This document shows positions 1-64,000 of a stretch of 64,000 bases of DNA, piece by piece. Every line of letters begins with the position of its first letter. Positions within the stretch are counted from its first letter, which is position 1. The notes under the pieces are model-generated. The model did not search any database. It saw nothing but the letters and a program-made list of their open reading frames with translations, and was not told the origin of the DNA. This stretch comes from Candidatus Caldatribacterium sp. (GTDB lineage: Bacteria > Atribacterota > Atribacteria > Atribacterales > Caldatribacteriaceae), in NCBI GenBank assembly GCA_028275365.1, contig JAPWUU010000001.1, positions 38,208 to 102,207 on the forward strand. The letters are read 5' to 3'. The translations under genes and the position numbers were made by a program.

Positions 1-1
1 A

Positions 2-1087
2 ATCCGCATCCCCGTCCACCGTCTTGAAGTAGGGACGGCCATCCCCTTCACGCTTCTTGACGAGAAAGACCGGGTGCTGCTCTTTCGGGGGCAGACCGTC
101 ACCGAAGCCTTTCTCGAGCGCCTCAGACGCCGGGCCATGACTACCGTAGTGGCAGAGGTCATTGAAGAGGTTCGGGAGGAAACGGCGAAAGAAGACGTGT
201 CCTTCGAGGTGAAGATGAAAACGCTTTCCTGCCTTGAGGACACCATGTATGGTCTTGCGCAGGGGCGTCGCGTCTCTCTTGAGCCGCTTGAAGAGCAGGT
301 AGGAGCCATCCTTGAAGAAGTCCGGGCCCACGAGGAACTCGTTATCCCCATCGTTCAGCTGAAGCGGCATGATGACTTCACCTTCACGCACTCACTCAAC
401 GTGGCCGTTATTGCCCTCTTCATTGGGAAGTTCCTGGGCCTTGGGCGGGAAGACCTTGTGCAGCTTGGTCTTGGAGCGCTCCTCCATGATCTTGGGAAGC
501 TTAAGGTTCCCCTGGAGATCCTCCGTAAGCCCTCTGCCTTGAGTGAGGATGAGTGGCGGATTATCTGTGGGCATCCTCTGGTGGCCAAGAATCTCCTTGA
601 TGAGCAGAGAGCCCTTGGGGATCTCGTCAAATTCGTTCCCCTTGAGCACCACGAGCGTCTTGACGGCAGTGGCTATCCCCTTCGGCTTGGGGCGGAGGCG
701 ATCCATCTCTTCCCCCGGATCGTGGCTGTGGCCGATGTGTACGAGGCACTCACTTCGCAACGTCCGTACCGGAAGCCCATGCCGGTGGCCGAAGTTGTGG
801 AGTACCTCATGGGGAATGCCGGGTATAGACTCGACGAACAGGTGGTCCGTGCCTTTGTCGCACACCTTTCCCCGTATCAGGTGGGGGACGTGGTTCGTCT
901 CTCCGACGGTCGGGAAGCAGTGGTGAGCCGTCTCAATCCCGTTTTGCCTTTCCGTCCCCGTGTGACCGTCCGGGTACCCGACGGGAAGGGAGGGTACATC
1001 ACTGAAGAAATCGACCTTGCCAGGTCCCTGACGCTTACCATTGTTGAGGAGCTCTCGGTGAAAAGCCGTGTTCTCCTCCCTTCGTGA
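2..1087 (+). CDS. HD-GYP domain protein (5' end truncated by window start)
   Basis: Frame is open from base 2 (IRIPVHRLEVGTAIPFTLLDEKDRVLLFRG...). Contains HD (HDLGKLKVP) and GYP (HHERLDGSGYP) motifs. Confidence 0.9.
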   Translation: MRIPVHRLEVGTAIPFTLLDEKDRVLLFRGQTVTEAFLERLRRRAMTTVVAEVIEEVREETAKEDVSFEVKMKTLSCLEDTMYGLAQGRRVSLEPLEEQVGAILEEVRAHEELVIPIVQLKRHDDFTFTHSLNVAVIALFIGKFLGLGREDLVQLGLGALLHDLGKLKVPLEILRKPSALSEDEWRIICGHPLVAKNLLDEQRALGDLVKFVPLEHHERLDGSGYPLRLGAEAIHLFPRIVAVADVYEALTSQRPYRKPMPVAEVVEYLMGNAGYRLDEQVVRAFVAHLSPYQVGDVVRLSDGREAVVSRLNPVLPFRPRVTVRVPDGKGGYITEEIDLARSLTLTIVEELSVKSRVLLPS

Positions 1088-1598
1088 ATGCTCCGACGAG
1101 TTCCCTCACACGGGTAAGGACCTCTTCCCGGTTCTTAGGGGTGAGGAAAAACCGCAGGGTCCCGGGCTGGGCAAAGAGCTCCTGGACTTCGGGGATCCCA
1201 GGGAATCGGGAGGTGGCAAGGAGGAATGCCGCCTCTTTCCAGAGGATATCGAGGAGTTTCCGGAAGTTCCGGGAGAAGAGCTCCATTTTGCCGATCTCGT
1301 CGACAAGAAGTGGTGCTCTCTGCTTTAGGGCATTCTCAAGCTCAGGGAGCACCAGACGCTCAAAATCCTCAACGAACACCGCGTATGTTCCCACCCGCAG
1401 GGGTGAGGCTCCTCCCTTTGTAGCCAGAACGCCACGTTTCCCCGAAAGAGTGACAATCCGAAAACCGGTCCGTATGCGTCCTTCCCGAATCTCCTCGGTA
1501 TAGAAACCGTGGAAGAGCCCGGGGAAGTGTTCGGCCACACGTTTCACCAGGGTGGTTTTCCCCACTCCCGGCCTCCCGAGAATCACAAGACGGGTCAT
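1035..1598 (-). CDS. THEP1-type nucleoside-triphosphatase
   Basis: N-terminal P-loop GRPGVGKTTL, Walker-B-like LLVDEIGKMEL, overall THEP1-like sequence. Confidence 0.85.
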   Translation of the reverse strand: MTRLVILGRPGVGKTTLVKRVAEHFPGLFHGFYTEEIREGRIRTGFRIVTLSGKRGVLATKGGASPLRVGTYAVFVEDFERLVLPELENALKQRAPLLVDEIGKMELFSRNFRKLLDILWKEAAFLLATSRFPGIPEVQELFAQPGTLRFFLTPKNREEVLTRVRELVGAFTKGGEHGFSPRAPQQW

Positions 1599-1636
1599 CT
1601 TTACGCCCCCTTCCTTTTCCAGTATAGTACTCCGTG

Positions 1637-2449
1637 ATGGGGGATTTCATCAAATTCCTGGGGACAGCGGGAGCGCGTTTTGTGGTCGCAAGGCAGCTCC
1701 GGGCTTCCGGAGGTGTGTGGATTGCCTTCCAGGGCACTGCCCTGCACCTTGATCCTGGACCCGGCGCGCTGGTACGGGCCCTTTCCAGCAAGCCTCCCCT
1801 TGATCCGGCGACGCTGTCGGGAGTTGTGCTTTCCCACCGGCACCTCGACCATTCCGGAGACCTCAACATCATCGTTGAGGCCATGACCCAGGGAGCCACG
1901 AAAGTTCGGGGACACCTCTTTGTGCCTCAGGATGCCCTGGGAGAAGAACCTGTGATTTTCCGGTATCTTCGGGAACACCTTGAAGGTCTCCACATCCTTG
2001 TTGAGGGAGGGGAGTACGCCCTGGGGTCCCTTCGCTTTACGACTCCTCTTCGCCACGTTCACGGAGTTGAAACCTACGGCTTCAAGTTCTTTTTCCCCCA
2101 GGGGGTGGTTGCCTTCATCACCGACACCCAGTTCACGGAGAGATTGTTCTCCGCCTATGCCGGAAGCGACGTCCTGGTCATCCATACCCTGCGGCTTGAG
2201 AGGAGCGACCATCCAGACCTCCTGCACCTGAGCGTTCCTGACGCCGAGCTCCTCATCAGGGAGATTCGTCCGCGTCTGGCCATTCTCACCCATTTCGGGA
2301 TGACGATTCTCCGGGGGAAGCCCTGGGAGATTGCCGAGCGCCTCTCAGAGCGGTGCGGAGTTCCCACCGTCGCCGCTCACGATGGCCTCGTCCTTGACCT
2401 TGGGAGTCTCTCGGTCAGAAGCGGGAAAGCCCAAGATAAAGGCGGCTGA
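1637..2449 (+). CDS. MBL-fold metallohydrolase
   Basis: SHRHLDHSGD metal-binding motif; downstream FITDTQF and LTHFGM. Confidence 0.8.
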   Translation: MGDFIKFLGTAGARFVVARQLRASGGVWIAFQGTALHLDPGPGALVRALSSKPPLDPATLSGVVLSHRHLDHSGDLNIIVEAMTQGATKVRGHLFVPQDALGEEPVIFRYLREHLEGLHILVEGGEYALGSLRFTTPLRHVHGVETYGFKFFFPQGVVAFITDTQFTERLFSAYAGSDVLVIHTLRLERSDHPDLLHLSVPDAELLIREIRPRLAILTHFGMTILRGKPWEIAERLSERCGVPTVAAHDGLVLDLGSLSVRSGKAQDKGG

Positions 2450-3092
2450 GGAACACGGAGAGGTAGGCGAGAATCCCTCCTCCAAGGAGCGTGTTGATGG
2501 CGACCCCAGCAAGAGAGAGGAAGCCAAAAACCCAGAAGAAAAGGTACCCCACAACGAGGAAGAAGAGGGCCACCACGGTGAAGGTGAAACACTCGCCAAG
2601 GTTCTCTACAGCGAGCTGAAAGCTTCGGCGAATTCCCGAAAAGGGGTCGTCCCCTTCAACCACAACCGCCGGGATGGTGAACATCAGGAGGAACCCGAAC
2701 ACCAGTCCCGGGAAGAAGAACCAGAAAGAAAAAAAGCCTACGAGGAACCCCACAACGAGGGCTGCGAAGAATACCTCGGGGAATCTCCGGGAGAACATAG
2801 AGAACGCCCGCCTGAAGCTCACCTCTCCCCGGACCTCAAAATCCCAAAGGAGGAAAGTGACGAAACCCAGGGCAAGGAGCGCCAGAAACAGGGCACAGAG
2901 GACGAAGAAGATGCCCGCTCCCCACTGGAAGAGGAGAACGATCCGGGAGAGTCCCCGGTCCCACACGAGGAAGCTGGCCACGCTGGCGAGAAAGGCCGAA
3001 GGAAGGGCGCACAGAATCGTCTGGGGGTACCGCGTGAGGAAGTCAAAGCTTTTCCGCATTTCACGCCAGAGGTCCACCGTTCCCATATCCAC
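2415..3092 (-). CDS. Multi-pass membrane protein (DUF4013-like)
   Basis: Long hydrophobic helices; GDDPFSGIRRSFQLAVENLG resembles DUF4013/glycerophosphoryl-diesterase-type membrane domains. Confidence 0.5.
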   Translation of the reverse strand: MDMGTVDLWREMRKSFDFLTRYPQTILCALPSAFLASVASFLVWDRGLSRIVLLFQWGAGIFFVLCALFLALLALGFVTFLLWDFEVRGEVSFRRAFSMFSRRFPEVFFAALVVGFLVGFFSFWFFFPGLVFGFLLMFTIPAVVVEGDDPFSGIRRSFQLAVENLGECFTFTVVALFFLVVGYLFFWVFGFLSLAGVAINTLLGGGILAYLSVFLSRLYLGLSRF

Positions 3093-3202
3093 CTTCCTCT
3101 CTCTTTTTCCTAATCTTATCCTCTTTTCCCGGGATAGGCAAGGAGGCCTTTTGCCTTTGGCGCTTCTGGAGTAGAATGGAGAAAAAATGGGGAGGGGAGA
3201 AA

Positions 3203-3478
3203 ATGGGAACGTTTTTACGGATTGTGGGTATTGTGGTGATGTGCCTTGGTGTGGTCCTGGCCGTCTTCACCGTTATCGGTGTCCGGGGATGGATAGGGTT
3301 TCTTACCCAGTCCGTTCCCTCGGAGGAGCCTTCCTTTGCTCCACCACCCTTTTCGGACCTCGTCTGGGCAGGAGGTTTTGGGGGGGTTCTCGGGGGGTTC
3401 GGACTTTTCGTCGGTGGGGCATCGCTGTTTTGTCTTGGCACCATCTATAACGAAGTACGGTCACTCAGGGGCCGATAG
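3203..3478 (+). CDS. Small two-TM membrane protein, unknown function
   Basis: Two hydrophobic segments; RBS ggggaggggagaaa before ATG at 3203. Confidence 0.5.
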   Translation: MGTFLRIVGIVVMCLGVVLAVFTVIGVRGWIGFLTQSVPSEEPSFAPPPFSDLVWAGGFGGVLGGFGLFVGGASLFCLGTIYNEVRSLRGR

Positions 3479-3486
3479 AGAGGGGG

Positions 3487-5208
3487 ATGGCGATGGGGAA
3501 GAGGATAGTCATCATCGGTGGTGTTGCTGGCGGGCCGAAGGTGGCGGCAAAACTCCGCCGTCTGGATCGGGATGCGGAAATCGTCATCATTGAGCGAGGA
3601 AAGTTTCTTTCATACGCAGGCTGCGGGCTTCCGTACTATGTGAGTGGTGAGGTGAAGGAGTACCGGGAGCTCATGGAAACCCCGGTGGGGATCCTTCGGG
3701 ACCCGGAATTTTTCGAGAAATCCAAAGGTATCAAGGTCTACAACCGCACTGAGGCTATCCGAATTGACCGGGAGAGGAAAATCGTTGAGGCCCGGAGGAT
3801 TGACACCGGCGAGATGCTCTCTTTCCCCTACGATTACCTTGTTCTCGCCACCGGGGCAAAGCCCTCTTTCCCACCGATTAAGGCGGTGGACCTGGAGCAT
3901 CCCGACGCCGCTATCAGCGCCAGAGACCTCGGGCACGTGTACACCCTCCACGGGATTGAGGATGCCGAGGCCATCCGCTGGACGATCAAAGAGAAGCTCG
4001 CCAGAAAAGCCGTGATTATCGGCGGTGGGCTCATCGGGATGGAGATGACCGAAAGCCTCGTGAAAAGCGGGCTTGAGGTGACGGTCATCGAGGTCCTTCC
4101 CGAAATCCTCCCCATCCTTGACGAGGATATGGGCATTCTGGTGCGGCGCTACTGTCAGTCTCAGGGCGTGACGGTGAAAGTTGGAGAGCGAGTGGAAGTC
4201 CTCGAAGGACAAGGGGGCGTGGTGAAGCGGGTGATCACCGACAAGGGGGCTTATGAGGCGGACCTTGTCATTGTGGCCACCGGTTTTCGTCCCAACACCG
4301 ACCTTGCCCAGCGAGCGGGTCTTGCCATCGGAGAGGCGGGTGGTATCAAGGTTGACTGCTTCATGCGCACAAGTGACCCCTGGATCTATGCGGTGGGAGA
4401 TTGCGTTGAGATAGAGAATCTCGTGTGCGGGAAGGCAGCCTACATGCCCATGGGGTCTTTGGCCAATAAAGAGGGCCGGGTGGCGGCCATCAACATCGCC
4501 GGAGGCAATGAGGTCTTCCGCGGTGCTCTGAACTCAGTGATTTTCAAGCTCTTCGAGTACACCATTGCCCGTACCGGTCTTACCGTGCGCCAGGCCCAGG
4601 AGCTCGGGTATGACCCGGAGTACGCCCTTGTTCCTGCTCCGGACAGGGCGCACTACTTCCCCGGGGCAAAGCAGGTCATCACGAAACTCGTAGCCGATCG
4701 GCGAAGCGGAAAACTCCTCGGAGCCCAGATTGTTGGACGTGGGGAAGTGACAAAGAGTATCTACGCCATAGCCACGGCCCTCTACTACGGTGGTGTGGTC
4801 GAGGACCTCTCGAGCCTCGACCTTCCCTATGCCCCTCCCTATGCCTCGGCGATTGACAACATTTGCGTGGCGGCGAATGTCCTGCGGAACAAGCTCGAGG
4901 GGAGAATGGTGGGCATTTCGCCTCACGAGGTGGAACGGAAAAGAAAACGGGGAGACGATTTCATCCTCCTTGATGTGCGCACTCCCAAAGAGTACGAGAA
5001 GGTCCGCATTCCCGGGAGTACCCTTATCCCTTTGGGGATGTTGCCGCAGAGACTCGGGGAGCTCCCGAAGGACAAGGAGATTGTCACGTTCTGTGCGGTG
5101 AGCCTGCGGGGGTATGAGGCCTCGCTCATTCTGCGGCATGCGGGGTTCAGGGATGTCAAGGTGATGGATGGAGGGATTGCCTGCTGGCCCTATGAGCTTG
5201 AACCATAG
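3487..5208 (+). CDS. CoA-disulfide reductase / FAD-NAD(P)-dependent oxidoreductase with C-terminal rhodanese domain
   Basis: IIGGVAGGPKVAAKLRR FAD motif, redox Cys in SYAGCGLPYY, second Rossmann VIIGGGLIGMEM, C-terminal rhodanese loop FCAVSLRGY. Confidence 0.9.
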   Translation: MAMGKRIVIIGGVAGGPKVAAKLRRLDRDAEIVIIERGKFLSYAGCGLPYYVSGEVKEYRELMETPVGILRDPEFFEKSKGIKVYNRTEAIRIDRERKIVEARRIDTGEMLSFPYDYLVLATGAKPSFPPIKAVDLEHPDAAISARDLGHVYTLHGIEDAEAIRWTIKEKLARKAVIIGGGLIGMEMTESLVKSGLEVTVIEVLPEILPILDEDMGILVRRYCQSQGVTVKVGERVEVLEGQGGVVKRVITDKGAYEADLVIVATGFRPNTDLAQRAGLAIGEAGGIKVDCFMRTSDPWIYAVGDCVEIENLVCGKAAYMPMGSLANKEGRVAAINIAGGNEVFRGALNSVIFKLFEYTIARTGLTVRQAQELGYDPEYALVPAPDRAHYFPGAKQVITKLVADRRSGKLLGAQIVGRGEVTKSIYAIATALYYGGVVEDLSSLDLPYAPPYASAIDNICVAANVLRNKLEGRMVGISPHEVERKRKRGDDFILLDVRTPKEYEKVRIPGSTLIPLGMLPQRLGELPKDKEIVTFCAVSLRGYEASLILRHAGFRDVKVMDGGIACWPYELEP

Positions 5209-5782
5209 GTGGTTGATTGTCCTTGTCGTGTGCGGGGTGGGGTTCGCCATGGTCTTTCTGTTCCTTGCGCTTTCCCCACCCCGTTCTCCCGAGGAGGAGG
5301 CGGATCAGGAAGCTCTCCCGGAGGAAACCCCCGTTTCTTTCCCCATCCAGAGCGAGGGAATCCGAATCCGGGGTTGGGAGCGGGGTATGCTCCGTTTTGT
5401 CCTTGAGGCTAAAACTATGGAGCTTGACAAGGGTGGGACTTTGGGGAAGTGCTCGGGGGGAGTGCGTATCCTCGTTTTTGAGGATAACGGGGAGCTCCGG
5501 GCAACGCTTGAGAGTCATGCCGCCGATGTGAACCTCCTGCGAAAGAACGTGAGGCTCCGGGGGAGTGTGGTGGTGACGTCTTCTTCAGGAGACCGCCTTG
5601 AAACTGAGGAACTCTTCTACTTTAGCTCCGAAAAGACCATCCAAACCCGTTCCCCGGTCCGGGCGTACTTCAAGGAACACTTCTTAGAGAGCGAAGGCTT
5701 CTCAAGCGACGTGGACCTGGTGCACCCAGAGTTCTTCCGTGTTATCCGAGGCACATTTCATCTGGAATCCGCTTCTCCCTGA
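5192..5782 (+). CDS. LptC-like periplasmic/LPS export protein
   Basis: Single N-terminal TM followed by a beta-rich domain with ...GDRLETEELFYFSSEKTIQTRSPVR, typical of LptC/OstA-like folds. Confidence 0.65.
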   Translation: MSLNHRWLIVLVVCGVGFAMVFLFLALSPPRSPEEEADQEALPEETPVSFPIQSEGIRIRGWERGMLRFVLEAKTMELDKGGTLGKCSGGVRILVFEDNGELRATLESHAADVNLLRKNVRLRGSVVVTSSSGDRLETEELFYFSSEKTIQTRSPVRAYFKEHFLESEGFSSDVDLVHPEFFRVIRGTFHLESASP

Positions 5783-7100
5783 AGAGGATTTCGGGGGTCA
5801 GTACACCTTCCCGGTAGCGACGGAATGCCGGAGGATGAGTTCTCAAGTTTTCTAAAAGCCGGTCGGTGAGGCGCCATGCTTCCTGAATGAACGAGGAGTC
5901 AGGAAAGAGCGTCCGATCGTGGTACAGGAAATCGTGGAGGATTTTCTCGTAGGCCTCTGGAGTACTGGCCTTAAACGCCCCTGAGTAGGTGAAATTCAGC
6001 GTTACCGGAGTGGATTCGAGCTCTCTCTGAGGCTTCCGCACCGAGACCACAAGGTCAATTCGTTCCTCGGGCTGAATTTCGATGATGAGCCGATTTGGCG
6101 GTGTGACCACAGAGTGGAAGAGGACTTCGACGAACGAGCGTTTCTGTGCCGTTTTTTTGCCACTTGCCACATAGAAAGGCACCCCTCTCCAGCGTTCTGT
6201 GTCGAGGAAGAGCGGAAAAAAGAAGAAGGTCTCCCGTAGAGACAAGGGATTCCGAACCTCTTCCCGGTACCCCGCGTACTGCCCAAGCTGAACCTCGCGG
6301 CTCTCAGGAAGGCGTACCTGGGAGAGTAATCTCGCTCGTTCCCGGGAAAGCTGGAAGAAGAAACGGGCGCATTCCTTCTGGTCCTCAGCACACAGGGGAG
6401 GAATGTCAACGGCAAGAAGGGTGAAAAGCTGCAGGAGGTGGTTCTGGAAGATGTCCTTGATTGCCCCGGTCTCCTCATAGAAGGCCCCCCGTTCCCCAAC
6501 ACCCTCCTCTTCGAAGACCCCAATATGGACTTCCTGGACGAACTCCCGGGAGAGAAGTCGCTCAATAAAGAAGTTTTCCGCCTTGAGCACTACGAGGTTC
6601 TGAACAGTGCCTTTGCCCAGGTAGTGGTCCACGTAGAAGACGTGCTCCTCGGGGAAAATGTTCCTCAAGCTTTCCTCAAGGGCAAGGAAATCCCGTTCGT
6701 CTCTCCCGAAAGGTTTTTCCAGGGCCACAAAGAGGTCTTTGGGATTTCTTCCTTGCGTGAGGGCCTCGATGCAGTGGAGGGCATCCCGGTAGAGGGAGGG
6801 GAGGGTGGCGAGGTAGAAGTACAGGGGGCCGTTCCCAAGAAGGGGCGAAATCTTCAGAGCAAGCTCTCCGGGGTTCTCAAGATCCCCCTGAATGTACGTG
6901 AGGCGCTCAAGGAGAGGAGAGGGGCGGGGGAGGAGCTGAGCGACAAAGGCCCGGTACGAGGCGTTGTCTTTGAAGCGGCGCCCCAGGGCCACGACGGTGA
7001 ATTCCTGCTCTTCCGAAAGGGTGGCCAGGGCGGGAAGGATTTTCCGGGTAAAGAGATTCCCTGTAGCGCCAAAGAAAACGAGCGTCCGCATCGAGGTCAC
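5742..7100 (-). CDS. zwf: Glucose-6-phosphate 1-dehydrogenase
   Basis: N-terminal FFGATGNLFTRKILPAL; active-site DHYLGKGTVQN. Confidence 0.93.
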   Translation of the reverse strand: MTSMRTLVFFGATGNLFTRKILPALATLSEEQEFTVVALGRRFKDNASYRAFVAQLLPRPSPLLERLTYIQGDLENPGELALKISPLLGNGPLYFYLATLPSLYRDALHCIEALTQGRNPKDLFVALEKPFGRDERDFLALEESLRNIFPEEHVFYVDHYLGKGTVQNLVVLKAENFFIERLLSREFVQEVHIGVFEEEGVGERGAFYEETGAIKDIFQNHLLQLFTLLAVDIPPLCAEDQKECARFFFQLSRERARLLSQVRLPESREVQLGQYAGYREEVRNPLSLRETFFFFPLFLDTERWRGVPFYVASGKKTAQKRSFVEVLFHSVVTPPNRLIIEIQPEERIDLVVSVRKPQRELESTPVTLNFTYSGAFKASTPEAYEKILHDFLYHDRTLFPDSSFIQEAWRLTDRLLENLRTHPPAFRRYREGVLTPEILFREKRIPDEMCLG

Positions 7101-7717
7101 ATCCTGATAAGCATTGCCCGAGCTGGGGCTCCATCCCCTCCCCGGATTTTTAGAGGAAGGGCGATGAAGAAGTACACCCCGGGGGCGATATCGCGCAGGA
7201 GTAAACCTTCAACCACGACGAGCCCATTCTCGAGGAGCACCCGGTGGGTGGGGTGACCTGGCTGGTCCCGTTCCACTCCCAGGGCATCGATGCCCACGCC
7301 TTTAAGCCTTTTTCCCACCAGGAAGTACGCCGCCCCCTCACTGAGGTACACGAAGTCCTCCTGGGAGGGGTCACTGAAGGAATTCTCGGTTTTGAGGAGG
7401 ACAAAGTGTCCCTCAGAGAGTACCGGTTCAAAGGGCCTCAGGTCCTCCTCGGTAATCACGGGACGGTGACGGATTTCAAGGACCACCGCAGGGCCCATGC
7501 AGAGGGAGAGGGGAATCCGGTCGATGGAGATGTCGGAAGGGAGCATGTGGAGGGGGGCATCCATGTGAGTTCCGGTGTGGGTGTCGAGTATAAGACGGGT
7601 TTCGTTGGCTCCCTCAAAAAGAGTCCGGATGCGCTCAATCTTGGGTCTTCGTTCCTTTCTCCCCCGGTAGGTGGGCATGTCCTCGGCAATCTCAAGGGAA
7701 ATGTCGAAGATTTCCAT
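7097..7717 (-). CDS. Cyclase family protein (kynurenine formamidase-like)
   Basis: DTHTGTHMDAPLH motif of the cyclase family. Confidence 0.85.
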   Translation of the reverse strand: MEIFDISLEIAEDMPTYRGRKERRPKIERIRTLFEGANETRLILDTHTGTHMDAPLHMLPSDISIDRIPLSLCMGPAVVLEIRHRPVITEEDLRPFEPVLSEGHFVLLKTENSFSDPSQEDFVYLSEGAAYFLVGKRLKGVGIDALGVERDQPGHPTHRVLLENGLVVVEGLLLRDIAPGVYFFIALPLKIRGGDGAPARAMLIRM

Positions 7718-7732
7718 CCATTTTTCCTCCTT

Positions 7733-8500
7733 TCAGGGAGCATAAATCATCTTGACCGTCATCCCTCCGTCGACCACCAGGTTCGTTCCGGTGATGAATC
7801 CCGAAGAGGGAGAGGCGAGGAATACACAGGCCGCTGCAATGTCTTCCGGAGTTCCCACACGCTGTGCAGGATGCTGCAGGTGGTCAATGGGACGCAGCTC
7901 TGGTTCCCGGCGGAGTGCCCTCTTTTTCCAGAGCGAGGTTTCAATCCACCCCGGGCTTATGGCGTTGACCCGGATTTTGCGTTCTCCAAGGGAAATCGCC
8001 AGGGCATGGGTGAGAGCGAGAACTCCACCCTTTGAGGCCGAATAGGCTTCGGTGTGGGGCTCGGACATGAGCGCCCGGGTTGAAGCGATGTTGATGATAG
8101 CCCCGCCTTCCCGAAAGAGGGGGAGAAGGTGCTTAGTGACGAGGAAAATGCCTTTGAGATTCACTCCGAGGGCTCTGTCCCATTCCTCTTCGGTGAGTTC
8201 CTCGAGGGGTTTGCCAATGAAAATCCCCGCATTGTTCACGAGAACGTCGACGGCTCCCCGGGTTTCCCGGACCTTCTGGGCTGCCTGTTCCACATCTTTG
8301 CGGCAAGAAACATCGCAGACCACAGGGTCATATTGGCCCTGCCACTTCTGCCACTCCTCCACGAGTTCCTGCAAGGCCTCTTCATCCACATCCCACACCG
8401 ACACAAAAGCTCGGGCTTCGAGGAATGCCTGGACTATTGCCTTTCCTATGCCCTGGGCTCCTCCAGTGACCACAACGCTTTTCCCGGCGAAGTCGTACAT
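7733..8500 (-). CDS. SDR family oxidoreductase
   Basis: VVTGGAQGIGKAI, NNAGI, YSASKGG, FITGTNLVVDGG. Confidence 0.93.
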   Translation of the reverse strand: MYDFAGKSVVVTGGAQGIGKAIVQAFLEARAFVSVWDVDEEALQELVEEWQKWQGQYDPVVCDVSCRKDVEQAAQKVRETRGAVDVLVNNAGIFIGKPLEELTEEEWDRALGVNLKGIFLVTKHLLPLFREGGAIINIASTRALMSEPHTEAYSASKGGVLALTHALAISLGERKIRVNAISPGWIETSLWKKRALRREPELRPIDHLQHPAQRVGTPEDIAAACVFLASPSSGFITGTNLVVDGGMTVKMIYAP

Positions 8501-9394
8501 TCAACCACCTTCTTTCAGGAGTTTTTGCATTTCCAGAGCGTTCCGCACCGCAAAGTCCCGGTAGCAATTGTTGAACATCACGAAAACTTCGGTATTTTCA
8601 GGGAGCCTGGCAAGAATCCGTTTTTTCCACTCGGCGAGCTCCTCGTGGGAGTAGAGGTACCGGAATTTCTCTGAAACCGGGAGGTTCTTCCCCTGCCATG
8701 CTTCTTTGTTCCTCCCATGGAAACGGACGACGGCGACCCGATGCGTCGTCTCGAAGAACGGCGGAACGGTCCAGGGGAGCTCAGGTTCATCAACACACAC
8801 AAGAGCAAAGCCAAGGTCTTTGAGCAGTTTCAGTGTACGGGGGAAGAGGGTTTTCTGTATCCAGCTTCTGTGGCGGAATTCTATGGCTGCGGTAATGCCT
8901 TCGGTGTGGTTGCGGAGCCACTCGAGGTACGCAAAGGATTCGGATTCAGGGCGGAACCAGGGGGGAAACTGGAAGAGGATATACCCGAGTTTTCCCCCCT
9001 CCCTGAGGGGATTCAGGGTCTTGAGGAACGCAAGAAGAACTTCTCCAAGCCACGGTTGGGGAACATCCTTTGTAGAGAATTCCTCTGCCTTTTGCCAGTC
9101 AGGACCAAGGGTTTTCAAAAGGGGAAGAGGCAGAGCTCTTTTCGGCGTGCGGTGGAAGGTGAAGAGGGAGAGCGCCTTCACGTTGAAGAGAAAGCCTTCC
9201 GGTGTCCGCTCTGCCCAGAGAACCGCATTCCTTTCAGAAGGGAAAGCATAGAACGTGGCATCCACCTCTACAGTGTCGAAGTGCTCTGCATAGAAACGGA
9301 GACGCTCTGCCGGAGTCTGAACGGTTTTGGGGTAGAAATCGCTCTCCTCAATCAGCGTCCGATCGGTCCACGAACAGGTCCCCACATGGAACAC
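8501..9394 (-). CDS. DUF72 family protein
   Basis: FHVGTCSWTDRTL...FYAEHFDTVEVDATFYAFPS...FNNCYRDFAVRNALEMQKLL; GTG start at 9394 with AGGAAGG RBS. Confidence 0.9.
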   Translation of the reverse strand: MFHVGTCSWTDRTLIEESDFYPKTVQTPAERLRFYAEHFDTVEVDATFYAFPSERNAVLWAERTPEGFLFNVKALSLFTFHRTPKRALPLPLLKTLGPDWQKAEEFSTKDVPQPWLGEVLLAFLKTLNPLREGGKLGYILFQFPPWFRPESESFAYLEWLRNHTEGITAAIEFRHRSWIQKTLFPRTLKLLKDLGFALVCVDEPELPWTVPPFFETTHRVAVVRFHGRNKEAWQGKNLPVSEKFRYLYSHEELAEWKKRILARLPENTEVFVMFNNCYRDFAVRNALEMQKLLKEGG

Positions 9395-9750
9395 TGGTGT
9401 CACCTTCCTGAGGAGAGTATAGTACCTCCCGGGGCGTGAGGCAACTGAACAAGTAGATCTGCAACAGGGAGGGTAGGAGAAAAGAGCAGTGTATAGGAAA
9501 GCAGGTATTCTTCTTTCTAGCATGTTCCAGGAAACGGGGAGAGCTCGGGAAAGTGCCCCTTTCCAGTACGGGCGAAGAGGCGATGGAGTAAGGATGGTGG
9601 AGCGACTCAACCGTACCTTCCAGAAGGATTCCCCCTGTCCTGCAATGATAAAGTGGACCTTAACACTATGAGGTTCCAAGGAGAAGACTACACCGGAGCG
9701 CGAGGGAGAGGAGCCCTGGGGAGAGCTGAGGGGATACCGTACTTTAATGC

Positions 9751-9779
9751 TTGACTTGTGGGGAGTGAAGCAGTAGAAT
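9751..9779 (+). promoter_or_regulatory. Sigma70-type promoter for the ATPase/TOPRIM operon
   Basis: TTGACT (9751-9756), 17-nt spacer, TAGAAT (9774-9779). Confidence 0.6.
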
Positions 9780-9823
9780 CGGATGCACCCGGTGTGGATG
9801 CAGAGAAAGAGGGCATTTGAGCT

Positions 9824-10921
9824 ATGTACCAATCTTTTGAGGTGAGGAATTTTCGGTGTTTCCGCGAATTAAAGCTCGATGAACTGGCCCAAATCAACCT
9901 TGTCGTGGGGGCTAACAACGTTGGCAAAACGGCATTGCTGGAGGCTCTGTTTATCCACTGTGGGACGTACCGTCCTGAGCTGACGTTCAAGGTTAATGCT
10001 TTCCGTGGGGTGGAGCAAGTAAAGGTTGAACTGGGCCGATGGGCTGAAACACCGTGGGATGGCCTTTTCCACCAGTTTGATGTTTCTCAGGCTATCACCT
10101 TGGAAGGAAAGGACACGGTCGCAGGTTGGCGGCTGGTTCGGTTGAGAGTTTTGCGCGATGTATCGGAACTGGCAGAGATAATGGCATCCTTGCACACTGT
10201 GGGAGTAACCCCTGTCCCTTACGGGCACCTGAGGGTTTCCGTGGCCACGGAGATTGCTCAGGTGCTCGAACTGGAGTACACGATGGACGGCAGAGGCGGA
10301 AAGTTTTACGCAGTCATAGACCCGAACGGGGTTCGTTTTGCGCCGATTCCACCTGCTCCTCCTTTTCCGGCTTTCTTTCAGACCTCCCGTGGGCGTGTTT
10401 CTTTTAGGGATGAGGCCGAAATGTTTGGAAATCTGCAAGTTCGGGGTGAGCAGGACGAGGTCCTGAAGGTTCTTCGGCTCATCGAGCCGAGACTCCGCCG
10501 TCTTGAAATGGTGGTTGTTGCCGGAGAACCGATCCTGCATGGAGATATAGGTGGCAACCGCATGATTCCTTTACCCTTTCTCGGGGAAGGTATGGTCCGT
10601 CTGGCGAGTCTGGTTTTGCATATCGGCAATGCACCCGATGGTGTCGTGCTTGTGGACGAAATTGAGAACGGACTTCACCATACCGTTTTGACCTCGGTGT
10701 GGCAGGCTGTTGGGGAAGCCGCGAGAAAGTTCAACACACAGATTTTCGCCACGACTCATAGCCTGGAGTGTGTTATTGCTGCTCACAAAGTGTTCTCACA
10801 GACCCAATCCTGTGAGTTCCTCTTACACCGTCTAGAACGGGTGAACGACGAGATTAGGGCCATCACTTACGATCGGGAAACTTTAAAAGCAGCTATTGAG
10901 GCGGATCTCGAGGTGCGGTAA
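9824..10921 (+). CDS. AAA-type (OLD/RecF-like) ATPase
   Basis: N-terminal FEVRNFRCFRELKL, Walker A GANNVGKTAL, Walker B GVVLVDEIENGLHH, FATTHSLE. Confidence 0.9.
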   Translation: MYQSFEVRNFRCFRELKLDELAQINLVVGANNVGKTALLEALFIHCGTYRPELTFKVNAFRGVEQVKVELGRWAETPWDGLFHQFDVSQAITLEGKDTVAGWRLVRLRVLRDVSELAEIMASLHTVGVTPVPYGHLRVSVATEIAQVLELEYTMDGRGGKFYAVIDPNGVRFAPIPPAPPFPAFFQTSRGRVSFRDEAEMFGNLQVRGEQDEVLKVLRLIEPRLRRLEMVVVAGEPILHGDIGGNRMIPLPFLGEGMVRLASLVLHIGNAPDGVVLVDEIENGLHHTVLTSVWQAVGEAARKFNTQIFATTHSLECVIAAHKVFSQTQSCEFLLHRLERVNDEIRAITYDRETLKAAIEADLEVR

Positions 10922-11530
10922 ATGCCCATACAGATTACGTCCCCCTGTGTTCTGGTGGTCGAAGGGGAAGAAGACAAGCGGTTTTTTGAGGCGTTGCTTC
11001 GGTATTTGCAGCTGGAAGCACAGGTGATACCGGTTGGTGGCAAGACCCAACTGAGGTATGGCCTGAAAGCTCTCGTTCAAAGCCCTCGTTTTTATACGGT
11101 AGCTCGCTTAGGAGTGTCAAGAGATGCGGATAGTGCCCCGAGGGCTGCGTTTCAAAGTGTGTGCGATGCCCTGAGGACCCTGGGTTTGCCGTTTCCTGCT
11201 GATCCGTTACATGTTGTGGAAGGCTGTCCTCAGGTTGGCGTCTTGATTTTGCCGGGTCCAGACACGCCGGGTACCCTGGAAGACCTTTGCCTTGAGGCTG
11301 TTGCTCAGGATCCGGCTATGGACTGCGTGGAGAGGTACTTTCAGTGCTTACGACAACAAGCCATTCCTGTGGCCGATAGCAAAATCTCAAAAGCAAAAGT
11401 TCATGCGTTCCTGGCGTCAAAGCCGGAACCGGGGAGACGACTGGGCGAAGCAGCACAGGCCGGTTACTGGCCGTTCGATAACAAGGCCTTTGAACAGGTG
11501 AAGGACTTCCTTAAGCGTTTGTTCGGGTGA
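10922..11530 (+). CDS. DUF3226-like / TOPRIM-like protein
   Basis: VLVVEGEEDKRFFEALL N-terminus and GVSRDADSAPRAAF (TOPRIM-like acidic motifs); starts directly after the ATPase stop codon. Confidence 0.75.
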   Translation: MPIQITSPCVLVVEGEEDKRFFEALLRYLQLEAQVIPVGGKTQLRYGLKALVQSPRFYTVARLGVSRDADSAPRAAFQSVCDALRTLGLPFPADPLHVVEGCPQVGVLILPGPDTPGTLEDLCLEAVAQDPAMDCVERYFQCLRQQAIPVADSKISKAKVHAFLASKPEPGRRLGEAAQAGYWPFDNKAFEQVKDFLKRLFG

Positions 11531-11659
11531 CCTGAGCCCTTGCTCTTACTGCGGGTTTCATTCTGAGCTCCTGGGAGGTTTGGTGTGCAGACGTTTTTCC
11601 GTTACCTTCCACCTGCCCCGGCATGGTAGAATGAAGGAAGTACGAAAGGAGGTCTTGCT

Positions 11660-12760
11660 ATGGCTATAGAAAGGGTTCCAGACCTTCCCCGCAAGATGAA
11701 AGCGGTGGTGAACCACGCTCCCTATGACTTCCGTCTTGAGGAGATTCCGGTTCCAGAGGTTGGTCCTGAGGAAGTCCTCATCCGGGTGGGGGGATGCGGT
11801 ATCTGCGCTGGGGATGTGAAGACCTTCCACGGGAATCCCCGGGTGTGGGGTGGTAATGGCCATCCCCCGTACGTGGTGACTCCAGTCGTTCCAGGGCATG
11901 AGTTCTTCGGCCAGGTGGTGGCCCTGGGAGAAGGGACAAAGGAGAAACACGGCATTGCCCTCGGAGACTGGGTGGCCGTGGAGCAGATTATCCCCTGTGG
12001 GGTGTGCCGCTTCTGCGAGGAAGGGAGCTACTGGATGTGTGAGCGGCACTACATTTTCGGTTTCAAGCGCCATGAGGCCGAGGGAGGATTTGCCGAGTAC
12101 ATGCGCCTGCCCCGAAACTCCCGGATTCACAGGCTCCCGGAAGGGTTCCCTCTCCGGGTTGCACCCTACATTGAGCCTCTGGGATGCGCCATCCATGCCG
12201 TGGACCGGGCGGACATCACCTTCCGGGACGTGGTGGTCATTGCCGGGATGGGGGCCATAGGCCTGGGCATGCTCCAGGTAGCTCGTCTGAGAAACCCCCG
12301 GCTCCTCATCGCCGTCGATGTCATCGAGAAGCGCCTGGACCTCGCGAAGAAACTCGGTGCTGACCTTGTTCTCAACCCGAAAGTCGTGGATGTGGTGGAG
12401 GAGGTCAAGCGCCTCACCGATGGCTACGGGTGCGACGTGTACATCCACGCAAGCGGCAATCCCCAGGGGGTCATCCAGGGGCTTAGCATGCTCCGCCGCC
12501 TTGGCCGTTACGTGGAGTTCAGCGTCTTCAACGCCCCAACGACAGTGGACTGGAGCATCATCGGAGACGTCAAGGAGCTCGATATCCGAGGTGCCCACCT
12601 GAGCCCCTGGACCTACCCTGTGGCTATCCGCTTCCTCCATGAGGGCCTTGTGAAAGCCGATGACATCATCACCCATGAACTTCCCCTTGAGGAGTTCAAG
12701 AGAGGGCTTGAGCTTGCCGAGAAAGGCGATGAAGCCATTCGGGTGGTGCTCAAGCCGTAG
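11660..12760 (+). CDS. Zinc-dependent alcohol/polyol dehydrogenase
   Basis: GHEFFGQVVALG, CGVCRFCEEGSYWMC structural zinc site, GMGAIGLGMLQ. Confidence 0.88.
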   Translation: MAIERVPDLPRKMKAVVNHAPYDFRLEEIPVPEVGPEEVLIRVGGCGICAGDVKTFHGNPRVWGGNGHPPYVVTPVVPGHEFFGQVVALGEGTKEKHGIALGDWVAVEQIIPCGVCRFCEEGSYWMCERHYIFGFKRHEAEGGFAEYMRLPRNSRIHRLPEGFPLRVAPYIEPLGCAIHAVDRADITFRDVVVIAGMGAIGLGMLQVARLRNPRLLIAVDVIEKRLDLAKKLGADLVLNPKVVDVVEEVKRLTDGYGCDVYIHASGNPQGVIQGLSMLRRLGRYVEFSVFNAPTTVDWSIIGDVKELDIRGAHLSPWTYPVAIRFLHEGLVKADDIITHELPLEEFKRGLELAEKGDEAIRVVLKP

Positions 12761-12762
12761 GG

Positions 12763-13722
12763 GTGAATCCTTTGCCCAGGCGAAAGGATAATTTTGCCCT
12801 GGCCTGCGAAGTGGCAAAGCTGTACTACTACGAGGACCTCACCCAGGACCAGATTGGTGAGGTCCTCGGCCTTTCCCGACAGAAGGTCTCAAGGCTTCTT
12901 CGCTGGGCAAAAGAGGAAGGCATTGTCCAGATTCGGGTGCTTGACACAGGGGAGGACATGAAGACCCTTGAGGCGCAGCTTCGGGAACGTTTCGGTCTTC
13001 GGGATGTGCGGGTGGCCTCAACCTTCAGCCGTGACCCGGGCCTTGTGGTGAAGCGAATTGCCCAGGTTGCTGCATCGTACCTTCGGGGAGTGGTTGAGCC
13101 CCACACCTCCTTGGGGGTTGCCTACGGGAAAACGCTCTTTGCCATGACCCATTTCCTCGTACCGAAAGCCGTCCCGGGCTTCCAAGTGGTGCAGATTATG
13201 GGAGGGTACGGGAAGCTCAAGGGAGACGTCGTGGCGGTGGAACTCGCCCGGGCCCTGGCGCAGAATTTCGGTGGGAGTGTGGTGTATCTCCTGGCTCCAG
13301 CATTTGCGAAGGATGAGGCAACGCGGGATGCCCTCCTTGGTGATGAGCGTGTGGCTCGAGTTTTGGAACTTGCCCGCAACGTGGATATTGCCCTTGTGGG
13401 GATTGGCGGGGTAACTTCGGGTTCCACCTTGCTGGACACCGGGGACATTTCCCCCCACGAGGTTGAGGAGCTTATCGCCCGGAAAGCGGTCGGGAATATC
13501 TGTGGCAATTTCTATAATGAGCAGGGGGAGCCGGTTCCCTGCCAGGCCGATCGGCGGCGTATTGCCCTGACCCTACAGGAGCTCTCGAGAATCCCAAGGG
13601 TCATAGGGGTAGCGGGAGGAGAGGAAAAGCTCAGGCCTATTCTTGGAGCGCTTCGGGGGAAGTTCGTGAACATCCTCATCACCGATGACGTTACCGCTTC
13701 GGCCCTTCTTGAAAAGGGTTAA
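12763..13722 (+). CDS. SorC family transcriptional regulator
   Basis: N-terminal HTH (YYYEDLTQDQIGEVLGLSRQKVSRLLRWAKEEGIV) plus sugar-binding domain (DALLGDERVARVLELARNVDIALVGIGGV). Confidence 0.9.
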   Translation: MNPLPRRKDNFALACEVAKLYYYEDLTQDQIGEVLGLSRQKVSRLLRWAKEEGIVQIRVLDTGEDMKTLEAQLRERFGLRDVRVASTFSRDPGLVVKRIAQVAASYLRGVVEPHTSLGVAYGKTLFAMTHFLVPKAVPGFQVVQIMGGYGKLKGDVVAVELARALAQNFGGSVVYLLAPAFAKDEATRDALLGDERVARVLELARNVDIALVGIGGVTSGSTLLDTGDISPHEVEELIARKAVGNICGNFYNEQGEPVPCQADRRRIALTLQELSRIPRVIGVAGGEEKLRPILGALRGKFVNILITDDVTASALLEKG

Positions 13723-13725
13723 CAT

Positions 13726-13754
13726 TTGCGCTCAGTGTTTTCTGGGAGTATAAT
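13726..13754 (+). promoter_or_regulatory. Sigma70-type promoter for sugar ABC operon
   Basis: TTGCGC (13726-13731), 17-nt spacer, TATAAT (13749-13754). Confidence 0.6.
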
Positions 13755-13797
13755 TACAACATAGGAGGAACGTCATACCAAAAGGAGGGGTGTGGTT

Positions 13798-15204
13798 ATG
13801 CGGAAGTTCCTTCTGTTCCTCTTTGCCTTCGTGCTTCTCGCAAGTGTAGCCTACGCTTCACCGGTGAAACTCGTCGTTGTCGGGGATGCGGGACATAACC
13901 TGAAACCTTTTGAGTGGTATGCGAAGGACCTGAAGGAGAAATTCGATGTGGAGCTTGAGGTCATTGGTGTTCCCTTTGGAGAACTCTACGAGAAAGAGAA
14001 AGTGGAGCTCATTGCCGGAACTGGCGCTTTCGACATCATGATTGTTTTCCCCAAATTCCTCGCCGAGTTTGCTGCCAACGGTTGGCTCTATCCTCTTGAC
14101 GAATTTGTCGCAAAGCTTGATCCCAAGCTCGACGACGTTACCCCGGGATACCGGGACTTCTACTGTAAATATGGCGGCAAGCTCTATGCTCTCCCCTACG
14201 ACGGTGACGTCCTGAGCCTCTATTACCGGAAGGACCTCCTTGAGAACGAAGAAGAGCGAAAGGCCTTTAAGGAGAAGTATGGGTATGATCTCAAAGTTCC
14301 CGAGACCTGGGATGAGTACCTCGATGTAGCTGAGTTCTTCACCCGGAAGGCCGGAGAGAAGCTCGCCGGAGAGGTCCTGCAGCGAGATTTCTACGGGACC
14401 GCCTACTACGGCCAGAAGGACCAGATTTTCGCCTGGTGGGGGAACATCTTTGCAAGCCTCGGTGGAGTGTACTTCGATGAAGAGACCATGGAGCCGGCCA
14501 TTAACTCTGAAGCGGGAGTGAAGGCCCTGGAGATTATGAAGGAAATCCACAAGTACTGTCCTCCCGATGTCCTGGCCTACGGATACGAAGAACTGAAAGA
14601 CGTCTTCCTCAATGGGGACTGCTTCATGGTCATCCAGTGGCCCTGTGTGGGGAAGAAGGGAGCGGATCCAGCACAGTCAAAGATTGTCGGAAAAATCGGA
14701 GTCTCTCACGTTCCGGGAGTCAAAAAGGATGGCGAGATATACTATCGGGCCATGATGCCCTGTGGGCGAGTTCTGGCCATTGCCGCACAGTCAAAAGACC
14801 CCTGGAAGGCATACCAGGTCATCCACTACCTCTCGGTGGTCACAAGCCTTGATGACGTCTCTACTCCTGAGACTGGCCTTGATCCCTACCGGTACTCTCA
14901 CTTTGCTCACCCCGAGGCCTACGAGATGTTCGCTAATGTCGAGGACGCAAAGATTTACCTTGCTGGTGTCCAGAAGAACATGGAGAAAGGGTACCCCGAA
15001 ATGGTCCTTCCTGGAACGGTGGAGTACGAGGAGACCCTGGGTGTGGCCCTCACCAAGGCTCTCGCCGGGGAGCTCGATCCCAAGAGCGCTTTAGATGAAG
15101 CAGCACAGGCCTGGAGAGATATTCTTGAGCGATTTGGGAAAGAGCAGCAGAAAGCCCTCTACCAAGAGCTTGTGAAAGGCTGGAAAGCCGTGGGTCTCTG
15201 GTGA
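13798..15204 (+). CDS. Extracellular sugar-binding protein (ABC family 1)
   Basis: Signal peptide FLLFLFAFVLLASVAYA, family-1 solute-binding features, AAAGGAGG RBS; followed by two permeases. Confidence 0.88.
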   Translation: MRKFLLFLFAFVLLASVAYASPVKLVVVGDAGHNLKPFEWYAKDLKEKFDVELEVIGVPFGELYEKEKVELIAGTGAFDIMIVFPKFLAEFAANGWLYPLDEFVAKLDPKLDDVTPGYRDFYCKYGGKLYALPYDGDVLSLYYRKDLLENEEERKAFKEKYGYDLKVPETWDEYLDVAEFFTRKAGEKLAGEVLQRDFYGTAYYGQKDQIFAWWGNIFASLGGVYFDEETMEPAINSEAGVKALEIMKEIHKYCPPDVLAYGYEELKDVFLNGDCFMVIQWPCVGKKGADPAQSKIVGKIGVSHVPGVKKDGEIYYRAMMPCGRVLAIAAQSKDPWKAYQVIHYLSVVTSLDDVSTPETGLDPYRYSHFAHPEAYEMFANVEDAKIYLAGVQKNMEKGYPEMVLPGTVEYEETLGVALTKALAGELDPKSALDEAAQAWRDILERFGKEQQKALYQELVKGWKAVGLW

Positions 15205-15211
15205 GATCACC

Positions 15212-15241
15212 GGGGCTGGGGTTCTCCCCCAGCCCCTTTTT
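15212..15241 (+). terminator. Rho-independent terminator between binding-protein gene and permease
   Basis: GGGGCTGGGG-ttctc-CCCCAGCCCC followed by TTTTT. Confidence 0.75.
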
Positions 15242-15253
15242 CCGGAGGAAACC

Positions 15254-16135
15254 ATGGGAGGCTTGCGCAAAAGAGACTGGTGGATGGCTTTCCTTTTTGT
15301 CCTTCCGGTGGTTGTGATTCTCCTTGCCATTTCCATCTTCCCGATGGTGTACTCTTTCTACCTCAGCCTCTGCAGATGGGACATCGGTATGGGAGGGCAA
15401 CGGACCTTCATCGGAGCGGGAAACTACCTGAGGCTCTTTTCCGATGCCCGTTTCTTCAACTCCCTGAAGAATACCGGTCGGGTCCTCCTTTTTGGAGTGG
15501 GCACGCAGTTTGCCCTCGGCCTTTCTCTGGCACTCCTTTTGAACCGGAGTTTCCGTGGACGGAGTCTCGTGGTGACCCTCTTCCTCCTCCCCATGATGAT
15601 TTCGCCGGTGGTGGTGGGATGTATCTGGAAAATCATCTACCACTACCAGTACGGTCCTCTCAACTACCTCCTGAATCTCCTGGGGATTCGTTCTGTGAAC
15701 TGGCTGGGAAGTGGAAGCATAAGTCCGTACTCTATAGTCCTTGCAGACATCTGGGAGTGGACGCCTTTTATGGTCATCACCCTTCTTGCAGGCTTGCAGG
15801 CCATCCCCGATGACCTCTACGAGGCGGCACGGGTGGATGGAGCCAACCGCTGGCAGATTTTCTCTGGGGTGGTGTTTCCCCTCTTGCGTCCGGTGGTCAT
15901 CATTGCCATCCTCATTCGGGTGATGGACGCGTTCAAAATCTTCGACCTTGTGGTGCTCCTCACCATGGGTGGTCCGGGTCAGGCTTCAGAGAGCGTGGCT
16001 TTTTACAATTACCTCACCGGGTTCAAGTACTTCAGTATGGGTTATGCCTCGGCTATGAGTTACGTCCAGCTTGCGGTCATTGTGGCCATCGCCAACGTTT
16101 TCCTGCGGTCCTTCAAGGGGAGAGCAGTGGTATGA
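15254..16135 (+). CDS. Sugar ABC transporter permease (MalF type)
   Basis: Six-TM protein with EAA motif EAARVDGANRWQIFSGVVFPLLRP. Confidence 0.92.
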   Translation: MGGLRKRDWWMAFLFVLPVVVILLAISIFPMVYSFYLSLCRWDIGMGGQRTFIGAGNYLRLFSDARFFNSLKNTGRVLLFGVGTQFALGLSLALLLNRSFRGRSLVVTLFLLPMMISPVVVGCIWKIIYHYQYGPLNYLLNLLGIRSVNWLGSGSISPYSIVLADIWEWTPFMVITLLAGLQAIPDDLYEAARVDGANRWQIFSGVVFPLLRPVVIIAILIRVMDAFKIFDLVVLLTMGGPGQASESVAFYNYLTGFKYFSMGYASAMSYVQLAVIVAIANVFLRSFKGRAVV

Positions 16136-16953
16136 GGCGACGGGATGGAGTGACGGTGGCAGTCTTTGTGGGCATATTTGTGCTTCTTGCTGTTGCCCTT
16201 GCTCCTTTTGCCTGGAACGTGCTGACTTCCTTCAAGGAAAAGGGAGAGTACTTCACCTACCCTCCAGTTTTCGTTCCCTCGTCGTTTGACCTTGAGCACT
16301 ACGTGCGGGGGTTGCATCTTGGGGGAGCAAAAGGCATAAAAGACAGCTTCATCATCGCCTCCCTCACCACCCTTCTTGCCATTGCCCTGGGGTCACTTGC
16401 GGCGTATTCCCTTTCCCGTTTCCGCATCGGTGGAGACAACTTTGCCTTCTGGATTCTCTCGGTGCGGATGATGCCCCCCATCGCCTCGGTCCTTCCTCTT
16501 TTCCTTTTCTTCCGGTTTTTGCGGTGGCTGGATACCTACCAGGCGCTCATTTTCACCTATGCGCTCGTGAACATCCCCTTCGCCGTCTGGATGATGAAAG
16601 GGTTCTTCGACGAGCTCCCCGTGGAACTTGAAGAGGCAGCGCTCATCGATGGGTGTGGGAGACTGGGAGCTTTCGTCCGAGTGGCCCTGCCCCTTGTGGC
16701 TCCTGGTCTTGTGGCAACGGCGCTCTTCTGCTTCATGTTTTCCTGGAATGAATTCCTCTTTGCGCTGATTCTCGGGCGATCCCGGGTCGTCCCCATCACG
16801 GTGAACATCGCCGGTCTCATCGGGGGTCACGAAATCCTCTGGGCAGAGATTTCAGCGGTCTCCATCGTGGCCAGTGTGCCCATCATTGTCCTTGCCATTC
16901 TCCTCCAGCGGTACCTCGTTCGGGGTCTTACCCTGGGTGCCGTCAAAGGGTGA
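16132..16953 (+). CDS. Carbohydrate ABC transporter permease (MalG type)
   Basis: EAA loop EEAALIDGCGRLGAFVRVALPLVAPG; overlaps previous CDS by 4 nt. Confidence 0.92.
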   Translation: MRRRDGVTVAVFVGIFVLLAVALAPFAWNVLTSFKEKGEYFTYPPVFVPSSFDLEHYVRGLHLGGAKGIKDSFIIASLTTLLAIALGSLAAYSLSRFRIGGDNFAFWILSVRMMPPIASVLPLFLFFRFLRWLDTYQALIFTYALVNIPFAVWMMKGFFDELPVELEEAALIDGCGRLGAFVRVALPLVAPGLVATALFCFMFSWNEFLFALILGRSRVVPITVNIAGLIGGHEILWAEISAVSIVASVPIIVLAILLQRYLVRGLTLGAVKG

Positions 16954-17896
16954 GGGATGGGGATTTCTTCTGCGCTGTCTTCAGCCATTCCAGGAATTCT
17001 TCTCGGGAAGCGAAGGATTTCTGGGTTCCCCGTTTCTCTGTAGAGAGGGCAGCATAGGCGCAGGCAAGGTCAACAGCACGGGGGAGGTCTTTCCCCTCTG
17101 CCAGGAAGTAGGCTAAGGCTCCGAGGAATGCGTCTCCGGCTCCGGTGGTGTCGACCGTCCGGGCCTGGTAGGCAGGGAAAAGGGTGAAGGTTCCTCCGCT
17201 CCCCAGAAGAGCCCCTTTCTCTCCCATGGTTACCAGGACATTCTCTATACCTCTTTCCCAGAGCGTGGCTACTGCCCTCTTCAGGTCCTCCTCCCCTTCG
17301 ATGGGAAAACCGGCGAATCCTTCAAGTTCCCGCTCGTTGGGGACGAAGAGCTTTACGCCGCGGATGCTCTGCCAGTCCAGGGGCTGGAAAGGAGCGGGAT
17401 TCAGAATAACCGGGATGCGAAGCTCCTGAGCCAGAGCAATGGTGGCGTAGACCGTCTCAAGGGGAATCTCGAGCTGCACGAGGATAAAGTGGGATCTGGC
17501 CAGGGCTTCTCTCGCTTTCCAGACGTCTTCAGGAAGTAGGAAGGAATTCGCCCCCGGAATGATGAAAATGCTGTTTCGGCCCTCGGGATCCACGAAGATA
17601 GGAGCGACGCCGCTCGTTTTCCCCGGAACGGTCTTGATGAAACTTGTATCAATCCCGTAGCAAGCGAAATTCTCTTTGACCAGGGGGCCGAAGAGGTCAT
17701 CCCCTACGGCAGTCACCACGACGACCTCTCCCCCGAGTTTGGCCACAGCTATCGCCTGGTTGGCTCCCTTTCCACCGAAACCGATTTCAAAATCCTTACC
17801 GAAGATGGTCTCTCCGACTCTTGGGAAACGGTCCTCATAGTAGGTGACAAGGTCCATCATGTTGCTCCCCACCATGCCGATGACCGGTCGCGCCAT
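16943..17896 (-). CDS. Ribokinase / PfkB family kinase
   Basis: GFGGKGANQAIAVAKLG and DTTGAGDAFLGALAYF signatures. Confidence 0.9.
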   Translation of the reverse strand: MARPVIGMVGSNMMDLVTYYEDRFPRVGETIFGKDFEIGFGGKGANQAIAVAKLGGEVVVVTAVGDDLFGPLVKENFACYGIDTSFIKTVPGKTSGVAPIFVDPEGRNSIFIIPGANSFLLPEDVWKAREALARSHFILVQLEIPLETVYATIALAQELRIPVILNPAPFQPLDWQSIRGVKLFVPNERELEGFAGFPIEGEEDLKRAVATLWERGIENVLVTMGEKGALLGSGGTFTLFPAYQARTVDTTGAGDAFLGALAYFLAEGKDLPRAVDLACAYAALSTEKRGTQKSFASREEFLEWLKTAQKKSPSLTL

Positions 17897-18062
17897 GCTT
17901 CTCCCTCCTACTTTCCCGTATACTTCTATGATAGCACAGAGCTCCTGATGCACTGCTCTGGGGTTCTGACCATCCGGCCGCGGGAGAAATTTTTTCTGAA
18001 CGGGTAGCATATCGCAGGGCGTTTGGTTAGAATACCGGAGAGCGTCACTTTTTGGGAGGCCT

Positions 18063-19847
18063 ATGGTTCGCATAAAGGTTCTGCCCTTGGGAAAAACCCT
18101 GGAAGGGGAAGAGGCAGAGAATCTCTTTTTGCTTTTTCAGAGGAAGAACATCCCCCTGGAGTCGTACTGCGGGGGTGTGGGTTCCTGTGGTAAATGTGTG
18201 GTTCGCATTGTGCAGGGGGAAGTCTCTCCTCCCACCTCTCAGGAAGTGCGACATCTTGGAGAGCGTATCGGGGAGGGCTTCCGTCTTGCCTGCCAGGTTG
18301 TGCCCCTGGGGGATGTGGTGTGTGACGTTTCGGCATCTTTCGAGGATACGAAGCCCCTGGTTCTCGGTTCCCCTGAAGAGGGAAACGAGACCTTTTCTGT
18401 AGATGATGTTCCTGTGCGCCGAAAAATCCTGAGGCTCCACAAACCCTCTCTCCACTCCCCAACCTCTCTCAAGGAAGAGCTCGAGGGGATGGTATCTCTT
18501 TCCTCCTTTGAGCGGGTGGCCCTGTCTGGGCTTTCTCTACTTGGGGAAAGGGATGAGGAAACCTTCGAGGTCCTCTGGGACGAGAGGGCCGTTTTTGCAG
18601 TACGGACTCCTCCGAAAGAGACAATCCTCGGGCTGGCCTTTGACCTTGGGACGACCACTGTGGCCTGTGAGCTTTTGGACCTTGCCTCGGGGAGGGTCCT
18701 GGCCTGGGAAGGGGCACTCAACCGACAGGTGCGCTTTGGCGCCGATGTGATTTCGAGGCTCCGAGCCGTTCAGGAACGGTTTGAAAATCTTGAGGCCCTG
18801 CAGAGGGATGTGGTGGAGACGATGAACGCCCTGGCGGGGGTAGTATGCCAGCAAGCTCGTCTTGACCCTAAAGATGTTGTGGCGGTTTCGGTTTGTGGCA
18901 ACACCGTTATGGAGCACCTTTTCCTCGGTCTTTCTCCCCTGAGCATTGGCGTGGTACCTTTTGTCCCCGTACTCCGGGAAGGGTATGTCCTCCGGGCAGG
19001 GGAACTTGCGCTCTCCGTTCACCCCGGGGCTCAGGTGTACGTCTTTCCTGCAGTGGCAGGATACGTGGGAGGGGACGTTCTGGCAGGACTTGGGGCCTTC
19101 AGGGTTCACGAAGCAGAGAGAACAATCCTCTACATCGATATTGGGACCAACGGAGAGACGGTACTCGTGCACCGGGGAGAGGTTTTTGCCTGCGGGACAG
19201 CGGCAGGACCGGCCTTTGAGGGGGCAGGAGTACGTTTTGGGATGCGGGCCTCTTTAGGTGCGATTCATGCCTTCCGCTTTGAGCAGGGGCGGCTCTCTTT
19301 CTCCACCATCGGGGGTGTACCGCCCCGAGGCATCTGCGGCACAGGCCTTCTGGACCTTATGGCCGGTCTCCTTGCTTTTGGTCTCCTTTCCTCAACGGGG
19401 AGGTTTCGCAGGCAGGCGGAGTGGGCATCGTTTTTTGAAGAGGAGCGGGGAGAACGAAGGTTTATCGTATCCCGTGACCCTCTGATTTTCGTCACCGAGA
19501 AGGACATCGAGAACCTCCAGCTTGCCCTGGGGGCAATGAAGGCAGGAAGAGATATTCTGCTGAAAGAGGCTCACCTGAAAAAGGAAGACATTGAGGAGGT
19601 CATCCTTGCGGGGGCCTTCGGGAGTTTCATAAAGCCAGAGAGTGCCCGAATTCTCGGGCTCATTCCCCAAAAGGCCCTGGCCCGTTCCGTGGGGAATGCA
19701 GCCCTTTTGGGGGCAAGGAAAGCCTTGGTGTCGTTGCGTTTTCGGGACGAGGTAGAACGCCTTGCCCGTCGGGTTCACTACATTGAACTTTCGGCTCGTC
19801 GAGACTTTGAAGATGCATTCTGTGATGCACTGCTTTTTGAGAGTTAA
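18063..19847 (+). CDS. RACo-like protein: N-terminal 2Fe-2S ferredoxin domain + ASKHA/DUF4445 domain
   Basis: CGGVGSCGKCVVR...LACQV 2Fe-2S ligands; LGLAFDLGTTTVACELLDL and YIDIGTNGETVL ASKHA motifs. Confidence 0.9.
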   Translation: MVRIKVLPLGKTLEGEEAENLFLLFQRKNIPLESYCGGVGSCGKCVVRIVQGEVSPPTSQEVRHLGERIGEGFRLACQVVPLGDVVCDVSASFEDTKPLVLGSPEEGNETFSVDDVPVRRKILRLHKPSLHSPTSLKEELEGMVSLSSFERVALSGLSLLGERDEETFEVLWDERAVFAVRTPPKETILGLAFDLGTTTVACELLDLASGRVLAWEGALNRQVRFGADVISRLRAVQERFENLEALQRDVVETMNALAGVVCQQARLDPKDVVAVSVCGNTVMEHLFLGLSPLSIGVVPFVPVLREGYVLRAGELALSVHPGAQVYVFPAVAGYVGGDVLAGLGAFRVHEAERTILYIDIGTNGETVLVHRGEVFACGTAAGPAFEGAGVRFGMRASLGAIHAFRFEQGRLSFSTIGGVPPRGICGTGLLDLMAGLLAFGLLSSTGRFRRQAEWASFFEEERGERRFIVSRDPLIFVTEKDIENLQLALGAMKAGRDILLKEAHLKKEDIEEVILAGAFGSFIKPESARILGLIPQKALARSVGNAALLGARKALVSLRFRDEVERLARRVHYIELSARRDFEDAFCDALLFES

Positions 19848-19869
19848 CCTGCAGTAGGGGGGTTCACCA

Positions 19870-21159
19870 ATGGCAGTGGTCAAACCCTTTTTGGGGTATT
19901 TCTACGCTCCTTCCCTTGCCAGGGAACGGGGAATCGAAAGACTTGTGGCGCCTCCGTATGACGTGATTTCGGAGAAGGAGAGGAAACGCCTGGGTGAAGA
20001 GGAGTACAACTTCGTGCACCTCATCCTCGGAAAAGACGAGAGCGGCTACAGGAATGTGGCTGAGCGACTCCGTTGCTGGGTTGCCCAGGGGGTGTTTGTG
20101 AAGGACACTGCTTCTTCCCTGTACATTTATGAGCAGGAGTTTGAGCTCAATCCCTTTGGGCACAGGACCCGTACCGGTGTTGTGGCTCTGGTGCGCCTTG
20201 AGGAATTCGAAAAAAGGGTCATTTTTCCTCACGAGCGGACCATGCCGAAGTACTCTCTGGACCGCCTTGAGCTCTTGCGGGCAACACGGGCGAATCTCGA
20301 GCACATCTTCTGTCTCTACAACGACCCCCAGAGGGTGGTGGATGCCCTCTGCGAGGAGCACAAAAAAGAGGAAATGCTCCTTTTTGCCTTCACCGACCGC
20401 CAGGGAGTGGCCCACCGGCTCTTTCGGCTTTCTGATCCTTCGGCCATCGCCACCATCCGGAAGGTCCTCAATCCCCGTACCCTCATCATTGCTGACGGAC
20501 ATCACCGGTATGAAACCTGTCTCATGTACCGGAGGGAGCGGCGGGAGGCTTTGGGAGACCCCCTTGAGGAGATTCCCGAGGACTACACCATGATGACTCT
20601 GGTCAACATTCACAATCCGGGGCTCCTTATCCTTCCGACACACCGGCTGGTCCATGACCTTCCAGAGGAGCGTCTCGCCAATTTCTTCAAAAAATGTGAG
20701 GCCTATTTCGACGTTAAGATTTTCCCCAACGAGCAACAGATGGAGAAGTTCCTGCGAGTGGCCCCTCCGTACACCATTGGGGTCTACGACCGGAAGAACG
20801 AGCAGTGGGGGACGATCACCCTGAAAGACCCCCGGATTATGGACGAACGCCTGGGGGAGGACAACGTGAATCGCCATCTTGACACCACCATCCTTCACGA
20901 ACTCGTCTTTCGGGATATCCTGGGTCTCAACGAAGAGGGCCGGGGAGAAAGTGAATTCGTTGATTACCTCCGGGGGACCAAAGACGTTTTCGCCATCGCC
21001 CGGGAAGAGAACAGGTACCAGCTCGTCTTTGTCATGCGCCCGACACCGATTGAGCAGGTTGAGAAAGCCGTGGCAAAATTCCAGCGGATGCCTCAAAAAT
21101 CCACCTATTTCTACCCCAAGGTGTGGAGTGGTCTCGTCTTCCGGATGCTGGAGGAGTAA
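19870..21159 (+). CDS. DUF1015 family protein (SerK-like)
   Basis: APPYDVIS, IADGHHRYETC, LPTHRLVH typical of DUF1015. Confidence 0.85.
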   Translation: MAVVKPFLGYFYAPSLARERGIERLVAPPYDVISEKERKRLGEEEYNFVHLILGKDESGYRNVAERLRCWVAQGVFVKDTASSLYIYEQEFELNPFGHRTRTGVVALVRLEEFEKRVIFPHERTMPKYSLDRLELLRATRANLEHIFCLYNDPQRVVDALCEEHKKEEMLLFAFTDRQGVAHRLFRLSDPSAIATIRKVLNPRTLIIADGHHRYETCLMYRRERREALGDPLEEIPEDYTMMTLVNIHNPGLLILPTHRLVHDLPEERLANFFKKCEAYFDVKIFPNEQQMEKFLRVAPPYTIGVYDRKNEQWGTITLKDPRIMDERLGEDNVNRHLDTTILHELVFRDILGLNEEGRGESEFVDYLRGTKDVFAIAREENRYQLVFVMRPTPIEQVEKAVAKFQRMPQKSTYFYPKVWSGLVFRMLEE

Positions 21160-21168
21160 AAGCAGCGT

Positions 21169-21828
21169 ATGCCCCTGCTCCAGATTGCCCTGGATCTCTG
21201 GGAAGAGCACGAAGCCCTTGAGCTTGCCCGTCGTCTTGCTCCCTGTGCAGATATTCTTGAAGTGGGGACGACACTCCTTCTTGCCTGTGGTCTGCGGATC
21301 GTCCAGCGTCTCCGGGACCTTCTGGGGGACAGGGTACCCCTCTTTGTGGATGCCAAGATTGTGGATGCAGGAGAAGAAGAGGCTGAAGCGGTTTTCCGGT
21401 GCGGTGCAGACGTTGTTTCTGTTCTTGGGGGAGCGTCCCGTCCTACCCTTGAGGGCGTACGGAAGGCGGCGAGGCGCTGGGGGAAGCGGTGGATGGTAGA
21501 CACCATTGACCTGCCTTCGGACGTTCTGGAAAAAGCGACCTTTCTGCGGGAGCTTCGACCGGACTTTGTGGGCCTTCATCTTCCCCACGATGTGATCCGG
21601 GAGGAAGAATATGCCTGGCAGAACGTCGAGTCTTCCTCTTTTCCCTGGCAGGATTTTCCGCTCCTTGTGGCAGGGGGTATCACTCCCCGGAACCTCCCCA
21701 GAATCCTTGCATTTTTCCATCCAGAGGTGGTCGTCGTGGGGTCAGCAATTACCCGGAGTTCCCATCCTGAAGAGGTAGCCAGGACCATGAGGAGGATGCT
21801 TGATGAGTATTCGAGAGAAAGTCGCTGA
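21169..21828 (+). CDS. 3-hexulose-6-phosphate synthase / orotidine-5'-P decarboxylase superfamily
   Basis: LQIALDLWEEHEALELARRL...LFVDAKIVDAGEEEAE...VVSVLGGA; adjacent to a PHI gene. Confidence 0.85.
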   Translation: MPLLQIALDLWEEHEALELARRLAPCADILEVGTTLLLACGLRIVQRLRDLLGDRVPLFVDAKIVDAGEEEAEAVFRCGADVVSVLGGASRPTLEGVRKAARRWGKRWMVDTIDLPSDVLEKATFLRELRPDFVGLHLPHDVIREEEYAWQNVESSSFPWQDFPLLVAGGITPRNLPRILAFFHPEVVVVGSAITRSSHPEEVARTMRRMLDEYSRESR

Positions 21829-22363
21829 GGTCCTGCAGGAAGCCCAGAGCTTGCTTTCCACCCTTGAGGAGAGCGAGGCAGAGCAGGTCCTTTGTGCCCT
21901 CAGAGAATGGCAAAAGAAGCGCCTCTTTTTCTGGGCACGGGGACGCAGTTTCCTGGTCCTCAAGGGGTTTGCCATGCGCCTGATGCACCTTGGGTACGTG
22001 GTGTATATTGTGGGTGAGGTGACCTGTCCCGCCATTCAGGAGGGCGATGTTCTCATCGTGGCTTCAGGTTCAGGGAAGACGTCCTCGGTGCTCCTTTTTG
22101 CCGAGAAAGCCCGAGACCTTGGAGCCAAGGTACTGGCCTTTCTGGGAAGGAGGGGAACGCCTCTTGAGCGTATTGCCCACCACGCTGTGGCCTTTTCCCC
22201 GGAACAAGCAGGTGAAAGCCGGCAGCTCTACACCGGAGGAGGGGGAACGAGGTTTGAGGATGCTCTCTGGCTCTTCTGCGATGCCCTCATCCTCGCCCTC
22301 GTTGAGGAGAGGGAAGGGGAGGCCTACCGCCTCATGATGGAACGCCATGCCAACCTGGAGTGA
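21803..22363 (+). CDS. 6-phospho-3-hexuloisomerase (SIS domain)
   Basis: FFWARGRSFLVLKGFAMRLMHLGYVVYIVGEVTCPAIQEGDVLIVASGSGKT. Confidence 0.9.
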   Translation: MSIREKVAEVLQEAQSLLSTLEESEAEQVLCALREWQKKRLFFWARGRSFLVLKGFAMRLMHLGYVVYIVGEVTCPAIQEGDVLIVASGSGKTSSVLLFAEKARDLGAKVLAFLGRRGTPLERIAHHAVAFSPEQAGESRQLYTGGGGTRFEDALWLFCDALILALVEEREGEAYRLMMERHANLE

Positions 22364-22378
22364 GGAGGGAGGAGGAAG

Positions 22379-23140
22379 ATGGTCAGCATTCCCGAGCTTC
22401 GTCGGAGGGTTGAGGACATCCTTGGGGTGGAGATCCCTCTGCGGGCGCGCTTTCCGGAAAAGGAGAACATCCCCGAAAGGGAAGAGGACCTTCAGGGTTT
22501 CCTTGCCCAGCACACCGACCTGACGCTTCTTCGGCCCACGGCAACCAGGCAGGAAGTTCGGGAACTCTGTGAAAAGGCCAGAAAGTACGGGGTTTTCAGC
22601 GTGATTGTGCATCCCTACTATGTCGCTCTGTGTAGTGAAATCCTCGAGGGCAGTGGGGTCCTCGTGGGGGTAGCTGTGGGGTTTCCTCTGGGGCAGAATA
22701 AGCCCGAAATCAAGGCCCGGGAGGCTCGCCTGGCGTTCCAGGAGGGAGCAAGAGAAGCCGACATGGTGGTGAACCTGGCGGCACTCAGGGAAGGAGACTG
22801 GAAGATGGTGTACCAGGACATCCGGGGCGTGGTTGAGGAGATGTCCCCTCACGTGGTCAAGGTGGTCCTTGAGGCAGGATACCTCACCGAAGAAGAAAAG
22901 GCCATCGGGTGCCTCATCGCCTGTGCCGCACGGGCCCATTTCGTGAAGACTGCCACAGGATTCGGACCTTCAGGAGCAACAGAAGAGGATGTCCGCCTTT
23001 TCCGCCAGGTGGTGGGGCCGTATCTTGGGGTAAAGGCAGCAGGGGGCATCAAAACCCGCGCTCAGGCCCTTGCGCTTCTGCGGGCGGGGGCCAACCGCCT
23101 GGGGACATCCTCCCTTGCGGTAGTTACAGGCGAAGGGTAA
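22379..23140 (+). CDS. deoC: Deoxyribose-phosphate aldolase
   Basis: DLTLLRPTATRQEVRELCEKA, VAVGFPLGQ, VKTATGFGPSGATEEDV, VKAAGGIKTRAQA. Confidence 0.92.
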   Translation: MVSIPELRRRVEDILGVEIPLRARFPEKENIPEREEDLQGFLAQHTDLTLLRPTATRQEVRELCEKARKYGVFSVIVHPYYVALCSEILEGSGVLVGVAVGFPLGQNKPEIKAREARLAFQEGAREADMVVNLAALREGDWKMVYQDIRGVVEEMSPHVVKVVLEAGYLTEEEKAIGCLIACAARAHFVKTATGFGPSGATEEDVRLFRQVVGPYLGVKAAGGIKTRAQALALLRAGANRLGTSSLAVVTGEG

Positions 23141-23819
23141 CGAGGTCTCGCCGGAGCTCCCTGTTGATGGTGTCCCGCCATTTTTCAAGAAGTGACGGGG
23201 GATAAGGAACGACTTCTTTCGCCTCGGGAGAAAGGGTCTTCTCGCGGTGGAAATTCTGCCAGTACCAGACTGGGGCCTCTCTGAGGAATCTGGCCATCTC
23301 AAGGAGCGTCACAAGATCGTGGAGGGGAGGATAAATGGTCGTCCGGATTTCTGCGCAGGTCCTCCGCTTTAAGACCCTCTGCAGCACTCTCTCCACTACT
23401 TCCCCCCTTCCCCCCACGAGGTCGTATCGTGCAAAAGGCACTTTGAAATCCACACCCCATAAATCCACAAGGTCCTCAAGGGTCAGGAATTCTTCGTAGA
23501 GACTTCCGTTGGTGTCAACCTTGATGAGGTACCCGAGTTCTTTGACCCTTTCTAAGAAAGGCCTGAGTTCCCGGGCCCACAGGAGGGGCTCCCCGCCGGT
23601 GACGCACACCGCATCAAGGAGCCCCAGACGTTTTCTCAGGTATTCGAGGACCTCTTCCCCGTCAATATGGGGGAGGGATTCGCTCTCGGTGACGAGCTCC
23701 GGGTTGTGGCAGAAAGGGCAGCAGAAATTGCACCGGGCAACGAAGAGCACAGTGGCGATTCTCCCTGGATACTCGATGTGACTCACCCTGTGCCACCCCC
23801 GGAAGACCATCGCGGTCAC
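23124..23819 (-). CDS. nrdG: Anaerobic ribonucleotide reductase activating protein (radical SAM)
   Basis: CNFCCPFCHNPEL cluster motif; VTGGEPLL; directly downstream of nrdD. Confidence 0.88.
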   Translation of the reverse strand: MTAMVFRGWHRVSHIEYPGRIATVLFVARCNFCCPFCHNPELVTESESLPHIDGEEVLEYLRKRLGLLDAVCVTGGEPLLWARELRPFLERVKELGYLIKVDTNGSLYEEFLTLEDLVDLWGVDFKVPFARYDLVGGRGEVVERVLQRVLKRRTCAEIRTTIYPPLHDLVTLLEMARFLREAPVWYWQNFHREKTLSPEAKEVVPYPPSLLEKWRDTINRELRRDLVTLRL

Positions 23820-25903
23820 CTCAGGACGTATTCTTTTCGCTCGGTGAACTCCTCCTGCTTCCCTCGGTTCCAGCGCTGGACCGGGCGGTAGTACCCCACA
23901 ACCCGGGAGTAGACTTCCGTTTCCTCACCGCATCTGGGGCACACGGTGACTTTCCCCTTGAGGTACCCGTGCTTTGGGCAGACCGAGAAGGTGGGAGTGA
24001 TGGTGAGGTACGGAATGGGGTAGTTCTCGAAAGCCCGCCGCACAAATCTCTTCACCGCTTCAGGGTCGGGCATTTCAGGGAGGAAGGTGTGAAAGACCGT
24101 CCCACCGGTGTAGAGGACCTGGAGGTCTTTCTGGTGCTCTAAAGCTTCGAAGGGGTCGTCGGTGTAGTCGACCGGAAGATGAGTGCTGTTGGTGTAATAG
24201 GGCTCCGATTCCCCGGCGGTGATGATGTCGGGGAAGGTCCGGCGGTCAATCCGGGCCAGACGGTAACTTGCGCTTTCGGCGGGAGTGGCTTCAAGATTGT
24301 AGAGGTTACCCGTTTCTTCTTGGAAGTCGGCGAGCTTCTCCCGCATGAACTCAAGAACTTTCACCGCAAAGGCTTTGCCTTCCGGATGGGCGATGGAGAC
24401 TCCGAGGAAGTTCAAACAGGCCTCGTTCATCCCCACAAGGCCGATGGTGGAGAAGTGGTTCCGGAATGTGCCGAGGTACCGGCGGGTGTACGGGAAAAGA
24501 CCATTTTTGAGGTTCCGCTCGATGACCTTGCGTTTGATTTCGAGGGCCGTTTTCGCAATGTACATCATCCGCTTGAGGCGGGTGAAGAATTCCTCTTCGG
24601 TTTTACTGAGATAGCCAATACGGGGGAGATTGATGGTGACGACCCCAATAGATCCAGTTTTGTCTGCCGAACCAAAGAGCCCCCCGCAACGGTTCCGCAG
24701 AGTCCTTAAGTCAAGCTGCAGACGGCAGCACATGGAGCGCACATCTCCAGGACGGAGGTTACTCGAGATGAAGTTCTGGAAATACGGGACACCGTACTTT
24801 GCGGTGAGCTCAAAAAGAAGCCGCGCGTTCTCCGAATCCCAGGGGAAGTCGGGGGTGATGTTGTAGGTGGGAATGGGGAAGGAGAAGACCCTTCCTTCGT
24901 AGTCGCCTTCAAGCATAACCTCAAGGAACGCCCTGTTAATCATGTCCATTTCTTTCTGGTAGTCCCCATACGTTCCGAGGTCTGGCCGCTCTTCTCCGCC
25001 AATGATGACTGGGCGATCCTTCATGTCCTCGGGCACAATCCAGTCGAAGGAGAAGTTGATGAACGGTGCCTGGCTCCCCCAGCGGGACGGCACATTCATG
25101 GCAAAGACCATCTGCTGGATGAGCTGCTTTACCGCCTGGTACGAGAGGCGGTCATATCGCACGAAGGGTGCAAGGTAGGTGTCCACAGAGTTGAAGGCCT
25201 GAGCTCCGGCAAACTCCATCTGCATCGTCCCCAGGAAGTTCACCATTTGCCCGGTGAGGGCCGAGAGGTGTTTTGCCGGCCCGGCGGCAATCTTGTCCTT
25301 GACCCCGCCAAAACCCTCCCGGATGAGCTCCTCAAGCGACCACCCGGCACAGTATCCGGCAAGACCATAGGAAAGGTCGTGGATGTGGATGTCCCCGTTC
25401 ATGTGGGCTTCCCGGACTTCATCGGGGTAGATGCGGTTCAGGGTATAGTGGGCCATGACCGATCCGGCGACATGGAGCACGAGCCCCGGATATGAGTAGG
25501 TGGTGTTGGAGTTCTCCTGGGTCCGCCAGTCGGCCTTGAGAAGGTATTCCTGGACGATTTTCTCCACATCGACCACGACCTTCAGGGCTTCCCGGGCCTC
25601 CTGGCGCTTCCGGCGGTAGAGGATGTACGCTTTGGCAACTTTGGCGAACCCGTGCTCAATCAGAGTCTCCTCCACCACGTCCTGGATGGTCTCAATGTCC
25701 ACCACCGTATCCTGCCCGAACTTTTCGAAGAGCTTCTGGGTGACGATGATGCTCAGTTCTCGTGGAGTAGCCTCGTTCTCCTCGCCCACTGCCTGGAAGG
25801 CCTTGTAGATGGCCCGCTCAATGCGTTGCCGGTCAAAGGGAACGATACGTCCATCCCTTTTCCGGACTTCTCGCGGCGTTAGGAGGTTCACAATATCCGT
25901 CAT
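23816..25903 (-). CDS. nrdD: Anaerobic ribonucleoside-triphosphate reductase
   Basis: N-terminal ATP cone ([20 protein letters not shown]); C-terminal zinc ribbon and [20 protein letters not shown]. Confidence 0.95.
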
Positions 25904-26379
25904 ACCGATTCCCCCTTTGAAGCATTCTGTTCCCTGCTTAAGGAAAGCACGATTTCCATGAACTGGTCGATGTCCCGGAATTCCCGGTATACCGAGGCAA
26001 AACGGACATACGCCACCTGGTCGAGAGCCTTGAGTTTCTCCATCACCTTCTCCCCAATTCGGGAAGAGGGAACCTCCTCATACCCCTCCTCCTGGAGTTC
26101 CCGCTCGATGTCGTCCACAATCCGCTCCAGCTCTTCAGACGACACCGGCCGCTTTTCGCAGGCTTTCATAAGGCCGTTGAGGATTTTCTTCCGGTCGAAG
26201 AGCTCTCTCGTCCCGTTCTTCTTGATGACCCGAAGGGGTTTCCGCTCGTACCGCTCGTAGGTCGTGAAACGGCGGTGGCAGGTGGGACATTCTCTGCGGC
26301 GGCGGACCTCGGTACCTCCCTCAATCTCCCGGGAATCAATCACTTTCGAATCATCTGCGCCACAGTACGGACACCGCAT
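25900..26379 (-). CDS. nrdR: Transcriptional repressor NrdR
   Basis: [43 protein letters not shown], then ATP cone; ATG at 26379. Confidence 0.95.
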
Positions 26380-26385
26380 GCTTCT

Positions 26386-26433
26386 CACCAATATATAGGG
26401 TTTTTTATTTGCCACAAACACTAAATGTAGTAT
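26386..26433 (-). promoter_or_regulatory. Tandem NrdR-box-like sites upstream of nrdR
   Basis: cacCAATATATAGGGT (26386-26401) and ACACTAAATGTAGTAT (26418-26433), start-to-start 32 bp, resembling acaCwAtATaTwGtgt. Confidence 0.7.
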
Positions 26434-26474
26434 ACATGAAGGAGGAGGAATACGCAAGAGGCATGGAGAAGTAT

Positions 26475-26503
26475 TTGGTGTCCTGAAGGAAAGAGGGTAT
26501 AAT
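26475..26503 (+). promoter_or_regulatory. Sigma70-type promoter for ccdA-like gene
   Basis: TTGGTG (26475-26480), 17-nt spacer, TATAAT (26498-26503). Confidence 0.5.
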
Positions 26504-26529
26504 TCTTGAAAACAGGGGAGTGGTGCTCG

Positions 26530-27237
26530 GTGTCCCAGCTGAACGTTCTGGTGAGTTTCGGTGCTGGTGTTCTGTCTTTTCTCTCGCCCTGTGTTCTGGC
26601 CATTGCCCCGGCGTACCTGGGGTACGTTGTGGGTGTGGAAGCGCTTGAACGTGACCGCCGTGCTACCCTCTTCCACACGGTGTTCTTCGTTCTGGGGTTT
26701 GTCGGCGTGTTTGTGCTTTTGGGTATTGGGGCGTCCATGCTTGGAGGGGCGTTTTTCCGTTACCGGCTCTGGTTCACCCGGATTGCGGGAGCCGTCATTG
26801 TCCTTTTTGGACTTCAGGTCCTGGGGGTAGTGAAGATTCGGGCGCTCTATGCAGAACGGCGCCTTCGGCTTGAGACGTCTTTCGGGGTTTTCCGGAGTCT
26901 CCTCCTTGGGGTCTCCTTTGGCCTGGGCTGGACTCCCTGTGTGGGTCCGGTGCTCGGGTCCATTCTCCTTTATGTCTCTGCACTCGGACGAATATGGGAA
27001 GGAGGATCGTTGCTCCTCGTGTACGCTCTTGGCCTTGCCCTCCCCTTTCTGCTCCTTGGGGCGGGGTGGGGATGGATGACGGGCGTGCTGCGCCGCCTAC
27101 AAAAAGGAGGAAGAATCGTGGAACTTGTAAGCGGCATCCTCCTTATAAGCTTGGGGGTTATGCTGGTGCTGGGGAAAATTGACGTCTTCCTTGGCCTCTT
27201 TGGGTCGTTCAACCCGGAGGCTTGGCTTGTGGAGTAG
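26530..27237 (+). CDS. Cytochrome c biogenesis protein CcdA family
   Basis: [24 protein letters not shown] and [16 protein letters not shown]. Confidence 0.88.
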
Positions 27238-28075
27238 GGAGCTGAGGGCGGTGCCTCTGGCAAAAAGGAGTAGCCAGCCGATTAAAGCGTTTGGAGCAAT
27301 TTCGAAAAAGCTCAATCTCTCTTCTCGGGTGTACCGGGGTGTGCATCCCATCCCCGTGGACCGTATCGTGGGGAGCGTGGGACGGGCTGCCGACCTTCTT
27401 CCAGGATTCCGCCTGCGAAACCCCGATGTCCGTTACTACCGGATCCGGCGGGCCATGGAACGGGGAGAAATCCTTCCGCCAATTATTGTGTACAAGGTTG
27501 GGGATGAGTACTACGTCCTTGATGGGAACCACCGGGTGGCAGTGGCGAAGGAGCTTGGTATGGAATTCATCGACGCCGAGGTGATTGAATTTTTCCCGTC
27601 AGAGCGCCGGGAGAGTAAGACCCTTCGGGCAAAGCGGACGGAATTTGAAAATCTCACGGGTCTCAAGGGAATCGATGCCAGCGAACCCCGGCACTACGAC
27701 TCGTTCCTCAACTACATCAGGGACTATGCCCAGCGCATGGAGCTCTTTTTGGGACGAAAGGTTCCCCTCAAGGAGGCAGCGCTCAACTGGTTCCTCTGTG
27801 TGTACACCCCGGCGGTTCAGGCTATCGTGGAGAAGGGACTTGAGGAGGCTTTCCCGGGGAAAAGCCTTGCGGATATTTTTGCCTACATCATGGACTACAA
27901 GTGGTACAGGAGTCAGAAAGAGGGGTACGACATCGGTTTTGACGCCGCTTTACAGGGATTCGTCGAGGAGATTGTGGGGAAGAAGGACACTGGAGAGGAG
28001 GAAAAGAAGAAGGGTCTCGTGCAGCGGTTCGGAGGAATCCTTGAGGAGGTTCTGCCATGGCTCAAGAGGGAATGA
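27179..28075 (+). CDS. ParB/Srx-domain protein (DUF4032-like C-terminus); true start uncertain, probably inside this ORF
   Basis: VHPIPVDRIVGS...YYVLDGNHRVAVAKELG ParB-like motif. Confidence 0.7.
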   Translation: MTSSLASLGRSTRRLGLWSRELRAVPLAKRSSQPIKAFGAISKKLNLSSRVYRGVHPIPVDRIVGSVGRAADLLPGFRLRNPDVRYYRIRRAMERGEILPPIIVYKVGDEYYVLDGNHRVAVAKELGMEFIDAEVIEFFPSERRESKTLRAKRTEFENLTGLKGIDASEPRHYDSFLNYIRDYAQRMELFLGRKVPLKEAALNWFLCVYTPAVQAIVEKGLEEAFPGKSLADIFAYIMDYKWYRSQKEGYDIGFDAALQGFVEEIVGKKDTGEEEKKKGLVQRFGGILEEVLPWLKRE

Positions 28076-30648
28076 AGTGGCACGCCCTTTCCTGGGATGA
28101 AGTGGCGAGAACCCTTGGAACGGATACGGTGCAGGGGCTTTCGGAAGAAGAGGCCAGGGCTCGTCTGCTCCAGTACGGGCCCAACGTGCTTTTGCAAAAG
28201 AAAGGCAAGGGCATCCTGGCCATGTTCTTTGAGCAGTTCCGAGATTTCCTGGTGCTCATCCTCCTTGGGGCAGCGGTGATTTCCCTTGTACTGGGTGAGG
28301 TGACGGATTCCCTGGTTATTATGGCCATCCTTGTCGTCAACGCCTGCCTCGGGGTGTTCCAGGAATACCGGGCAGGGAAAGCCCTGGAAGCCCTCAAGAA
28401 AATGAGCGTACCGGAATGCGAGGTCATACGCTCGGGAGTGCCAAAGCGAGTGAGCACGGAGCTTCTTGTTCCTGGAGACATTGTTGTGCTTCGCGAGGGC
28501 GATATTGTTCCCGCAGACCTCCGCCTTCTTGAAGCCAAAGCACTCCGGATTGACGAGGCCAGCCTCACCGGTGAGTCCGTTCCCGTGGAGAAGTCCACCG
28601 AAGTGCTCCCCGAGGATACCCCGCTTCCTGAGCAGGTGAATATGGCGTTTTCCGGGACGGTCGTCACGTACGGGCGGGGGAAGGGCATTGTGGTGGCTAC
28701 GGGTATGGCACGGGAAATCGGGAAGATTGCCGCTCTTCTTGAGGAAGAGGAAGAGACTGTTACCCCCCTACAGAAGCGTCTTGCCGGGTTGGGGAAACTC
28801 CTTGGGCTTCTGACCATCGGTATCTGTGCTCTGGTGTTCCTTCTTGGGGAGTTGCGGGGAGAGCCGCCCTTTGAGATGTTCATGACTGCGGTGAGCCTTG
28901 CGGTGGCAGCGATTCCGGAGGGACTCCCTGCGGTGGTAACGGTGGTACTGGCCCTTGGGGTTTTCCGGATGAGCAGGCACCACGCGATTGTGCGGAAACT
29001 TCCTGCCGTTGAGACCCTGGGATGCACCACGTACATCTGTACAGACAAAACCGGGACGCTCACCGAGAACCGGATGGTGGTTCGAAAGGTGTGGACCTTT
29101 GGCCAGGATCTTAGGTGGCTTTTGACGATTGCCACGCTCTGCAACGATGCGTTCCTGGGGGAAGGGTCTTCCTCCGGCGACCCTACGGAGGTTGCTCTTC
29201 TTGAGTATGCGAAGCACCAGGGCTTTCCCTGGCAGGAACTCCGGATGCGCCACCCTCGTTGTGATGAGATTCCCTTTGATTCTACCCGGAAGCGGATGGC
29301 CACGCTCCACCTTTTTGACGGGCGGTACCTCCTTTTCGTCAAGGGGGCTCCTGAGATACTCCTTGAGCGGTGTTCCCGGTATGAGGCTGATGGGAGTACT
29401 TTTCCTCTCGGAGAAGAGGAGCGGAGAAGGGTCGTTGCAGAACTTGAATCCATGGCGGGAGAGGCTCTGAGGGTTCTGGCTTTTGCTTTCCGTGAGCTCC
29501 CTGATGAGAAGCTCGACGAAGGAAGGGAAGAGGGCCTGGTGTTCGTGGGGCTTATGGGGATGATGGATCCTCCGCGGAAGGAGGTGTACGGAGCGCTTGC
29601 CGAAGCAAAGAGAGCAGGAATCAGGACCATCATGATTACCGGCGACAGCGCACTCACGGCTTCGGCCATTGCCCGGGAACTTGGTCTGCTTGGTCCTGGG
29701 GATGAGGTCCTCACAGGACAGGAACTCGAGTACCTTTCCCACGAGGAATTGCGGGAGCGCATCACAAAAACCAAGGTCTTCGCTCGGGTCTGGCCGGAAC
29801 AGAAGCTTCGCATTGTTGAAGCTTTGCAGGAGAATGGCGAAGTTGTGGCCGTGACAGGAGACGGGGTGAACGATGCCCCGGCCCTCAAGAAAGCCGATAT
29901 CGGCATCGCCATGGGCATCACCGGAACGGACGTAGCTAAAGAAGTCGCCGATATGGTGCTTGCTGACGACAATTTCGCCACCATTGTGCGGGCGGTGAAG
30001 GAGGGGAGGACGATTTTCGATAACATCCGGAAGTTTGTGGTGTACCTCCTCTCCTGCAATCTCGGAGAAATTGGAGTAGTCTTCATCCCGATTCTCCTTG
30101 GGCTTTCCCGACCGCTTGTGCCGGTGCAGATTCTCCTTGTGAACCTCGTCACCGATGGGCTCCCTGCCCTGGCCCTGGGGGTTGAGGTCCCCGAGCCCGA
30201 CCTCATGACCCGTCCACCTCGCCATCCCAGGGAAGGCATTCTGACCCCCCTGTACTTGCGGACCATCCTCTTCGGAGCGGCTTTCATCACCCTGGCGGTT
30301 GTGGTCGCTTTTGTCCTGGGTTTGCGTCTTTGGGAGCTTCACACCGCAAGGACCATCGCTTTTGTCACGCTTTCCCTTGGGGAGCTCTGGCGAGCGTACA
30401 GCTTTCGCTCGGAGCGCCTGAACGCCTGGAAGGTTGACCCGAGAACCAATCTTTTTTTGCTCGAAGCCTGCGGGATTTCCCTCGGCGTGGTGTTGCTCAC
30501 CGTCTTTGTCCCTTTCCTCCGGGGAATTTTCGACACGCATTTCTTGACGTTCTGGCAGTGGATGTTCGCCCTGGGCTTTTCTCTTTTGTCCTTCCTGGCC
30601 TTTGAGATTCGGAAAATCTTTGTGAGGAGGGATAGAAAGTGGAACTGA
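28057..30648 (+). CDS. Cation-transporting P-type ATPase (Ca2+ type)
   Basis: CTDKTGTLTENRM phosphorylation motif, LTGESVPVEK, VTGDGVNDAPALKKADIGIAMG. Confidence 0.95.
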   Translation: MAQEGMKWHALSWDEVARTLGTDTVQGLSEEEARARLLQYGPNVLLQKKGKGILAMFFEQFRDFLVLILLGAAVISLVLGEVTDSLVIMAILVVNACLGVFQEYRAGKALEALKKMSVPECEVIRSGVPKRVSTELLVPGDIVVLREGDIVPADLRLLEAKALRIDEASLTGESVPVEKSTEVLPEDTPLPEQVNMAFSGTVVTYGRGKGIVVATGMAREIGKIAALLEEEEETVTPLQKRLAGLGKLLGLLTIGICALVFLLGELRGEPPFEMFMTAVSLAVAAIPEGLPAVVTVVLALGVFRMSRHHAIVRKLPAVETLGCTTYICTDKTGTLTENRMVVRKVWTFGQDLRWLLTIATLCNDAFLGEGSSSGDPTEVALLEYAKHQGFPWQELRMRHPRCDEIPFDSTRKRMATLHLFDGRYLLFVKGAPEILLERCSRYEADGSTFPLGEEERRRVVAELESMAGEALRVLAFAFRELPDEKLDEGREEGLVFVGLMGMMDPPRKEVYGALAEAKRAGIRTIMITGDSALTASAIARELGLLGPGDEVLTGQELEYLSHEELRERITKTKVFARVWPEQKLRIVEALQENGEVVAVTGDGVNDAPALKKADIGIAMGITGTDVAKEVADMVLADDNFATIVRAVKEGRTIFDNIRKFVVYLLSCNLGEIGVVFIPILLGLSRPLVPVQILLVNLVTDGLPALALGVEVPEPDLMTRPPRHPREGILTPLYLRTILFGAAFITLAVVVAFVLGLRLWELHTARTIAFVTLSLGELWRAYSFRSERLNAWKVDPRTNLFLLEACGISLGVVLLTVFVPFLRGIFDTHFLTFWQWMFALGFSLLSFLAFEIRKIFVRRDRKWN

Positions 30649-31121
30649 AGCTTGTGGCCCTTGAAAACCCTGAAGGGTACAACGTGATTCTCGGGCAGGC
30701 GCACTTTATCAAAACCGTCGAAGACCTCCACGAGGTCCTTGCGACTTCTTCTCCACACCTTAAGTTCGGTATTGCCTTTTGTGAATCTTCTGGGCCCTGT
30801 CTTGTGCGGTACAGTGGGAATGATGAGGAGCTCGTGGAGCTTGCGAAGAAAAACGCCTTACTACTTTCGGCGGGACATGTGTTTGTGATTTTTCTGAAAG
30901 AGGGGTATCCTATTAATGTGCTCAATGCCGTGAAAATGGTCCCTGAGGTGTGTCGCATTTTCTGCGCCAGCGCCAATCCCATTCAGGTCATCCTTGTGGA
31001 AACAGAGCAGGGGAGAGGGGTCCTCGGGGTGGTGGACGGGCTGAAGACCAAGGGAGTGGAGACCGAAGGGGACATTGCGGCGCGGAAGGTCCTCCTCAGG
31101 AAGTTCGGGTACAAGCTGTGA
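30639..31121 (+). CDS. Adenosine-specific kinase family (PF04008-type)
   Basis: HFIKTVEDLHEVL...FGIAFCESSGPCLVRYSGND...HVFVIFLKEGYPINVLNA. Confidence 0.85.
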   Translation: MELKLVALENPEGYNVILGQAHFIKTVEDLHEVLATSSPHLKFGIAFCESSGPCLVRYSGNDEELVELAKKNALLLSAGHVFVIFLKEGYPINVLNAVKMVPEVCRIFCASANPIQVILVETEQGRGVLGVVDGLKTKGVETEGDIAARKVLLRKFGYKL

Positions 31122-31133
31122 TGTGAGGCGAGC

Positions 31134-32246
31134 ATGAAGCGAAGTGGTTTCGCTGACCTGCCACTCCATGGGGGGCAGTGCCCTCCGTGGCTCTTTGAGC
31201 GAATGAAAAGGCTTGGCGGGTGCATCATTGAGGCTATCGTTGCGCTTTTTGGACCCGAGGAATTCCTCCGTCGCATTGCCGACCCGGTGTTCTTCCAGTC
31301 CCTGGGGTGTCTTCTTGGGTTTGACTGGCACTCAAGTGGCCTCACCACGACCCTCTGCGGAGCACTGAAGGAGGCCGTCCGAGGAAAGGAGAAAGACCTG
31401 GGGCTTTACATCTGTGGGGGAAAGGGAGGAACTTCGAGGAAAACCCCTGAAGAAATCCTGCACCATGCCGAAAAGGATGCACTTTCTTTTGGGGAAGAGT
31501 TCGTCACCTACAGCAGGCTCAGTGCCAAAATCGATAACACTGCCCTGCAGGATGGGTACACCCTCTACCACCACGTGTTTTTCTTCACCGCTTCAGGGAA
31601 GTGGTCCGTGGTCCAGCAGGGGATGAATCCCGATACCCGCTTTGCCCGGAGGTACCACTGGCTGGGGGAGCGCGTGGAGGATTTCACCTGCGAGCCCCAT
31701 GCGGGAATCTGTGGCATTCGGGAGGTGGAGGTCCTGAACCTTGTGGCCCGGGAGAGCAAGCCCTGTCAGGAGGGTATCGTGGCGATGCTTGGGGAAGGCT
31801 TTTCTGCCGTCCGGAAAACCGTCTCTGGTGCGCTCCGGCATCTTGCTCTTCCCCGCCGCCATCACATCCGGGAGGAGGATTTCGACCTTTCCCGGATGGA
31901 GAGGACCCTGGCACTCCTTTGTGAAAAGAAGCCGGGGAGTTTTCTCGAGGTTCTGGCCTCCCGGGGTGTTGGGCCCAAGACCCTGAGGGCGCTGGCGCTC
32001 ACTGCAGAGGTGGTTCTCGGAACGCCCCCGAGCTACACCGACCCGGTGAGCTTTTCCTTTGCCCATGGAGGCAAGGACGGTACTCCCTTCCCCGTGGACC
32101 GCAGGGTTTACGATACGACCATTGGCTTCTTCTCCCAGATTGTGGAACGGATGCGGGTCAGCGTCTCGGAGAAGAAACGGATGTATGAGCAGCTGAAACT
32201 CCTTGGAGGAGAGGAGGGAAAGGGATGGATGCTCTGGAAGCATTGA
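31134..32246 (+). CDS. DUF763 family protein
   Basis: MKRSGFADLPLHGGQCPPWLFERM...GICGGKGGTSRKTPEEI-like N-terminus characteristic of DUF763. Confidence 0.85.
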   Translation: MKRSGFADLPLHGGQCPPWLFERMKRLGGCIIEAIVALFGPEEFLRRIADPVFFQSLGCLLGFDWHSSGLTTTLCGALKEAVRGKEKDLGLYICGGKGGTSRKTPEEILHHAEKDALSFGEEFVTYSRLSAKIDNTALQDGYTLYHHVFFFTASGKWSVVQQGMNPDTRFARRYHWLGERVEDFTCEPHAGICGIREVEVLNLVARESKPCQEGIVAMLGEGFSAVRKTVSGALRHLALPRRHHIREEDFDLSRMERTLALLCEKKPGSFLEVLASRGVGPKTLRALALTAEVVLGTPPSYTDPVSFSFAHGGKDGTPFPVDRRVYDTTIGFFSQIVERMRVSVSEKKRMYEQLKLLGGEEGKGWMLWKH

Positions 32247-32722
32247 GGACTCGCCGTTCCATCCGGCGCTTCGCTCCGCAGACGGTGGAGCGGGAGAAAA
32301 TCGAAGCCATTATCGACTGTGCCCGGCTTGCTCCTTCGGCGAACAATCTCCAGCCTTGGGAGTTCGTGGTGGTGACGGACCAGAAAAAGCGCGAGGAAGT
32401 TGCCAGACTCACCGATTACGGGAAATTCATCCGCGAGGCTCCGGTTCTTGTTGCGGTGTTCTGCAGGGAGACCAAGTACTACCTTGAGGATGGGTGTGCA
32501 GCCACAGAGAACATCCTCCTTGCCGCCTGGGCACTGGGTTTGGGGTCCTGCTGGGTGGCAGGGGACAAAAAACCCTATGCGGAGGAAGTGCGCCGCCTTC
32601 TGGGGGTTCCGGAAGGGTACCGCCTGGTGAGCCTTGTGGCCATAGGGTATCCGGCTGAAGTACCAAAGGGTCACACGTTCAAGCGGGAACTGCGAGAGGT
32701 TCTCCACTGGGAGAAGTTCTGA
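32225..32722 (+). CDS. Nitroreductase family protein
   Basis: MDALEALRTRRSIRRFAPQTVEREKIEAIIDCARLAPSANNLQPWEFVVV. Confidence 0.92.
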   Translation: MDALEALRTRRSIRRFAPQTVEREKIEAIIDCARLAPSANNLQPWEFVVVTDQKKREEVARLTDYGKFIREAPVLVAVFCRETKYYLEDGCAATENILLAAWALGLGSCWVAGDKKPYAEEVRRLLGVPEGYRLVSLVAIGYPAEVPKGHTFKRELREVLHWEKF

Positions 32723-32726
32723 GGAG

Positions 32727-33215
32727 GTGGAGCGGGTGCGGGTAGGGGTGCTTTCCGACAGTCACGACCATCTGACTGAGCTCCGGAGGGCCCTGAAGGT
32801 CCTGCAGGAGGAAGGTGCCGAGCTTGTCATTCATGCCGGAGACTACGTGGCACCGTTTTCGGTGGCGGTCCTTGCGGAACTCACCATCCCCTGGTTTGGG
32901 GTGCTGGGCAACAACGACGGGGAGATCCTGGGGATTTTCCAGAAGTCTGAAGGGCGGATCAAGGCCCCCTTCCTGGAACTCGAAGAACGGGGTTTTCGGA
33001 TTTTCGTTTCCCACTTCTACCAGCCAGCAAAACTCGCCTTTGCAAGCGGTCACTATGACCTCGTGGTGTACGGTCACACCCACGAGGCGATCATCAAAGA
33101 GGAGGGGAAAACAATCCTTGTGAATCCCGGAGAGGTGTGTGGTCTTTTGAGCGGGAGGCCAACGGTTGCCCTCTGTGACCTTGAGAAGAGGGTAGCGAAA
33201 CTCCTTGATATTTGA
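32727..33215 (+). CDS. Metallophosphoesterase (YfcE/MJ0936 family)
   Basis: LSDSHDHLTEL, HAGDYV, GNNDGE, VVYGHTHEA, NPGEV. Confidence 0.9.
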   Translation: MERVRVGVLSDSHDHLTELRRALKVLQEEGAELVIHAGDYVAPFSVAVLAELTIPWFGVLGNNDGEILGIFQKSEGRIKAPFLELEERGFRIFVSHFYQPAKLAFASGHYDLVVYGHTHEAIIKEEGKTILVNPGEVCGLLSGRPTVALCDLEKRVAKLLDI

Positions 33216-33247
33216 TTTAATAGTGGCAAATCTCTGGGAGGTTGGGT

Positions 33248-33910
33248 ATGCAGATTCTGCGAGAGCACTTTGTGCGGCAGCTCACCGAGCTCCAGGAAGA
33301 CCTGGTGGGCATGACCCATGCGGCAGAGAAGATGCTCCAGATGGCGGTGGAGTCCCTGAAGGAGCGAGATGTTGAGAAGGCAAGAGAGGTCATCGCCCTC
33401 GATGATGTGGTGGACGATTACAACTTCAAAATCGAAGAGAAGTGCCTGCGCATGATTGCCCTGCAGCAGCCGGTGGCAAAAGACCTGCGGGTGATTGCCG
33501 CTATTTTGAAGATTATCACCGATGTGGAACGCATCGGAGACTACTCCATCGACATCGCCAAGTTCAGCATCCGTCTTGCAGAGAACCCCATCTTTCGGCC
33601 CTTCGCCGAAGTTCCCAAAATGGCGGAAATTGTCATCCATATGCTCGAGGAGACCATTACTGCCTTTCTCCGCCGGGATCTGGGCATCGTCCAGAAAGTG
33701 GTCGACGCCGATGCCCAGGTGGATGCCCTGTACCGGGCTATTCATGAGGACGTGGTGCAGAGTATTGAAGCCGATCCTAAGGTGGCTCGCCAGGCCATCT
33801 GGATTCTCATGATTGCCCGCTACCTCGAGCGCATCGGCGACCATATCACGAACATCACCGAACGTATCTACTACATGGAGACCGGAGAAATGCTCGAACT
33901 CCACCAGTGA
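33248..33910 (+). CDS. phoU: Phosphate signalling protein PhoU
   Basis: Two PhoU repeats: VAKDLRVIAAILKIITDVERIGDYSIDIA and WILMIARYLERIGDHITNITERIYYMETGE. Confidence 0.93.
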   Translation: MQILREHFVRQLTELQEDLVGMTHAAEKMLQMAVESLKERDVEKAREVIALDDVVDDYNFKIEEKCLRMIALQQPVAKDLRVIAAILKIITDVERIGDYSIDIAKFSIRLAENPIFRPFAEVPKMAEIVIHMLEETITAFLRRDLGIVQKVVDADAQVDALYRAIHEDVVQSIEADPKVARQAIWILMIARYLERIGDHITNITERIYYMETGEMLELHQ

Positions 33911-33922
33911 GGAGGGAGGAGG

Positions 33923-34501
33923 ATGGAGGAGCGGACCATCTGGTACTTTGAGGCTCCGGGCCCTCAAAATACGGAGAAAACCCTGGAGTGCGCTGTAAAG
34001 AGAGCGAAAGAAGGCAACATCGCCTACCTTGTGGTGGCTTCGAGTTCCGGGGAAACCGCCCTTCGTCTTGGAGAGAAGGCGCGTCAGGAAGGGTACCAGG
34101 GGAAGATTGTAGTGTGCACATACCATGCCGGGTTTTCTGGAGGGGACGAGGTTTCCCTCTCTCCTGAGCGCCGGGCCCTTCTTGAGTCCATGGGGATGAC
34201 CGTGGTGCAGGGATCTCATGCATTGAGCGGCATTTCCCGGTCGTTTCGCCAGCGTTTTGGGGGTTTGAGTATCCCCGAGGTCATTGCCGAGAGTTTCCGG
34301 CGGATTTCAGAGGGGTTTAAGGTTGCGGTTGAGGTAGCCATCATGGCCGCCGATGCGGGGGCAGTCCCCACAACTCAGGATGTTATTGCCCTGGGAGGGA
34401 GTGGAAAGGGGGCGGATACAGCTTTGCTCCTGCGTCCGTGTCACCAGAACTCTTTTTTTGACTTGAAAGTCCGGGAAATTCTCTGCATGCCTCGATCATA
34501 G
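33923..34501 (+). CDS. Stand-alone pyruvate kinase alpha/beta (C-terminal) domain protein
   Basis: NTEKTLECAVKRAKEGNIAYLVVASSSGETALRLGEKA...ALGGSGKGADTALLLRP. Confidence 0.8.
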   Translation: MEERTIWYFEAPGPQNTEKTLECAVKRAKEGNIAYLVVASSSGETALRLGEKARQEGYQGKIVVCTYHAGFSGGDEVSLSPERRALLESMGMTVVQGSHALSGISRSFRQRFGGLSIPEVIAESFRRISEGFKVAVEVAIMAADAGAVPTTQDVIALGGSGKGADTALLLRPCHQNSFFDLKVREILCMPRS

Positions 34502-34517
34502 AGAGGAGGAATATGCT

Positions 34518-34958
34518 ATGGGCGTTCTGACCTTCAAGGCATCGGGTGAGTGGGTCGAGGGTTTGCGTATTGACACAAGGGTTAGGAATTTCTCTCTAAG
34601 CTTTGACGAGCCCCCTTCCCTGGGGGGGAAGGATTCGGCGCCCAATCCTGTTGAAGGCATCCTTGCTGCGCTCGTCGGGTGTCTGGGCATTGTGACGGTG
34701 GTGGTAGCCCGGGAGAAGAACCTTCCGGTGGAGAGAATAGCCATCGAGGCAGAAGGCGACCTCGACCCCCGGGGGTTCATGGGGCAGTACGACGTTGTGC
34801 GCCCTGGCTTTCTCTCCATCCGTTTTGTGGTGAAGGTCAGCGGGAAACTCTCTGAGGAGGAGCTGCAACAGCTCCTTGATGAGGTGAAGAAACGCTGTCC
34901 GGTTTCCGATGTTCTGAGTAATGGCACGGAGGTTTCAGGGAGGATTGAAAGGACATAG
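34518..34958 (+). CDS. OsmC family protein
   Basis: GKDSAPNPVEGILAALVGCLGIVTVVVA...; VKKRCPVSDVLSNGTEV. Confidence 0.88.
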   Translation: MGVLTFKASGEWVEGLRIDTRVRNFSLSFDEPPSLGGKDSAPNPVEGILAALVGCLGIVTVVVAREKNLPVERIAIEAEGDLDPRGFMGQYDVVRPGFLSIRFVVKVSGKLSEEELQQLLDEVKKRCPVSDVLSNGTEVSGRIERT

Positions 34959-34987
34959 GCAGACTGGCCCAAGAAGGATGAAGGAAC

Positions 34988-36025
34988 ATGCGCGCCGCAG
35001 TCTTGGAAGACTTAGATCGTCTCAGCATCATGGAACTTCCTGATCCTTCTCCTGGGGAAGGAGAGGTTCTCGTTCGTGTTCGGGCGTGTTCTGTCTGTGG
35101 CTCGGACATCCGCATTTTCCACTTTGGAAATCCCCGGGTGAAATTCCCCCAGATTATCGGGCATGAGATTGCCGGGGATGTCGTGGCCGTTGGTCCTGGG
35201 GTGACCAAATTCCGGGTAGGGGACCGGGTGGCCATCGGTGCCGATGTTCCCTGTGGAGCCTGCTACTGGTGTCAGAACGGGATGGGCACGAACTGTGCCA
35301 CTAACTACGCCATCGGGTACCAGTTCCCCGGGGGGTTCGCCGAGTACATCCTCCTCAACGCTCTGACCGTTGTCCAGGGAGCAATCCACCGGATACCGGA
35401 TAACCTCTCGTACGACGAGGCCTCCCTCGCCGAACCCCTGGCCTGCGCCATCAACGGCCTTGAGATGAGTCAGCTCGGTGTGGGGGACACGCTCCTTATC
35501 ATCGGTGCCGGTCCCATCGGGTGCATGATGATTGAAATGGGTCGCTTCATGGGGGCAACGAATATCATCGTTATCCAGCGTTCTCTGAAACGCTTGGAGA
35601 TGGCGAAGAAATTCGGCGCCGACCACTACTTCCTTGCCGATGACCCGGACCTTGAGGCGAAGGTGTTCGAGGTGACCGGGGGAGAGGGAGCAGATGTGGT
35701 GATGGTCACCTGTGCCTCTCCCGATGCCCAGGAGATGGCATTACGCCTTGCCCGTCACCGGGCGCGAATTAACTTTTTCGGCGGATTGCCAAGGGATGCC
35801 CGGAACATCTCCATTCCGAGTAACCTCATTCACTACCGGGAGTGCATGGTCCTCGGGACCCACGGGAGCCTTCCCCGCCATCACAGGAAAGCTCTGCAGG
35901 TGATGGCCAAAGGCATGGTACATCCTTCCTGGTACATCACCCACCGCTTCCCCCTTGAGGCCATCCACGAGGCCTTCCGGGTGGCCGAGTCTCACGAGGG
36001 GCTGAAGGTTGTGGTCAACCCATGA
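34988..36025 (+). CDS. Zinc-dependent alcohol/sorbitol-type dehydrogenase
   Basis: RACSVCGSDIRIFHFGNPRVKFPQIIGHEIAGDVVAVG; IIGAGPIGCMMIEM. Confidence 0.9.
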   Translation: MRAAVLEDLDRLSIMELPDPSPGEGEVLVRVRACSVCGSDIRIFHFGNPRVKFPQIIGHEIAGDVVAVGPGVTKFRVGDRVAIGADVPCGACYWCQNGMGTNCATNYAIGYQFPGGFAEYILLNALTVVQGAIHRIPDNLSYDEASLAEPLACAINGLEMSQLGVGDTLLIIGAGPIGCMMIEMGRFMGATNIIVIQRSLKRLEMAKKFGADHYFLADDPDLEAKVFEVTGGEGADVVMVTCASPDAQEMALRLARHRARINFFGGLPRDARNISIPSNLIHYRECMVLGTHGSLPRHHRKALQVMAKGMVHPSWYITHRFPLEAIHEAFRVAESHEGLKVVVNP

Positions 36026-37047
36026 CCCGGGTCATGAAGGCGCTGGTTCTTGAGGGTAGAGGTCGCCTGCGCCTTGCCGAAGTCCCACTTCCCGAACCGA
36101 GACCCGGGGAAGCCCTTGTCCGGGTCCGGGCCTGTGGCATCTGTGGTTCGGATCTCCCCCGGATTTTCGGGGACATTGCCTACTTCTACCCCCTTATTCC
36201 AGGACACGAATTTTCAGGAGAGGTCGTGGCCGTGGGAGGGAGAGAAGATGAGCGGTGGGTGGGAGAACGGGTGGTGGTGTACCCTCTCCTTCCCTGCCGG
36301 AAGTGCCCCTACTGTGAAATGGGGTGGTATGAGCTCTGCGAAGACTACGGGTACCTTGGCTCTCGTCAGAACGGCGCGTTTGCTGAGTACGTCGTGGTGC
36401 CTGTGGCCAATCTCCTCCCCCTTCCGGGGAACCTTTCCTTTGAGGAAGGTGCCCTCACCGAGCCTGCGGCGGTGGCGTTCCATGCCGTTCGGCGTGTGGG
36501 TGAGATCATAGGGGAAAGCGCAGCCGTGTTCGGTCTTGGACCGGTGGGGCTGCTTCTTGGAATGTGGCTGAAGCTTGCGGGAGTTCGACGACTCATCGGG
36601 TACGATGTGGACGAGCACAAATTCGCCATAGCAAGGAGTCTGGGTTTTGACGTGACGCTTTTCCCTTCCTTTTTCCCCGCAGAGCCTGAAGGCATCGACC
36701 TTGTGGTTGAGGCTTCAGGCAGCGCCAGAGCCCTGGTGGACGCCCTGAAGCTTGTGCGCAAGAAGGGAAAGGTGCTACTTTTGGGGAACCAGGAGAGAGA
36801 GCTCACCCTTCAGCCAGCGGATTTCGGGCACATCCTCCGGAAGGAACTCACGGTCTTTGGGAGCTGGAACTCGAGTTTCACCTTCCTTGATTCCGACTGG
36901 AAAAAGGTTCTCGATCTTGCTGCTGGGGGACGGGTATCCTTTGCCCCGTTGATCTCACACCGTATTCGTCTTGAGGAAGCGCCGGCTTTTCTTTTAGGGA
37001 TGCGGGAACGACGCCTGTCGTACGTAAAGGTGGTGCTTGTCCCGTGA
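36022..37047 (+). CDS. Zinc-dependent alcohol/galactitol-type dehydrogenase
   Basis: RACGICGSDLPRIFG, GHEFSGEVVAVG, CRKCPYCEMGWYELC, FGLGPVGLLLGM. Confidence 0.9.
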   Translation: MTRVMKALVLEGRGRLRLAEVPLPEPRPGEALVRVRACGICGSDLPRIFGDIAYFYPLIPGHEFSGEVVAVGGREDERWVGERVVVYPLLPCRKCPYCEMGWYELCEDYGYLGSRQNGAFAEYVVVPVANLLPLPGNLSFEEGALTEPAAVAFHAVRRVGEIIGESAAVFGLGPVGLLLGMWLKLAGVRRLIGYDVDEHKFAIARSLGFDVTLFPSFFPAEPEGIDLVVEASGSARALVDALKLVRKKGKVLLLGNQERELTLQPADFGHILRKELTVFGSWNSSFTFLDSDWKKVLDLAAGGRVSFAPLISHRIRLEEAPAFLLGMRERRLSYVKVVLVP

Positions 37048-37712
37048 AGACGAAGATTTCGGCATCTCTGGACTGTGCGAACTACCTCGCCCTCCTTGAG
37101 GATGTCCGGAAACTTGAGCGAGCCGGAATTGAGATGCTCCACATCGACGTCATGGACGGGGTGTTCGTGCCCAATTTTGCCATCGGGACCAACCTCTTGA
37201 AGAAGCTCCGTCCCCAGACCTCGCTCCTTTTTGATGTCCACCTCATGGTGGTGAACCCCGAGGCACATTTCTCGCTCTTTGCTCAGCTTGGGGCCGACAG
37301 TATCACCTTTCATGCTGAGGGAAACCCGCGACTGCACCACCTGGTCGACGCGGTGAAAAGGCTCGGCAAGAAGGTGGGTATTGCCCTGAATCCCTCCACA
37401 AGCCCGGAGTTTTTGCGCTACCTCCTCCCCTACCTTGATCTCGTCCTCTGCATGACTGTGGATCCGGGTTTTGTGGGGCAGAGGTTTGTCCCTGAGGTCG
37501 TGACCAAGGTGGAAGCCATCAGGAAGATGAGCCTTGAGCTTGGTGTTGCCGTTGATATTGCCGTCGACGGGGGGATCAGTGAAGAGACCGTACCCCGGCT
37601 CAAGAGAGCCGGGGCCAATGTGTTCGTGGCCGGGACTTCGAGCATCTTTTCAGGGAGAGAAGACCTCGAAGTGGCGGCGCGGCGTTTCCGGGAGTTCTGC
37701 GAACGTCTTTGA
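37044..37712 (+). CDS. rpe: Ribulose-phosphate 3-epimerase
   Basis: MLHIDVMDGVFVPNFAIG, FDVHLMVVNPE, MTVDPGFVGQRF, VDGGISEETV. Confidence 0.92.
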   Translation: MKTKISASLDCANYLALLEDVRKLERAGIEMLHIDVMDGVFVPNFAIGTNLLKKLRPQTSLLFDVHLMVVNPEAHFSLFAQLGADSITFHAEGNPRLHHLVDAVKRLGKKVGIALNPSTSPEFLRYLLPYLDLVLCMTVDPGFVGQRFVPEVVTKVEAIRKMSLELGVAVDIAVDGGISEETVPRLKRAGANVFVAGTSSIFSGREDLEVAARRFREFCERL

Positions 37713-37715
37713 ACC

Positions 37716-38237
37716 CTACCGTTCACCGAAAGCGGCAAACGCCGGTACCCGAAAGAGGCTAAGGATGAGTGCAGTAAAGGCAATGGTGTTGAGCGGTACG
37801 CTCACAAGGCGAGGGACAAGGAGAATCTTCCAGGGCATGTCGAAGAGGGTGTGGAGGAAGTAGGGGGTGAGGAAGAGCCCTACGCCCACCTGGGGAATGG
37901 CCACGGCACAGAACGTCCGAAGGGTCTTTGAGTGAAAGGGAAGAAGCGATACAATGCCCGGAACCACTCCGTAGAGGCTTGAAGTCAGGGTGAAGTGGGG
38001 GAAATACGGCCCCATGGGGCTGAGGACAAAGCCAATGATGTCCGCGAGGGCTCCTGTAAGAGCACCGGAGATGGGTCCAAGGAGCATACCGCTGAGGATG
38101 ATGGGAAGGGTTCCGAAACCAATTCGTATGCCTTCAATGCCACCGATGGCGATGCGGAGGCTAGCGAATCGGGTGAGCACCACGCTCATGGCGATGAAGA
38201 TACCCGTGAAGGCAAGATGGCGAACTTTCTCGCGCAT
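37716..38237 (-). CDS. ECF transporter S component (folate-type)
   Basis: Multi-TM; LAFTGIFIAMSVVLTRF...GFGTLPIILSGMLLGPISGALTGALADIIGF. Confidence 0.8.
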   Translation of the reverse strand: MREKVRHLAFTGIFIAMSVVLTRFASLRIAIGGIEGIRIGFGTLPIILSGMLLGPISGALTGALADIIGFVLSPMGPYFPHFTLTSSLYGVVPGIVSLLPFHSKTLRTFCAVAIPQVGVGLFLTPYFLHTLFDMPWKILLVPRLVSVPLNTIAFTALILSLFRVPAFAAFGER

Positions 38238-38302
38238 TGAACAACCTCCCCCTGGCGCTGATTTTTCGGTATTGTACCGTACCCTGAGGGGGCCTGCAAG
38301 CG

Positions 38303-39445
38303 ATGTTGTCTCCTGTTGCCCTGGTGTTCTGCTCGGGTTACGATGAGGAGGAAGTGGAGAGAGCCGTTCGCCGGGGTTTTGCCCTTTTTGGGGGACCGGA
38401 GGCGCTGTGCCCTGGGGTAAAGAGTGTGCTCCTCAAACCCAATCTCCTTGTGGGTGAGGTTCCAGAGCGGGCTGTGACCACCCATCCTGCGGTGTTCCGG
38501 GCGGTGGCAAAGGTGTTCCTGGAAGCAGGGTACCGGGTGGGATTCGGGGACTCCCCTGCCTTCGGGTCACCTGAGAGTGCAGCGAAAAAAGCCGGCATCC
38601 TCGAGGTGGCCCGGGCTCTGGGCGTGGATTTTGCTGATTTTACCCACGGGGTGGAGGTGGATTTCCCGGAGGGTGTACAGCACAGGAAGTTCACCATTGC
38701 CAGAGGAGTCAGGGAGTACGATGCCCTTGTGAGCCTTCCAAAGTGGAAGACCCATGGGCTTACCAGGGTCACGGGGGCGGTGAAGAACCAGCTTGGGTGC
38801 GTTCCGGGGATACGGAAAGGAGAGTACCACTTTCGCATTCCTGATGCTATCCTCTTTTCCCGAATGCTTGTGGATCTCAACCGCCTCCTCCGTCCGGCCT
38901 TCTTTGTTATGGATGCGGTGGTGGCAATGGAGGGTAACGGTCCCCGAAACGGAAAACCACGTTTCATGGGGCTTCTGGCCTTTTCCCGGGATCCTGTGGC
39001 CCTCGATGCCACCCTGGCACGGTTGATTCACCTTGATCCTGCCCTTGTGCCCACCTGTTCTGAGGGTGAGCGCCTTGGTCTGGGAACATGGCGAAGGGAG
39101 GCCATTGTGCTCTGGGGGGATGACCCTGAACGTTTTGAGCAAAGAGATTTTGAGGTCCTGCGGTTGCCCCAGGTGTCTCCCTCGAGGAAACTGTTTCTCC
39201 CCCTTGTGCGACGTTTCCTCCTTCCCTATCCGGTCATCCGGCGAAAGCTCTGCAAAGGCTGTGGAGTGTGTACCGAGGTTTGCCCCGTGCATCCTAAGGC
39301 CCTACGCTGGAGCGAAAGCATTCGCCTCCCTTCCATAGAGTACGCCCGGTGCATTCGCTGTTTTGTGTGTCAGGAGGTGTGTCCCCACGGAGCGATTCTT
39401 GTTGGTGTTCCCCTTGTGCGGAGGGTGCTGGGAAAAATGGCATGA
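38303..39445 (+). CDS. DUF362 protein with C-terminal 4Fe-4S ferredoxin domain
   Basis: DUF362 core (VLLKPNLLVGEVPERAVTTHPAVFRAV); CKGCGVCTEVCPVHP and CIRCFVCQEVCPHGA. Confidence 0.9.
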   Translation: MLSPVALVFCSGYDEEEVERAVRRGFALFGGPEALCPGVKSVLLKPNLLVGEVPERAVTTHPAVFRAVAKVFLEAGYRVGFGDSPAFGSPESAAKKAGILEVARALGVDFADFTHGVEVDFPEGVQHRKFTIARGVREYDALVSLPKWKTHGLTRVTGAVKNQLGCVPGIRKGEYHFRIPDAILFSRMLVDLNRLLRPAFFVMDAVVAMEGNGPRNGKPRFMGLLAFSRDPVALDATLARLIHLDPALVPTCSEGERLGLGTWRREAIVLWGDDPERFEQRDFEVLRLPQVSPSRKLFLPLVRRFLLPYPVIRRKLCKGCGVCTEVCPVHPKALRWSESIRLPSIEYARCIRCFVCQEVCPHGAILVGVPLVRRVLGKMA

Positions 39446-39477
39446 TTCTTCATGTTCTTCTGCGGGAGGTGAGACGT

Positions 39478-40176
39478 ATGGAAGAACGCATAGAGATGGA
39501 TGTGGCGCTGAGCCAGGGTCTGCGTCGTTTACCGGTGTACCTGCTCCTTGACACTTCAGGGAGCATGGCGGGGGCACCCATTCAGGCCCTCCAGGAAGGA
39601 GTGGCATTGTTCAAGCGAGAGGTGGAGAACGACACTTTCGCCCGAGAAACGGTCTGGGTTTCGGTCATTACCTTCGGAAAAGAAGTCGAAAACCTCACCC
39701 GGGGGCTTGTGCCCATTGACCAGCTGACCCTCCCTCCCCTTGAGGCGGGAGGATACACCCCCCTTGGGCAGGCACTTCAGCTACTCATCGAGTCCCTCGA
39801 CCGGGATGTGAAGAAGGCCGTTCCGGGAGGGGAAAGGGGTGACTGGAAGCCTCTCGTCTTCATCCTCACCGATGGGAAACCCACCGACGACTGGCGAACC
39901 CCACGGGAAGAACTGCTAAAGCGGAGGGAGCGTAAGGTGCTCAACGTGATTACCGTGGGCTGTGGTCCGGACATCGATGAGACCACGCTTCGGGAAATTG
40001 CCATTGGACCGAGCTTTAAGATGGACTCCGACGCCGCATCGTTTTCCGCCTTTTTCCGCTGGGTGTCTCAAACTGTGCGCACCGTGAGCAAGACTCTCTC
40101 GCGACCCCAGGGTCAGGGTGAGGGCTCACCCATGCCCATACCCATGCCTCCGGATGTTCTGCAGTACATCCCGTAG
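39478..40176 (+). CDS. vWA domain protein (TerY-like)
   Basis: MIDAS DTSGSM, TPLGQAL, LTDGKPTDDW. Confidence 0.9.
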   Translation: MEERIEMDVALSQGLRRLPVYLLLDTSGSMAGAPIQALQEGVALFKREVENDTFARETVWVSVITFGKEVENLTRGLVPIDQLTLPPLEAGGYTPLGQALQLLIESLDRDVKKAVPGGERGDWKPLVFILTDGKPTDDWRTPREELLKRRERKVLNVITVGCGPDIDETTLREIAIGPSFKMDSDAASFSAFFRWVSQTVRTVSKTLSRPQGQGEGSPMPIPMPPDVLQYIP

Positions 40177-40220
40177 GGAGGTGTGCGAACATTCCCCAGG
40201 GGTTCATCGTTGGCGATCGG

Positions 40221-41162
40221 GTGCTTTCGTCTTTCAACACCCATCCGGACTGGATTGCCATCTTCGGAGCCCTCGGGCGGTACAGTTTCGTTGGCGGCAG
40301 TGCTGTGGGGAGGTTGCATTCCCGGGAACGCAGGGGTCGGGAAGACAGTCTCCTCGTTCGGTCGAAAGGTGACTGGCTCTGCGCTGCAGTGGCCGATGGA
40401 GTCGGGAATGCCCCGAAGGGCGTGTGGGGGTCGGCGCTGGCGGTGAGTGCCTTCACCGACCGGGTGCTCTTTCACCTCCCCTATAGCTGTACGAGGAAGG
40501 TCCGTCGTGTCTCTGAGACGAGGAGAACCTTCGAGAAAGACTCCGCCTCCCTTTCCCTGGCGGGATGGCACGAGGTGGGGGTGCTCAGCTTTTTCCAGGA
40601 AGGGGAAGTGGAGAAGGGGGAAATCCCTCCCTGGGAGACCGTTCAAGAATACCTTTTTGAAGCCGGTGAGTACACGCACCGGATGCTCCAGGACTTAGCC
40701 CAGCGGGAGGGGAAAGACCCGCAGGATTTCGCCACAACATTGCTTTGCTGCCTTTTCCACGTGGTGGAGGAAAAGGGGGCATTCTTCCACATTGGGGATG
40801 GGGCACTTCTTGGTGTTCGAAAGGACGGGAAGAGTGTGCTCCTGAGCGTTCAGGAAGGGCGCGATACGGGTGAGGTAGAGGTGCTGACCCAGCCCGACTG
40901 GCAGGACTTCTGCCGTGCCGGAACTTTTGATTTCCGGAGGGACTACCTTTCAGCCTTCATGCTTATGACCGATGGTCTTGCTGATGACTGTCTCTACGGG
41001 CCTCCGGAGGACATCACTGATCGTTTTGCCCTGGATATTCTTCGGGAGATTCGTGCGACCTCAAATCGCGAGATGGCGGCACGGCGCCTCGTTTTCTGGC
41101 TGGGAACGTACACACTTCCTGGCAGTTTTGACGATCGAACGCTTGTTGTGGTGTACCGATGA
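40221..41162 (+). CDS. PP2C family serine/threonine phosphatase
   Basis: CAAVADGVGNAPKG, FFHIGDGALLGV, LMTDGLADD; ATGA overlap with downstream kinase. Confidence 0.85.
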   Translation: MLSSFNTHPDWIAIFGALGRYSFVGGSAVGRLHSRERRGREDSLLVRSKGDWLCAAVADGVGNAPKGVWGSALAVSAFTDRVLFHLPYSCTRKVRRVSETRRTFEKDSASLSLAGWHEVGVLSFFQEGEVEKGEIPPWETVQEYLFEAGEYTHRMLQDLAQREGKDPQDFATTLLCCLFHVVEEKGAFFHIGDGALLGVRKDGKSVLLSVQEGRDTGEVEVLTQPDWQDFCRAGTFDFRRDYLSAFMLMTDGLADDCLYGPPEDITDRFALDILREIRATSNREMAARRLVFWLGTYTLPGSFDDRTLVVVYR

Positions 41163-42520
41163 GGGTCACAACCATTTCTCCTTTTCCGTTTGTGCCGAAG
41201 CGTCTTGAGGTCGAGGGTCCAGTTTTTGTGGGTGGTGAAGGAGAGGTTTACTTCAGCCGCTGCGGGAACTTCGTGGTGAAGGTGTACCACGACAGAACTC
41301 TTCCTCCTGAAAAGGAGGAACTCCTCCGGCGAGTCCTCGCCTTAGGCAAGAACCTGGGGGAAGAGGCCAGTTTTCTTTGCTGGCCTGTGGCGCTGGTGCG
41401 AGAAATTGACGGGTGGCGGAGGATTGGAGTGGTGACGAAACGAATCCCCCGCCCCCCTTTTCGAGAGCTCGTCGATTACATCTTCAGTCCCCGGGAATTC
41501 AAGAGGGCAGTGGAAGAAGGGGCAAACTGGCTCAACTACCTCCAGGTGGCCCACAGCATTGCCCGAACCGTAGCGGCGCTCCACGGGAAGGGATGTGCCC
41601 ATGCCGATCTCCATTTTGGCAACTTCCTGGTGGATATCCGCAAGGGTCTTGCGGTGCTCATTGACCTTGACGGCCTTGTGGTTCCGGGGTTTCTCCCTCC
41701 TCAGGTCGCGGGAATGATGCCTTTCATGGCTCCGGAAGTGGTCATGGGCAGGGAAACCCCAAATCAAAGGACCGACCGGCACAGCCTCGCAATCCTCGTC
41801 TTCCACACGCTCCTTTTCCGAAATCCCCTGCAGCCTCTCGTGTGCTATGCCGAGGATCCGGAAGAGGACGAACGGCTCGGGTGGGGGAAAATGGCACTCT
41901 TCAGCGAGCATCCCCTGGATTTCCGGAATCGTCCCGAACGCCTGGGGATACCACTTTTCCGCCGAGGCACACTCAGTTACCGCATGCTCCCTCCCCACCT
42001 TCAGGAGCTCATTGAGCGGAGTTTTCTCGAAGGCCTTCGTTCTCCTGAGCAGCGTCCCCTGGCGCGGGAATGGGAACGAACACTCTTTTTCGCCTTTTTC
42101 GAGCTCTGGCGGTGCTTGAGGTGCGCCCAGTACTTCCCGTATCCGTACTGGATGCCCCTTCCCCTTCGCCGCTGCCCTTTCTGTGGGGAAGTTGTGCGCC
42201 CTCCCCATCCGGTGGTGTGCAGTGTCCTCGAAAGGAAAGGTCAGGGGGTTCTGGTCGCGGCAAAGCGGAAAATTGTCCTCGGGCACCGGTTTAACCTGGT
42301 GGCCAAAATGCTCCACGGCCAGAGGGAGGACGAAATCCTTGGGGAAGTCCGGTGGAAGGAGGGTGAAGGGTACGTTTTTTCAGGAACGGGTCACTGGCAG
42401 GCGGTTTCACCCTGTGGGGAGTGCCGGAAAGTCGAGCCGGGAGAATGTGTTCTTCTCAGACGAAACCTCCTTTTGGTCTTTGGGGATTTCGCCCTGAGGG
42501 TTGAGGAAGATGGTTGCTGA
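41159..42520 (+). CDS. Serine/threonine protein kinase with Zn-ribbon and C-terminal beta domain
   Basis: FVVKVYHDR (VAIK-like), CAHADLHFGNFLVD catalytic loop, LIDLDG; CLRCAQYFPYPYWMPLPLRRCPFCG zinc ribbon. Confidence 0.87.
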   Translation: MRVTTISPFPFVPKRLEVEGPVFVGGEGEVYFSRCGNFVVKVYHDRTLPPEKEELLRRVLALGKNLGEEASFLCWPVALVREIDGWRRIGVVTKRIPRPPFRELVDYIFSPREFKRAVEEGANWLNYLQVAHSIARTVAALHGKGCAHADLHFGNFLVDIRKGLAVLIDLDGLVVPGFLPPQVAGMMPFMAPEVVMGRETPNQRTDRHSLAILVFHTLLFRNPLQPLVCYAEDPEEDERLGWGKMALFSEHPLDFRNRPERLGIPLFRRGTLSYRMLPPHLQELIERSFLEGLRSPEQRPLAREWERTLFFAFFELWRCLRCAQYFPYPYWMPLPLRRCPFCGEVVRPPHPVVCSVLERKGQGVLVAAKRKIVLGHRFNLVAKMLHGQREDEILGEVRWKEGEGYVFSGTGHWQAVSPCGECRKVEPGECVLLRRNLLLVFGDFALRVEEDGC

Positions 42521-43352
42521 AGACACCCCTAAGGATGGTCTTGTTGGGCTTCTCGCTGCTTTCCGGGGGGAGGGAAGGCCTTCTCCTGAGGAGGAAGGGG
42601 TGCTGTCCTTTCGGGATTTCCAGCCTGTTTTTCCCGAGGAGTCACTTGTCCCCCCCGGTGGTTTCGTGGTGTTCCATCCAGGGAACTACGTGTTGCAGAG
42701 CCGGGTGGTTCTTGCGCCTCCTTTTTTCCTTTTGGGGATGAAGGGGACGGTGCTTTTCCGGGATGGGGAGGTAGTCCGGGTTGAGGGAAGAGGAGAGGGA
42801 AGAATCCGGGGTGTGGCCTTTTCGCTTCGGGGCCGGCACAAAGGCAACGTGGTGGTGGTCCTGCAGGGCCGGGTAGTGTTTGAGGAATGCCTCTTTCAGG
42901 GAGGTGTGCGGGAAAAGCTGAGCTGGATGGGGAATGGTGTCGTGGTGGCAAAGGACGCCTCGTGTGTCTTTCGCCGCTGTGTTTTTCTGAGGAACGAGGC
43001 AGCAGGAATTCTCGTTGAGAGCGGGTCCCGAGTAGAAGTTGAGAACTCGCTCTTTCTTGAGAACGGGGGAGAGGGGATTCTTCTCCGGCGTGGTACCGCT
43101 GCGGTGGTCCGGAACTCCCGCTTTATCCGGAATGCCTGGGGGGTTACCTGCGGGTCGCTCCTCCTTTTTGAGGGGAACGAGGTGCTGGAGCACACGGTTG
43201 GTGGGGTGTGTTTCCTGAAAGAGGCGGAGGGCATTTTTGCAGGGAACCGGGTTGCTGGCAACCCTCTGGGGGTGATGAAAAGCAGAAGTAGCTGCGTCAT
43301 CTGGGGGACGAATCTCCTTGAGGAGAACCGGGTTGCCCTCCTTGAGGAATGA
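42510..43352 (+). CDS. Right-handed beta-helix repeat protein
   Basis: Repeated V-x-N/R-S-x-F-x-x-N-x-x-G-I pattern (VFRRCVFLRNEAAGILVESGSRVEVENSLFLENGGEGILLRR...). Confidence 0.75.
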   Translation: MVAEDTPKDGLVGLLAAFRGEGRPSPEEEGVLSFRDFQPVFPEESLVPPGGFVVFHPGNYVLQSRVVLAPPFFLLGMKGTVLFRDGEVVRVEGRGEGRIRGVAFSLRGRHKGNVVVVLQGRVVFEECLFQGGVREKLSWMGNGVVVAKDASCVFRRCVFLRNEAAGILVESGSRVEVENSLFLENGGEGILLRRGTAAVVRNSRFIRNAWGVTCGSLLLFEGNEVLEHTVGGVCFLKEAEGIFAGNRVAGNPLGVMKSRSSCVIWGTNLLEENRVALLEE

Positions 43353-44172
43353 CGGTCTGTGTGTCCTCAAAGAAGTACCGAAGGAAAACAGCGAAGAGAA
43401 TCACGCCGCCTCCGAGCAAGGCGAAACGTCCTGGAGACTCTCCAAAGGCAAGGAAGACCCAGAGGGGGTTGAGAACCGGCTCGATCATCGGGATTAAGCT
43501 GGCCTCAAGAGCCCTGACTTTCCGTATGGCCTGAGCGTAGAGAAGATAAGAAAGCCCGATTTGCACTGTTCCGAGGAGCACAAGTCCTGTAAGGCTCCGT
43601 CCACCGGGGAGAGGGCCAAAGCAGAAAGGGAGGCCCGCCAGAGCGGCAAAGAGGTTGCCTACGAACACCGACTGCAAGGGTTCAGCGTCTTTTTGCATCC
43701 GCAAGGTGACGATGAGGAGGGCAAAGGCAACGCCGCTGCCGATGGCCACGAAGTTCCCGAGCATGTTCCCCGGGCTCAATTGGTCAAGGAAAAAGAGCAC
43801 CATTCCGCAAACTACAAGGACCACAGAGAACCAGTCAAAGCGAGAGGGAACCTCGCCAAGGAGCCACTGGCTGAGGAGGGCAACATACACAGGAGCGCCG
43901 TACTGGAGAAGGATAGCATTGGCAGCGGTAGTGAGTTTGTTGGCAAGAACAAAGAGCACCACCGTTGCCGCGTAAGCAAGGCCCCCAAGAACCTCAAGAC
44001 GGGTGAGGCGGAGGCGGGGGCGAAAAAAGCACAGGAGAAATCCACAGGCGATGGCACTCCGGACTCCGGCAATCGCCACGGGATTCCAGGTTACGAGTTT
44101 GATGAGAAGGCCACCGAGACTCCAGAACAGGGCAGCGGCAAGGAGGTAGACAATGGCCCGTTTCCGCGACAT
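43297..44172 (-). CDS. EamA/DMT family transporter
   Basis: Ten hydrophobic segments; WSLGGLLIKLVTWNPVAIAGVRSAIA; PMIEPVLNPLWVFLAFGESPG. Confidence 0.88.
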   Translation of the reverse strand: MSRKRAIVYLLAAALFWSLGGLLIKLVTWNPVAIAGVRSAIACGFLLCFFRPRLRLTRLEVLGGLAYAATVVLFVLANKLTTAANAILLQYGAPVYVALLSQWLLGEVPSRFDWFSVVLVVCGMVLFFLDQLSPGNMLGNFVAIGSGVAFALLIVTLRMQKDAEPLQSVFVGNLFAALAGLPFCFGPLPGGRSLTGLVLLGTVQIGLSYLLYAQAIRKVRALEASLIPMIEPVLNPLWVFLAFGESPGRFALLGGGVILFAVFLRYFFEDTQTVIPQGGQPGSPQGDSSPR

Positions 44173-44196
44173 GTCCAGGCCCCCGGGTTTTTCCAG

Positions 44197-45192
44197 TTAT
44201 CGATGGGCTTCGCGCTGCTTCTTCTCTATGTACATGCTGGAGAGCACCGAGAAGAGTATCACGAGCCCAAAGACCACGTAGGTCCAGAAGTACGGGATGC
44301 GCATCACCACAAGCCCGTTCTCGATGACCGAGATGGTGAGAGCGCCGATGAAAATCCCCACCATGCTCCCCACACCACCCCGGAGTGATGTACCTCCCAC
44401 GACACTGGCCGCCACGGCTTTCAGCTCCCAGCCTTCTCCTGCCCGGGAGGTGAAACAGGCGGTGCGGGCAATCTGAGCGCAGGCCACAAACCCACAGAGG
44501 ACCCCCACAATCATGAAACAGACCGTCTTCACAAGGTCCGTGTTGATCCCCATGGCCCGGGCGGCATCCCGGTTGTCTCCGGTAGCGTAAATCCAGTTCC
44601 CGAAGCGGTGGTAGTGGAGGAGAATGCCGAGGAAAACGGCAAAGACGATGAACCAGAATGCCTGAGCGGGGAAGACGCCCCCAATTCTTCCCGTGAAGAA
44701 GGGGAGGAAGTACCGGGAAGGAACTGTGGAAACGTCACAACCCTTTTGTTCCCCACCCGAGAAAAGCAAAGCCAGTCCTCGCCACATCATCATGGTCCCG
44801 AGGGTGGTGACGAAGGAGGGTATCTGGGCGCGAACGGTGATGAGGCCGTTGATGATTCCCAAAGCAGCGCCCACGAGGATGGTGGTGAGGGCGACGAAGA
44901 AGAGAGGAACCTGAGCCTCAAAAAGCCGCAAAAACACAAAGGAACAGAAGACGAGGATGGACCCAACAGAGAGGTCGAACTCCCCGCAGACCATGAGCAG
45001 TCCCACTCCCAGAGCGATGATACTGAATTCTGACCCCAGGGAGAGGAGGACCTTGAGGTTGTCGGGGTCCACGAAGCGGTGCTCAGGAGAGAGAATGGCA
45101 AACCCGAGAACCAGCACCACAAGCACAATGAGAACGCTTGAGGAACGAGAAAGCAGCAATTTCCGTCCAAGGCTCATTCTTCCGTCATTCAT
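44197..45192 (-). CDS. Ribose-type ABC transporter permease (copy 1)
   Basis: GICGEFDLSVGS-type motif, INGLITVRAQIPSFVTTLGTMMMWRG, VVGGTSLRGGVGSMVG. Confidence 0.92.
   Translation of the reverse strand: MNDGRMSLGRKLLLSRSSSVLIVLVVLVLGFAILSPEHRFVDPDNLKVLLSLGSEFSIIALGVGLLMVCGEFDLSVGSILVFCSFVFLRLFEAQVPLFFVALTTILVGAALGIINGLITVRAQIPSFVTTLGTMMMWRGLALLFSGGEQKGCDVSTVPSRYFLPFFTGRIGGVFPAQAFWFIVFAVFLGILLHYHRFGNWIYATGDNRDAARAMGINTDLVKTVCFMIVGVLCGFVACAQIARTACFTSRAGEGWELKAVAASVVGGTSLRGGVGSMVGIFIGALTISVIENGLVVMRIPYFWTYVVFGLVILFSVLSSMYIEKKQREAHR
44489..44633. repeat. 145-bp near-identical tract shared with 46266-46410 (copy A)
   Basis: Manual alignment shows only 2 mismatches (cagaccg vs caggcgg) over 145 bp. 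Confidence 0.85.
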
Positions 45193-45216
45193 CCTTCCAC
45201 GACCCCTTTCCGGTGG

Positions 45217-45969
45217 TTATTCGGCAAAGGCACTTTTGATGACGAGCTGAGAGAGTTCCTCGGGAGAAGTGTCTTTCTTCTTCACATCGGCCATTTTCTT
45301 GCCCCGGGCCATGACCACAAAGCGCTCGGCGATGTCATAGGCGTGGTAGAGGTTGTGGGTGATGAAGATAACCGAAATTCCCTCACGCTGCAGCTGGCGG
45401 ACGAACTCGAGAACCTCTTCAACCTCTTTCACAGAGAGCGCCACCGTGGGTTCGTCCAGAATCACAAGTTTGGCCTTGAAGTGAAGGGCCCGGGCGATGG
45501 CTACACCCTGCCTTTCGCCTCCGGAGAGCGTAACCACAGGAAGGTCTGGAGAGCGCAACCGGAGACCAAGATTTGCCAGGGCCTTCATACTCTCTTCGTT
45601 CATGACCTTCCGGTCGATGATACCCCAGCGTCTTACTGGCTCTCGACCCATGAAGATGTTCCGGGCAATGCTCAGGTTCGGCGCCAGAGCCTGTTCCTGG
45701 TAGACCGTTTCGATGCCAAGTTTTCGGGCATCCCGGGGGGAAGAAATCCGCACTTTCTGGCCTTCGAAGTAAATCTCTCCCTGGTCGGCTTGATGGTACC
45801 CGGAGAGGATTTTGATGAGCGTGGACTTCCCTGCACCGTTGTCTCCGATGAGCCCCACCGTTTCTCCCCGGTAGACCTCAAAGTCCACTCCTCGGAGGGC
45901 GTACACCCGGCCGAACCACTTGTGGATGTTCACCATCCGCACCAGGGGTTCACCATTCTGTCTCTCCAT
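45217..45969 (-). CDS. Sugar ABC transporter ATP-binding protein
   Basis: GDNGAGKSTLIKIL, LSGGERQGVAIARAL, LVILDEPTVAL. Confidence 0.93.
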   Translation of the reverse strand: MERQNGEPLVRMVNIHKWFGRVYALRGVDFEVYRGETVGLIGDNGAGKSTLIKILSGYHQADQGEIYFEGQKVRISSPRDARKLGIETVYQEQALAPNLSIARNIFMGREPVRRWGIIDRKVMNEESMKALANLGLRLRSPDLPVVTLSGGERQGVAIARALHFKAKLVILDEPTVALSVKEVEEVLEFVRQLQREGISVIFITHNLYHAYDIAERFVVMARGKKMADVKKKDTSPEELSQLVIKSAFAE

Positions 45970-45985
45970 ATCCGTCTCTCCCTTG

Positions 45986-46954
45986 TTATCGTGTTTTCCG
46001 TTCCACGTAACTGTTGAGCACCACAAAGAGGATGGTGGCAATGCCGATGAAAGCACTGATGCCGAACACCGGAACACGCAGGAGGATGAGGCCGTTGTCG
46101 AGGATGGGAATGGTGAGGGCTCCGAGGACAATCCCTGGCATGCTCCCCACACCACCCCGGAGTGATGTACCCCCCACGACACAGGCAGCGATGGCCCGGA
46201 GTTCAAAACCGATACCCTGGGTGGCGGCGAAAGAACCGATGCGTACGGCCTGCATGCAGGCAGAAAACCCACAGAGGACCCCCACAATCATGAAACAGGC
46301 GGTCTTCACAAGGTCCGTGTTGATCCCCATGGCCCGGGCGGCATCCCGGTTGTCTCCGGTAGCGTAAATCCAGTTCCCGAAGCGGTGGTAGTGGAGGAGA
46401 ATGCCGAGGATAACAGCAAAAAGCGCAAACCACAGCGCCTGGACCGGGAAAAAGGACCCCACCGTTCCGGCAAAGGTGCGTTCAAAGAGGGACCCAGAAG
46501 GGACAAGATTACGGATGCCTGCAGGCATCATCTTGGACCAGATATAGAGCACCCCTCGCCAGAACATCATGGTTCCCAAAGTGGTGATAAAGGAGGGCAT
46601 CTTCGTCTTCACCGTGATGAGGCCGTTGAGGAGTCCAAGGAGTGCTCCCACCCCAAGGGCAGCCCAGAAAGCCCAGAAAGGTGCAAACCCACGGTAGAGC
46701 AGGCGAACGAAGACATAGGAACAGAAAGGAAGGACTGAGCTCACAGAGAGGTCGAATTCTCCGCAGATCATGAGCACCCCAACACCCAGGGCAACGACAC
46801 CAAGGTCGGGGAAGAGTTTTCCTAAGGCAGCGAGGTTCCTCCGGTCGACGAAGAGGTAATTGGGAGTCAGGAGGGAGAAGAACATCACAAGACCGATGAA
46901 GACGAGGAAAGTATTGGCTGCCCGATACCGCAGGAAGTTTCGAACCCACTCCAT
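45986..46954 (-). CDS. Ribose-type ABC transporter permease (copy 2)
   Basis: ICGEFDLSVSSVL, LNGLITVKTKMPSFITTLGTMMFWRG, VVGGTSLRGGVGSMPG. Confidence 0.92.
   Translation of the reverse strand: MEWVRNFLRYRAANTFLVFIGLVMFFSLLTPNYLFVDRRNLAALGKLFPDLGVVALGVGVLMICGEFDLSVSSVLPFCSYVFVRLLYRGFAPFWAFWAALGVGALLGLLNGLITVKTKMPSFITTLGTMMFWRGVLYIWSKMMPAGIRNLVPSGSLFERTFAGTVGSFFPVQALWFALFAVILGILLHYHRFGNWIYATGDNRDAARAMGINTDLVKTACFMIVGVLCGFSACMQAVRIGSFAATQGIGFELRAIAACVVGGTSLRGGVGSMPGIVLGALTIPILDNGLILLRVPVFGISAFIGIATILFVVLNSYVERKTR
46266..46410. repeat. 145-bp near-identical tract shared with 44489-44633 (copy B)
   Basis: See copy A. Confidence 0.85.
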
Positions 46955-46974
46955 CTTCTTTCATCCTCCTGCAA

Positions 46975-47000
46975 AAAGCCCCCGGTTGCCCGGGGGCTTT
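46975..47000 (-). terminator. Rho-independent terminator between binding-protein gene and permease copy 2
   Basis: Minus strand AAAGCCCCCGG-gcaa-CCGGGGGCTTT followed by T residues. Confidence 0.75.
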
Positions 47001-47005
47001 GGGTT

Positions 47006-47990
47006 TTAGCGGATGTGCTCCGGAGAGAGCTTCTCGATGAGGGCAATCTTCTCCGGGGAGTCCACAAGATACCCACCGGTGTCGATGTTGGGGGTGAAGC
47101 CGTATTTGTTATAGAGGTAGAGGACGTAGACGGCAAAGTACCCCTGGAGGTACTGCTGCTGGTCAATGGTGGCGGTGACGTACCCCTCTTTGATGCCGGC
47201 GAGGGTGTCAGGGGTGGTGTCAAAGCCACCGGCAATGATTTCTCCAGGCTGCTTCCCTGCTGCCTTTAACGAAGCAGTGAGGCGATCCGTGCAGATACCG
47301 CCAAGACCAATGAGGAAAGTCGTCTCGGGGTGGGCAAGGAGGTAGGCTGTCTCCCGGGCTTCCACGGTGGTCATCTCAAGACCACCAGCATCGATGATCT
47401 CGTAAGAAGTGATACCGTACTCTTTCATGGCCTCAAGGATACCGCTGGCGCGGATTTTGGCGTAGTTTGCTCCGGGAACCTCAGCAGCCATGGCTACGTG
47501 GGCCTTGGAGAGGTCAATACCCTTGGCTTTTGCCTCGTCAAAGAGCCGACGGGCCAGTCGGTAGGCTGCGGCTTTCTCGCTCTGGCCGATGTAGCAGAGG
47601 CGAGGATTGCCTACAGCGCCCTCGGAATCATCGTTGTTCATGCCGATGACCGGGATACCCTACTCGAGAGCCCTTTTCACCGGTTCATCCCAGGCGGTAT
47701 CGTCGTTGATGACGAGAGCGATGCCGTTCGGCTTCATGGCCACTGCTTCTTCGAAACGCTTGAGCTGCAGCGTCAGATCGCCACCACAGAGGTCAATGTC
47801 CACTTTGCAGCCGAGTTCCTTTGCGGCGTCCATAGCGCCTTTCTGCACCACAGCCCAGAAGGGGTCATCGCCTCCATGGGTGACGAGACGGAAGTACATG
47901 CCTTCTGCCGGTTTTTTCTCCTGGGCAAAAGCCAGCGTACCCACAAGGACCACAGAGACAAAAAGCACCATAAAGAGATTCCGTCGCATA
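47006..47990 (-). pseudogene. Sugar ABC substrate-binding protein (family 4) interrupted by one in-frame TAG at 47660-47662
   Basis: Both ORFs (47660..48067 and 47006..47641) are in the same frame: ...AWDEPVKRALE*GIPVIGMNNDDSEGAVG...; signal peptide at N-terminus; no frameshift. Confidence 0.85.
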
Positions 47991-48063
47991 CTCATCCCTC
48001 CCATCGAAGGTTTTTGAGTGTACCTCATGAGGTTTTGCATACAAAAGAGCCTTCCTTCTTTTC

Positions 48064-49176
48064 TCACCCCCTTTGACTTCCGTAACGGATTGCCTCCTCA
48101 TACATGGCTACGATGTTCTCTGGGGGAACATCGGGCTGGATATTGTGCACCGCACAGAGCACATATCCTCCTCCAGGGGCAAGCTCGTCAATGCGCCTTC
48201 GTACCTCTTCACGAACCGCATCGGGAGTTCCGTAGGGAAGGGTCCATTGCGTATCGATGCCACCCCAGAAGGATAGAACATCCCCAAAGTGCTTCTTGAG
48301 CCACCCCGGGTCCATTCCCGAAGCGCTCACCTGGACCGGGTTGAGGATATCGACGCCAATCTCTACGAGGTCCTCAAGGAAAGGCGTGACGGCACCGCAG
48401 GAGTGGTAGAAGAGAAAAGCCCGGGTGTGCTTTTTGATGGCTTCGTAGAGTCTTTTTTGTCTTGGTTTTACGTACTTTCGGTACATCTCGAGAGACAGTA
48501 AAGGTCCACGCTGCGTGGCGAGGTCGTCCCCCACGAGAACGACATCCACAAGATCTCCCACTTCTCTGAGAAGGAGCTCGAACTGCTGCAGTTCAAAGTC
48601 GAGCACTATGTCCATAATGGCGCAGGCAAGGCCAGGTTGCAGAGCAAGGTCGGTCATGAACTGGGCAAAGCCCCGGAGATACCAGGAAAACTCAAAGCAT
48701 GAACCGATACAGTTGACGATAACCGCTTTGCCTTCCTTTTTTCGGGCTGCAACCTGAGCTCGAAGACCTTCCGGAAGACGGGGTGGGGGAGGGTTATAGT
48801 GCCTCAGTTCTTCCAAAGAGGTAATATGGGCGAGGGGATGGGCGACCATGTCGAAATAGTATCCGGTGAAGCGGCGCTGGACCCCCCAGCAATCCTCCCA
48901 GAGTGATCCTTCCTGGTCCGTGGACCATACCTCCCTGGGAACAAGGTCATACACGTACCGCGTGTCTATGGCAAAATGCTCCAGGATATCCTCAGCAGGC
49001 TGGGCAAGGTACTGGATACGGTCAACAAGAATGTCTTCACAGGGGGTTCCCAGGAAAGAGCAGAGCGCACGGTGCACCTTCAGAGTCATTCCGGTAACCA
49101 CGCCCCCAAGATCCAGGGGCACTCTATCTGGCTCCCTGTGGCGCAGTGCCGTATTCAAGCGCTCTGCGGAGGTCAT
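48064..49176 (-). CDS. Uroporphyrinogen decarboxylase / MtaA-like family protein
   Basis: RLNTALRHREPDRVPLDLGG N-terminus; FYHSCGAVTPFLEDLVEIGVDILNPVQ; CAVHNIQPDVPPENI. Confidence 0.88.
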   Translation of the reverse strand: MTSAERLNTALRHREPDRVPLDLGGVVTGMTLKVHRALCSFLGTPCEDILVDRIQYLAQPAEDILEHFAIDTRYVYDLVPREVWSTDQEGSLWEDCWGVQRRFTGYYFDMVAHPLAHITSLEELRHYNPPPPRLPEGLRAQVAARKKEGKAVIVNCIGSCFEFSWYLRGFAQFMTDLALQPGLACAIMDIVLDFELQQFELLLREVGDLVDVVLVGDDLATQRGPLLSLEMYRKYVKPRQKRLYEAIKKHTRAFLFYHSCGAVTPFLEDLVEIGVDILNPVQVSASGMDPGWLKKHFGDVLSFWGGIDTQWTLPYGTPDAVREEVRRRIDELAPGGGYVLCAVHNIQPDVPPENIVAMYEEAIRYGSQRG

Positions 49177-49273
49177 TCCCCTCCTCCTTCAAAAGATATT
49201 ATATCTGAAAGAAAGTCCTGCGTACAGTGTTTTTCTCGGGTATAATTGGTTGGGATGGGAGGTGACATGCTGC

Positions 49274-50569
49274 GTGACCGACCAGACAGTGGCTTCGCTG
49301 TACCGGGTATCATTCCGAAGCGAGGAAATTCAGGTGACCCCGAAGGAACGGGAAATCCTCCGGGCTCTGGCCCGCAGGGTTCGGGAGCTCTCGGAACTCC
49401 CGGAGCAGGAGGAGAAACGCAGACTCTGGTACCGCCACAACGCCCTTGAGCGAACCCGCCCGGTAATCTTCTGTGATCCTGAAAACGGCTGGAACGAAAT
49501 CATCCCACCCCAGAGCCTGCAGTGTGAGGGGAGGCTTGCCCGCCACTGGGAGATGTGGCTTCGGAAAGAAATCTTCTGGGGAGAGTCCATGGGGGACGAT
49601 AAAGTAATTGAGCCCTACTTCGACGTTCCCTATATGTACGAGGAAACCGGCTGGGGTCTTGAGGAAAGAATCGTGAAGGTGGAAGCCTGGGGCTCATACC
49701 GCTGGGACCCCCCGCTCAAGGATTACCGGGACATGGAGAAACTCCGCTTTCCCGAAATCCACATCGATGAGGAGGCCAGTGAGAAACTCCTCAACCTTGC
49801 CCAGGAGGTTTTCGGGGACATCCTCATCGTCCGGAGGAAGACTGTCTGGTGGTGGACGCTGGGTATGACCTGGACCCTGGTGAACCTGCGGGGGCTGGAA
49901 CAGATCATGCTTGATATGTACGACCATCCCCGGGAACTCCACGAGCTCATGGCCTTCCTCCGGGATGGGCACCTGAGAAAGCTCGATTTCCTCGAGCAAC
50001 ACAACCTCCTCTCCCTGAATAACGACGGAACGTACGTGGGCTCAGGAGGCTTTGGATACACCACAGAACTCCCCCAGAAGGACTTCGACGGGGTGCACGT
50101 GCGCACCATCGACATGTGGGGGTTTGCCGAGAGCCAGGAGACCTGTTACGTTTCTCCCGAGATGTTCGAAGAGTTCATTTTCCCCTACCAGTACGCTATC
50201 CTTGAGCGCTTTGGTCTCAACTGCTACGGGTGCTGTGAACCGTTGCACTCCCGCTGGCACGTGGTGAAGCGGTTCCCCAGCCTTCGGCGGGTTTCCGTTT
50301 CCCCCTGGGCAGACCTCAGGAAAATGGCGGAGTACCTGGGGAGAGAGTACATCTACTCCATGAAGCCGAGTCCCTCCGACCTTGCGGTTCCGCGCATTGA
50401 TGAAGAGCACATCCGGAAGAAACTCCGTGAAGCCCTGGAAATCACCAAAGATTGCTGTGTGGAAGTCATCATGAAGGACAACCACACAATCGGCGGCAAT
50501 CCGGAGAACGTCATTGCCTGGTGCCGGATAGCAAAAGAAGAGGCGGAGAGGGTTGCCTCTTCCCGGTGA
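49274..50569 (+). CDS. UroD-superfamily-like protein (divergent)
   Basis: CCEPLHSRWHVVKRFPSLRRVSVSPWADLRKMAEYLG...HTIGGNPENVIAWCRIAKE; GTG start with GGGAGGTGA RBS. Confidence 0.65.
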   Translation: MTDQTVASLYRVSFRSEEIQVTPKEREILRALARRVRELSELPEQEEKRRLWYRHNALERTRPVIFCDPENGWNEIIPPQSLQCEGRLARHWEMWLRKEIFWGESMGDDKVIEPYFDVPYMYEETGWGLEERIVKVEAWGSYRWDPPLKDYRDMEKLRFPEIHIDEEASEKLLNLAQEVFGDILIVRRKTVWWWTLGMTWTLVNLRGLEQIMLDMYDHPRELHELMAFLRDGHLRKLDFLEQHNLLSLNNDGTYVGSGGFGYTTELPQKDFDGVHVRTIDMWGFAESQETCYVSPEMFEEFIFPYQYAILERFGLNCYGCCEPLHSRWHVVKRFPSLRRVSVSPWADLRKMAEYLGREYIYSMKPSPSDLAVPRIDEEHIRKKLREALEITKDCCVEVIMKDNHTIGGNPENVIAWCRIAKEEAERVASSR

Positions 50570-50617
50570 CTCGTCCTCTATAATAGAGGGGATAACTGGA
50601 AAAGGGGTGAAGAAGAG

Positions 50618-52669
50618 ATGGGAGCATCGTTAGAGCAACTTGCGGTCAACACCATTCGCATGCTGGCTCTGGATGCCATCCAGAGAGCAAAGTCCGGGCA
50701 TCCAGGTCTTCCGCTTGGGGCCGCACCCATTGGGTATGTTCTCTTCCGACGGTTTCTCAAGCACAGCCCGAAAAACCCTCAGTGGTTCAACCGGGACCGT
50801 TTTATTCTCTCTGCTGGTCATGGGTCGGCCATGCTCTACGCCCTGCTGTACCTCTGTGGGTACGAAAAGATGAGCCTTGAAGAGCTCAGGAATTTCCGCC
50901 AGTGGGGAAGCCACACGCCTGGGCATCCAGAACGGTGCGTGGGGTGCGGCATAGAGACCACTACCGGGCCTCTGGGACAGGGGTTTGCCACCGGAGTCGG
51001 TGTGGCCATTGCCGAGGCGCATCTTGCTGCACGTTTCAACCGTCCTGGCTTTCCCGTCATCGACCACTACACCTATGCGCTGGTGAGCGATGGCGACCTT
51101 ATGGAGGGTGTGGCCTACGAAGCTGCGTCTTTAGCAGGACATCTGAAGCTTGGGAAACTCATTTACCTCTACGATAACAACCACATCAGTCTCTCGGGGG
51201 AGACGCGTATCTGCTTTACCGAGGACGTGAAGGCCCGTTTTCTTGCTCTGGGGTGGCAGGTCCTTGAGGTTGAGGACGGGAACGACCTTGCCGCTTTAAG
51301 CCGGGCTATTGAAGAGGCCAGGAGAGACACCGAACACCCCTCGCTCATCATGGTGACGACGCACATCGGGTATGGAAGCCCAAAGCAGGACACCTTTGAG
51401 GTCCACGGTGCTCCCCTGAAGCCAGAAGAGGCTGTGGCAACCAAGAAGTTCTTTGGCTGGCCTCTTGAGCCTGAATTCTACGTCCCCGAAGAGGTCCTCG
51501 CTCACATGCGGGAGGTTGTCCGTGAGGGAGAAGAAAAGGAGCGGGAATGGCAAAGGCTCTTTGAGGCCTATTCCCGGGAGTATCCGAAAGAGGCGGGAGC
51601 CCTCAGGATGATGATGGAGGGGAAGCTCCCACCAGACTGGGATAAGGATTTGCCGGTGTTTGAGCCGGGTGCTGGGCCGGTGGCTACCCGCTCTGTGGGT
51701 GGGAAGATCCTGAACATCCTGGCTGACCGGATTCCTGGCCTCATCGGGGGTTCTGCGGATCTTGACCCCTCCACCAATACCGTTTTGAAAGGCAAGGGGA
51801 GCTTCCAGGCGCCTGCGTCCGTACCCTCCGGGACCCAGGGACTTGTCGATGGACCCATCGGGTACGAGGGCCGGAACATCGCCTTTGGTGTGCGAGAACA
51901 CGCCATGGGAGCCATCCTGAATGGTATGGCTATCCATGGGGGGCTCATCCCCTTTGGGGCAACCTTTTTCGTGTTCTCCGACTACATGCGTCCTGCGGTG
52001 CGCATTGCGGCCCTCTCCCATTGCAAGGTCATTTACGTGTGGACCCATGACTCGGTGGGTGTGGGAGAAGATGGTCCCACACACCAGCCGGTGGAACACC
52101 TCATGAGTTTTCGGGTTATGCCGAACATAGTGTGCATTCGCCCTGCCGACGCCAATGAAACCCGGGAGGCCTGGAAGGTAGCCATTGAGCGGCAGGGAGG
52201 GCCGGTAGCACTCATCCTCACGCGGCAGAACGTTCCGGTCATCGACCAGAGCAAGTTCGGGAAAGCCGAGGGCCTGAGGAAGGGAGCGTATATCCTGGCC
52301 GACAACTCCCAGGGCAATCCGGAGCTCATCCTCATCGCTTCGGGTTCTGAAGTCCACGTGGCCCTTGAGGCTTATGAGAAACTCGCTCAGGAAGGCGTAA
52401 AGGTGAGGGTTGTGAGCATGCCCTCTTTTGAGCTTTTCGAGGAACAACCGAAGAGCTACCAGGAGGAGATCCTCCCTCCCGGCGTGAAGAAGCGGATTGC
52501 CATCGAGGCTGGAGCAACCCTGGGGTGGTACAGGTATGTCGGGACGGAAGGAGAGGTCATCGGCATCGACTGCTTTGGCGCCTCGGCACCTGGGAAAACC
52601 GTGCTTGAGAAGCTTGGTATCAGCGTGGAGAATCTCCTTGCAAGGGCTAAGGCTATGCTTTCCCGGTGA
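50618..52669 (+). CDS. tkt: Transketolase
   Basis: [66 protein letters not shown]. Confidence 0.95.
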
Positions 52670-52698
52670 GGTTTTTCCGTTGACCTCACCGGGCTTTT
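52662..52698 (+). terminator. Hairpin terminator overlapping transketolase stop codon
   Basis: CCCGGTGAGGT-ttttccgttg-ACCTCACCGGG then cTTTT. Confidence 0.6.
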
Positions 52699-52734
52699 CT
52701 GCTAATTTTCTTGCCGAAAGGGAGGATGTGGTGT

Positions 52735-54030
52735 ATGAGCGCAAAACGACTGGCAATTCTCGTTGGCGGAGGTCCTGCGCCTGGTATTAACGGTGTCATC
52801 GGTTCAGTGACCATCGCTGCCCGGAAGAAGGGCCTTGAGGTAGTCGGGATCTATGACGGCTTCAAGTGGATTTCGAGTTCTTCCTTTGACCCTGCGGTAC
52901 ACACCGTTCCTCTTGACATTTCCCGTGTTTCCCGGATTCATCTTGAAGGTGGGTCTATTCTCCGTACCGCCCGGGATAGCCTCATCAAGGGAGGAACCGT
53001 TGACGAAGCCAAGGTGGCGAATGTCCGGAAGGTCATGGAGTCCCTCAACGTGGGGTATCTCGTTACCATCGGTGGGGACGATACGGCCTTCAGTGCAAGC
53101 ATTGTTGCCAGGGCCATGGAAGGGAGACTCTTTGTCGCCCATGTCCCCAAAACCATCGACAACGACTTGCCTCTTCCCGGCGACATGCCCACCTTCGGTT
53201 TCCAGACTGCCCGGGAGGTGGCTACCGGCATTGTGAAGAACCTCATGGAGGATGCCCGAACGACGAACCGCTGGTACTTTGTGGTCATCATGGGTCGTTC
53301 TGCAGGCCACCTTGCTCTGGGAACGGGGAAGGCTGCAGGAGCCACCCTCACAATTATCCCCGAGGAGTTTGGCGATCGGAAGGTCAGGGTGGAGGATGTC
53401 TGCGATATTATCGAAGCCGCAATGATTAAACGGAAGGCCCTTGGTCGGGACGATGGCATTGCCATTGTGGCAGAGGGTGTGGCGCTGAAGTTTGGGGATG
53501 TGGAGGAGATTGAGAGAATCCTTGGAAAGTCTATCCCCCGTGACCCCCATGGCCATGTGCGTCTTGCTGAGGTCCCCCTTGGGGAGCTTTTGAAAAACGA
53601 AATCACCCGGAGGTTTGAGGAGCGAGGGAAGAAAATCACCATCGTCACCAAGGACGTGGGGTATGAACTCCGCTGCGCTCCCCCAATTCCCTTTGACATT
53701 GAGTACACCAGGGACCTGGGGTATGGAGCTGTGGAGTACCTCTTAAGCGGAAGCTATAGCGAGGAGATGAAGCAGAAAGGTGCCATGATGAGCATCCTGA
53801 ACGGAAAGCTCAATCCCATCCCCTTCGACGAGATTATGGATCCTGTCACGGGACGGACCCGTGTTCGCACGGTGGACATCACCTCCTACGCCTACCAGGT
53901 GGCTCGCTCGTACATGATTCGCCTCGAAAAAGAGGACCTGGAGAATCCCGAGTTCGTGGCTTCCATGGCAAAAGCTGCGAACATGGATGTGGAATCCTTT
54001 ACGAAGCGCTTCGGACACCTTGTCTCTTGA
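52735..54030 (+). CDS. 6-phosphofructokinase, PPi-dependent type
   Basis: LVGGGPAPGINGVIG, TIGGDDTAFSA (GGDD), PKTIDNDLPLPG. Confidence 0.88.
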   Translation: MSAKRLAILVGGGPAPGINGVIGSVTIAARKKGLEVVGIYDGFKWISSSSFDPAVHTVPLDISRVSRIHLEGGSILRTARDSLIKGGTVDEAKVANVRKVMESLNVGYLVTIGGDDTAFSASIVARAMEGRLFVAHVPKTIDNDLPLPGDMPTFGFQTAREVATGIVKNLMEDARTTNRWYFVVIMGRSAGHLALGTGKAAGATLTIIPEEFGDRKVRVEDVCDIIEAAMIKRKALGRDDGIAIVAEGVALKFGDVEEIERILGKSIPRDPHGHVRLAEVPLGELLKNEITRRFEERGKKITIVTKDVGYELRCAPPIPFDIEYTRDLGYGAVEYLLSGSYSEEMKQKGAMMSILNGKLNPIPFDEIMDPVTGRTRVRTVDITSYAYQVARSYMIRLEKEDLENPEFVASMAKAANMDVESFTKRFGHLVS

Positions 54031-56284
54031 AGCCTTTGGAGAGAGGGGAGAACGATACGTATCCCCTCTCTCCTTTGTCCAGTACCCCATCTTCTGGGTT
54101 GCCCTCAGTGTCACCTTGGGATTTGTCGTGGGAACGCTCCTTCGGTTTCCCTTTCTCCCCCTTTGTATTCTCCTTGGGGGGCTTTGTACCGCTCAGGTAC
54201 TCTCTCTGCCTTCCCGTGCCTTTGTGCTCTTTACCCTCGCGGGCTTTGGGGTCTTCGGGATGCTTTTCTCCTCCGTGGTTCTGGACCTTCCCGGAGAGTT
54301 CTTCCGGGGTAAGGAAGGCCAGAACCTCGTCCTTGAGGGGTATGTTGTCGAGAAGGACGGGAGGTTTATCCTTGTCCATCTTCGGGGCTTCCCGGTGTAC
54401 TCGCCGGGGGTTCTTCTCCGGGGGAAGGAAACTGTCCTCCAGCCGCTTCTTTACCACAAGGTGGAGGTTACCGGAATCTTCCGCGGATTTCCTTCTTGCG
54501 CGAATCCTGGAGGGCGAAACCTGCGGGAACACTTCCGAAAAAGGAGAATTGTCGGGTACCTTGAGGTGCAGGAGGTTTCGCCTTCTCCTTCTCAGATCCT
54601 GTGGTTTGCCTTTCTCCGCTGGGTACATGAAAAAAGAGGAATTTTTCTCGATCGCTGGCGCCATCTCCTTCTTGAAACCTCCCCTCTTTTCAACGCCCTC
54701 CTTTTCGGCGTTCGAGACGAAGAGTTCCTGCAAACATTCCCCCTCCTCCGGGAAATCGGCGTGTACCACCTCTTCTGTGTTTCGGGTTTCCACATGGCAC
54801 TTCTTGGGACGCTGCTTTTCTCCATGTTCCAGCGCCTCCTTCCCCGGCGGATGATACTCTTCGGTGTGCTTCCTTTCACCTTCCTGTACCTTGCTTTCTG
54901 CGGTTTTGTGGCCTCGGCATCCAGGGCCTGGATCATGGCGAGTCTTTTGCTTTTGGGCAGAAGGCTTGGGCGTACGGTGACCACGATGGGAGTACTTTGC
55001 AGTGCTTTCCTGGTGATGTTCCTGCTGCAGCCGGAGATGCTCTTTCTCCCCGGTGCACAGCTCTCCTTTGCCTCCACAGTGGGCATTGCTGTGTTTGCCG
55101 CTTTTCTCCCTCGCCGGAAGGAACACAGGAAGTGGCGGGAGCTCTTCTCCCGGTACGTTCTTGGGGTTCTACTTGCCACCGCTTCCGCCACCTTTGCCAG
55201 TTTCCCCTTCCTTGTGGGGAACCGGTTCTCCTTGAGTTCCCTTGTCTTTCTGGGTAACCTCGTTGCGCTTCCCCTCGTTGAGGGGGTGCTTTTCCTCGGA
55301 CTCTGGACGCCTGTTTTGGGGGCCTTTGTCTACGGGCGTCTTTTGCTGGGGTTCTGCCTCCGTTGCCTTTTGCGGATGCTCTTTGGGGTGTCGGTGTTTC
55401 TCCAGAATTCCGTGCCCCACTGGGTTGCCGACTTTTCCAGAGGGCGCGATGCCCTCTGGGGAATGGTCGTCTGGGGGACTATCTTTGTCCTCTGGATTGC
55501 TGCTCTCACCAGGAAACGGGTGTTACTCTTCTTTTCCCTCTGTCCCGTTCTCGGAGGCCTGGTTCTCGGTTCCCTGTGGTTTCCGAAAACGAGCTTCCTG
55601 GTGTTCGACGTCGGTCAGGGTCTTGCCTGTGGATTGTTTGAAGGGAATACTGGGGTATTCATTGACACCGGAGGAATCATCCGGGGGTATGGCAATGTAG
55701 GGGAGAGCATCCTACTCCCTTTTCTACGCTTTCGGGGGATTACCGAAATCCGGGGTATCTTTCTCACCCACGGACACAGGGACCATGCAGGAGGCGTGAC
55801 GGCACTGCAAAAGGTGTTCCCGGAGGCTCCCTGTTTTTCGCCTGCGGATTTTTCTTCCCCGACCCGCCTGCGGCTTTCACCCCACATTCTCCTTGAGGTT
55901 TTTCCGGTCTCTGATGGAGGGGAAAGGGCAGTGGTGTACCGCCTGCACACTCCCTACGGTCGGGTGCTCATTTGTGGGGATGCGGAAGGAATTTTCGAGG
56001 AGATAGCTCCCCGTGATCCCTCTCTGCTCAGGGCAGAGGTTCTGGTGCTTCCCCATCACGGGAGTTACAATACCTCTCTGGAAGCACTCATTCGGGCTTC
56101 GGATTGCCTGTGGGCGGTCATTTCTGTGGGGGAGAATCCCTATGGGCACCCTGACCCCCGCACGGTGGCGCTCCTTGAGAAATTGAGGGTACCGTACTTT
56201 ATCACAAAACGGGATGGAGCGGTAGAGTTTTACCCTCTTTTCCGCCGGGGGAGGATACGGAGATTTGGGAAAGCAGCGATTTGA
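53987..56284 (+). CDS. comEC: ComEC/Rec2 family DNA internalization protein; true start probably downstream of 53987
   Basis: Competence core (LFGVRDEEFLQTFPLLREIGVYHLFCVSGFHMALLGTLL) and C-terminal MBL domain (LTHGHRDHAGGV, LPHHGSYNTS). Confidence 0.9.
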   Translation: MWNPLRSASDTLSLEAFGERGERYVSPLSFVQYPIFWVALSVTLGFVVGTLLRFPFLPLCILLGGLCTAQVLSLPSRAFVLFTLAGFGVFGMLFSSVVLDLPGEFFRGKEGQNLVLEGYVVEKDGRFILVHLRGFPVYSPGVLLRGKETVLQPLLYHKVEVTGIFRGFPSCANPGGRNLREHFRKRRIVGYLEVQEVSPSPSQILWFAFLRWVHEKRGIFLDRWRHLLLETSPLFNALLFGVRDEEFLQTFPLLREIGVYHLFCVSGFHMALLGTLLFSMFQRLLPRRMILFGVLPFTFLYLAFCGFVASASRAWIMASLLLLGRRLGRTVTTMGVLCSAFLVMFLLQPEMLFLPGAQLSFASTVGIAVFAAFLPRRKEHRKWRELFSRYVLGVLLATASATFASFPFLVGNRFSLSSLVFLGNLVALPLVEGVLFLGLWTPVLGAFVYGRLLLGFCLRCLLRMLFGVSVFLQNSVPHWVADFSRGRDALWGMVVWGTIFVLWIAALTRKRVLLFFSLCPVLGGLVLGSLWFPKTSFLVFDVGQGLACGLFEGNTGVFIDTGGIIRGYGNVGESILLPFLRFRGITEIRGIFLTHGHRDHAGGVTALQKVFPEAPCFSPADFSSPTRLRLSPHILLEVFPVSDGGERAVVYRLHTPYGRVLICGDAEGIFEEIAPRDPSLLRAEVLVLPHHGSYNTSLEALIRASDCLWAVISVGENPYGHPDPRTVALLEKLRVPYFITKRDGAVEFYPLFRRGRIRRFGKAAI

Positions 56285-57218
56285 AGACTGGCTTTCGGGA
56301 AATCTTGGGGGTCGTTTCTTCATCCTTGAGCGGCGGGTGAACCAGGCGCGTTTTGAAAACTGGTATGTTCCCGAAATCCTTCGAAAACTCGGGGCTTCCA
56401 GGGTATTTTGGGTGCGAAAGCTTAAGGAGTGGGAGGAAAGGGCAAAGGAGTTCTCTTCTCCCTCGCTTTTCCCCGAAAGGGAGGTTTGCTTTCTGGACCA
56501 CCTTGACGAGGGGGAGGTGCTCCACGTCTTTCGTGAGACGTCCCGGTACCCTGAGGTGTACTTTTTCTTCCTTCCAGGTAGTGACCTTAAGGGGACGGGG
56601 TGGTCAAGGATTCCCTGGATTGTGGTGGAAGAGAGCAGGGAGGTCCTGCAGCATTTTCTCCAGGGTGAAGCGGCCCGGCTTGGTCTTTCGTTCGGGAAAG
56701 GAGTTGAGGAGAGCCTTCTTCGCCTTTTTGAGGAGTACGAACTTCAGGAAACGGAGATTGTGAGTTTTCTCGAGGGATTTCGGGGCAGAAGAGTCCAGAG
56801 AGAAGACGTTGAGGCCTTCTTTGAGAAGAACGAGAAGGTCCTGCTTTTTCGTTTCCTTGACTTCCTTGGAGAGAGGAACACCTCCCTGGCCCTGCAGTAC
56901 GCATACCGCTTGGTTGGCCAGGGATTTCCCTTACCCCTTCTTGTGACTCACCTGGCGCGGCGATTCCGGCTTCTCGCTCAGGTGTTCGAAAAGGGGGAAA
57001 CCCAAAGGGACCTCTGGCAGGGGAAGGAAGTGAATCCTTTCGAAATGAAGAAAATCCAGAAGATGAAAGACGCCTTTGGTCCCGCCGATATCCCACGAAT
57101 TTTTGCCACACTCAGGACGGCCGACAGGCTCCTAAAGACTCAGAGTATTGATCCGCGCCTTTTCTGCGTCCTCCTTGTGACCGGGATCACGCAGTCTGAG
57201 AAGCCATTGCCCGGTTGA
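56265..57218 (+). CDS. holA: DNA polymerase III delta subunit-like (HolA)
   Basis: HolA-like C-terminal region LQYAYRLVGQGFPLPLLVTHLARRFRLLAQV; conserved comEC-holA-rpsT order. Confidence 0.78.
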   Translation: MGKQRFEDWLSGNLGGRFFILERRVNQARFENWYVPEILRKLGASRVFWVRKLKEWEERAKEFSSPSLFPEREVCFLDHLDEGEVLHVFRETSRYPEVYFFFLPGSDLKGTGWSRIPWIVVEESREVLQHFLQGEAARLGLSFGKGVEESLLRLFEEYELQETEIVSFLEGFRGRRVQREDVEAFFEKNEKVLLFRFLDFLGERNTSLALQYAYRLVGQGFPLPLLVTHLARRFRLLAQVFEKGETQRDLWQGKEVNPFEMKKIQKMKDAFGPADIPRIFATLRTADRLLKTQSIDPRLFCVLLVTGITQSEKPLPG

Positions 57219-57465
57219 GTTTCTGGGTGAGCCGTGACTTGATGCGAGCTGCCTTGTTCCTGTGGAAGACCCCTTTGCTCACCGCCATATCAACCCGTTT
57301 GTACACTTCGCTGAGGAAGGTCCGTGCCTCGTCAATCTTCCCTGTTTCCAGAAGCTTCAGGAATTTCTTGATGTAGGTTTTCGTTGTTGATTTGATGGCT
57401 TTGTTCCGGAGTCTCCGTTTCTCACTTTTCCGCAGGTTTTTCCACGCAGACTTTGTATTTGGCAT
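57187..57465 (-). CDS. rpsT: 30S ribosomal protein S20
   Basis: MPNTKSAWKNLRKSEKRRLRNKAIKSTTKT...VDMAVSKGVFHRNKAARIKSRLTQKLN. Confidence 0.95.
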   Translation of the reverse strand: MPNTKSAWKNLRKSEKRRLRNKAIKSTTKTYIKKFLKLLETGKIDEARTFLSEVYKRVDMAVSKGVFHRNKAARIKSRLTQKLNRAMASQTA

Positions 57466-57658
57466 GATTCCACCCCTCATTATCCAGGAAATAAGACGAT
57501 GCCAATTGTAACATGGAAGGCCAGGGTTTGCAACCTCTGGTGTCGGTGTACACCGTATTAGACTGGGAGCTTTCGTCTTCGGCGCAGTCTCTCCGAGAAA
57601 TTCTCCCGTGATGAGAGGATTATAATAGCGATGGGATCACGGGGAGAGGGGAAACCTG

Positions 57659-58246
57659 ATGGCCTTCACGAGGATTGTTCCCGAGATCGGTCCACGGGGG
57701 AAGGGCGTTACCCTGTGGGGAGTACTTTTGGTTCTCTCCCTGCTGCTTTTTGTGGGATGCACCCTCTCGGTGAGGGTTCGGGTAGGGGAGACCGCCAGTG
57801 TGCGTTTGGGCAAAGGGATCGAACTCGAAGGAGGGGATTTTTCCCTCTTCTTCCGAGACGTCCTCGAGGATTCGCGCTGCCCCCAAGGAGTGGAGTGCTT
57901 TTGGGAAGGTAGGGTTGTTGCTCTGTTCGACGTTCAGGGGAATGCAACGGAGGTTGAGCTTGTTGAGTCCAAACTTCCCAAAGCATTGCCTTTTGGGTCA
58001 TACTGTGTCGTGTTTCTGGGCGTTTTTCCTCCACGGACTTCTTTAACCCTTCCGGCAAAGGATGAGTATCGAGTTGTTCTGAGAATAGAACAATGCACAC
58101 TGGAGAGCCCAGGACTGAAAGTTCCGGGGATTCCTTCCGGTTTGCCGGCTAACCTTAGCTCAAAGGCGCCTTTCCTCTACACAAATTTTCCCAAAAATTT
58201 TTTTCTCCCCCCCTTGACAAGAAAAAGGAGAGGGTGTATCCTATAA
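57659..58246 (+). CDS. Putative lipoprotein/secreted protein with SRCPxxVxCxWxG motif; 3' end runs into the downstream promoter
   Basis: LLVLSLLLFVGC lipobox-like; DSRCPQGVECFWEGRVVALFDV. Confidence 0.55.
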   Translation: MAFTRIVPEIGPRGKGVTLWGVLLVLSLLLFVGCTLSVRVRVGETASVRLGKGIELEGGDFSLFFRDVLEDSRCPQGVECFWEGRVVALFDVQGNATEVELVESKLPKALPFGSYCVVFLGVFPPRTSLTLPAKDEYRVVLRIEQCTLESPGLKVPGIPSGLPANLSSKAPFLYTNFPKNFFLPPLTRKRRGCIL

Positions 58247-58247
58247 T
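58214..58247 (+). promoter_or_regulatory. Promoter of candidate ncRNA
   Basis: TTGACA (58214-58219), 17-nt spacer, TATCCT (58237-58242); alternative -10 TATAAT at 58242-58247. Confidence 0.6.
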
Positions 58248-58249
58248 CG

Positions 58250-58390
58250 CCATGGGTTCCGAGGAATCGGAAGGTGGCTTGGGACCCTCCAGAGTCCCCC
58301 CGAAAGAGGGGATGAGGAGGAAGCCCGTAAAGAGGCGCAATGCCTCCTGAAAGCACCGGAAGGTTCGTTGGAGCCCATGGTTCTTTTTTA
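58250..58390 (+). ncRNA. Candidate structured small RNA, class not recognised
   Basis: CCATGGGTTCC pairs with GGAGCCCATGG (11 bp), inner helices GAATC/GGTTC and GGTG(g)CTT/AAGCACC, symmetric GGAA/GGAA loop, then TTCTTTTTT. Confidence 0.6.
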
Positions 58391-58504
58391 CCCCTGTTTT
58401 CCGCAGGTTCCGGACAGGAACCTCTGGAGTTTCCTCCCAGGTGTCACCTGTGGAGTTCTCAACAGGAGAAGCCCCGAGTTCACCCATCTTCTCCGTGCCG
58501 GAGG

Positions 58505-58523
58505 CCCGGCTTTTAAGCCTGGG
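58505..58523 (+). other. Candidate left-end subterminal hairpin of the TnpB element
   Basis: CCCGGCTTTTAAGCCTGGG, similar in sequence to the right-end hairpin at 59694-59714. Confidence 0.4.
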
Positions 58524-58574
58524 GAGGAAGGCGTGGTTGACACCTTTTTCAAAAGCGGTACGTAACATGAAACT

Positions 58575-59636
58575 GTGAAGCTTGTAACGAAAACAGCAAG
58601 GTGCAAACTCCAGGTTGATACCGAACAAGCCGAAACCTTGCGAGAGACCCTGCGGCGGTTTGCTGACGCCTGCAATGACATCCTCTGCATCGCTCAAGAA
58701 AACCGCACCACCAACAAGGTCAAGCTCCAGCACCTCTGCTACCGCACCATCAAAGAAAAGTACAATCTCCAGGCTAACCTCATCATCCGCGCTATCGCCC
58801 GTGTAGCCGAAGCGGCCAGGAAAAAGCGAAAGCCATCGAAACCGAAGAAGTTCAAACCCCCAAGCATGAGCCTCGACCAGCGCACTTTCTCCTTCAACGA
58901 AAAGTGCTGGGAAGTCTCCATCTCCACGGTGGCGGGCAGGCTCAAGCTTCCCCTGGCCATCGGCAACTTCCAGCGCGAGCTCCTGATAGGGCAGAAACCC
59001 ACTTCTGCCACCCTCTGTTACAACAGGCGAACGAAAGCGTTCTCCATCAACATCGTCGTGAACCGGGAAGTGCCCCTCCCGCCACAAAACGGTAACGTCA
59101 TTGGCGTTGACCGTGGTATCTACAACCTTGCCACCACCTCCAATGGTTTGAAATTCTCCGGGCGGCAAGCGATGCATGTCCGCAAACGCTACGCCCGGTT
59201 GCGACAGGCGCTCCAAGCCAAGGGCACGAAGGGGGCGAAACGCCTCTTGCAACGGCTTTCGGGGAAGGAGCGCCGCTTTATGGCCGACCTCAACCACAGG
59301 ATCGCCAAAGCCATTGTCAACTCCTGTACCCCTGGCGATGTGATTGTCATAGAAGACCTGCGGTACATTTGGGAGCGAATTCGTGTCGCTAAAGAGCAGT
59401 GCCTTCTTCGGCACTCCTGGGCTTTCGGGCAACTGGGCAGGTTCATCGAGTACAAGGCTACTGAACGTGGTATTGCTGTGGTTTATGTTGACCCCCACCA
59501 TACCAGCCAGCGCTGCCCGAAGTGCAGGTTTGTTTCCAAAGGCAACCGCAATGGTCATATCTTCCGTTGTGCCTCCTGTGGTTTTCGTGGCCATGCAGAT
59601 CTTGTGGCTGCAACCAATATCCGTCAGGCGTATTGA
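58575..59636 (+). mobile_element. tnpB: TnpB (IS605 OrfB-type RNA-guided nuclease/transposase-associated protein)
   Basis: RuvC motifs GVDRGIYNLA, VIVIEDL, HADLVAATNI with D/E/D present; zinc finger CPKCRFVSKGNRNGHIFRCASCG; GTG start. Confidence 0.93.
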
Positions 59637-59714
59637 GACGCGCTGGCGGATGGGCCTCTGTCAGTAGGCCCTGAAGCGGCCTCAAGCTGCAAGCCCCTGG
59701 CTTTAGCTATGGGG
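59637..59714 (+). ncRNA. Predicted 3' part of omegaRNA/reRNA and right end of TnpB element
   Basis: Hairpins GGGCCT/AGGCCC (59652-59671), GCGGC/GCTGC (59676-59690) and CCCCtGGC/GCTatGGGG (59694-59714); AAGCCCCTGGCTTTAGCTATGGGG is a typical IS605-group right end. Confidence 0.65.
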
Positions 59715-60519
59715 TAACTGACTGCAGTGCGGTGAAATACTCAAAAGCCTTCTGGGGAATACGGTACCGGGGAAGGTAGAAGAGATCGTGCTCGGCGTGG
59801 AACCACTGGATTTCCTTCGGAGCGCGGATTGCTCTGTAGAGCTCGAAAGTACATTCCCCCGGAACGATGGTATCCCGGGTAGCGTTGAAAAGAGAAACCG
59901 GGGTGTCGGTGAGCGCTTCTGCTGCGTTCACGGGGTCGAGGTCCTTCCAGGCTATGGCGACGTCGCGAACCGGTATGCCCCGCTTCCGGAAGTCATAGCG
60001 GATGTTTACGATAGAGTCGAGCATGCTCTCCTCAAAAAGAATTTCAATATTCCCTCCGCCGACGACAAGGGCAATGCCCCTGAATTTCCCATAAAGCGCA
60101 GCGACGACGGTGCCCACAAGTGCCCCAAGGCTCACACCAAGAAAGAAGATTTCTCTCGGGCGAATACTTTCGTGCGTTTCGAGGAAGCGGAGGGCAAAAA
60201 GGGCGTGCTCGAAGGTCCGGAGGAAGGCCTGGTAGTCATCCTCAAGGTCTGTCGAGAGGATGTCTCTGCCGTTGACCCTCCGTTCCCCGTGGTACTCCAT
60301 GTCAATGGCCAGAGCCGCAAAGCCCCTTCGTGCTGCCTCGAGGGCAAAGAAGGTAAGGTTTTCTTTCGACCCCCGGTAGTGGTGGAGGAAGAAGACGGCA
60401 GGATACGGTGGAGGAGCGTTCCGGGGCGTGAGGAAGAGGGCAGGGAGGCCGGGTTGCAGAAAGAAACGGGAGATAGTGTACTCCCTGTGTTCTCTGAAAG
60501 GTGCAAGGTCCGCTTCCAT
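59707..60519 (-). CDS. Alpha/beta hydrolase (dienelactone hydrolase-like)
   Basis: FFLHHYRGSKENLTFFALEAARRGFAALAIDMEYHGER; nucleophile elbow LGVSLGAL. Confidence 0.82.
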   Translation of the reverse strand: MEADLAPFREHREYTISRFFLQPGLPALFLTPRNAPPPYPAVFFLHHYRGSKENLTFFALEAARRGFAALAIDMEYHGERRVNGRDILSTDLEDDYQAFLRTFEHALFALRFLETHESIRPREIFFLGVSLGALVGTVVAALYGKFRGIALVVGGGNIEILFEESMLDSIVNIRYDFRKRGIPVRDVAIAWKDLDPVNAAEALTDTPVSLFNATRDTIVPGECTFELYRAIRAPKEIQWFHAEHDLFYLPRYRIPQKAFEYFTALQSVTP

Positions 60520-61125
60520 AATCTTTACTCCTTTCGGTCTTCTGGACTACGCTATTTCCTCTACCGGTCTTTTCTTGTTGACTTACCGCTTATTTATTTC
60601 TATCCGGATTACTGCCGTTGCGTCCCACAGGTTCTCTATCTCTTTTTCGACTCCCTCATCCGCAGGGGCGTACTTTTTGATGAAAGCCCGGAGAGCCGTC
60701 CTTCTTCTCTCCGTCCACAGAGGTAGCCTCACCGAATACTACCACACTTTCGCAGGCCGTTGGAAGCCCTTCGGGAAGGACTCTGGTTTTCCCCACGACC
60801 GTGAGGCACACTTTTGGGTACCGCAGAGGTTGTCTATCCTGTGCCCTTCACTGACTTGTGCTGTGAATGGGGATGGATTAACCGTCTGGGGTTTCGTGTA
60901 CCGGTCAGGTGGCGTCTTTCCATTGCCCGGGCCGGTAAAAGGCCAAGGTGGCAAATCTTGTGAAGATGTGGTAAGATAAAGAGCAAGACCAGAGAGGGAG
61001 AGGGGATACCGAAAGCAGTGTCTGAAAGCGAGGACCCGGACGAGCGGTTTTCTTTCCCCCTGTATCCCTTTAGGTTTCACCGGAGTGCCGCTTTTTGCCC
61101 TCACCTGTCCCGGAGGATGATGTAA

Positions 61126-62454
61126 GTGGAGTATCTGGGAACGATCCTTCTCATACTGCTTCTTGTTGCCATGAACGCCTTTTTTGCGGCTTCTGAAATT
61201 GCCCTGATTTCCACCCGGAGGAGCCGTATCCACCTGGCGAAAGGGAAAGGTTCGGAAAAGCAGCTTGAAGCGCTGCACCATCTTCTCGAGAACCCGAGTG
61301 AGTTCCTGGCCACCATCCAGATTGGGGTAACCATGGCAGGGTTTTTCGCAAGCGCCACCGGTGCCATTTCCCTTGCCCGGAATCTCGGAAGGCGCCTTGA
61401 AGCCAGTGGCCTTCCGGTACTTGCGATTCTTGGGGAAGAGATTGCCGTGATCTGCGTCACGGTTCTCATCTCTTTCGTTACCCTGGTCCTTGGGGAGCTT
61501 GTGCCCAAACGCCTTGCCATGGCGCATCCAGAGCGCCTTGCCCTTATTTCCTCCCGGTTCATCTTCTTTCTCTCCCGGGTCCTGCGCCCGGTGGTGGTTG
61601 CCCTCTCGGCATCCACGGATGTTATCTCCCGTCTTTTTGGGGTCACCCAGGAGGCCACGAGTTCTCTAAGTGATGAGGAGCTCAAGCTCTTCATCGCCGA
61701 GCAGCGGACACTTCCTTTAGAGGAGCGGCGGCTCATCAGCGAAGTCTTCGAGTTTGGGGATACCCTGGCGTATGAGGTCATGACTCCAAGGACCGACATG
61801 GTGTGCATTGAGGAGAATGCCACCCTTGGGGAAGCTCTGGAACTTTCGCTGAAGAGCCATTTTTCCCGCCTCCCGGTGTACCGGGAGGATATCGATAACA
61901 TCATTGGTTTCGTCCACATCAAAGACATGCTCCCGGCGTTAAAAGAGGGTGACCTCGAGAAACCGGTGCGGGAAATCCTCCGCCCCATCCATTTTGTCCC
62001 TGCGACGAAGAAAGTCGTGGAGCTTTTGCGCGAGCTGCAGCAGCGGCGCATCCACATGGCCATCGTCCTTGATGAGTACGGAGGAACGGCAGGGCTTGTC
62101 ACCATTGAGGACCTCCTGGAGGAGCTTGTGGGTGAGATCCGGGATGAGCACGACCGGGAGGCCCCTCCGTACCGGAAGATTAGCGACCGCGAGTACCTCG
62201 TGGATGCCTCACTCCCCATAGAGACGGTGAACGAAACCCTGGGGGTACAGATTCCCGAAAGCGAAGAGTCCGAAACCCTGGGGGGTCTTGTTATGGAACT
62301 CCTTGGGAAAATCCCTGAAGAAGGAGAAACAGTCAGCGTCAATGGTTACAAGCTCAAGGTTGAGCGCATGAGGGGGAAGCGCATCGCCACGGTACGCCTC
62401 ACCGTTGAGGAGAAGGGGGAAGAAAACCATGGGGAAGCTCATCATAGCTCATGA
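61126..62454 (+). CDS. CNNM/HlyC-CorC family protein (DUF21 + CBS + transporter-associated domain)
   Basis: MNAFFAASEIALISTRRSRI; VMTPRTDMVCIE; LDEYGGTAGLVTIEDLLEELVGEI. Confidence 0.92.
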   Translation: MEYLGTILLILLLVAMNAFFAASEIALISTRRSRIHLAKGKGSEKQLEALHHLLENPSEFLATIQIGVTMAGFFASATGAISLARNLGRRLEASGLPVLAILGEEIAVICVTVLISFVTLVLGELVPKRLAMAHPERLALISSRFIFFLSRVLRPVVVALSASTDVISRLFGVTQEATSSLSDEELKLFIAEQRTLPLEERRLISEVFEFGDTLAYEVMTPRTDMVCIEENATLGEALELSLKSHFSRLPVYREDIDNIIGFVHIKDMLPALKEGDLEKPVREILRPIHFVPATKKVVELLRELQQRRIHMAIVLDEYGGTAGLVTIEDLLEELVGEIRDEHDREAPPYRKISDREYLVDASLPIETVNETLGVQIPESEESETLGGLVMELLGKIPEEGETVSVNGYKLKVERMRGKRIATVRLTVEEKGEENHGEAHHSS

Positions 62455-63961
62455 CCTGGGGACTACAGGCAACAAGGCCACGCTCTTTGGCCCGGAGGGG
62501 GAGTGTCTGGCAAGCAGCTTCTTCGGGTACGAGACCTTTTACCCCGATGCGTTATCCGTCGAACAGGACCCTGAAGAGTACTGGAGGGCGGTGGTTTTTT
62601 CCACCCGGGCCCTTCTTGAGAAAGCCAGGGTGAAAAAAGAAGACATCGGCGTTGTTTCCTTCTCCGGCCAGATGATGGGGGCCCTGCCGGTGGATGAGCG
62701 GGGTGAGCCTCTTGACCGGATTATCATCTGGGCCGACCGCCGGGGAGTGAAGGAGGTCGAGTGGGTCCGGGAGAGGATTGCCGATGAAGAAATTTACCGG
62801 ATTACCGGGCATCGCCTGAGCCCCAATTACTCTCTGGCGAAGATTCTCTGGTTCCGGAATCACCGGCCTGAAGTCTACAGGAAGGCGCGGAAGTTCCTCC
62901 TGGCCAAGGACTTTGTGGTCTTCCGGCTTACAGGGCAGTGGGCGACGGATTTTTCCGACGCCTCCGGGACGAATCTCTTCGACATCACCGAGGAACGCTG
63001 GTCCACAAAGATTCTTGAGGCTGTGGGCATTGAAGAGGAGAAACTTCCACCCGTTTTCCCCTCTTTTACCGTGGTGGGGGAGGTGACGAAAAACGCAGCC
63101 GAGGAAGTGGGGCTTTTACCGGGGACGCCGGTGGTGATTGGCGGAGGAGACGGGGCCTGTGCGGCCTGTGGAGCGGGAGTAGTTGAAGAAGGGCAGGCGT
63201 ACAACTACCTCGGTTCCTCTTCCTGGATTGCCCTGGCCTCCCGAAAACCCTTTTACGACCCCGAGATGCGGACCTTCACCTTCCACCACCTTGCTCCGGG
63301 GCTTTTCATGCCCACCGGAACCATGCAGGCCGCAGGAGGCTCATACCAATGGTGCCGGGATACCCTCTGCGGAGAGGAGAAAAAGACGGCGGAGAAACTC
63401 GGGGTAAGTCCTTATTCTCTCATGGACCTCGAGGCTCAGAAAGTTCCGGCAGGAAGCGAAGGCCTCCTTTTCCTCCCTTACCTTCTGGGCGAGCGGGCTC
63501 CCTGGTGGAACCCCCACGCCCGGGGGGTGTTCATCGGACTTACCCCAAGGCACACCAGAGCCCACCTGATTCGGGCCGTCCTTGAGGGTGTGAGCCTGAA
63601 CCTCCGGATTATCCTTGATGCCTTCCGGGAGCAGGGGCTCAGAATAGCAAACATGCGCATCATCGGGGGTGGAGCAAGGGGAGACTTCTGGGCCCAGATG
63701 CTTGCCGATGTCTTTGGTCTTGAGGTCCTTCGCCCCGTGTACCGGGAGGAGGCGACTTCCCTTGGTGCGGCTATCTGTGGAGGAGTGGGGATAGGGCTCT
63801 ATCGGGGGATTGAGGTGGCAAAGGAACTTGTGAGAATCAGGGATCGGTTTGCGCCGCGGGAAGAGGAGAAAAGCGTATACGACCGGGTTTACCCTACCTT
63901 TGTAAGGAGTTACCTTGCCCTACGTGAGGTATTTGAGGAGCTGGGTGAGGATAGGGCGTAA
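62429..63961 (+). CDS. FGGY family carbohydrate kinase (xylulokinase-like)
   Basis: IIAHDLGTTGNKATLF; SFSGQMMGALPVDERG; RIIGGGARGDFWAQMLADVFG. Confidence 0.9.
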   Translation: MGKLIIAHDLGTTGNKATLFGPEGECLASSFFGYETFYPDALSVEQDPEEYWRAVVFSTRALLEKARVKKEDIGVVSFSGQMMGALPVDERGEPLDRIIIWADRRGVKEVEWVRERIADEEIYRITGHRLSPNYSLAKILWFRNHRPEVYRKARKFLLAKDFVVFRLTGQWATDFSDASGTNLFDITEERWSTKILEAVGIEEEKLPPVFPSFTVVGEVTKNAAEEVGLLPGTPVVIGGGDGACAACGAGVVEEGQAYNYLGSSSWIALASRKPFYDPEMRTFTFHHLAPGLFMPTGTMQAAGGSYQWCRDTLCGEEKKTAEKLGVSPYSLMDLEAQKVPAGSEGLLFLPYLLGERAPWWNPHARGVFIGLTPRHTRAHLIRAVLEGVSLNLRIILDAFREQGLRIANMRIIGGGARGDFWAQMLADVFGLEVLRPVYREEATSLGAAICGGVGIGLYRGIEVAKELVRIRDRFAPREEEKSVYDRVYPTFVRSYLALREVFEELGEDRA

Positions 63962-64000
63962 AACATTCGCTTTATCTTCGGTTTTTGGCATAAAAATGTA

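Follow-up and report, generated by a model that had tools for sequence, protein, structure and literature searches.

A multi-copy family of structured RNAs sharing a mismatched closing stem in the bacterial order Atribacterales

The locus studied here lies on the forward strand of a 64,000-nt stretch of the draft genome of Candidatus Caldatribacterium sp., hereafter called the window, and comprises a predicted 135-nt RNA at positions 58249–58383, all 135 positions of which were matched by the three covariance models (R1, R2 and R3) described below. Immediately upstream, a −35 element (TTGACA, 58214–58219) and a −10 element (TATCCT, 58237–58242) separated by a 17-nt spacer were found where the initial annotation had placed them, and an A/T-rich stretch just 5′ of the −35 element (58191–58213) is UP-element-like by resemblance only. 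The TATAAT that had been offered as an alternative −10 element was discarded, because it would need a 22-nt spacer and homologues carry TATTCT or TATTAT at the position of TATCCT. A 195-aa, lipoprotein-like open reading frame (57659–58246) reads through this promoter; its orthologues end earlier or lose similarity at the RNA promoter, so that conserved coding probably does not extend to its C-terminal end. Likewise, an ATG at 58252 within the RNA is ACG in most relatives and its frame is interrupted in two orthologues, which indicates that the RNA is not translated. Downstream, a tnpB gene (58575–59636) starts 190 nt after the RNA, inside an insertion of about 1.3 kb (roughly 58439–59720; tnpB-only, IS605 OrfB/Cas12f-like), which lies downstream of the RNA terminator at a distance of about 55 bp. 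Relatives lack this element but have the RNA, and the window DNA aligns with theirs up to about 58419–58438 and then again from 59721; since the flanks are thus continuous across the site, the TnpB element was identified as a later insertion.

The RNA is enclosed by a closing stem, whose 5′ strand (58249–58268) starts with GCCATGGGTTCCGA from 58249, in agreement with the transcript start proposed near 58249–58251, and whose 3′ strand (58362–58381) includes the proposed partner GGAGCCCATGG at 58370–58380. A U-run (58381–58389, TTCTTTTTT from 58381) follows and together with the stem makes up a predicted intrinsic terminator. The long closing helix of the initial annotation was therefore upheld, but its extent was corrected to 58249–58268/58362–58381 with a single G·G mismatch between 58263 and 58367; the GAATC/GGTTC pairing (58264–58268/58362–58366) was recovered as described, whereas the GGAA/GGAA internal loop (58269–58272/58358–58361), present in the window, proved not to be conserved in other subtypes. 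The interior (58273–58357) is branched, with a GGTG/CACC helix, a long arm and a side hairpin; within it, a hairpin with the adjoining CUGAAA (GAGGCgcaauGCCUC plus CUGAAA, 58330–58352) is nearly invariant among the five orthologues. The minimum free energy (MFE) of 58249–58383 was −72.8 kcal/mol, compared with −49.2 ± 3.9 in a set of 200 dinucleotide-shuffled sequences (z = −6.0), none of which reached so low a value, and the MFE fold showed three-way branching and contained the nested helices claimed initially.

A DNA search of relatives yielded four orthologues in the genus Ca. Caldatribacterium, 76–95% identical, together with short matches confined to the RNA ends, both within this genus and in further families of its order. 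These end-only matches turned out to be complete RNAs that share the closing stem and have longer interiors. R1, a covariance model built on seven long forms, identified 88 copies in all 25 genomes of the order Atribacterales (Atribacterota), which consists of deep-subsurface and hot-spring bacteria, whereas 359 genomes from elsewhere, 25 of them from other parts of Atribacterota, yielded no copy; in the wider set of 384 genomes under stricter filters, the 25 positive ones were all Atribacterales. Copy numbers ranged from one to at least 11 per genome. In the single-contig 3.1-Mb genome G017, R1 matched ten places and R2 added at least one, while the draft genome that contains the window, which is about 90% complete, had one copy with each of R1, R2 and R3. 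These three models, separately built from different subtypes, recovered each other's members. A few weak matches were obtained with R2 or R3 only (G017:C1:1814171–1814307, G015:C165:3125–3278, G020:C272:13669–13822 and G009:C38:1577–1656), which indicates that the family includes more divergent members than were counted. The multi-copy state, the several subtypes and the tandem forms described below go beyond what the single window sequence had revealed.

Nearly every full copy has a closing stem of 19 bp, in which 14 bp are followed by the G·G mismatch and then by 5 bp. Of the 67 complete copies, 64 have G·G at the mismatch and 56 have a G·U pair before it. Among 46 distinct stems, standard pairs occupied 97.5% of the closing-stem cells, and two-sided (compensatory) changes were found in 97 cells versus 19.5 ± 7.2 in shuffled controls, with 14 of the 19 stem pairs having such changes; sliding the stems by 1–3 columns left only 4–13 two-sided cells. 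When the whole long form was considered, 23 pairs showed two-sided changes (0/500 shuffles as high), and compensatory changes occurred in all interior helices except a 3-bp one; covariation was also present in the type III hairpins. The homologues called for by the initial annotation thus exist, and the changes seen in the stem are compensatory rather than non-compensatory. On the strength of this covariation, the existence of the family is near-certain, and we hold it almost beyond doubt to be a real non-coding RNA family.

Taken singly, the two stem strands come close to being palindromes (UUCYGAGGAA and UUCGUUGGAA). The corresponding segments of the window lie at 58257–58266 and 58364–58373, which makes the stem quasi-two-fold symmetric around the G·G mismatch. 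Local hairpins formed by each strand separately were 90% pairable, but had only 4 two-sided cells versus 3.1 in shuffled controls, and this lack of covariation indicates that selection has acted on the long-range stem instead. The quasi-symmetry might allow dimers, or reflect a symmetric binding partner such as a protein.

No part other than the closing stem is shared by all subtypes, and the interiors vary from about 89 to 196 nt. Subtypes of about 184 nt, about 155 nt (one genus) and about 132 nt (type III) were distinguished, besides several divergent ones; the long form carries two branched arms. The window subtype, 131–136 nt in length and confined to Ca. Caldatribacterium, has a nearly invariant segment, GAGGC-gcaau/ggaau-GCCUC-CUGAAA.

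Promoter signals close to consensus are present in most copies. Of 68 copies, 60 have a −35/−10 pair that reaches a score of 9/12 or more at a constant position, versus about 4.5% of shuffled upstream sequences; as in the window, most have a 17-nt spacer, and most lie 6–7 nt before the first stem base, and A/T-rich runs occur 5′ of the −35 element in many copies. In almost every stand-alone copy the stem is followed directly by a U-run. Four loci are tandem head-to-tail pairs with the two units 2–5 nt apart (L066:4001–4232, L070:4001–4324, L086:4001–4234 and L109:4001–4239), the downstream unit always being type III. In these pairs the upstream member has no U-run and the downstream member no promoter, so that each pair, sharing one promoter and one terminator, is apparently made as a single transcript. 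A T-box leader adjoins one of the tandem loci on the opposite strand (L066:4339–4589). Some copies look degenerate: four stem pairs are broken in one (L057) and two others (L073 and L060) have no good promoter, which suggests that not every copy need be active.

Gene neighbourhoods of orthologous copies are kept across species, and some of the neighbouring genes form syntenic blocks; among the recurrent neighbours of family copies, no common partner gene was found. Type III copies face convergent genes only 2–9 nt away. Paralogues with unrelated flanks share only a segment from about 80–135 nt upstream through about 5–25 nt past the RNA. The comparison covered three syntenic sites in two species, with a third species added for one site: same-genome paralogues differed at 0–4 columns and syntenic orthologues at 7–11. 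That paralogues are closer to each other than syntenic orthologues are points to concerted evolution, the pattern that dosage-type RNA genes would be predicted to show. At one locus, two copies of identical sequence lie 7 kb from each other (L050:4001–4183 and 10915–11097), and their neighbouring genes are duplicated as well, a local duplication.

To what is the RNA related? At gathering thresholds, Rfam gave no match in the 64-kb window, and at the RNA itself, searched for the window, the homologous loci and the divergent subtypes, nothing appeared at E ≤ 0.5; permissive matches around the RNA, for example to TCV_H5, were at chance level. No confident match to a known family, which would remove novelty, was thus found, and the literature searched contained no paper on an Atribacterota ncRNA. 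The new RNA class that the initial annotation had considered possible is borne out by the lack of an Rfam match, by homologues across one order and by covariation against controls, and the family is, as far as Rfam 15 and the literature searched show, previously undescribed. SRP RNA was rejected, in line with the earlier reading, since it was found elsewhere in the genome (G000:C73:26142–26241) and not at this locus. Bacterial ncRNAs that are abundant or ornate and whose function is not settled, namely raiA, OLE, ROOL and GOLLD, are comparable in kind, but their covariance models gave no match to the Atribacterales RNA at E ≤ 0.5, and the latter is much smaller than OLE, ROOL and GOLLD and is multi-copy with subtype diversity. 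There is a likeness in plan, one of resemblance only, to the Y RNAs and bacterial YrlA with Ro60 (Rsr). In Y RNAs the 5′ end pairs with the 3′ end in an imperfect but conserved stem on which a protein docks, and the interior modules are variable. However, no Ro60/TROVE protein was found in 50 Atribacterota genomes, with a positive control recovered in Deinobacterium; moreover, there was no Rfam Y-RNA match, no tRNA-like module was noted, and the Atribacterales family has up to at least 11 dispersed copies per genome.

The window RNA is very probably a stable working RNA, although we infer its transcription, ends and abundance from sequence. Tentatively, with a probability that we would put somewhat short of even, we read the family as a protein scaffold built on the shared stem and acting in trans. 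From the conserved sigma-70-type promoter signals onward, the RNA would be made constitutively and in quantity, and its own closing stem would form ahead of the U-run and so set the transcript end. The stem would then protect the RNA, which would act in trans, and would serve as a putative dock for one conserved partner, probably a protein that reads the G·G mismatch and the flanking G·U/A-U pairs, while the interiors would be interchangeable effector modules. Such a plan would be like that of the Y RNAs, a shared protein-binding stem with a variable interior, but with a different partner.

Rather less probable, though the most serious competitor to the scaffold reading, is that the copies are sibling trans-acting sRNAs, of which the interior loops pair with mRNAs and the stem is only a stabiliser or terminator. 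Like LhrC and CsrB/C, the copies are several related stand-alone genes with their own promoter and terminator. Sibling sRNAs are documented to occur in several copies whose interiors differ (PMC4211561); the Atribacterales copies differ in the same way, their variable interiors would fit base pairing, and the hairpin loop of the window subtype is nearly invariant. Yet the conserved part here is a double-stranded closing stem, whose fixed mismatch and G·U pair are unneeded in a plain stabilising or terminator stem; the interiors are largely paired and covarying, leaving few long single-stranded seeds, and the copies are kept alike by concerted evolution. The same G·U and G·G features, an RNA-level asymmetry that would be pointless in DNA repeats, weigh against a MITE-like element having terminal inverted repeats, a variable interior and a transposase supplied in trans. 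Several dispersed copies do share about 270–340 bp between unrelated flanks and many copies are found at the ends of contigs, a placement typical of repeats, but promoter and U-run are kept in most copies, syntenic places are held across species in an order where 25/25 genomes are positive, and no viral-contig, phage or plasmid match was found, so that we regard this origin as improbable.

A divergent 6S RNA trapping RNA polymerase, which the initial annotation had put forward alongside a new class, is less probable again and was rejected. In length, strong promoter, long closing stem with closed ends and order-wide spread the RNA does resemble 6S RNA, which is a rod with a large central bubble mimicking an open promoter. 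Against this, a bona fide 6S RNA, matched by RF00013 above cut-off, lies separately in the window's genome (G000:C126:21266–21423) and in most of the order, while RF00013 gave no match at E ≤ 10 in window positions 58100–58500; the RNA itself is multibranched, three-way in the window and two-armed in the long form, with no central bubble. Hardly any weight can be given to a cis-acting leader (riboswitch or attenuator) or to a guide RNA of the neighbouring TnpB element, despite the terminator-like stem at the RNA end and the proximity of tnpB in the window. As the initial annotation had judged of common riboswitches, a leader does not fit, because no constant gene lies downstream in sense orientation and the neighbours are mixed and often convergent. 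The omega/reRNA of TnpB lies inside the IS605/IS607 element and overlaps the tnpB 3′ end; the window RNA is outside and upstream of the inserted element, and the empty site in relatives, which have the RNA alone, refutes the guide.

An extension of the scaffold reading, which we consider unlikely, is that the family is an essential, dosage-type RNP RNA defining Atribacterales, in which one order-specific protein would bind the quasi-symmetric G·G stem of all subtypes, so that RNAs with different interiors and the tandem two-unit versions would be assembled into a shared particle, possibly tied to the group's unusual cell architecture. Atribacter laminatus has an intracytoplasmic membrane around the nucleoid (PMC7736352). 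Two Atribacterales are in pure culture, A. laminatus RT761 (PMC7736352) and Thermatribacter velox B11 (PMC11227167), and public RNA-seq of the former exists; the conserved G·G stem would be an exact bait for finding the putative partner. Taken as an order-wide, multi-copy RNA with concerted evolution and strong promoter signals, the family suggests that Atribacterales may possess a hitherto overlooked stable RNA comparable in scale to 6S or SRP RNA.
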